NCBI GenBank assembly: GCA_021159005.1 | Contig: JAGGSN010000229.1 | Location: 1 to 34,758 of the forward strand | DNA from: Candidatus Zixiibacteriota bacterium | GTDB taxonomy: Bacteria > Zixibacteria > MSB-5A5 > UBA10806 > 4484-95 | DNA: 34,758 nt | Reading direction: 5' to 3' | Shown here: piece by piece, positions 1 to 34,758 of the stretch | Layout of the letters: the number at the start of each line of letters is the position of its first letter | Position numbering within the stretch: position 1 is the first letter of the stretch | Translations under genes and position numbers: made by a program | The notes under the pieces: generated by a model | What the model saw: the letters and a program-made list of their open reading frames with translations, nothing else | What the model was told of the DNA's origin: nothing | Database searches by the model: none

Positions 1-1540
1 AAGTAGTATCCCAGACTAACGGCATATAGTATTCATCAATCGCCTTGATGTAGGGGTTTATATCGTAATATACAGCATCATACATACCAGGTACAGTGTC
101 CCCGTTTATATCAATAATACCAGTATTACCCATATGACTTTCTGTACTATCATATGCTGTATCGAGCTTCCAGAAAAGCAATCCCTTGGGCTGATAACAC
201 AAACCGATAAACGTTATACAACGAATTTCAGATCTTGTCGGCTTACGTCGTTGTTCACCATAGGCGCAACCATCGTAACTTTCATCACAAAACCAGTACT
301 GCGGTGTATACATCCAGCCTTCAGTCGTCGAACTATAATCAGTTAATACGGCCCTTATTGAATCACATGATGATGCTAATTTATCATTAAAATCAAATTG
401 CAGACCATTACCAGTATTGCCGGTGTATTCAGTCTCAATATCTATAGGATAAATGTATACCCAAAAGATTTTCGGATGCGCCAACCTTACCAGTTCTCTA
501 TAGAGCCTGTTGACCCAACCGAAATTAATCCAGCTGGCGCCATACGCCGGGTTATCCCATTCATAAAGTGTCATCGCTGAATCAATCAGATTATTGATAT
601 ACCCGAATGATCGATAATTTGTAGTACTCTGGGTATCTTTCAAAAACCAACCCAATACACTATCCTTGTATGCCGGACGATTGCCTGTCGAGTCTATAAT
701 TTCGGAGTCTCGATCACCAGCGAAAAGTTCTGCTGCATATTGGTCATAAACCTTAAAATAATCGACGAAGACGGTGCAGTTGCCGGTTGTCTCAAACTTA
801 AAATAAAACCAGCCGCCCTTAGAAGAATTATCATCAAATACCCAGAAGTAGTTTTGGTTAAACGTTGAAGAAGAAGAATCATCATTGGTTAATTCAAGAA
901 TGGTATCACGAAACACAGACGTATGGGGCAGTTCATAAACCTTAACCGTATCAACAAACTTAAGCGTATCAGGATGTTTTATTATGCTGAATATCCCAAC
1001 CACATCAGTTGTGTCATTCCAGGTAGAATCTATGCCGAGTTTGAGAATAGGATAGAAATCGAATCTGCGATAAAACCAACTATACTTATTATGAAGCCCA
1101 AGCTCCAAACCGTTTAACATCGTCCCGCTGCCGCCATAATAAGTATCACCTTCAGCATCTACAAGCTCAATATCATCGCCAAGGGCAGTCGTAAACTTGG
1201 TTTTATAATATTGACTGCTGTCAGGTTCGGGATGCGTGATTACATAATGAGTATTGGTATACATCATCTGAGGATTTGCCGTATCACTACCAGTATTCCA
1301 AGGATAAGGATATATCCCTTTAGAAATAAATCTGCTTTTGGCTGTATGATTAAAACCGCCGCACATATGTTGGTTGAAACCGAGTGATAAATACATGCTG
1401 TCCAATAGTTCATCGGTAAAATAACTGCTTGTGCTTGCCCAATGCGATGAGTAAGCCCCAAACGGCATCTCCGTCGAATCAATTAATTGAGCAGACGCTA
1501 ACAATGGTAAAAATATTATCAATATTATCTTTTTTAACAT
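1..1540 (-). CDS. Secreted TIM-barrel-like (glycoside hydrolase-like) protein, C-terminus outside window
   Basis: This open frame of 513 codons starts at ATG 1540 behind a strong AAAGGAGGT ribosome binding site and runs off the left edge. Residues 1-18 (MLKKIILIIFLPLLASA) form a signal peptide. The rest is a diverged paralogue of the gene at 3262-5289: both share 'PFGAYSSH/PWGAYSTH' near the start, a beta-sandwich-like insertion ending in 'DYFKVYD/DWFKVRD', and 'CITFIGLC/CNTFIGLC' followed by 'GLLFWK/GVLYWK'. Where the paralogue has 'GWYLRDEP', this one reads 'GWFLKDTQ' (residues 297-304), so the Glu expected as a catalytic acid in a clan-A-like barrel is missing. It is the last visible gene of a four-gene operon, 17 bp behind a beta-helix gene. 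A glycoside hydrolase-like fold is inferred from motif style; substrate unknown. Confidence 0.7.
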   Translation of the reverse strand, partial: MLKKIILIIFLPLLASAQLIDSTEMPFGAYSSHWASTSSYFTDELLDSMYLSLGFNQHMCGGFNHTAKSRFISKGIYPYPWNTGSDTANPQMMYTNTHYVITHPEPDSSQYYKTKFTTALGDDIELVDAEGDTYYGGSGTMLNGLELGLHNKYSWFYRRFDFYPILKLGIDSTWNDTTDVVGIFSIIKHPDTLKFVDTVKVYELPHTSVFRDTILELTNDDSSSSTFNQNYFWVFDDNSSKGGWFYFKFETTGNCTVFVDYFKVYDQYAAELFAGDRDSEIIDSTGNRPAYKDSVLGWFLKDTQSTTNYRSFGYINNLIDSAMTLYEWDNPAYGASWINFGWVNRLYRELVRLAHPKIFWVYIYPIDIETEYTGNTGNGLQFDFNDKLASSCDSIRAVLTDYSSTTEGWMYTPQYWFCDESYDGCAYGEQRRKPTRSEIRCITFIGLCYQPKGLLFWKLDTAYDSTESHMGNTGIIDINGDTVPGMYDAVYYDINPYIKAIDEYYMPLVWDTT

Positions 1541-1557
1541 TCCTTTACCTCCTTTGA

Positions 1558-3237
1558 TTACTTGATTAAGACTAACTTTTTGGGTTTACCTGAAAGCTCC
1601 AAACTCCATTGAGATATTTTCGCAAAATATACCCCCGATGAGCATTCAGAACCATAATCATCCCTGCCATCCCAGATGACGTTGTGTTCTCCTATATCCC
1701 TCCTTTCATCTAACAATGTTCTAACCTTTCGCCCCGTAATATCATATATGCTTATCTTTATCTCTGCCGGTATAGGTCCAAGATTGGCGACTGAATAGAC
1801 TATAGTCGTAGATGTATTAAACGGATTCGGGTAATTTGTTTTGATTGATGTAATCCGAGGTAAGGCCGCACCTGATTGATTCCAAATATCGGTTAAAGCT
1901 ATCTCGAGTTCTTCTGAGTAATCCGATATATTATCCTGGTTATCAACTGATGCGATACGGTAGTAGTAATTATGTTCGTTATCAACATCGGTATCGATAT
2001 AATATGATGTCTCAGGCTCAGCTATTTGATTAAATACGGATGGCTCAAAACCAGAGATTGTGTCTTTATATAAAAGATAACCGCGGAAATCAGCTTCGGT
2101 ATTGAAACGCCAGTTTATATAGACTGTATCCTGATTATATTGCCCTGAAATACTATCCGGCACCGCTGGAGGTAGATCAAGATACTCATACGATTCTCCA
2201 TAAATTCCACCATAAGCGCCAATATCAGATCTTGATCCATCCGTATCTAAATAGGTTGGATCGCCTGCATCTATAAGGGGGGAGAAAGCTTGCAAATGAA
2301 CATCTTCATCCGAGACATACAAAGGGTTACAGGATACATTGCCAATTGAATCAAAATCAAACTCCCAAGTTTCTATATCCACTTGATTATTATAAAAATT
2401 GTTGAATTTTATAACACTACCTGAATCATACAATTCAACACCTTTTCCACAATTAGATATAGAGTTGTTGAATAATGTGTCATTCAAGGTTGCGTTTATT
2501 CCATTCTGCCATAAATTCTTAGTTACATTATTATATCTAATGCTATTTGAAGTAGTTATACCATTTCTACCGCCAATTATTACATTATTTCTTATTATAT
2601 TACCACCTTCAATTGCATTGATATCTCCTCCGGGGATAATGATATTATTCTGAATAATCGAAGAACTGCTGTAGATAAAAAGTGCCCAATTTCCAGTTGT
2701 GTTTAGAATAAGATTATTACTGATAAGAAAATTACCGCTAAAATCAAATATATCAACTGCTTTGTCACAACTATCGAAAACGCAATTAACCACCTCTGAA
2801 GTACCCCCTTTTACAGATGCTCCCCAATGTGAATTGATAAACTTACAATTCCTGATTGACGCGCTTGCCCCGCCACTCATTTCTATTGAACGCCAATCGG
2901 GATGTCGAAATAAAATATTTTCAACTGAACAATTATCACCTAATCTAATTGCCGGTAAATGATAAGCATCGGTATACCAAAAAGTGCTATCCCAACCCAG
3001 ACCGACTACAGCGATAGAATCATAGAACTCCATAATAGCAACTTCATACCATTCCCCCGCGCCTATATACAGCGTATCATGCGGGTTGGTAGCGTCTATG
3101 GCATCCTGTATCAGGTGGGCGCCGGTCTCCCAGCTGGTGTAGGGGGGCTCGTCCGAGCCGTCATGGCTGGCGTAGTGGTAGTCGGCGTTGGCTATGCCGG
3201 TCGTTAATAGTAGCGTTATTATTATAATTGCTTTCAT
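1558..3237 (-). CDS. Secreted right-handed parallel beta-helix protein with FN3-like and FlgD-like C-terminal domains
   Basis: 559 residues. A signal peptide (residues 1-18) precedes the module 'YASHDGSDEPPYTSWETG', and residues of about 50-330 are Asn/Ile-rich repeats of the parallel beta-helix type ('NNLIL', 'NNIII', 'NNVII'), ending in 'LQAFSPLIDAGDP' and 'SDIGAYGG', typical of secreted pectate-lyase-like or choice-of-anchor proteins. An FN3-like domain (about 355-455) and a FlgD-like Ig domain (about 465-559) with 'NYPNPFN', 'YDITGRKVRTL' and 'SSGVYFAKI' follow. Such C-termini act as sorting or attachment modules in FCB-type bacteria, so the protein is probably displayed on the surface or secreted; the sugar ligand or enzyme activity cannot be read. 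It lies 24 bp behind the TIM-barrel-like gene and is a paralogue of 5300-7087. Confidence 0.85.
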   Translation of the reverse strand: MKAIIIITLLLTTGIANADYHYASHDGSDEPPYTSWETGAHLIQDAIDATNPHDTLYIGAGEWYEVAIMEFYDSIAVVGLGWDSTFWYTDAYHLPAIRLGDNCSVENILFRHPDWRSIEMSGGASASIRNCKFINSHWGASVKGGTSEVVNCVFDSCDKAVDIFDFSGNFLISNNLILNTTGNWALFIYSSSSIIQNNIIIPGGDINAIEGGNIIRNNVIIGGRNGITTSNSIRYNNVTKNLWQNGINATLNDTLFNNSISNCGKGVELYDSGSVIKFNNFYNNQVDIETWEFDFDSIGNVSCNPLYVSDEDVHLQAFSPLIDAGDPTYLDTDGSRSDIGAYGGIYGESYEYLDLPPAVPDSISGQYNQDTVYINWRFNTEADFRGYLLYKDTISGFEPSVFNQIAEPETSYYIDTDVDNEHNYYYRIASVDNQDNISDYSEELEIALTDIWNQSGAALPRITSIKTNYPNPFNTSTTIVYSVANLGPIPAEIKISIYDITGRKVRTLLDERRDIGEHNVIWDGRDDYGSECSSGVYFAKISQWSLELSGKPKKLVLIK

Positions 3238-3261
3238 ACATTTAATCCCTGCTAAAGATTA

Positions 3262-5289
3262 TTACTTCTTCTTATTAAAATATAATACATTATCATTATT
3301 TCCCAAGTCCATATTATCAGCCTCTGCTATTTTAAACAACCGCCCTTCGCCAGCCTTAAGCACAGTAGTGAAGTATAGCTTATCATCATATAAACTTGTA
3401 TAGGTAGTCTCTGAAACAGCTGCCCAATCTGTGGTAATTGAATCTGCAATATCAATAACCAGCAACCGCTCTGCGTTATTAAAAAATGAGCGGTTAATCT
3501 CCACAATGGCGGTTACATCAGGGGCAAGAGTTACGCTGTCGATATTGCAGGCGCGGTTGACCAGCATGAAATATTTATCGCCATTCTTGGTAAAATCACC
3601 CATATGAAACCAGCCAAGGTCGGGATTGGTTGTGTCGGAATAACCTCTAACCGATTTTACTATCTTGTTAGAAAATGTTTGTGATGAGGATGAACAGTAA
3701 TAAGTACCCTGCCATTCGAGTTCTCTTAACAACTTTCCTGTCGCGTTGATGTAGGGTGCCATATCTTCCACTGCATGCCACATATCCGTCTTATTGTCAA
3801 CTGTCCCCGTATCAAGCAAACCGACAGAATATAAAACAGTATCTCGATACCAAGGATGATATTTCCAATATAATACACCTTTTGCATTGTTGCACAAACC
3901 TATAAATGTATTGCAGGACAGTTCCGATTTTGTTACCGGTCGCCACCACCATTCGTCCTCAGACCAATTTGTTTCAGAATCGTCAAGATACATATAGCCA
4001 AATGCTTGAGGAACTATCCACCATTCTTCGCAATTATCATCTTCTATGCAAGCTGCGTTTACCAAACTTTCCACTTCTGCATTAAAGTAATGCGCAAATT
4101 GTTGACCGCGATGTTCAATATATCCACTTGTATCTCTATATTTACCTCCGGTGTATTCTGTATAATAAGTTTTATTAGTACCTCCAACAACGTACTGACC
4201 GCCATGGAAACCATATTTATCCAACCATACTACTTCCGGTTGGGATATCTTTAAGAAATCCTTAATCATCTGCTGGGGTGAACCAACCGTATCACTAGTT
4301 AAAAATATAGTTACAGCTCGCTGAGTCTGTGAAGTATATTGAAATAGGCTGTCGTAATGACGATATGCCCGATAATGCTCATATACCGGCTCATCGCGAA
4401 GATACCAGCCGGCGACATAGCTCTCCGCCCAGGCCGAACCTGCCATGTCTAAGATTTTATCATCAAATTCATGATTTTCAATTAGTCTTTCACCTCTATC
4501 ATCACGAACCTTAAACCAATCCAGATAAAATGTAATAGTGCTATCCCTGGACTTAATTTTAAAATTTGTTTTGCCATAAGGATCTCCGGCAATAATATCT
4601 CGTCGATAAGGATCAAAATAAATAACTATTGCGGTATCAACATATCCACCCTGACCATCGGAAAACATTCCGGCAGTTATTGGATATACTAAGTAAATAT
4701 TTGTATCAGGATCAGGTTCAGCATCAGCAATTATAACCTTGTAATCAGCAATTGTATCTTCAGGTTCAGGAACATTAGCAGTATCAATTTCAATCATTAT
4801 TCGCCAGGCGCTTTTGTAATATATTGAATTTTCTTGATGAAAAGCCAAACCATAAACAATATGGTCATCATTGGAATCGCCTTGATGTACCCAATAATCA
4901 CCTTCTTGATGACCATCATGATAAGTAAACCTCACTTCAGATTCTATATCCTCCGCCTCAATCTGTACATATCGAGCATCACAGTATTTTAAAATATTAT
5001 TTGAATATCCACTGCTATCACTTAAATATCTCCCGGGAAACACTTTCATGCCATCGTCATGATTCTCCTCAATTTTTTCACAAATTCTATTGCTATCATC
5101 ATCAGCGTGTATGTTAAGATAAATTACATTGAAGCCAAGAATATCCCTCAATGTATCCCTTTCGGCTAAATCTCGATGTGTTGAATATGCCCCCCAGGGA
5201 AATACCGTATCGGGAAGATCATCTGCAAAAGCAATACTTGAAAAAACAGTAAGTATTATCAAGATAATACTAAATATTAAGGTTTTCAC
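3262..5289 (-). CDS. Secreted TIM-barrel-like (glycoside hydrolase-like) protein with inserted carbohydrate-binding-like domain
   Basis: 675 residues starting with a signal peptide (residues 1-22). The N-terminal 'FPWGAYSTHRD' begins a barrel-like region that is interrupted at about 105-262 by a beta-rich segment ending 'YLDWFKVRDDRGERL', the usual finish of a jelly-roll carbohydrate-binding module. The barrel resumes with 'GWYLRDEP' (294-301), where Glu300 is a candidate catalytic acid, and 'CNTFIGLCNNAKGVLYWKYH'. A C-terminal beta-sandwich ends 'LKAGEGRLFKI', as in many glycosidases. There is no FlgD-like sorting domain. The gene sits 10 bp behind the beta-helix gene 5300-7087 and 24 bp ahead of the next one, so all are co-transcribed. 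I infer action on an external polysaccharide; the family could not be named. Confidence 0.75.
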   Translation of the reverse strand: MKTLIFSIILIILTVFSSIAFADDLPDTVFPWGAYSTHRDLAERDTLRDILGFNVIYLNIHADDDSNRICEKIEENHDDGMKVFPGRYLSDSSGYSNNILKYCDARYVQIEAEDIESEVRFTYHDGHQEGDYWVHQGDSNDDHIVYGLAFHQENSIYYKSAWRIMIEIDTANVPEPEDTIADYKVIIADAEPDPDTNIYLVYPITAGMFSDGQGGYVDTAIVIYFDPYRRDIIAGDPYGKTNFKIKSRDSTITFYLDWFKVRDDRGERLIENHEFDDKILDMAGSAWAESYVAGWYLRDEPVYEHYRAYRHYDSLFQYTSQTQRAVTIFLTSDTVGSPQQMIKDFLKISQPEVVWLDKYGFHGGQYVVGGTNKTYYTEYTGGKYRDTSGYIEHRGQQFAHYFNAEVESLVNAACIEDDNCEEWWIVPQAFGYMYLDDSETNWSEDEWWWRPVTKSELSCNTFIGLCNNAKGVLYWKYHPWYRDTVLYSVGLLDTGTVDNKTDMWHAVEDMAPYINATGKLLRELEWQGTYYCSSSSQTFSNKIVKSVRGYSDTTNPDLGWFHMGDFTKNGDKYFMLVNRACNIDSVTLAPDVTAIVEINRSFFNNAERLLVIDIADSITTDWAAVSETTYTSLYDDKLYFTTVLKAGEGRLFKIAEADNMDLGNNDNVLYFNKKK

Positions 5290-5299
5290 AAACCCTCCT

Positions 5300-7087
5300 T
5301 TACTTTACTAATAATAGCTTCCTTTTCGATGACAACCGCCGCTCATTCCATTGGCTGATAGATGCAAAATATAAGCCTGAGGGAAGAGCATTGCCGTTAT
5401 CATCCTTACCATCCCAAATTATCTTATGACTTCCAACCTCCTTTCTTGCATCGAATAACAATCTCACCTTGCGGCCTAAGATATCATAGATATCGATATT
5501 TATCTGAGCCGGTATCGGACCGATATTACCGACATAATAAACAATGGTAGTCTGCGAATTAAAAGGATTGGGATAGTTGCTGGTGATAGCTGTAAACTCG
5601 GGCCTCTCAACTCCCGGCATATCCCATATCGAAACAAGGTTAATCTCCAGTTCCTCTGAATAATCTGAGATATTATCCTGATTATCAATCGAGGCTATCC
5701 GGTAATAATAATCTTGATCCGTCGTCCAATCGGAATCTAAATAATATGATGTGTCAAGCTCGGCAATAAGGTTAAACTCCGATGGCTCAAAGCCTGAATA
5801 AGTGTCGCGATATAATTCATAGCGATTGAAATCAGCTTCACCAATAAAACGCCAGATAAGATTAATGGTTGAGTCGTCAAGATCTATATTAGCCGACAGG
5901 CTGTCGGGAGTATGGGGCGGTAAGTCGAGATAAGTATAAGATTCACCTCCCTGTCCGCCATAACAGCCTAAATCAGAGCGAGTCCCGTCAACATCAAGGA
6001 TGTTTGGATCGCCGGCATCTATAAGCGGGGAGAAGGCTTGAAGATGATAATCATCACCCTGATTGTTAAACATTGGATATTTATGAATAAAACCATAGGT
6101 CGTATCTATAAAGTTAGGTAAGCCAAGTATTCGAAAACTATGTTCTGTTCCCCAGATATTGTTATAATTCGCATATAATGTCTGGTTGGACCCAAAAAGA
6201 CCGATGCCTGCAACTTCACCACCGGTTAAGGCATTATTTAAAACAGTGAGTATTGCGTTATCTCCTTCTAAATCTATGGCTACATCAACTTCCCAATATG
6301 TATGGGCATAAATTGTATCTATGGTATTGTTTACAATTATTGAATTTTCACCTGAAGGCGATATTATTATTCCGTTACCACTTACATAGCTTAATATAAG
6401 ATTATTGGCGATATAGTCATATTCTGAAAGTTCATCTATAGCGCAAATTTCAACAGCATGCCATGCACCTTGACTTTTAGCAATATTATTTATTATAATA
6501 TTCGTATCAGCCAAAGAATGTATAGGCGCATCATCAAAAGTCTGAATGATGCAATTAGAAACATACAAATATGTGTCACCGAAACCATTATGCACAGTTG
6601 ATTGCTCACCGTTAAAGATGCAATTTTGCACAAATGTTCTAGTAGCACCAAAAACACCGCCGCCTTCAAACCTGCAATTGTAAACATATAATTCGCGATA
6701 AATACCGCCATAGATAGCATTGCTAAAGTTGCCGGTATGCTCGATAAAAAGATCTACGATAGTAGTTATAGAGTCGCAGCTTATCACCGAACGCGGGAAC
6801 TCATCATACCACACTCGCGAGGAGTCCATCCCCATACCGATAAGCGCCAATGAATCATCATGCAGGAAAATGCGCCCATAGTAATCTCCGGCGCCTACAT
6901 ATATCGTATCGCCACGGCTGGCGGCATCGGCGGCATCCTGCACCACATGCGCCGCTGTCTCCCAGCTGGTGTAGGGGGGCTCATCCGAGCCGTCATGGCT
7001 GGCGTAGTGGTAGTCGGCGTAGGCGGCAGTGGCTGTTATAAGCATTACACCGATTAGCATGAATATTTTGATGATTCTATTCATCAT
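5300..7087 (-). CDS. Secreted right-handed parallel beta-helix protein with FN3-like and FlgD-like C-terminal domains (first gene of operon)
   Basis: 595 residues with a signal peptide (about 1-24, 'MLITATAAYA') and the module 'YASHDGSDEPPYTSWETA'. A beta-helix region (about 60-360) of 'NNIA', 'NNLIL', 'NNTI' turns ends with 'LQAFSPLIDAGDP' and 'SDLGCYGG'; an FN3-like domain (about 385-485) and a FlgD-like domain with 'NYPNPFN', 'YDILGRKVRLLF' and 'PSGLYFASI' follow. It is the paralogue of 1558-3237 and heads the four-gene operon. The start is a double ATG preceded by GGGAG at 8-nt spacing. The protein is probably exported and surface-anchored through its C-terminal domain, with a binding or lyase role that the sequence alone does not settle. 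Confidence 0.85.
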   Translation of the reverse strand: MMNRIIKIFMLIGVMLITATAAYADYHYASHDGSDEPPYTSWETAAHVVQDAADAASRGDTIYVGAGDYYGRIFLHDDSLALIGMGMDSSRVWYDEFPRSVISCDSITTIVDLFIEHTGNFSNAIYGGIYRELYVYNCRFEGGGVFGATRTFVQNCIFNGEQSTVHNGFGDTYLYVSNCIIQTFDDAPIHSLADTNIIINNIAKSQGAWHAVEICAIDELSEYDYIANNLILSYVSGNGIIISPSGENSIIVNNTIDTIYAHTYWEVDVAIDLEGDNAILTVLNNALTGGEVAGIGLFGSNQTLYANYNNIWGTEHSFRILGLPNFIDTTYGFIHKYPMFNNQGDDYHLQAFSPLIDAGDPNILDVDGTRSDLGCYGGQGGESYTYLDLPPHTPDSLSANIDLDDSTINLIWRFIGEADFNRYELYRDTYSGFEPSEFNLIAELDTSYYLDSDWTTDQDYYYRIASIDNQDNISDYSEELEINLVSIWDMPGVERPEFTAITSNYPNPFNSQTTIVYYVGNIGPIPAQINIDIYDILGRKVRLLFDARKEVGSHKIIWDGKDDNGNALPSGLYFASISQWNERRLSSKRKLLLVK

Positions 7088-7101
7088 ATAAATTGCTCCC
7101 G

Positions 7102-7107
7102 ATTATA
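7102..7107 (-). promoter_or_regulatory. Candidate -10 box (TATAAT) of the secreted-protein operon
   Basis: On the minus strand a perfect TATAAT lies about 15 nt before the ATG at 7087, in an AT-rich leader. No convincing -35 box is seen, so this is only a candidate. Confidence 0.35.
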
Positions 7108-7241
7108 AATGGGCGATAAAACTACTTAAATAAATATAGCCATCATTGCCTTTTTGTCAATATAAATGCTGCCTTTACTTAAGCCCAAAAATTTTAATGT
7201 ATCAGGATAGTAGCTTTGCGACATCCAGATACCAAAGGCAC

Positions 7242-7282
7242 CCTCGGGATGTCATCCGCTTGGGCGGATTTCCATCCTGAGG
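7242..7282. repeat. Nested extragenic palindrome
   Basis: Outer arms CCTCGGGATG (7242-7251) and CATCCTGAGG (7273-7282) pair with one G-T. Inside them ATCCGC (7254-7259) and GCGGAT (7264-7269) form a second hairpin related to the palindromes at 22173 and 34702. The rest of the gene-free stretch 7088-7560 shows no coding region I can support. Confidence 0.6.
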
Positions 7283-7561
7283 GATAAAAGTTGTGCAGAG
7301 CTTCATGACTTGGAAACTGTTCATCCGTCGGGTGCAAAACCCTCTCTGTGGTGCATTATACAGATTTGTATGTATAACTATTTTCTATTTTTAATGCATG
7401 ACATACTTCAAGTAATAACCGGATTTAGCATGGAAGATTTTAAAAATTATAACAGGAATTTGAAAGGCAGCAATAACTAACTTGGAAAACAGCGGCCCCC
7501 GAGCTCTAACTCGAGCCGTCCATAAAAGTAGTCTTCTCGTCATTTGGCGACAGGTTAAAAA

Positions 7562-7807
7562 CTAACTCCCGTTTGGAGATAAGAGATTTCCGCCTTCGCC
7601 GCCGCTGAAACAAAGCGAAAAACCAACTGCATACCATAGAATTGTTGTTGCTCCCATTGAAACGAAGCTCTGAATCATGATAGAGAGCACGTTCTTACGC
7701 CCCAACAAACCGCCATAGAAAAACGCCAGACCCGGTGTCATTAGCATGACCGGACTTGTAGCCACAAGCATAAAACCGGTATTGCCAGAATCAAACATAT
7801 TTTTCAT
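7562..7807 (-). pseudogene. amt: Ammonium transporter N-terminal remnant
   Basis: The frame encodes 81 residues that match the start of Amt/MEP ammonium channels: 'GNTGFMLVATSPVMLMTPGL' followed by 'AFFYGGLLGRKNVLSIMIQS' are the first membrane helix and the conserved loop after it. A complete Amt has about 400 residues and eleven helices; here the frame stops after 'FSLCFSGGEGG' plus a short unrelated tail, and nothing downstream on either frame resumes the family. The likelier start is the second ATG (7798), with AGTAAGG about 9 nt upstream. The gene is a truncated remnant and cannot make a channel. It lies beside a broken two-component system, so the whole block appears to be decaying. Confidence 0.8.
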
Positions 7808-7947
7808 CCTTACTCAAAACCCAAATGGAAATAATATATTCGACAACAGGCAATTTGAAAATAGGGTATTTCCTGATTATTGACTTCGAAATCCCTTACA
7901 GATAAGCAATGAGACGGCAGGTATATTGAGTTATCTCAACCCATTCT

Positions 7948-8595
7948 CTAATCTAATTTGGCAAGTCCTTCGCGAATAGCGTATTTGGTCAGTTCGGCAA
8001 TACTGTGCAGGCTAAGTTTATCCATAATCTGCTTTCGATAGCTCTCTACAGTTTTCACACTTATGTATAGCATTCCCGCTATATCCTTAGTGGACTTGCC
8101 CTCGGCGAGAAGCTGGAGAACCTCACGTTCTCTCCCGCTCAGCGGCGAACAGGATAAACTACTGCCTTCGCGCATCCATTCGACATAGTCGCGGAGCACT
8201 TGACTGCGTACAGATTTACTGAAAAACAACTCTCCCTTCCAGACCACATCGATAGCTTCTATGACTTCCCGGACAGCCGACTCTTTGAGTATGTATCCAC
8301 ATGCTCCGACACGTAATGACTCCTGGATAAATTTCCGATCGGCATGCATTGAGAGCATTATAATTTTCGTGTCAGGTGTTTCATCAATTATTTTTCGGGC
8401 AGAGTCTATTCCGTTCAATCAAGGCATTGAAATGTCAGGAAGGATAATATTGGGTTTATGTCTCGCGGCAAGGTTTACAGCCTCCAATCCATCTTTGGCT
8501 ACTCCAACCACTTTAATATTCCCTTGTCCTTCCAATAGAGGACGAAGCCCGTCAATCAGCAGCTTGTGGTCATCTGCCAGCAGGATTCTAATCAT
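7948..8595 (-). pseudogene. NarL/LuxR-type response regulator interrupted by an in-frame TGA
   Basis: From ATG 8595 the frame reads a receiver domain ('ILLADDHKLLIDGL', phospho-acceptor Asp54 in 'LPDISMP') and then TGA at 8419-8421, immediately followed in the same frame by 'LNGIDSARKI', the rest of the receiver ('GACGYILKES') and a LuxR-type helix-turn-helix ('LSGREREVLQLLAEGKS', 'KTVESYRKQIMDKL'). In NarL relatives the interrupted codon is usually Gly in 'MPGLNGI', so GGA to TGA is the simplest lesion. Both halves are otherwise intact, about 215 residues, the normal length. The start overlaps the kinase stop codon, showing the former operon. An internal start after the stop could still yield an HTH-containing C-terminal half. 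Confidence 0.85.
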
Positions 8596-9006
8596 ACTCA
8601 ATCTCGGTTGTTGTTTTATATGGAGTAGAAATCGATATTCGAGTTCCTTGTCCGGGCGTCGAATCGATATTGAGTGAACCGCCTATGTATGATAAGCGCT
8701 CGCGAATGCTAAATAGTCCAAAACAGCAATCTGCAGATAGACTATTTTCAAATGAAGTCGTATTAAATCCTCGGCCATCATCACTCACGACAATCACGAT
8801 TCCATTTCTCTGCCAGTATGATCATGTAAATCGGAAGCAATCTCTCGTCGTTCACGCGCTTCTGCCAGAGATAATTCAGAGGTTAGGCGGCGAAGCTGTA
8901 TTTGATAAGCTCAAATACGGCTATCGATTTCCTGCTGCTCGTTATTAGCGTTAGATGACAAACCGTTTGTCTTATCTGTGTCCAGTGGCTTTTCATTGTA
9001 TTCCAT
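8588..9006 (-). pseudogene. Histidine kinase remnant (NarX/DegS type) with internal deletion
   Basis: The C-terminal part (8588-8797 and a few codons upstream) is a HATPase end: 'VVSDDGRGFN', then 'CFGLFSIRERLSYIGGSLNI' and 'STPGQGTRISIS'. Just upstream, in another frame, lies the dimerisation helix 'LTSELSLAEARERREIASDL' followed by 'HDH', with the phospho-accepting His codon at 8824-8826. The segment between the H box and the ATP-binding G1 box, normally more than 100 residues, is missing, and a TGA (8911-8913) breaks the upstream frame. The region up to ATG 9006 continues in frame but has no recognisable domain. The enzyme cannot be functional. Its partner is the interrupted regulator overlapping it. 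Confidence 0.75.
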
Positions 9007-9618
9007 TGTAGAAATACAATACTGCATAGGTATTTGCGCAAGTAAAAGCAGAATATCGACACATCAGCGAGACTTTGCTGCGATTAGTATCGGAAATGGC
9101 CAGACTGCTTTACGAACACTTTATCATTCCATTTAAGGGATATTGCCGATATGGAAAACCACTCCATAATAAGTAAAGTGCGTAGATGACTTATTCCTCT
9201 TTAAAATACATCGCTTTCTAACAATTTTCTAACAAAATTACCTAACAAGCGGAAAGCAATATGCCGGTCAAACATCTGATATAAAACGCAGATTAGAATA
9301 TCATGCTGTAAAATCGACCCCTCTTGATATACTTTTCACTCACCGTTTACGGCAAAGGCATGAATATTAAATGGCTTAAAAGCACAAAGGAAATAAATAT
9401 TCTCCAAAGATTGATCAACGCAGAATGATTGGATATGGACAGTTTTTTCCTTTGATTCTTGTTGACATTGATTGTCTGACACGTTACGATAATATGAAAG
9501 AGTGCTGTATAATGTTATTTTAGCCTTCAGCATAATGAAGACAGGCAGTCTTGGAATTGGTGATGCAGCTGCACCCCTCACGCGAGACGCTAAATGCCAA
9601 ACCGAAAGGAGTCATACC
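9007..9618. other. Gene-poor stretch
   Basis: About 600 bp with no supported gene. A minus-strand frame at 9336-9581 has no recognisable features and unlikely composition. The left part may be further decayed kinase N-terminus, since the same frame continues to a TGA near 9065, but no domain is visible. Confidence 0.4.
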
Positions 9619-9741
9619 ATGGGAGACAAAGGCGGGAAAAAGGATAAGAATAAGAGTCAAAAACAGAAAAAAAACAAACGGGAACAAAAATCAAAAAAGA
9701 AGCGGGATAAGCAGGATAAGCAGGATAAGCAAGATAAGTAG
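9619..9741 (+). CDS. Small lysine-rich basic protein, 40 residues
   Basis: The ATG at 9619 is preceded by AAAGGAG at about 8 nt, better than the upstream in-frame start at 9502. The product begins 'MGDKGGKKDKNKSQKQKKNK' and ends in 'DKQDKQDKQDK', encoded by a tandem 9-bp repeat. About half of the residues are Lys or Arg and there are no hydrophobic residues to form a core, so it is expected to be disordered and may bind nucleic acid. I have a general impression that short MGDKGGKKDK-type proteins occur in other bacteria, but give no function. It is followed by a gene-free region ending in a terminator at 10052, which could be its 3' untranslated region. Confidence 0.6.
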   Translation: MGDKGGKKDKNKSQKQKKNKREQKSKKKRDKQDKQDKQDK

Positions 9742-9844
9742 CACTCCTATTCCCATTAGTTGAACATCAGGACGACATTGAAGCCAACCATGCAAGTAGT
9801 CAACGCTATATGGCTAACCCAATTGCGAACCGGTTACATCTATG

Positions 9845-9986
9845 GTTGATGGTAAAACTTTGCCCGGAGATTCATGGGAACAAAGATATAGGGTGTTTAG
9901 CCGGCTTGGCAAATACCTAATGATTCGCCTGATGGTTGACCGAACTGCGAAACGCTTCAGATAATGAGTAAAGTTTTACCGTTAGG
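9845..9986 (+). ncRNA. Candidate structured RNA or small palindromic element
   Basis: GGTAAAACTTT (9851-9861) and AAAGTTTTACC (9970-9980) are perfectly complementary over 11 bp, extendable by G-U pairs on both sides, and enclose about 108 nt. A terminator follows at 10026-10052. No known RNA family (6S, tmRNA, RNase P, SRP, common riboswitches) was recognised by eye. The long inverted repeat could equally be the ends of a MITE-like element. Confidence 0.3.
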
Positions 9987-10025
9987 TGGCGGCAAGTAAA
10001 CAACAAAACAATAAGGCTAAACTAT

Positions 10026-10052
10026 AGGGCGGTCTGTGGATTGCCCTTTTTT
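10026..10052 (+). terminator. Rho-independent terminator
   Basis: AGGGCGG (10026-10032) pairs with TTGCCCT (10041-10047, two G-T pairs), with an 8-nt loop and T-tract running to 10052. It would end a transcript from the small basic protein gene or the candidate RNA. Confidence 0.55.
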
Positions 10053-10317
10053 ATTGCCGCGTCAATAATACGATAACGATGGTTGAATGGTGATGTAAAA
10101 CCAACTCGAAAGCTATTCCAGCTTGAATCCAGTAGCTGTAAGTCTATGTCCTGCAACACAAATTTAGAGTTCGAGCCTCTTTGGCCCAGTATAAAGCTTG
10201 ACCCCGCTGAAAGACAGAGCTATTTTTCGTCTTCAAATAAGTTCATAAATATCCCAACAGGGGATGGTTCTATGGTCCTGCCATAAAATAGTAGACCACC
10301 CGGCGCAAAAATGTTTG
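10053..10317. other. Gene-free stretch before typA
   Basis: I see no coding potential, repeat or RNA here; the plus-strand frame at 10083-10286 has no Shine-Dalgarno sequence and no recognisable content. Confidence 0.4.
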
Positions 10318-10345
10318 TTGACAAAATGATATTTAATATTATTAT
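10318..10345 (+). promoter_or_regulatory. Promoter of typA (sigma-70-like)
   Basis: TTGACA (10318-10323) and TATTAT (10340-10345) are separated by 16 bp. Transcription would start near 10352, about 135 nt before the typA start codon. Confidence 0.6.
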
Positions 10346-10364
10346 TGTGTGGTTTTTGTGTTTT

Positions 10365-10396
10365 CCCGGACAGCCAAATATCTGTTCGGGTTTTTT
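10365..10396 (+). terminator. Terminator-like hairpin in the typA leader
   Basis: CCCGGACAG (10365-10373) and CTGTTCGGG (10382-10390) form a 9-bp stem with an 8-nt loop followed by six T. It starts only about 13 nt after the predicted transcription start, so it would sit in the typA leader as an attenuator, unless it ends an upstream transcript. Confidence 0.6.
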
Positions 10397-10488
10397 CTGC
10401 GTGATTATTCCCTGAAAGTTTAATCTGTAGATGTTTTTGAAAAATGTTACTTCGCAGATATTTCTGCCAATGAAAGGTGCTTTTACTA

Positions 10489-12402
10489 ATGACTGACATT
10501 GCTCGCATCCGAAATCTCGCTATTGTTGCACATATTGATCACGGCAAAACTACACTTATAGATTCTGTATTTAAAGCAACACAGACTTTCCGCAAAAACC
10601 AAGAAGTTGCCGAACGGCTCATGGACAACAATGTATTAGAACGTGAACGCGGTATAACTATTCGTTCAAAACACTGCACCGTATCATGGAATGATTACCT
10701 GATAAATATTATAGATACTCCCGGTCATGCTGATTTCTCCGGCGAAGTAGAACGGGTACTCTCTATGGTTGACTCGGTTCTTTTGTTAGTTGATGCCAAC
10801 GAAGGGCCGATGCCTCAGACCCGTTATGTGCTTATGCGCGCCTTAAAGCTCGGACTTCGCCCGATTGTCGTTATCAATAAAGTCGACCGTCCGAACGCTC
10901 GCCCGGATTATGCCCTGAATAAAACATTTGACCTCTTTATAGAATTAGGCGCCACCGATGAGCAGGCTCAATTCCCGGTACTTTTTGGTTCCGGCCTTGA
11001 TGGATGGTTTGTCAATGATTTGAACAATGAGGAGCATAAAGGAATGGATGCCCTCTTTCAGACAATCATTGACGAAGTTTCTCCTCCTCAAGTCAATCAG
11101 GATGGTGATTTTTTAATGCAAGTCAGTTCTCTTGATTGGAATGATTATATCGGCCAAATTGGTTGTGGGCGGGTGCTCCGAGGCACTTTAAGGAAAGGTG
11201 AAATTATTAGCCGATTAGTTACAAAGCTGAATGACCCGTTGGCTCAAGATAAAGGCTGGGAATTGGATTCTTCTTCAAAAGCAAAGTGTACTCACATGTG
11301 GATTACTCACGGTTTGACACGGGTTGGAACCGATGCAATTTCTGCCGGCAATATTGTTTGGTTAGCCGGACCTCCGGAGATTGGCATTGGCGATACATTT
11401 ACCAAAAGTGAAGATATCAACGAAGCGCTAAAACCTCTTGAAATCGAAGAACCTACTCTTTCAATGTTTTTCTTAGTCAACAACGGACCATTCTCAGGAC
11501 AGGATGGCAAGGCTATTATGCTCCGCCAGTTAAAAGAACGGCTCGAAAGAGAACTTCGCGTGAATGTTGCTCTTAGAATGGAAGATATCGGCCGCTCGGA
11601 TGGTGTGAAAGTTTCAGGACGCGGCGAACTTCATTTAGCTATCTTAATTGAAGAAATGCGGCGTGAAGGACTTGAATTCTGTTTTTCCCGTCCGGAAGTC
11701 ATCACACATCTTGATGAAAACGGTAATGTTTTGGAACCTATGGAACAGCTTATTATAAATATTCCCGAAGAACATCAGGGAATCATCATAGAAAAACTTG
11801 CCAAACGTAAAGGCGAGTTGATATTCGTTGAAAATGCCGGTACGAATACTATTCGCATCGAATTTAATATCCCTACGCGCGGCTTGATCGGATACAGATC
11901 GGAGTTTTTAACCGACACACGCGGCCTTGGAATTATGGCATCCCGTTTTGTCGGCTATGGTCCATGGTGCGGCGATATTGTATCAAGAAACAAAGGTTCT
12001 GTCGTTAGTATCGAAACGGGTTATGCCACTGCCTATGCCATAGAAGGGCTTCAACAGCGGTCGGTCATTTTTATTGATCCGGCAGAAAAAATCTATAACG
12101 GTCAGATTGTTGGCGAAAATTCAAGAACCAGAGATATGACTTGCAACCCAACCAAACGGAAAAATCTGACCAACCATCGGTCATCAACAAAAGATATAAG
12201 TGTCAGACTTAATGTTCCCCGCAAGATGACTTTAGAGGAAGCAATGGAATGGATCAGAGATGATGAACTGGCTGAAGTAACTCCAAAATCTATTCGGATT
12301 AGAAAAGCAATTTTGGATATAGATAAACGAAAACGCGCCGAGAAAAAACAGCCCGCCTTAGATGAAAGCCGTAATGTGCCACAACCAAGAGTTACCGCAT
12401 AA
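10489..12402 (+). CDS. typA: Ribosome-associated translational GTPase TypA/BipA
   Basis: 637 residues, slightly longer than the roughly 607 of E. coli BipA. The GTPase motifs are complete: G1 'AHIDHGKTTL', G2 'RGITI', G3 'DTPGHADF', G4 'NKVD'. They are followed by EF-G-like domains and the BipA-specific C-terminal domain ('RGLIGYRSEFLTDTRG', 'NLTNHRSSTKD', 'LEEAMEWIRDDELAEVTP'). TypA binds the ribosome and assists 50S maturation, especially in the cold or under stress. The ATG at 10489 is preferred over an upstream GTG at 10477 because GAAAGGTG precedes it at suitable spacing and the protein then begins 'MTDIARIRNLAIVAHID', as in homologues. Its own promoter and leader hairpin lie upstream and a terminator follows. 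Confidence 0.97.
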   Translation: MTDIARIRNLAIVAHIDHGKTTLIDSVFKATQTFRKNQEVAERLMDNNVLERERGITIRSKHCTVSWNDYLINIIDTPGHADFSGEVERVLSMVDSVLLLVDANEGPMPQTRYVLMRALKLGLRPIVVINKVDRPNARPDYALNKTFDLFIELGATDEQAQFPVLFGSGLDGWFVNDLNNEEHKGMDALFQTIIDEVSPPQVNQDGDFLMQVSSLDWNDYIGQIGCGRVLRGTLRKGEIISRLVTKLNDPLAQDKGWELDSSSKAKCTHMWITHGLTRVGTDAISAGNIVWLAGPPEIGIGDTFTKSEDINEALKPLEIEEPTLSMFFLVNNGPFSGQDGKAIMLRQLKERLERELRVNVALRMEDIGRSDGVKVSGRGELHLAILIEEMRREGLEFCFSRPEVITHLDENGNVLEPMEQLIINIPEEHQGIIIEKLAKRKGELIFVENAGTNTIRIEFNIPTRGLIGYRSEFLTDTRGLGIMASRFVGYGPWCGDIVSRNKGSVVSIETGYATAYAIEGLQQRSVIFIDPAEKIYNGQIVGENSRTRDMTCNPTKRKNLTNHRSSTKDISVRLNVPRKMTLEEAMEWIRDDELAEVTPKSIRIRKAILDIDKRKRAEKKQPALDESRNVPQPRVTA

Positions 12403-12422
12403 TTGATTTGCAAATTATATAG

Positions 12423-12453
12423 AAAAAAGTCAGAATATATCCTGACTTTTTTT
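12423..12453 (+). terminator. Rho-independent terminator of typA
   Basis: AAAAAAGTCAG and CTGACTTTTTT form an 11-bp stem around an 8-nt loop, ending in a run of T. Confidence 0.85.
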
Positions 12454-12569
12454 ATAACATTAGATGATTATCCCTGTTTATTCTATTCCCTTGATAATTA
12501 TCGAATTAACGGTTTATTGCCTTAACGGCTTATTACCCCCACTTAATTTTACACTTTAGAGAGGACGAT

Positions 12570-14135
12570 TTGAACTTAAACCAACAATTGCTTGATACTG
12601 CCTTAGAATGCGATAGCAGCGGAAGTAACAAAACAACGCAACAATCGGACAACGAATTTGATGATTTGGGTATTGCCCCAAGTTTAATAAAAGAGATAGG
12701 TAAACTTAACTTTAAAAATCCGACTCCTATTCAAAAGGAATCGATACCGGCTGGCATTCGCGGTGAGGATATTATCGCTATTGCCCAGACTGGTTCCGGC
12801 AAAACTCTGGCATTTGGAATTCCTATGCTGCAGCGTTTATCAAAAATGAAAAATGGCGCCGGGCTTGTTTTAGTTCCGACTCGTGAGCTGGCAATTCAGG
12901 TGGATAAATCGCTTCAAGCTTTTAGCCGCTCAGTAAATTTGCGTTCGGCAGTTTTGATTGGGGGAGCCTCGATGTCTTTGCAGCGGAATACTCTTAAAAA
13001 GAATCCGCGTATTCTTATTGCCACCCCCGGACGACTTATGGATCATATCAAAAGAAAAACAGTCAATCTTGATAATATTGAGGTTTTTATATTAGATGAA
13101 GCCGACCGGATGCTCGATATGGGATTTATTCCTGACATTAAAAAAATAATGAAATCAATTCCCGATACACGTCAAACGATGCTTTTTGCAGCAACCATGC
13201 CGAAAGAAATTGAAGCAATTGCCGAGAAACTTATGAATGATCCGACCCGCATTGAAACTAATCGTTCCGGTACTACCCCTGCCGAGGTTAGTCACGAAAT
13301 GTTTTTCATCAATAGCCAGGATAAAAAACGTCTTTTAGCGGTTCAGCTTAAACAGTGTTCCGGTCCGGTGCTGGTTTTTACTCGAACAAAACGAATGGCA
13401 AGTAAATTAACCATTAAAGTAAAAAATATGGGTTTTGCGGCAGCTGAAATTCATTCCAATCGAAGTTTGGAACAAAGGCGAAATGCTTTGGAAGGATTTA
13501 AAAGGGGAAGGTATCAGATTCTCGTAGCAACCGATATTGCCTCACGCGGAATCGATGTCTCCGGAATTGAACTGGTGATCAACTACGATATGCCGGCCAA
13601 CTCAGAAGATTATGTGCATCGTATCGGTCGCACCGGTCGCGCCGGAAAAGCCGGACATGCTGTTTCTTTTGCCACTACCGATCAAAAAGGATCAATCAGA
13701 AATATCGAAAGATTTATGAAAACCAAATTGGCGGTTTCGGTTCTGCCGACCCTGCCATCCGAAAATATCTTTCTGAAAGAAGCCCATCAATTGAATGTAA
13801 ATAGCGAACCTTCAAAAGATGAAAAACCATCGAGACGAAAATCCTCAAAATATCCCTCATCAAAACATCAGGGCTTCAAAAACAGTGATCCTGAAAAATT
13901 TGCTACGAAGCGGATTGATTCGGAACAGAAGGATTCCAAAAGAAAAGATTCGAATCAGCAAGAATCAAAACGTAAAAATTCAAAACATCAAAACTCACGA
14001 CCGACTGATTTCAATCATAAGGATTCCAATAATGAAAATCATTTCTGGGCAAACTATAAAAAAAGCTGGTCTGCTAAAAAGAAATCTGCAGGTGGTCAAA
14101 GCTCCAGGCGGAAAAAACGTGCCAAGCGCAAGTAA
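12570..14135 (+). CDS. DEAD-box ATP-dependent RNA helicase (RhlE/CsdA-like)
   Basis: 521 residues. The start is a TTG preceded by GAGAGG; no in-frame ATG occurs before the Q motif, so TTG is the only reasonable start. Motifs in order: Q ('NPTPIQKESIP'), I ('AQTGSGKT'), Ia ('PTRELAIQ'), Ib ('TPGRL'), II ('DEAD'), III ('AAT' in place of the usual SAT), IV ('LVFTRTK'), V ('ATDIASRGID') and VI ('HRIGRTGRAG'). The last 110 or so residues are a hydrophilic Lys/Ser/Asn tail with irregular 'KDS/KNS' units ending in 'SSRRKKRAKRK', which should bind RNA. Such enzymes unwind rRNA or mRNA and help ribosome assembly or cold growth. It lies between typA and an RRM protein. Confidence 0.95.
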   Translation: MNLNQQLLDTALECDSSGSNKTTQQSDNEFDDLGIAPSLIKEIGKLNFKNPTPIQKESIPAGIRGEDIIAIAQTGSGKTLAFGIPMLQRLSKMKNGAGLVLVPTRELAIQVDKSLQAFSRSVNLRSAVLIGGASMSLQRNTLKKNPRILIATPGRLMDHIKRKTVNLDNIEVFILDEADRMLDMGFIPDIKKIMKSIPDTRQTMLFAATMPKEIEAIAEKLMNDPTRIETNRSGTTPAEVSHEMFFINSQDKKRLLAVQLKQCSGPVLVFTRTKRMASKLTIKVKNMGFAAAEIHSNRSLEQRRNALEGFKRGRYQILVATDIASRGIDVSGIELVINYDMPANSEDYVHRIGRTGRAGKAGHAVSFATTDQKGSIRNIERFMKTKLAVSVLPTLPSENIFLKEAHQLNVNSEPSKDEKPSRRKSSKYPSSKHQGFKNSDPEKFATKRIDSEQKDSKRKDSNQQESKRKNSKHQNSRPTDFNHKDSNNENHFWANYKKSWSAKKKSAGGQSSRRKKRAKRK

Positions 14136-14420
14136 AATTCTGCTTATGCCTAAAATTTGATTATATATAATGAAGTAACTTATTGCTTTTAATTTTGGTT
14201 AGTGTATAATGGATTATGGGATTTGGCCGATATAATGTTTATGTGAAACTCAATAAAGGAGGATTTATACGAATCGACCAAATTTACGGAAACCAATTTA
14301 ATTAACGTATGTGTCTTTGTTTAAGTATGTATTTTTAGATGAGAATCGAATAGCTGTTTTGCATCCTTCTCTTTAAGAATAGAAATTAAACGATGTACCA
14401 AACAAAATGGGAAAAGAAGA
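14136..14420 (+). promoter_or_regulatory. Leader region of the RRM gene
   Basis: About 285 bp of AT-rich sequence. It contains a strong Shine-Dalgarno sequence (AAAGGAGGA near 14256) that has no ATG, GTG or TTG at normal distance. A long 5' untranslated leader is typical of cold-shock genes, which could fit, but no specific fold was worked out. Confidence 0.3.
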
Positions 14421-14699
14421 ATGCAAGGTAACAATCTTTACGTAGGAAATCTCAGTTATTCGGTAACTGAAAGTCAATTAAAAGACCTTTTTTCCAATCA
14501 TGGAGAAGTTAAAGATGTCAGAGTAATCGATGGTAAAGGTTTTGGTTTTGTCGAGATGACAGACACGACCAGCGCCGAAAAAGCCATGGAAGCTTTAAAC
14601 GAAACCGAATTTGAAGGACGTACTTTAAAAGTCAATGAAGCTCGCCCGAAAAATGATAATAGAAGAGACAATCGGGGCAGGGGCAGCTCGAGATACTAA
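14421..14699 (+). CDS. Glycine-rich RNA-binding protein with one RRM
   Basis: 92 residues. A single RNA recognition motif spans about residues 4-78, with RNP2 'LYVGNL' and RNP1 'KGFGFVEM', including the aromatic residues that stack on RNA. The C-terminus is a short basic Gly/Asn/Arg tail ('DNRRDNRGRGSSRY'). Bacterial proteins of this size and layout (Rbp type, as in cyanobacteria) act as RNA chaperones and are often cold-induced. The purine-rich GGGAAAAGAAG precedes the ATG, and a strong terminator follows. It lies downstream of the DEAD-box helicase on the same strand but with a long gap, so it probably has its own promoter. Confidence 0.93.
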   Translation: MQGNNLYVGNLSYSVTESQLKDLFSNHGEVKDVRVIDGKGFGFVEMTDTTSAEKAMEALNETEFEGRTLKVNEARPKNDNRRDNRGRGSSRY

Positions 14700-14723
14700 G
14701 CTGATTTGACGATAATAATCAAG

Positions 14724-14749
14724 AAGGCGGTCTCCAACCGCCTTTTTTT
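14724..14749 (+). terminator. Rho-independent terminator of the RRM gene
   Basis: AAGGCGGT and ACCGCCTT pair perfectly over 8 bp around a 5-nt loop and are followed by a T-run. Confidence 0.92.
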
Positions 14750-14940
14750 ACGCCAACAACACAATAATATGAAAAAGCCTCTCGGGGCAGTATGTAAATA
14801 CAAACGGGATGGCTATAGTGTTTTCCGGATAAGAGAAGACAGTACAGTGCCTACCTTCTTTATTGAGAATAAGCAAATATTAAGCAGTCATAAGTTATCC
14901 ACAGAGCAGTATATCTTTCGGCCGCCACTTGGTATATTTT

Positions 14941-17900
14941 TCAACCGCCATTTGCGATAGGTGTTTTTATTTTTTTAAATAATTTCCCAATATCTTGTCC
15001 TATCATATAAAAACATGGCACCAAGCCAAGTGTCAGAAAAGTGGCAAACAAAAGCCCATACCCTAATGCCAAAGCCATTGGTGTCATCATTTCATCTGAA
15101 CCGCCAATTCCATAAGCCAAAGGCAGCAGGCTGGCCACAGTTGTAAAAGTAGTTATTAAAATTGCTCGAAGACGATTTGTTGTACCTTCAATTACAATCT
15201 GCAACATATTCAAATTTCCCGCATCTTTTCTTAGTTTATTTAGATGATTCACCAGTAATAATGAATCATTTACTACAACACCCGCAAGTCCTATAACTCC
15301 TAACATTCCCACAAAACTAAGTGTTTGATTGTGTAAAACAAACGCTCCAATAACTCCAACCAACCCGAAAGGAATGGCTAACAAAACGATAAATGGCTGC
15401 GAAAATGAGTCGAACAATATTATGAGCATGAAATAGATACCAATCACTGCTAAGGTTAATGCAATAAAAAGGTCAATCATTGATGACTTCGATTCCTTCG
15501 ATTCACCTCCCGTTAGAATATGCATACCCCGCCAGTCATTTTCGAGATTAATTTTACTAATTATCTCCTTGGTGGCTGCCATCGGGGATATTATATCTTG
15601 ATTCACGCTGGCAGTAATTGTTACAGCTCTCTCGCCGTTATAATGATAGAGGTTCAAAGGTCCGGGGCTGATTTTAAATACCGCCACCTCCCCAAGCGGG
15701 ATAAGCCGCCCTTTCTTATTGGGGATTAACAAATCGGATAAATAATTCAAATTTTTACGCGCCTTTGCTTGAAGTGAAACTCTAAAATTAACATCCTCTT
15801 CGCCATATCTTACAGATGTTACTATCTGTCCATCATAGGCTATCCGAATATTTTGAGCAATGTTTGCTACAGTCAATTCAGCTTTCGCTGCTTTTTCCTT
15901 ATTTATAACGATTTCAATTTGTTCTTTGCCCGATTTATCATCTCTCTCAATATCTTTTACTCCATTAGTATTCGTCATAATAACTTCTATAGAGTCTGCC
16001 AATTCTTTTCTCATAATGTCATCCGAACCGATAATTCTTAGCGATACCGGCTTACCAGCAAGGGCAAAACCTACAGATTTTACAGCAAATGTAATCTTAT
16101 TAAATCCCTCCAACTTTTTACTTTTCTGACGCAATTCCTTTACAATTTCTAAACCGCTTCTATCGCGTTCGGTAGTTGGTGTTAAAATAAGAGCAATTTG
16201 TGCCATATTCTCAACTTCCACGTTGGCAAAACTTCCCCCTCTGCCTACTCGGGTTATTGATGAAACAAGTTCATCCCCCAAAAGCGAATCAATAAGATTT
16301 TCAACTTCCGCTGTTTTTTCGGAAGTAGCCTCCAAAGAAGTGCCAACTGGCGTCTCAATTTGCACGTTTAATTCATCCGCATTGCCGCTGGGGAATAAAA
16401 CAAAATCCATATTTTTGACTGCATATCTTATAGAAAATGCAAAAAGAAGAACAAAAAGTAAAACAAACAGATAGCGCACTTTTAGCACATAGTAGATGAC
16501 AATTTTAAATAAATTCTGCAATGGTTTAAACCAATTTCTACTAGTTGAAGATTTTCCCGCGGAATTTCGCTTTAATCCTCCGGCAATGTGTGCCGGAAGA
16601 GCTATTGTTACCTCAACTAACGAGACAAATAAAGCCAGAGAAACTACCAAAGGGATGACATAGATAAATTTGCCCATCCGTCCGGAGATGAAGAACATAG
16701 GAATAAATGCAAGCGACGTTGTGAGAATAGTTGTTACAACCGGCGCATATACTTCTCGAATACCATCCGTCGCCGCCGCCAAGGGAGATTTCCCTTTTTC
16801 TCTGTGACGATGGATATTTTCTGCTATTACAATGCCATCATCAACAATAATACCCAATATTAAAACCATCGCAGCAAGAGCAACAGAGCTTAGAAGTTCG
16901 TTAAAAAATGGCAATAGGAAAACAACTCCCAACAGGACAACCGGGATGCTGAGAGCTACCCATAAAGCAGTGCGAAACTGTAGAAATACGGTGAGAACCA
17001 TGATAACCAGAATTAAGCCCATAAGAGCATTTGAAAGAACAACATCCATTCTACTTCGAACCCGATATGAGGCATCGTTGGCATAATGGAAACTGACGTC
17101 ATCTGATAAGTATTTTTGCTCCTTGGTTAAAGTCTTTTTAATAGCATCAACGGTCCGAATAATATCCGCATTCTCTTTTTTGTTTACCAAAAGGGATAAA
17201 GCAGGTTTGGCGTTCACGCGGGAAATAACAGTCTCTTCTTCAAAACCGTCTCTAATAATTGCCAAATCTTTAACTTTAACATGCAAACCTTCAAATGTTG
17301 ATCTAATGATAACATCGCCCACATCAAGAGGATTACCAAATTGGGCAAGTGTAACGACATTTTTTTCACTAGTGTACGATTCAAAAGTGCCAGCGGTTGA
17401 ACGTATGTTTTGATTTTGAATGGCACCAATAATTTCTCCGAGTGAAATTTGATACTCTTCAAGAGCATTTGGCTTGACTTCGATTTTAATTTCACGCGCT
17501 CGGTAGCCATATTTTTCAACAGAGGATACACCCGGCAGTTCTTCCAGTTTTTTCTGCAGACGATCAACAATAGAGCGTTTTTCTTTATAAGATATATCCC
17601 CTATGATACCTATTTCAAGAACTGGCATAATTGATGATTTGATATCTTTCACAAAAGGTAAATCATCAACTTCTTCAGGCAAATCCGTTACCCGCCCTAC
17701 AGCCTCTCTAATTTCCAATTTAACTTCATCCTGATTACTGGCATCCGGATCAATATTAACCTGAATTGTCGATATATTCTCCATCGAAAAGGAAACAATA
17801 TCTTCGATTCCGGTTACACTTTTGAGCTGTTCTTCAATTTTATTGGTTACGTTTAACTCGACATCCTCAGAAGAAGCCCCGGGGCACCTGGTAGTTATCA

Positions 17901-18039
17901 CCATTTGCCCAAAATCAACCTGAGGACGTCTATCACGTTGAATATATGTAAGAGAATATAGCCCAAGAATTATTACACCGACAGTAAAGAGATTAGCAAT
18001 TTTATGACGGCTGGCAAAAAACTTAAAAAATGAATGCAT
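14941..18039 (-). CDS. RND-family efflux transporter permease (AcrB/HAE1-like)
   Basis: 1032 residues. The start at ATG 18039 has AAGGAG 6-7 nt upstream; an upstream extension overlapping the TolC gene was rejected. After the short N-terminal helix ('NLFTVGVIILGLYSLTYIQ'), a large periplasmic porter loop, a bundle of helices containing 'LGIIVDDGIVIAEN' (the Asp pair of the proton relay in helix 4), a second periplasmic loop and the final helices are all present. The family pumps drugs, lipids or other amphiphiles using the proton gradient as part of a tripartite complex. The gene lies 10 bp after a TolC-like gene, so they are co-transcribed. No periplasmic adaptor gene is found next to it. 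Substrate is unknown. The stop is TGA. Confidence 0.93.
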   Translation of the reverse strand: MHSFFKFFASRHKIANLFTVGVIILGLYSLTYIQRDRRPQVDFGQMVITTRCPGASSEDVELNVTNKIEEQLKSVTGIEDIVSFSMENISTIQVNIDPDASNQDEVKLEIREAVGRVTDLPEEVDDLPFVKDIKSSIMPVLEIGIIGDISYKEKRSIVDRLQKKLEELPGVSSVEKYGYRAREIKIEVKPNALEEYQISLGEIIGAIQNQNIRSTAGTFESYTSEKNVVTLAQFGNPLDVGDVIIRSTFEGLHVKVKDLAIIRDGFEEETVISRVNAKPALSLLVNKKENADIIRTVDAIKKTLTKEQKYLSDDVSFHYANDASYRVRSRMDVVLSNALMGLILVIMVLTVFLQFRTALWVALSIPVVLLGVVFLLPFFNELLSSVALAAMVLILGIIVDDGIVIAENIHRHREKGKSPLAAATDGIREVYAPVVTTILTTSLAFIPMFFISGRMGKFIYVIPLVVSLALFVSLVEVTIALPAHIAGGLKRNSAGKSSTSRNWFKPLQNLFKIVIYYVLKVRYLFVLLFVLLFAFSIRYAVKNMDFVLFPSGNADELNVQIETPVGTSLEATSEKTAEVENLIDSLLGDELVSSITRVGRGGSFANVEVENMAQIALILTPTTERDRSGLEIVKELRQKSKKLEGFNKITFAVKSVGFALAGKPVSLRIIGSDDIMRKELADSIEVIMTNTNGVKDIERDDKSGKEQIEIVINKEKAAKAELTVANIAQNIRIAYDGQIVTSVRYGEEDVNFRVSLQAKARKNLNYLSDLLIPNKKGRLIPLGEVAVFKISPGPLNLYHYNGERAVTITASVNQDIISPMAATKEIISKINLENDWRGMHILTGGESKESKSSMIDLFIALTLAVIGIYFMLIILFDSFSQPFIVLLAIPFGLVGVIGAFVLHNQTLSFVGMLGVIGLAGVVVNDSLLLVNHLNKLRKDAGNLNMLQIVIEGTTNRLRAILITTFTTVASLLPLAYGIGGSDEMMTPMALALGYGLLFATFLTLGLVPCFYMIGQDIGKLFKKIKTPIANGG

Positions 18040-18049
18040 TGTATTCTCC

Positions 18050-19474
18050 TTATTCAGACTTAAGCAATTGATCGAGAAGGGATTTATATTGTAATACAAG
18101 TTTATGATAACTAACAGCATTTTTCAGATATGTCAAACGGGCATTTGCTTCATTATCCTGGCTTTGTATTACAAATGTCATATCACCGCGGCCTTGCTTA
18201 TAAACTTTTAGCTCCTCGGCTGTCCTCTCTCTGGCAGATTCTATCTGATTTTGATTAAGCTCCAATACTTTTTCCAATTCTCCAATCTGAATTAATAAAC
18301 CCCGAATAGAAGATTCCAGTTCAATAAAAGTATTTTGTCTGTCCGCCTTTAATTGCATCATTTCTATTTTGGCCCTTTTAACATTGGATTTTGATGTGCG
18401 GCTGCCCAGCGGATATGTAAACTTAAATCCAGCATATAAGTTTGGATTATCTATCCCATAAGATTTACCATAGCTTTCATCATCTTCGATTAAGGCCGAG
18501 CTGAGATTAAAATCAAGTTGAGCTTTCCCCTGATTGATAAAGCCCTCAATTTTCAAATTAAGTTGGTTTTCAATTACTTCAAACGCCTTCATAATCCGAG
18601 ATTCATCATTCAATCGACTTATAGTTTCCTCAATATTATCAAGTTCAACCAATCTATATATGTCAAACTGCGGTTTGGATTCGTGAATTTTCGAGGCCGG
18701 AACAAGAACAGCCAATTCTGTCTGTTTGGCCAGCCATTGTGATTGGGCAAAAACTACATTTTGTTCGGCAATTCTTTGTGCATCTTCCTGTCTCAAAACA
18801 TCTACTTTATCAATTAGGCGGGCATTGTACTTCTCTCTTGATGTTTTCAACTCCTTTTCCGCTAATTCCAACCTTTCCCTATTAATAAGAAGTTGCCTAT
18901 CAAAAAAAACCCAATCAAGAAAACTGATTCCCATATTAAGAAGGAAAGTTTCCTGATTCTCTTTTGATTGAAGTTCGCTGAAATCAATTGCATAAGCAGC
19001 TAAATCATAATCAAGTCGGTCGAGTATTCCTCCTCGGTTTTTTAGCAGGGGATGAGAGTACGTCAATGACAGCTGCTGCTTAAATAGTTTAAATGGCACA
19101 CCGGAAAAAGCTGTTCTATTATCTTGATCTATATAAGATGAGAAATACGATACTGAAAATTTTCCGCCAGTGCTCCAGAATTTTTTTTGTAGTGAACCAT
19201 TCAGTTGAACTTGGCTTAGCTTATCGTATGTAGAACTGATTATATCGCTTTTATCATCATAAGAAATGAATGGCGATGACTCAACTACCCAGTCTTTATC
19301 TCCAAGATATCTTTTCTGTGTTTCAATATTGATGTTTACAGATAATGATTCTTTTTCAAAAAATGGATGGTTTTGTTGGGCAATATCTAAAAATTCGTCT
19401 AAAGAAATTGTTTGGGAAATTCCTATCTGTACACAACATAAAATTAATATAACCATTATAACAAGTGTTTTCAT
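18050..19474 (-). CDS. TolC-family outer-membrane efflux protein
   Basis: 474 residues with a signal peptide (about residues 1-20) and two OEP-type halves: 'ISLDEFLDIAQQNHPFF' opens the first, with long coiled-coil helices ('RERLELAEKELKTSREKYNA' followed by 'RLIDKVDVLRQED') and a second set near the C-terminus ('QIESARERTAEELKVYKQGR'). TolC proteins form trimeric beta-barrels with a periplasmic alpha-helical tunnel and provide the exit duct for RND pumps. It is the first gene of a two-gene operon with the permease downstream. The ATG is preceded by GGAGG, and a promoter is visible at 19533-19562. Confidence 0.9.
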   Translation of the reverse strand: MKTLVIMVILILCCVQIGISQTISLDEFLDIAQQNHPFFEKESLSVNINIETQKRYLGDKDWVVESSPFISYDDKSDIISSTYDKLSQVQLNGSLQKKFWSTGGKFSVSYFSSYIDQDNRTAFSGVPFKLFKQQLSLTYSHPLLKNRGGILDRLDYDLAAYAIDFSELQSKENQETFLLNMGISFLDWVFFDRQLLINRERLELAEKELKTSREKYNARLIDKVDVLRQEDAQRIAEQNVVFAQSQWLAKQTELAVLVPASKIHESKPQFDIYRLVELDNIEETISRLNDESRIMKAFEVIENQLNLKIEGFINQGKAQLDFNLSSALIEDDESYGKSYGIDNPNLYAGFKFTYPLGSRTSKSNVKRAKIEMMQLKADRQNTFIELESSIRGLLIQIGELEKVLELNQNQIESARERTAEELKVYKQGRGDMTFVIQSQDNEANARLTYLKNAVSYHKLVLQYKSLLDQLLKSE

Positions 19475-19532
19475 TTCGAATCCTCCATCCCCATTAACAA
19501 GTTAGTATTTACAATTCATATATTATCATTAT

Positions 19533-19562
19533 ATTATAACTTCTAAATCCAGCAACTTTCAA
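19533..19562 (-). promoter_or_regulatory. Promoter of the TolC-RND operon
   Basis: On the minus strand TTGAAA (19562-19557) and TATAAT (19538-19533) are 18 bp apart, giving a transcription start about 50 nt before the TolC start codon. The rest of the 250-bp gap to 19728 holds only a doubtful plus-strand frame. Confidence 0.6.
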
Positions 19563-19728
19563 CTATTTATTTACGTTATAATAAAGCGAATTGCCTCATA
19601 TTGCATGCAACCTAATGATTGGAGTTGTAGTATGGGGAAAAGCGGGCGCTGCGCTTGCCTGAAAACGATTAAGAACCACTGCCAACGGGCGGATAAAAAG
19701 TTGAAAACAATCGTTCTAATACAAGTTG

Positions 19729-22014
19729 TTACTTTGCTTGATAAAGCGGAATTGTAATGCTATCGCCCTGGATAGTGTCGCAAGCTGGCCAGCCCTCGGG
19801 AGCCTCCAAGGGAATATCGTTTTCTAATATCCACTTTGGAATATAATTCGGGCAATAAACAACCGTACTTATGCCTTTAAAATAATTAATAAGCCTGGTA
19901 ACATCACTGCCAATAACGCTGCAGTCCCCGTTAACATCAGCGGAAACCCAGAAATCGTCTATCAGGCACGGTATAGAACTATCATAACCCCTGATTTTGT
20001 TAACAAGGTAAATAACATCACTGCCAATAACTGTTGGCGGCCAGCAGCCCAGATACATATTAACATCACCGACTAAATATGAGTATCTGTTTAAAACAGC
20101 GTTTTGAGTAGTAATATCACCCGGTGTGACTTCAATATTCTCCAATAGAGTATCCCTGTAGCCGAGACATGAATAGGAAATGTTATAAACGCCATAATCA
20201 AGATTGCCGAGCAAGTATTCGCCATCCTCATCGGTAATATCATAAATATCAGTCCCTTCAGCTGCAACATGAACTCCTTCTATTATACCCAATGTGTCAT
20301 TGGCAACCACACCCGCAATACTGCCGGGCAGCAACACCATTATAACATTCAAATACGTAGTATCATTAGAATTGCATTCAATGCCGCTGACAGTAGTGTC
20401 TCGATAATCCGGATGAGAATAAATGATGCCATACTCGCCTCGATCGAGACTATCAATAATATATTCGCCATCTGCATCAGTTGTATCATAAAAAGATGTA
20501 CGCTGCACATACACATAGACGCTATCTAAGGGGTTAGAATCCTGTTTTGTTACAAGTCCCATAATTACGCCGGGGTCAGCTAATTCAATATTCAGATTGA
20601 TTGCCGTATCAGCGGGTATATCTATTAGGGCGGTTAAAGTATCAGAATAATAAGGATGCGTAAACGATATGTGATACCTGCCCGAATTCAGCGAATCCAA
20701 TATATATCCGCCGAGGTTATTGGTGGTGTCGCTATAAGTAGTGAATTTTATAGATACATAAACATCGCTAACGGGCATAGAATAGCTATTAGCAACTATG
20801 CCTGTAAGGGTTCCCGGATTGCTCATTGCTACATCCAACGATGTTGTGCTGTCGGCAAACACTTCAACTTCAAATATCGATGTATCCGAATAATACGGAT
20901 GAGAAAAGTAAACTCTGTAGCTGCCAAGGCATGGATGTTCCAAGGAATACTCGCCATTAATATCGGTGCTGTCGCCGAAATCGGGATTCCGAGTATATAC
21001 ATAAACACCTTCAATCGGTTCGGCTTCATCATTGGTTATGGTTCCGGCTATCGATGGCAAATACTCGCCGATATCTATAACCTCGGGCGCATAGCTGTCT
21101 CTTAGAATTACCATCTCATAGTCGCTGACAGTTTGCCAGTTGTCCTGGCAGCGGGTTGGATACATCGAAGCCAGCGCCGTGTAGCCGTTCGGGGATTCAT
21201 CGAGATAATAAAGAGAACGCGCCATGCAAAACGACCATATATCATAACCATCACTTAAGATGAAATTCAAAGCCTCATCCGAACTGATTTCCTGCAATTC
21301 AACCAATGCCGCCGTGATGCCTCCGGCAGCATCCCAATTGTTTTCCTCGATATTTTTCAGAAGATATAGGAAATAGAGTTCCGAATCGATTACCATTGAT
21401 GTATCAGATGGATCGCATTCCGGGATATCGGAACCGGTAAGAGGGTTATTATGAAGATAGACGCTTCCTACCAAGTCATATAAAAGCGATTTGCTGATAG
21501 TGCCGTTATGTTCAAATAGCCAGTATTTATCGTCTTTAAATCTGATAAACGGATGAGGGTCCGGGATGCTGTCGCTGCCATGAGCGCAGCATCCGGCCGA
21601 ACAATTGCGAACATGGGCTAAGGCAATATCAGGCTTGGCATTTTCAATCTGAACTGTTAACGTATCGAAAACGGGATCGTTAAACGCTCGCATCGCGCCT
21701 CTCTGAATAACTGCCGCCTCGCCAAAATCATCATAATAGGCGATACCCCAGCCATCAATATTTTTAACCTCGGCAAGATTTTTCAATGAGTTATCATAAC
21801 CGACAAGATGATTATAAATTACGCTATCCGGCATGTTATCGGAGATGACAGCCCACATTCGGCAGTTATGGTCTTGGCTATACTCATCCGCAGTTGGTTC
21901 TATGCGAGGTTGTTGATTGGAATTATGCCTGTCATGATAGGCAATATCAGTTCGGACCAAATAAGCAATTACCAGCAGTCCGGTTATGGCTATAAGAATA
22001 TTTATCTTTCTCAT
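19729..22014 (-). CDS. Exported class II glutamine amidotransferase-fold protein with four CarboxypepD_reg-like repeats and a dockerin-like tail
   Basis: 761 residues. An N-terminal hydrophobic helix (about 5-20) is followed by a class II (Ntn) amidotransferase domain of the GATase_4/YafJ type, about residues 51-300: Cys51 in 'NCRMWAVIS', 'DGWG' (87-90), 'AHVR' (133-136), 'HPF' (154-156) and 'HNG' (169-171), in family order. Four repeats of about 78 residues follow (about 315-635), each with 'GVYVYTRNP', 'DINGEYSL' and 'YSDT'-like segments, resembling CarboxypepD_reg beta-sandwiches. The C-terminus carries two EF-hand-like dockerin segments ('GDVNMYLGCWPPTVIGSDVI', 'DVNGDCSVIGSDVTRLINYF'). 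The catalytic Cys is internal, so it needs cleavage to become the N-terminal nucleophile. No ammonia-using partner lies nearby, so a hydrolase or amidase role outside the cytoplasm is more likely than biosynthesis. Confidence 0.82.
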   Translation of the reverse strand: MRKINILIAITGLLVIAYLVRTDIAYHDRHNSNQQPRIEPTADEYSQDHNCRMWAVISDNMPDSVIYNHLVGYDNSLKNLAEVKNIDGWGIAYYDDFGEAAVIQRGAMRAFNDPVFDTLTVQIENAKPDIALAHVRNCSAGCCAHGSDSIPDPHPFIRFKDDKYWLFEHNGTISKSLLYDLVGSVYLHNNPLTGSDIPECDPSDTSMVIDSELYFLYLLKNIEENNWDAAGGITAALVELQEISSDEALNFILSDGYDIWSFCMARSLYYLDESPNGYTALASMYPTRCQDNWQTVSDYEMVILRDSYAPEVIDIGEYLPSIAGTITNDEAEPIEGVYVYTRNPDFGDSTDINGEYSLEHPCLGSYRVYFSHPYYSDTSIFEVEVFADSTTSLDVAMSNPGTLTGIVANSYSMPVSDVYVSIKFTTYSDTTNNLGGYILDSLNSGRYHISFTHPYYSDTLTALIDIPADTAINLNIELADPGVIMGLVTKQDSNPLDSVYVYVQRTSFYDTTDADGEYIIDSLDRGEYGIIYSHPDYRDTTVSGIECNSNDTTYLNVIMVLLPGSIAGVVANDTLGIIEGVHVAAEGTDIYDITDEDGEYLLGNLDYGVYNISYSCLGYRDTLLENIEVTPGDITTQNAVLNRYSYLVGDVNMYLGCWPPTVIGSDVIYLVNKIRGYDSSIPCLIDDFWVSADVNGDCSVIGSDVTRLINYFKGISTVVYCPNYIPKWILENDIPLEAPEGWPACDTIQGDSITIPLYQAK

Positions 22015-22146
22015 CTTATCAATCTCTAAATATACAAAAAGTACAATTGCAATTTATATATATATAATCGTTTACTTATATTCAATATTAATATAAAAAA
22101 TTAATAAATATTTGGCTGCTGCAAATTTATAAAAATTTATTATTAC

Positions 22147-22224
22147 CACTATCCGGTTTAAAGTGCGCAACATCCGCCTAAGGCGGACTATTCTGCCAGA
22201 ACTGTCGGAAGCAACTTCCGATAG
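22147..22224. repeat. Composite extragenic palindrome, family B
   Basis: Consists of 'ACTATCCGG' (22149-22157), the perfect palindrome TCCGCCTAAGGCGGA (22173-22187) and the hairpin CTGTCGGAAG/CTTCCGATAG (22202-22224). Related copies lie at 27140-27190 (inverted) and 34689-34717. Confidence 0.7.
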
Positions 22225-22285
22225 CACAAGGTAATTTCCGATATTATAAAAACACCCTGTATTTTTAGTAGGTTCCTGATATTGT

Positions 22286-22349
22286 GATTAGTATACGTCC
22301 TCGTGCACCAAAACCTATTATTCCCCTCTTGAGAAGGGTTAGGGGTGTG
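22286..22349 (+). repeat. REP composite, copy 5 (degenerate)
   Basis: A degenerate REP palindrome (22286-22311, containing ACGTCCTCGTGCACCAA) is followed by TATTATTCCC and the hairpin-like CTCTTGAGAAGG and AGGGGTGTG. The same order in inverted orientation is found at 28935-28999. Confidence 0.7.
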
Positions 22350-22424
22350 TAATTAGGGCTAAATGTTCAACAGACTTTAGCCCAGGCTGCCAAGCACCGC
22401 TTGGCAGCCTATTGTTTGATTGCT

Positions 22425-23765
22425 TTACACTCCTGCTACAATCATCTCCGATATTTTGAACGTCGGTGATGATACCGAGCCCATCATCTTCAAATCATTC
22501 CCCACCATCTCAATATTGCCCAACATACCAAGCATGTTCGAGGCGATAGTCAGCCCCTCGACCGGCTTCGTCAGTTTGCCGTCTTCAATCCAGATACCGG
22601 AGGCGCCACGTGAATAATCACCGGTTACAATATCTACACCGGACCCCATCAAGCTTGTAACATACAAGCCGTTCTTAACCGAACCGATTATTTCCTCGGG
22701 CGGATAATCGCCGGCTTCCAAATATGAATTAAAACCGCCGATATAGGGAGTCGAGGCATAACTCCGCTGAGCATTAGCGGTTGATTCGGTTTGTGCCTTG
22801 CGCGCAGTGTAGGTATCATATAAATATGTCAGCAGTTTGCCTTCTTTGACAATCCTCTTGTTTACCGACAGCAGCCCCTCGCCATCGATAGGGGATGAGG
22901 CCAAGCCTCTGACAAGACAGCCGTCATCATTGATATTAACCTTCGATGAGGCAATTGTATGGTTGAGCTTATCTACGAGAAATGTTGCCCGTTTATAAAC
23001 AGCATCACCATTGATAGCCGCCAAGACAGCGCCGACGACCGTTGCTGCAGTCAATTGATCGAATACAACCGGCGCTTTAACTGTTTTCGGCGTGGCTGCC
23101 CCCAGCATTCTAATAACCCGCTCGGCGGCTTTTTTGGCCACCGATTCAGGATTATCAAGTTTGTTGAAATACCTTGAAAACGAAAACCAGTAATTCGATT
23201 GAAGCTTGCCTTTTTCCTCAGCAACCGGCACACAGTATAAATAACAATAAGAGCTTTTATAATTATGATAAAAACCTTTCGAATTGGCGATATGCCATAT
23301 CGAATCGCCATCAAGGAAATTTGCGCCCTCAGAGTTGGTCAGTCGTTTATCATAATCAAACATCGTTTTTTCCATAAGTTTGCAGGTGTCAATTTTCCAT
23401 GAGGTGTCAATTTTTGAGATTTCCGGGTCGAACAGTTTAAGCTCCGGTATAGTTTCCGATGATGGCTCTGGCAAACCGTTAAATTCATCCTCTGAGGCTT
23501 GCTCGGAAAGTTCAATGGTTGTTTTTATCAATCTATCGAGATTTTTCTCATTAAAATCGGAGGTATAGGTAAACCCCAGCCGATTATTTTTAAATATTCT
23601 TATTCCCAGCCCTTGCGAGAAGGCTTCTTTGATAGTTTCTATTTCACCAACTCTCGTCCCAACCTCAGATTCGCGGCCAATTTCGAGAACAACTTCTGCC
23701 TCATCAGCGCCCTTTTGAAGAGCTATTTTTATAATGTTATTACACAGGTCTTTAAAATCCAACAT
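22425..23765 (-). CDS. pmbA: TldE/PmbA-type metalloprotease partner subunit
   Basis: 446 residues from the ATG at 23765 (or 452 from the ATG at 23783, which overlaps the tldD stop). The N-terminus ('KGADEAEVVLEIGRESEVGT' and 'QGLGIRIFKNNRLGFTYTSD') and the C-terminal half ('PIDGEGLLSV', 'TPYIGGFNSYLEAGDYPPEE') match the TldD/PmbA fold. The HExxxH zinc motif of TldD is absent, as expected for the TldE/PmbA half. TldD and TldE form a heterodimeric protease that degrades unfolded peptides and trims some modified peptides. I prefer the later start because GGAAAGG lies 9 nt before it. It is translationally coupled to tldD. Confidence 0.93.
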   Translation of the reverse strand: MLDFKDLCNNIIKIALQKGADEAEVVLEIGRESEVGTRVGEIETIKEAFSQGLGIRIFKNNRLGFTYTSDFNEKNLDRLIKTTIELSEQASEDEFNGLPEPSSETIPELKLFDPEISKIDTSWKIDTCKLMEKTMFDYDKRLTNSEGANFLDGDSIWHIANSKGFYHNYKSSYCYLYCVPVAEEKGKLQSNYWFSFSRYFNKLDNPESVAKKAAERVIRMLGAATPKTVKAPVVFDQLTAATVVGAVLAAINGDAVYKRATFLVDKLNHTIASSKVNINDDGCLVRGLASSPIDGEGLLSVNKRIVKEGKLLTYLYDTYTARKAQTESTANAQRSYASTPYIGGFNSYLEAGDYPPEEIIGSVKNGLYVTSLMGSGVDIVTGDYSRGASGIWIEDGKLTKPVEGLTIASNMLGMLGNIEMVGNDLKMMGSVSSPTFKISEMIVAGV

Positions 23766-23769
23766 ATCA

Positions 23770-25263
23770 TTAAGCCTTTCCATCGGTTAAGGATGCGCCG
23801 CTTAAGGCAGTGCCTCCGATAGTGATTTCCGATATTTTGCAGGTTGGCATTCCAATCCCAACCGGAACCGATTGGCCATTTTTGCCGCATGAGCCAACAC
23901 CTGTATCAAACTCGAAATCATTGCCTACCATAACAACTTTTTCTAAAACTTCAGGACCCGACCCGATAAGGGTTGCTCCCTTGACAGGCGCCGTAATCTT
24001 GCCATTCTCAATAAGATAACCCTCAACAACCTCAAACACGAATTGACCGTTCGATATATCGACCTGTCCGCCGCCAAATGACTTGGCATAAAATCCCTTT
24101 TTCACAGATTTAATTATCTCATCCGATGAACTCTCTCCGGCAAGCATAAAAGTATTCGTCATCCTCGGCAGTGGGTAGCTGCGATATGATTCCCGCCGCC
24201 CGGCGCCGGTCGATTGCGTATTCATAAGTCGGGCATTGAGATAATCGGTCATATAGTTCTTTAGTACCCCGTTTTCTATCAATATATTACGGCAGGTCTT
24301 AGCCCCCTCATCATCGATATTAAGCGACCCTCGTCGATTCGGGATGGTTCCATCATCGACGATAGTGCACAAATCGGAGGCGACTTTCTGGCCAATACGT
24401 CCCGCGTACAGCGATGTCCTTTTCCTGTTGAAATCCGCCTCAAGTCCATGGCCTACAGCCTCATGGAAAAGCACGCCAGCCCAGCCATTGCCAAGCACCA
24501 CCGCCTGCGGTCCGGCAGGAGCATCACGCGCCTCAAGCCTTATTCGAGCAACCCGAACAGCTTCATTAGCCACCTTTTCGGGTGTAAACTTATCGAAATG
24601 CGAGATACCTACTCGCCCGCCGCCGCCGTGATAACCCGATTGACGTTGATTGTCCTTTTCTATTACCACACTTACATTTAACCGGCATAACGATTCCTGA
24701 TTGTCGGCTAACAATCCATTAGAATTAGCTATTCGAAAAAACTTGATTGAGTCGGTGAAAGAAGCATTTACCTGTTTAACATGCTTATCTGCGGCATAAC
24801 CGGCTTTATTAGCCCGCCATAACAGGGATGATTTATCCTTTACGGCAGTATCCGCCGGATATATGTCAATCGGCGATATATTCTTAACTTTCATAGAAGC
24901 GGCATTAACCGATACTATATTGCCCGGCTCATTTCCCTCTGCGATATGGGAGGCAATCTCAGCCGCCCTTTTCAGATGCTCAAATTCGAGGGAATCCGAA
25001 TATGCGTAGCCGGTTCGTTCGCCAAAAAGTACTCGAATTCCAACCCCCATAATTATCCCCGATTGAGCTTGACGTATCTTATTTTCCTCGAGAGCTATTG
25101 CGCTGCTTATAGCATATTCAGCATATATCTCAGCGAAATCTCCGCTGCGGGATAGGGCTGTCGAAAGCAATTTGTCGATTGCTTCAGGGCAAACCGCTTG
25201 TTTTAATTCCTCAATTTTATCTTGAGCTGATTCGGCGTATCTTATTTTTGGTGATTTTGCCAT
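23770..25263 (-). CDS. tldD: TldD metalloprotease
   Basis: 497 residues, close to the family's 480 or so. The zinc motif 'LFHEAVGHGLEADFN' supplies HExxxH, with further conserved elements 'RRGSLNIDDEGA', 'MTDYLNARLM', 'GAGRRESYRSYPLPRMTNTF' and 'GVGSCGKNGQSVPVGIGMP' near the end. It is the catalytic half of the TldD/TldE protease; the partner gene starts at its stop codon. The ATG is preceded by AAAGGAAT. The protein acts in the cytoplasm. No ribosomally made modified peptide gene is visible nearby, so a general peptide-clearing role is as likely as a dedicated one. Confidence 0.97.
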   Translation of the reverse strand: MAKSPKIRYAESAQDKIEELKQAVCPEAIDKLLSTALSRSGDFAEIYAEYAISSAIALEENKIRQAQSGIIMGVGIRVLFGERTGYAYSDSLEFEHLKRAAEIASHIAEGNEPGNIVSVNAASMKVKNISPIDIYPADTAVKDKSSLLWRANKAGYAADKHVKQVNASFTDSIKFFRIANSNGLLADNQESLCRLNVSVVIEKDNQRQSGYHGGGGRVGISHFDKFTPEKVANEAVRVARIRLEARDAPAGPQAVVLGNGWAGVLFHEAVGHGLEADFNRKRTSLYAGRIGQKVASDLCTIVDDGTIPNRRGSLNIDDEGAKTCRNILIENGVLKNYMTDYLNARLMNTQSTGAGRRESYRSYPLPRMTNTFMLAGESSSDEIIKSVKKGFYAKSFGGGQVDISNGQFVFEVVEGYLIENGKITAPVKGATLIGSGPEVLEKVVMVGNDFEFDTGVGSCGKNGQSVPVGIGMPTCKISEITIGGTALSGASLTDGKA

Positions 25264-25514
25264 CCACTATTCCTTTTTTGTCGTTATTGATTTCAGTACT
25301 TATATATCGCAAACTACTAACATCTTTAATGGTCTGCCATACCGAACCTTTTATAAAATATAAAGTTTATAAAAAGCTCAATATTGCGCGCTCAGTCGAG
25401 ATGTTTTTTATTGAAACGGCTCTTTGAAGTCAAATGATATTTTTAATAAAAAATGCAAATATTATATAGAACGCGATAAAGTCTATTGTTAATTCTTCCG
25501 AATAATGTAATATT

Positions 25515-26822
25515 GTGGATAAAATAAAATTATTAACAGCGCTTGACAACGTTAAAGAGATTTCTTCTCCATCACCAGTTTTGAGTGAGGTCTTAGAGTT
25601 TGTCAACAAGCCGGATGTTTCAAATGCTGAATTAGCTGATATTATCCTCAAAGATCCGGCGCTTACAACTAAACTTCTGAAATCCGCCAATTCTACTTTC
25701 TATGGCGTTAAAAGAGAGGTAACATCCATAAACCAGGCTATTATGATTATGGGATTAAAATCGGTTAAATATTATACTTTGTCAATAGTTGTATTTAATC
25801 AAGTAAATGCAAATAAGAATAACAGCAAATTAAATCAAAAACAACTATGGAGACATTTTCTCGAGACGGCTATAGCATCGAGAAAAATAGCGGAACTAAT
25901 CAGATACGATCAACCGGAGGAAGCATATGTAGCCGGGTTGCTTCATGATATTGGCATAGTAATAATAGAAAACACATTTCCGAAAGAATATCAGGAAGTG
26001 GTAAGGCTTATTTTACAGAATATGTCGATTTGTGATGCCGAAAAGAAAGTATTCGGAATCGACCATCAGGAAGTAGCGGATTATGTAACCACTCGCTGGA
26101 ATATGCCGGAAAAACTGCGCGCTCCTTTAAAATTGCACCACCTTTATAATGACGATAATTTAGATAACCTATCTGACTTAGTTAAAATTGTAAGTCTTGC
26201 GGATTGTATTTCCCAAGTTTCTTTTAGTGAATTAAGTAATCTTTATAATACCGAAAAACGTATTGTAGCGCTAAATAATATTTCTAACAGCATAGGAATA
26301 AATCCAAAAAGTCTTATTGAAATCCATCTGAAATTAGCTGGCGAGGTAAGTGATTCCGCAAAGGCGATGGATATGGAGACCGGCGACGCTATAGAAATAT
26401 TAAGCGAAAGCAATGCCCAATTGTTTAATTCATATCTCGAATTATCAACGTTGTTTAAGGAAAGACGAGAGCTTTCCCGGAAAATGTTGATTGAAGAGCG
26501 AACAGAAGGAACAATAGAATCATTGAAAATCGCCTTGGCTACGCTTTCTCATTATATCAATAACGCCACCATGAATATTCAAGGTAAATGTGAAATCATG
26601 GGCATGCTTCTCGACCGCGATGAAAATGAAAAAATTATCGGAAAACTGCCAACATCCATATCCTCAATGGAAACTTCGGTGAAAAAAATCTCTTTAATAT
26701 TAGAGGAATTATCAAATATTTCCTCAATGGAAAATCTGCAATATTTCCGCGACTCGAAAGCTATTGATATCGAGAAGAAAATTAAAGAGAAACTTTCCAC
26801 TCAATTCGAAAAAGTGATTTAG
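25515..26822 (+). CDS. HDOD-domain protein with histidine-kinase-like dimerisation tail
   Basis: 435 residues starting at GTG (no good Shine-Dalgarno sequence seen). Residues about 15-215 are an HDOD domain: 'VLSEVLEFVNKPDVSNAELA' followed by 'DIILKDPALTTKLLKSANS', 'SINQAIMIMGLKSVKYYTLS', 'YVAGLLHDIGIVIIE' and 'VFGIDHQEVADYVTTRWNMP'. The middle is coiled coil-like ('SYLELSTLFKERRELSRKML'). The C-terminal 100 residues contain 'LATLSHYINNATMNIQG', which looks like the H-box helix of sensor kinases ('LSHEINNPLAAI'), but the ATP-binding domain that should follow is absent. HDOD proteins act as signalling adaptors, often in motility or stress control. The role of the tail, perhaps dimerisation or phosphotransfer, is inferred. 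Confidence 0.85.
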   Translation: MDKIKLLTALDNVKEISSPSPVLSEVLEFVNKPDVSNAELADIILKDPALTTKLLKSANSTFYGVKREVTSINQAIMIMGLKSVKYYTLSIVVFNQVNANKNNSKLNQKQLWRHFLETAIASRKIAELIRYDQPEEAYVAGLLHDIGIVIIENTFPKEYQEVVRLILQNMSICDAEKKVFGIDHQEVADYVTTRWNMPEKLRAPLKLHHLYNDDNLDNLSDLVKIVSLADCISQVSFSELSNLYNTEKRIVALNNISNSIGINPKSLIEIHLKLAGEVSDSAKAMDMETGDAIEILSESNAQLFNSYLELSTLFKERRELSRKMLIEERTEGTIESLKIALATLSHYINNATMNIQGKCEIMGMLLDRDENEKIIGKLPTSISSMETSVKKISLILEELSNISSMENLQYFRDSKAIDIEKKIKEKLSTQFEKVI

Positions 26823-27460
26823 CGCTAAAAATGCAGCTTTTGCTGTAAATCTATAATTTCTAACCTGCATTATTCATAACCCGGATTATTCATAAACTCC
26901 AGCATATGATACCGAAACATATAAACTCGTCATTATAAGTTTAACATAACAGGGAATCCAGTATTGCATTCCTACGAAAACGGAAATCCAGCAAGTTTTT
27001 TACTAACCCGAATTGTTCACAAAATTTATTTTGTCATTAGAAATTAGTTTCTAATCTTATGGACAATAATATGATAGAAACAATATCAAATACCTATTAA
27101 GGATACAGAGTGTTTTTATGCTGTCGAAGGCTGCTTTGTGCTGTCGGAAGTTACTTCCGACAGCTCCGGTAGAGGAGTCCGCCTATGGCTGATTAAAATT
27201 TATGAATAATGCTGCCTAACTCAATACAAAACAATAAGAACGAGGAATTATTACAAGTCAACTGTGTGCCCCTCGCCGCCAAGTTTTAACGACCTTTTGT
27301 GTGAATAACATAAGTGATTGCATATTATTAAAGGCCGGACAGCAGTGATTATAAATGCTTAACATCGCAATGAAACGTTATTAATATTCTATTAAATATA
27401 TATAAGCTTCACCCGATAATAATTATTAGTTTAAATTAATACTAACTTACAGGAGATTTT
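26823..27460. other. Intergenic region with a palindrome composite
   Basis: About 640 bp with no supported gene. It holds the family B composite at 27140-27190 and a degenerate 'GGAATCCAG...ATTCCTACGAAAACGG' repeat near 26950-26990. The last 100 bp are AT-rich and should contain the promoter of the lipoprotein gene, though no clear boxes were assigned. Confidence 0.5.
27140..27190. repeat. Composite extragenic palindrome, family B (inverted copy)
   Basis: GCTGTCGGAAG (27140-27150) and CTTCCGACAGC (27154-27164) form a perfect 11-bp inverted repeat around TTA. It is followed by the degenerate GTCCGCCTATGG, i.e. the mirror order of the copy at 22147-22224. Confidence 0.75.
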
Positions 27461-28810
27461 ATGCTTAAAAAACATCTTTGGGGAGTATTAGTTATTGCAT
27501 CTTGCTTAACCCTGATTTTTATTTCGGGTTGCGGTGATGATGACACAATAACTGATCCCACCGAAACAAACACAGCTCCATCGCTAGCCTCGATTGGCTC
27601 CCAAACTACTTATGCAAATCTCGAACTAACGTTTGAAACATCCGCAAGCGATTCGGCCAGCGATACGCTTACTATGACAGCAGTTGGCTTACCAACCGGC
27701 GCAACTTATACCGATAATGAGGACGGCACCGCAGACTTTGCCTGGACACCGGACACCTCTCAGATTGGCGCAGATACAGTGATTTTCATCACCTCAGACG
27801 GCGCCTTAGCAGATTCGGAATCTGTAATTATTACAATTGAAGAGTCTGTCCAGTTGTCAGAATATAGTGATCTGGTTGAGGAAATTGCGCCGCCGCCCTA
27901 TTCAGCAGGAGGCACATTAGGCAAACTGTTTTTCGATCCCGCTATAATGGACAGCATCTGGAAGCATGGAGAACATGCCTTATTAGGAAAAGTGTTTGGC
28001 AATAGCGAATGCGACGAGCCATTTGCGCTTTATAGAAATATGATGGAACTTGATGAGTCTATTAATCAAATTAATATGGGGCTTGAGACAGGAGAGGATA
28101 CCATAGAAGTTGAAGAAGATGATGGTTATTTTCATTGCGTGGTTGAAATTGAGGAACTTACATCGCCTGTTGCTATTCCCGAGGAATGCCAGTCGGTTAT
28201 TGGATTTGAGACTATCGATATTGATTATCACCTGTCTTTTTCCGTTGTCGAGATGGAAGATGTGCAGCTTGATGCCGGTTTCAAATCAACAGACTCGGAT
28301 GAAACTGTTCTCTTTTTCAATTCTGGTGTTCACGAAGAGGAAGGTCAGTGGAATGGTTTCACAGAGTCAAACCTGTTTTGGGCAACCCGCGATTTAGTTA
28401 CCGATGCTATCGAGATCAGATGCATATTCTTTAAGGGCTTGGATGATGACAAGGTTATGTGGGGTTACGAAATTAAGACTGTCGGAACCAACGATTTTCA
28501 GTATAAGCTAACCTGGTACTCTAACGAACAGGGTGTTGAGGATGGATTTATTGGCCGCATTATAGGCGGCGGCAACAATGAAACTGAATTTATCTTAAGA
28601 TACCAGGATTTCAACATATCCGACACCTTAGACCCGAACAATGATATAATACAGATGTTTACCGGAAATTATTCCGATGCGGGCGCAGACACTATCGGCT
28701 ATGCGCAATATGTTATCGAATCCGATTATTATACCTATGACGAATTGCCGACCTCTCTTATTGATAATCCCATGGATGCCGCTGATCTTATTAATCCTTG
28801 GGGACCATAA
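27461..28810 (+). CDS. Lipoprotein with Ig-like (He_PIG-type) domain, function unknown
   Basis: 449 residues. A lipoprotein signal peptide ends in the lipobox 'ISGC' (Cys about 24), followed by an acidic linker 'GDDDTITDP'. Residues about 38-128 look like a putative Ig (He_PIG) or cadherin-like domain ('PTGATYTDNEDGTADFAWTP', 'IGADTVIFITSDGALADSES'). The remaining 320 residues are a beta-rich, acidic region with two Cys ('NSECDEP', 'YFHCVVEIEE') and no family I can name. GGAG lies 8 nt before the ATG and a strong terminator follows. It is a single-gene unit. It should sit in the inner or outer membrane by its lipid anchor. Confidence 0.82.
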   Translation: MLKKHLWGVLVIASCLTLIFISGCGDDDTITDPTETNTAPSLASIGSQTTYANLELTFETSASDSASDTLTMTAVGLPTGATYTDNEDGTADFAWTPDTSQIGADTVIFITSDGALADSESVIITIEESVQLSEYSDLVEEIAPPPYSAGGTLGKLFFDPAIMDSIWKHGEHALLGKVFGNSECDEPFALYRNMMELDESINQINMGLETGEDTIEVEEDDGYFHCVVEIEELTSPVAIPEECQSVIGFETIDIDYHLSFSVVEMEDVQLDAGFKSTDSDETVLFFNSGVHEEEGQWNGFTESNLFWATRDLVTDAIEIRCIFFKGLDDDKVMWGYEIKTVGTNDFQYKLTWYSNEQGVEDGFIGRIIGGGNNETEFILRYQDFNISDTLDPNNDIIQMFTGNYSDAGADTIGYAQYVIESDYYTYDELPTSLIDNPMDAADLINPWGP

Positions 28811-28834
28811 ACTAAGTTAGACATTCTTATTATG

Positions 28835-28869
28835 CAATCCCGGTTCATCTGAATCGGGATTGTTTTTTT
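28835..28869 (+). terminator. Rho-independent terminator of the lipoprotein gene
   Basis: CAATCCCGGTTC (28835-28846) pairs with GAATCGGGATTG (28851-28862) over 12 bp with one G-T, followed by seven T. Confidence 0.92.
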
Positions 28870-28934
28870 ATCCCATATTTTGCAGCAGAACCACAAATAA
28901 ATTCGGAATTATATTGATCATTTAGCGTCAAGAA

Positions 28935-28999
28935 CACACCCCTTGCCTCTCTTGAGAAGGGGAATAATAAAATGTTGGCGCATGAGAACATACGCCAAC
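28935..28999 (-). repeat. REP composite, copy 6
   Basis: Contains CACACCCCT and a hairpin-like CTCTTGAGAAGGGG, then AATAATA, then the full 26-bp REP palindrome (28974-28999, arms GTTGGCG and CGCCAAC). It lies between the convergent lipoprotein and glyS genes. It matches copy 5 in inverted orientation. Confidence 0.8.
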
Positions 29000-29011
29000 C
29001 ACAGTTATCTC

Positions 29012-30328
29012 CTACCCAATCCGCGCGCCAACCAACTCCACCAACTCTGCAATCTTATGCCGCGATTGCTCCATGCTGTCGCGTTCGCGGACCGTTACCG
29101 TGTCATCCTCAAGGGTCTGGCCATCCACCGTGATACAGTATGGCGTGCCGGCTTCATCCATACGGCGATACCGCCGTCCGACTGCGCCGCCATCATCATA
29201 GAATACCTTGAAATGCTTCTTGAGATCTTGATATATCTTCTTAGCTACTTCCGGCATCCCCTCTTTTTTTACAAGCGGAAATACTGCGGCTTTAATCGGG
29301 GCAATTTTCGGCGACAGGAAAAGCGAAACACGTTTATCTCCCTTAACTTCCTCCTCACGGTAAGCATCGGCTAAACAAACAAGAGTAATCCGGTCGGCGC
29401 CCGCGGCTGTTTCGATTATATAAGGTATATATCGTTCCCGGCTCTCGTTATTAAAATAAGTCAGGTCTTTGCCGGATGCCTCTTTATGACGGCTCAAATC
29501 AAAATCGGTTCGATTATGCACGCCCTCAAGCTCACTCCAGCCAAATGAGAACTCATACTCGATATCAAAAGCCTCTTTGGCGTAATGAGCCAGCTCATTC
29601 TTGCCATGCTCGTGCCATCTGATTTTATCCTCGCGTATACCGAGTTCGAGATACCACTGCCAGCGCTGCTGCCTCCAATAGTCAAACCATTTTTTATCCT
29701 CGGAGGGATGGACGAAATACTGCATCTCCATCTGCTCGAATTCGCGGGTTCTGAAAATGAAATTCCCCGGAGTAATCTCGTTTCTGAATGATTTGCCTAT
29801 CTGGGCAATGCCAAACGGTATTTTCTGACGGGATGGAGTCAGTACATTCTGGAAATTGACATATATCCCTTGAGCGGTTTCCGGTCTAAGATATACTACT
29901 GAGGCATTATCTTCGACGGGTCCCATAAAAGTTTTAAACATCAGGTTAAACTGTCTCGGTTCGGTTAATTCGCCGCCGCATTCGGGGCATTTATCGCCTT
30001 TTAGATGGTCGGCGCGAAAACGCCGCTTGCATTTTTTACAATCAACTAACGGGTCGGTAAAACCATCCACATGCCCGGATGTTTCCCATACTTTCGGCGA
30101 CATCAAAATTGAGGCATCAAGCCCCTCGATATCATCCCGGCGATGAGTCATCGTCTCCCACCAGAAACGCTTGATATTATTTTTAAGCTCGACTCCCAAT
30201 GGTCCGTAATCCCAGCATGAACCAAGCCCGCCGTAAATCTCCGATGATTGAAAGACGAAGCCGCGTCTTTTACATAATGAAACAAGTTTATCCATTAGGG
30301 GATCGACACTTTTTTTCTTTTTAGCCAC
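29012..30328 (-). CDS. glyS: Glycyl-tRNA synthetase, homodimeric type
   Basis: 438 residues, the length of bacterial/archaeal-type alpha2 GlyRS. It charges tRNA-Gly in the cytoplasm. Class II motifs are visible: motif 2 '[20 protein letters not shown]' and motif 3 '[16 protein letters not shown]'. A zinc site is provided by two CxxC pairs in '[18 protein letters not shown]' and 'PECGG'. The anticodon-binding domain fills the C-terminus ('[19 protein letters not shown]', '[20 protein letters not shown]'). The start is GTG preceded by GGAGG. It is the last gene of the eno - divIC-like - recO - glyS run, 13 bp behind recO. Confidence 0.96.
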
Positions 30329-30341
30329 AGTTCCTCCGCTG

Positions 30342-31124
30342 CTATCTCATTTTCAATTGAGAAAGGAATTTAAATGATTTTAGGTTTCGATGCAACCCTG
30401 TATGATAATTCGCAAAAGATAATATAAATTTTTCTATTTCATTTAAGACTTTTACCGAGCATTCCATTGCTATTATATCAACAAACGGCAAAACTAAGTA
30501 TTCCTGAAGCGTTTTTAAGCCTTTCGCCGACAGTTTGCCATAGCTGACATTCGGTAAAACATCTTTCGAGCAGATAATCCCGCCTTTGTCGGTATCGTAA
30601 TATGCCGCCTTGCCGGTATTTTCCTTGCCGCAAACAACACACTCATAAAGACCCGGCTGATAACCAAGAAGAGTCAGGGTTTTTATAAATACCGCCCAGA
30701 AAAGCGATTCAGTCTTTTCATTGTCAGCTTGAATGATGTATTTAAAAAACTCGCCGGTTAGTTTGAATAATTCCGGAACCGGTTGGTTTTCTATAGCGCT
30801 TTTATCGAGTATCTCACAAAATGCCGAGCAATAACCGAATTTAAGGGGACCTGATGCAATCGCCGAATAATCTGTCAGAACATCAGCAGAGGTTAGCGTA
30901 CCCAATTCGACATTTTCTTTCTGATATATATTACATGATATGCGGCTGAACAACTCAAGGGTTCCGCCTTTCTTAGAGGCGGATTTTCGCGCGCCCTTAG
31001 CTACGCATTTAAGCCGACCCTTTTCAAGTGTAAACAAAGATATTATCCGGGAGGTCTCGCCTAAGGAGAACCCCCGGATAACATAGCCCTCTACCTTAAA
31101 CCTGACACTACTTGAGGGTGTCAT
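30342..31124 (-). CDS. recO: DNA repair protein RecO
   Basis: 260 residues. The N-terminal OB-fold ('[20 protein letters not shown]' and '[19 protein letters not shown]'), a helical middle and a C-terminal zinc finger-like part ('[15 protein letters not shown]' with a later Cys) fit RecO, the mediator that works with RecF and RecR in recombinational repair, loading RecA on gapped DNA. The start overlaps the end of the divIC-like gene by 17 bp, so translation is coupled. The position directly ahead of glyS is common in candidate phyla. Confidence 0.93.
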
Positions 31125-31461
31125 CGGGAGAGGGTAAAAACTGAATTATTGTCTGGTTTTCTTTGGCATACCCATAGATTTCGGAGGCATAGAGTTTGAT
31201 ATACTGCGAATCGGATTTTAGCTTATTTATTTCCCATTGATAATCAACCGCCTGAGCTTTCAAATGGTCGATTTCCTTCTCAGCCGCATCGATTTTATTA
31301 TGAAGGCGGTATATTTTAGCCAAGCCATACTCGCCGGAGCAAAATAATACCGCTATGAAAACCGCTGTTGTCAGAAGGAGAAAATTTTTAAATCTTTTTG
31401 AAAGCGTTTTCCGATTAATTTTTTTCAGAAAATCCGTCGATATTTCAGGTATCCCAGTCAA
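31108..31461 (-). CDS. FtsB/DivIC-like septum formation initiator
   Basis: 117 residues with a cytoplasmic basic N-terminus, one membrane helix (about 27-45, 'NFLLLTTAVFIAVLFCSG') and a periplasmic coiled coil ('LHNKIDAAEKEIDHLKAQAV') followed by a short C-terminal segment ('DSQYIKLYASEIYGYAKENQ') as in the DivIC/FtsB family. These proteins join FtsL and FtsQ in the divisome. It is normally 12 bp after eno; here the first 70 bp of the gene are also present as a second copy next to eno (33041-33110) because of an insertion. The gene itself is intact. Confidence 0.88.
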   Translation of the reverse strand: MTGIPEISTDFLKKINRKTLSKRFKNFLLLTTAVFIAVLFCSGEYGLAKIYRLHNKIDAAEKEIDHLKAQAVDYQWEINKLKSDSQYIKLYASEIYGYAKENQTIIQFLPSPDDTLK

Positions 31462-31509
31462 TACTACCTCCGGTTATGATAAGCTATAAAATGCGCCCTT
31501 GCCAAGAAA
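31392..31509. repeat. 118-bp direct repeat, left copy
   Basis: Identical to 33041-33158 in all 118 bases. It holds the first 70 bp of the divIC-like gene with its ribosome binding site, and the last 36 bp of the enolase frame. It borders a 1,531-bp insertion. Confidence 0.95.
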
Positions 31510-31559
31510 TTATAGTTGGCATACATCCATATTTCAAAAACGTACTGCTTCAAATTGTG

Positions 31560-31585
31560 GTTGGTGTACGTCCCCGTGTACCAAC
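31560..31585 (+). repeat. REP palindrome, copy 1
   Basis: 26-bp imperfect palindrome with arms GTTGGTG and CACCAAC-like ACCAAC. Two mismatches from copy 3. Confidence 0.85.
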
Positions 31586-31640
31586 AAGCCTTTGATATGT
31601 AAATACAATCAAGCATTACCATCTTCCAGTTTGAGCCAAT
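31586..31640 (-). pseudogene. Duplicate 3' end of REP-associated transposase
   Basis: 55 bp that match 32408-32462, the end of the transposase gene and its flank, with four mismatches. Together with the REP copies on both sides it forms a 111-bp mini-element. Confidence 0.8.
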
Positions 31641-31644
31641 TGTG

Positions 31645-31670
31645 GTTGGTGTACGTCCTCACGCGCCAAC
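31645..31670 (+). repeat. REP palindrome, copy 2
   Basis: 26-bp palindrome; arms GTTGGTG and CGCCAAC, core ACGTCCTCACG. Confidence 0.85.
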
Positions 31671-31742
31671 CCGCGTTTATTATAGACTGCAAACGACATT
31701 TTGCGCAAATCAATATCAGCCAGCTATCATTTAAACTACAAT

Positions 31743-32438
31743 TTATAATGCGATACCTGCGCTGATATAAAAAATCGGTCCAAAATCAAGATAGGTAATG
31801 CCTTCTTTGCCGCCATAGGGTTGTGTAGCAAAACCTATTTCACTAAACAAAATATAAGATGAAGAGTAAAGATATTGTATCTCTATACTTGCATTTAGTC
31901 CCATACCTTGCGCATTATCAAGTTTCAGTCCGCAATCCGCAGTAAAATCGAAAAAGAACTTCCTGTAACTGATATTAAGTCCCGGTTTAATTGCCCACCT
32001 GGGATTCAGAATAAACCGCGGTTTAAATGAACCTCCTATTTCAATAATGGAAACATTATGGGTTGCTATTTCATCGTTGTGTTTTTTTTCTTCTATTCCG
32101 CTATATGAATACTGTAAATATAACCCGGCTGACAGTTTAGGGCTAAGATAAGAATCAATAAAACCCTTAATCATAAACGCCCCGGTTGTTTGAAAATTAT
32201 TTGGCGCATCGGAAATATTGATATCTCCTCCGAACAGATAACCTGCTGAAATTCCATATTCATATGTTTTGTTTTGCAATATTGAATTTGGTTCATCTGC
32301 CTTGATGTTCGTAAAAATTAAAAAAATTAGGAATACAATTAATAAAAGATTTTGCTTAACATTTTGATAGCTATTTCTGTGGTTGGTGTACGTCCTCGTG
32401 CACCAACAAGCCTTTGATATATAAATAAAATCAAGCAT
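31743..32438 (-). CDS. Outer-membrane beta-barrel protein, start codon uncertain
   Basis: The mature part (about 200 residues, from 'DEPNSILQNK') is made of alternating amphipathic strands ('YEYGISAGYLFGG', 'LSAGLYLQYSYSG', 'YLDFGPIFYISAGIAL') and ends in an aromatic-rich strand, as in small OMP_b-brl-type porin-like proteins. A signal peptide 'NLLLIVFLIFLIFTNIKA' precedes it. No ATG, GTG or TTG occurs in frame just before this signal. The nearest in-frame ATG is at 32438, overlapping the transposase stop, and reading from it translates through REP copy 3. An ATG at 32362 is out of frame. I annotate from 32438; the native start may have been destroyed by the element. Function is unknown. Confidence 0.55.
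   Translation of the reverse strand: MLDFIYISKACWCTRTYTNHRNSYQNVKQNLLLIVFLIFLIFTNIKADEPNSILQNKTYEYGISAGYLFGGDINISDAPNNFQTTGAFMIKGFIDSYLSPKLSAGLYLQYSYSGIEEKKHNDEIATHNVSIIEIGGSFKPRFILNPRWAIKPGLNISYRKFFFDFTADCGLKLDNAQGMGLNASIEIQYLYSSSYILFSEIGFATQPYGGKEGITYLDFGPIFYISAGIAL
32382..32407 (+). repeat. REP palindrome, copy 3
   Basis: 26-bp palindrome, arms GTTGGTG and CACCAAC, core ACGTCCTCGT, just beyond the transposase stop codon. Confidence 0.9.
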
Positions 32439-32971
32439 TACCATTTTCCATTTTGAGCCAACTACAATCCTTTTCAATTTCAATAAACCCTTTTTCATCC
32501 AATAACCAATCACAAGCGCTGGAGTATTTCCAATCAATAGATTCCTCTATAAATCCATCCTTCACCGGATTATTATGAATATAATCCAATTTAATTTTAA
32601 ATTGCTTTTTCCGAGTGAATAATCAAATCATCAAATCTACGTATCCAAAGGTTAAATCTATCTTTTTGATATAATACATTCTTGAATTTACCAAGGTCAA
32701 GTTTTTTTATTCTTCTGGAAATCAAACTCTTAAAAGCTTGCATAAATTTTGATAGGATTGTTATATCGCGAAATCCCAAAAGCAGATGTACATGGGATGG
32801 CATAATCACATAACCAAGAATAGCGACATTGAAGAGATTTGCTGTTTCTTTAAGTTGCACAATAACTTCAGTCGCGGCTTTATCCGATTTGAATACGGGA
32901 ACCCATTTAACTACGGTTGTCGTCACGAACGCTGCGGCGGGACCTGTGATATTTATTCTTGTTACCGGCAT
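32431..32971 (-). pseudogene. REP-associated tyrosine transposase (RAYT, Y1 family), frameshifted
   Basis: From ATG 32971 the frame encodes a Y1/IS200-like HUH domain with 'YVIMPSHVHLLLGF' (His60, His62). After 'RRFDDLIIHSEK' the frame hits TAA. Skipping one G at about 32605 restores 'QFKIKLDYIHNNPVKDG' and 'WKYSSACDWLLDE', the conserved RAYT C-terminus, to a TGA at 32431, for 179 residues in all, the usual length. So a single-base insertion next to an A-run broke it, unless +1 frameshifting or a sequencing error is involved. The position usually occupied by the catalytic Tyr seems to be Asp in 'RRFDD', a subgroup I am not sure how to align. RAYTs are immobile-looking single-copy enzymes that recognise REP hairpins. 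Confidence 0.85.
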
Positions 32972-33008
32972 TGAGTTAATTTATAAGTTTACAGCATAGA
33001 CAAAGTTT

Positions 33009-33034
33009 GTTGGCGCACGAGGACGTACGCCAAC
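33009..33034 (-). repeat. REP palindrome, copy 4
   Basis: 26-bp palindrome in the opposite orientation to copy 3 (arms GTTGGCG and CGCCAAC). It lies 38 bp upstream of the transposase start and 6 bp from the right direct repeat. Confidence 0.9.
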
Positions 33035-33040
33035 CACTGG

Positions 33041-34758
<1,718 letters not shown>

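Follow-up and report, generated by a model that had tools for sequence, protein, structure and literature searches.

A putative exported branch of class II amidotransferase-type hydrolases in Zixibacteriota, with a predicted propeptide and a dockerin-like surface tail

To our knowledge, class II glutamine amidotransferase (GATase)-type domains are regarded as cytosolic enzymes. In PurF of Bacillus subtilis the nucleophilic Cys is likewise preceded by a short propeptide, and the known exported Ntn hydrolases comprise penicillin V acylase, bile salt hydrolase and quorum-signal acylase. Two members of the wider group hydrolyse glutamyl compounds: EgtC takes off a glutamyl residue (PMC9103826), and the yeast glutathione-degrading complex Dug2p-Dug3p cleaves γ-glutamyl bonds (PMC7617739). 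This work describes a gene from a Zixibacteriota MAG that combines such a domain with an export segment and a surface-type C-terminus.

The gene lies in a window of 34,758 nt, meaning the whole stretch of DNA that was analysed, on contig JAGGSN010000229.1 of Candidatus Zixiibacteriota bacterium. The coordinates given in an initial annotation of this DNA were correct, with the gene on the minus strand (Table 1); stops occur throughout the plus strand at 19729-22014. The same annotation had described an exported, glutaminase-like enzyme of the Ntn fold, and the complete catalytic set, the GATase_4 match and the export segment bear it out. The motifs it listed (Cys51, DGWG, AHVR, HPF and HNG) are all found in the translated ORF, its N-terminal membrane helix corresponds to a hydrophobic segment behind a positively charged N-terminus, and its four beta-sandwich repeats were recovered as CarboxypepD_reg stretches. 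The EF-hand-like tail is also real, with a C-terminal match to Dockerin_1 that is sub-threshold (E=0.046).

Table 1. Parts of the gene and its predicted product, with positions in the window and residues numbered along the precursor
Feature	Position	Strand	Basis
Whole gene, 761-aa precursor	19729..22014	-	Runs from the ATG at 22014 to the stop codon at 19729
Hydrophobic export segment, residues 6-20 (signal peptide or signal anchor)	21955..21999	-	12-residue Kyte-Doolittle maximum 3.01, preceding net charge +2
Predicted variable propeptide, residues 21-50, ending His49-Asn50 (...QDHN)	21865..21954	-	All 14 exported homologues have H at -2 and N, E or S at -1; length varies
Codon of predicted N-terminal nucleophile Cys51	21862..21864	-	Invariant; cytosolic relatives that start Met-Cys have their Cys2 in this column
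Mature Ntn/GATase_4 catalytic domain, residues 51-320	21055..21864	-	Pfam PF13230, AlphaFold, Foldseek
Active-site Arg136 and cysteine loop, residues 136-158 (RNCSAGCCAHGSDSIPDPHPFIR)	21541..21609	-	Arg invariant
HNG motif, residues 169-171	21502..21510	-	Invariant in exported and cytosolic rows
DSE motif, Asp210	21379..21387	-	Asp in 13/14 exported rows; DSE of 3mdn falls at the same alignment position
Four CarboxypepD_reg beta-sandwich repeats, residues 322-638	20101..21051	-	PF13620, four stretches, E=2.2e-43
C-terminal dockerin-like double EF-hand module, residues 645-746	19777..20082	-	Module profile match, 175 bits
15-residue C-terminal extension beyond the EF-hand module	19732..19776	-	Module-to-stop distance of 0-19 residues in 24 of 26 copies read

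The class II glutamine-amidotransferase (GATase_4) Ntn domain spans residues 51-320 and has the αββα fold, in which the nucleophile opens the first strand. The domain scored 63.4 bits against GATase_4 (cut-off 23, E=2.1e-17), a Pfam family matched by the catalytic domains of 12/12 relatives, and a profile built from nine relatives matched 1te5, 3mdn and EgtC in the PDB. Structure prediction, which the initial annotation had proposed, returned the class II GATase fold: the AlphaFold model of the mature domain (pLDDT 85, pTM 0.87), whose first strand starts directly after Cys1, had EgtC with glutamine as its top Foldseek match (4zfk, E=4.8e-18). EgtC with glutamine or its natural substrate was followed by other EgtC forms, YafJ-type proteins, GlmS and PurF, and the fifty best PDB folds were all EgtC, YafJ/3mdn-type, GlmS/GFAT or PurF. 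It is therefore unlikely that the protein is instead an Ntn acylase that acts outside the cytoplasm on something other than a glutamyl compound, resembling penicillin V acylase, bile salt hydrolase or quorum-signal acylase. Although the known exported Ntn hydrolases are of such kinds, and one paralogue of the exported family lacks the amino-group-binding Asp, the 12 catalytic-domain relatives match no Pfam family beyond GATase_4 and GATase_6, and the glutamine-site residues are retained in 13/14 exported homologues.

In relatives the catalytic domain retains 42-56% identity, and a 12-row alignment contains 38 invariant columns at identities down to 38%; hence the motifs do not reflect chance resemblance. 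The Cys, His-x-Arg and HNG are invariant in 14/14 exported homologues, including the nucleophile whose loss in homologues would, according to the initial annotation, have counted against its proposal, while His-x-Arg, HPF and HNG are common to the exported proteins and their cytosolic relatives. The Arg, HNG and DSE Asp presumably correspond to the positions that, in GlmS-type enzymes, bind glutamine by its α-amino-acid head and also hold the oxyanion, with the Asn-Gly of HNG taken to be the oxyanion residues, and Asp210 to be at the position of the Asp binding the glutamine alpha-amino group in GlmS. Such conservation, persisting in homologues down to 38% identity for the nucleophile, Arg and HNG, makes it very improbable that the window encodes a degenerate, non-catalytic surface protein on an uncleaved anchor helix, despite the lack of an obvious signal-peptidase site in its leader and the long structural repeats that follow the domain. 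The one exception to the DSE Asp is found at locus L076 (G122:C28), which encodes tandem, tail-less exported GATase paralogues on the minus strand (460-1398 and 1465-2412). In the paralogue at 460-1398, this Asp is replaced by Gly, and DGWG by DGWA, which suggests a changed specificity; glutamine specificity may consequently not be universal across the exported clade.

The family was found in 12 of the 132 Zixibacteriota genomes covered by a profile search. Eleven of these genomes encode 14 exported proteins, and the twelfth (G024) has only a short cytosolic relative, starting MCRLLG. The exported proteins form a single clade in a maximum-likelihood tree (support 99/98), although the long outgroup branches call for some caution. 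The initial annotation had suggested searching for homologues of the same architecture, and it is the exported catalytic domain that recurs (14 proteins, 11 genomes), rather than the tail: some members carry the EF-hand pair, others a Por_Secre-like tail (L038/L056, L077 and L079), none at all (L076) or a giant extension (L078, a 2452-residue frame). No relatives were found in IMG/VR viral contigs, and among the matches listed from a plasmid collection there were only class II GATases at ~24-28% identity, with the four that were read starting Met-Cys.

A hydrophobic leader is present in 13/13 exported proteins with a readable N-terminus (12-mer mean 2.1-3.1), that of L037 being masked, and this recurrence speaks against the other condition that the initial annotation had named as refuting, a helix that is not a targeting signal. 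The five cytosolic relatives that were scored had Kyte-Doolittle 12-mer maxima of 0.44-1.07, and cytosolic relatives with a readable start begin Met-Cys. The distance from leader to Cys is 6-43 residues across the 13 readable exported proteins, and 14-43 residues in 12 of them. As signal peptidase normally cuts a few residues from the h-region, a second cut would be needed in these 12 proteins to free the Cys, and this would most simply be self-cleavage. The conserved H-[N/E/S]-C junction likewise leads us to infer a free N-terminal Cys51 in the mature protein. The window protein's own leader shows no clear site for signal peptidase and may stay in place as an anchor. A role for Cys51 as a lipoprotein Cys was considered and rejected, as the lipobox L-[AS]-[GA]-C is absent, H-[N/E/S] precedes the Cys, and it lies 6-43 residues past the h-region. 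Given the invariant His-x-Arg and HNG, and the DSE Asp in 13/14, the protein most likely hydrolyses glutamine or γ-glutamyl amides and becomes active once it is cleaved in front of the Cys.

The inner clade has C-x3-CC next to the active-site Arg and a Cys at mature position 150, and the outer clade has one Cys pair in the Arg-adjacent loop and L078 has none. Homologues have 0, 2, 3 or 5 Cys in the loop, with counts of 3 and 5 always accompanied by Cys200. Mature positions 94 and 97 are either both Cys or neither, the pair having been lost jointly in the window protein and L033. None of the cytosolic relatives compared has a Cys in the Arg-adjacent loop. From the alignment, this pattern fits the formation of disulfides in an oxidising, extracytoplasmic setting.

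The genomic surroundings offer no fixed partner. TldD/PmbA-type genes lie 410 bp upstream, and a TolC/RND pair 254 bp downstream, all on the same strand as the window gene. All-against-all BLASTP of the flanks, some of which are short, found no conserved neighbour beside the homologues, with sharing limited to at most pairs of loci once exported-tail similarities were set aside. The window enzyme is probably self-standing. An extracytoplasmic location, and the γ-glutamyl-type bonds present in the peptide stems of peptidoglycan, would also accommodate a periplasmic enzyme directed at γ-D-glutamyl or D-isoglutamine amides of the cell wall, and L155, a plasmid-borne relative, adjoins dpaA, which encodes a peptidoglycan meso-DAP protein amidase. 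Yet L155 belongs to a different, cytosolic subfamily, no cell-wall or other gene is conserved beside the homologues, and the window protein bears surface-type repeats and an exoproteome tail, so that a peptidoglycan substrate has a low probability.

PF13230 matches four places in the window genome: the window gene, a paralogue on contig C76 that is likewise exported, and two further frames, 618 and 462 aa long, which from their sizes alone would be GlmS and PurF. A multi-domain amidotransferase of the GlmS or PurF kind was rejected for the window gene itself, as its C-terminal part consists of CarboxypepD_reg repeats and the tail rather than a synthase, and it has no conserved neighbour. Elsewhere in the window, positions 2-7087 (minus strand) hold exported proteins in alternating pairs: those at 1558-3237 and 5300-7087 both start ...YHYASHDGSDEPPYTSWET and have FlgD_ig/Por_Secre-type tails, and those at 2-1540 and 3262-5289 have a common FGAYS/WGAYS start. 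This looks like tandem duplication of a two-gene unit.

The C-terminal module is not special to this enzyme, but belongs to a lineage-wide exoproteome. A module profile search found 63 copies in the window genome, at least 126 in a second genome (G001), 34-94 in each of the seven remaining genomes of the order, and 0-10 outside the order. It is a lineage-specific unit of 102 aa with four invariant Cys, and in many cases a stretch resembling K-x-I-I-P-x-G-x-x-K comes after it. The second of its loops has the canonical calcium-binding form of dockerins (D-x-N-x-D...D), and the first has a 5-residue insertion with Trp-Pro-Pro that is absent in several relatives from the order. Only 0-19 residues separate the module from the stop in 24 of the 26 copies read, with >420 residues following in the other two. 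In L033 (1618-3315) and L090, the module is near the N-terminus or mid-protein and is followed by Ig/cadherin-like repeats; the L033 protein is resembled by that encoded at 27461-28810 of the window (Big_9, lipoprotein-like). On this distribution, the module is a candidate sorting or anchoring tag for the exoproteome, and the most fitting reading of the tail is a module of general use in surface display or secretion. A match to SprA, the type IX secretion translocon protein, was present in 13/13 genomes checked, including the window genome.

The initial annotation had instead envisaged attachment to a cohesin-type complex, and had suggested a search for cohesin partners. Pfam did find three cohesin stretches in the window genome, two of them in one ORF, although only two pass the cut-off. 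Such docking would make the enzyme a dockerin-bearing part of a surface complex scaffolded by cohesins; it is a matter of the tail and does not conflict with the enzymatic reading. It is possible, and accords with the canonical second EF loop and the Dockerin_1 matches at E up to 0.01 in 3/12 module copies. However, 63 tails are set against three cohesin stretches, cohesin counts are similar in relatives lacking the module, and several family members have a Por_Secre-like tail or none; the cohesin proposal was consequently not sustained, and is improbable. The module has weak matches to solved dockerins, and the model of the window tail is poor (pLDDT 60). Separately, the window genome encodes an 823-aa chain (L068, G000:C146) with two cohesin-like stretches, a dockerin-like pair and a Por_Secre-like tail, and a second cohesin-like/dockerin-like ORF is found on the same contig. 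Within the literature covered, no paper was found on Zixibacteria with dockerins or type IX secretion, nor on a class II GATase joined to a dockerin.

Taken as a whole, these observations are best explained, with a probability moderately above even, by an exported, propeptide-cleaved glutaminase or γ-glutamyl amidohydrolase with a surface tail. The precursor would be inactive and exported by the Sec route, with the short, variable propeptide ending His-Asn being removed before Cys51, most likely autocatalytically, as in other Ntn hydrolases. The N-terminal Cys would then attack glutamine, or a γ-glutamyl compound, at its side-chain amide, with the α-amino-acid head gripped by the conserved Arg, Asn-Gly and Asp. 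Hydrolysis of such an amide is likely given the fold, the conserved glutamine-site residues, and the chemistry of EgtC and Dug2p-Dug3p. As the window enzyme has no synthase or acceptor domain, the glutamyl-thioester would be hydrolysed, making this an extracytoplasmic amidohydrolase with EgtC- or Dug3-like chemistry outside the cell; that it is an extracytoplasmic glutamyl-amide hydrolase seems somewhat more probable than not. Disulfides would stabilise the loop after the Arg, the four beta-sandwich repeats would act as a spacer, and the dockerin-like tail would put the enzyme in a surface or secreted location common to dozens of exported proteins.

More broadly, and with rather less than even confidence, we propose that these proteins form a separate branch of the class II amidotransferase-type hydrolases, one that is extracytoplasmic and has not been described before. 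This branch, a single clade within the phylum, would have been exported once, gaining a signal peptide, disulfides flanking the active site and a propeptide that cleaves itself at His-X|Cys, and would be displayed via a lineage-specific double EF-hand module that may serve in sorting or anchoring instead of binding cohesins as a dockerin does. The exported clade would thereby have a way to activate, outside the cell, an enzyme with an N-terminal Cys, a residue that removal of Met normally exposes. It suggests extracellular breakdown of γ-glutamyl compounds or glutamine by these uncultured bacteria, and the tail module, which each genome of the order has in at least 34 copies, is a marker for a large part of an exoproteome that is still unstudied.

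Comparison with known systems separates what is shared from what is distinctive. Firstly, EgtC (PDB 4zfj/4zfk/4zfl, TIGR03442), a γ-glutamyl amidohydrolase of ergothioneine biosynthesis, is the best structural match (TM 0.67/0.77, 21% identity), and is likewise a hydrolase without a synthase domain that has an N-terminal Cys nucleophile, Arg and HNG; however, it is cytosolic, with Cys2 after Met, and lacks the leader, cysteine loop and tail. The window protein was rejected as EgtC itself, reaching 52.3 bits against an equivalog cut-off of 218.65, and no EgtD match was found in the window genome (MAG 97% complete). Secondly, YafJ-type GATase_4 proteins (1te5, 3mdn) belong to the same Pfam family and have DGWG, H-x-R, HPF, HNG, DSE and SDG in common with it, whereas those compared start Met-Cys and have neither leader nor cysteine loop. 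Thirdly, Dug3 is a cytosolic class II GATase-type subunit that works with Dug2, and is likened here by its chemistry. Fourthly, B. subtilis PurF is of the same superfamily (fold matches 1gph and 1ao0), but is cytosolic and carries a transferase domain at its C-terminus. Penicillin V acylase and bile salt hydrolase are similarly exported Ntn Cys hydrolases, although their families have no Pfam match in the relatives and are absent from the fifty best folds. Finally, the module shares its canonical second EF-hand loop with type I dockerins (PF00404), but differs in its first-loop insertion, its four invariant Cys and the absence of a Dockerin_1 match at E 0.01 from most copies. The enzyme domain falls in a fold family that is already known, and is set apart within it by being exported, by the junction with its predicted propeptide, by the arrangement of its cysteines and by the tail of surface type.
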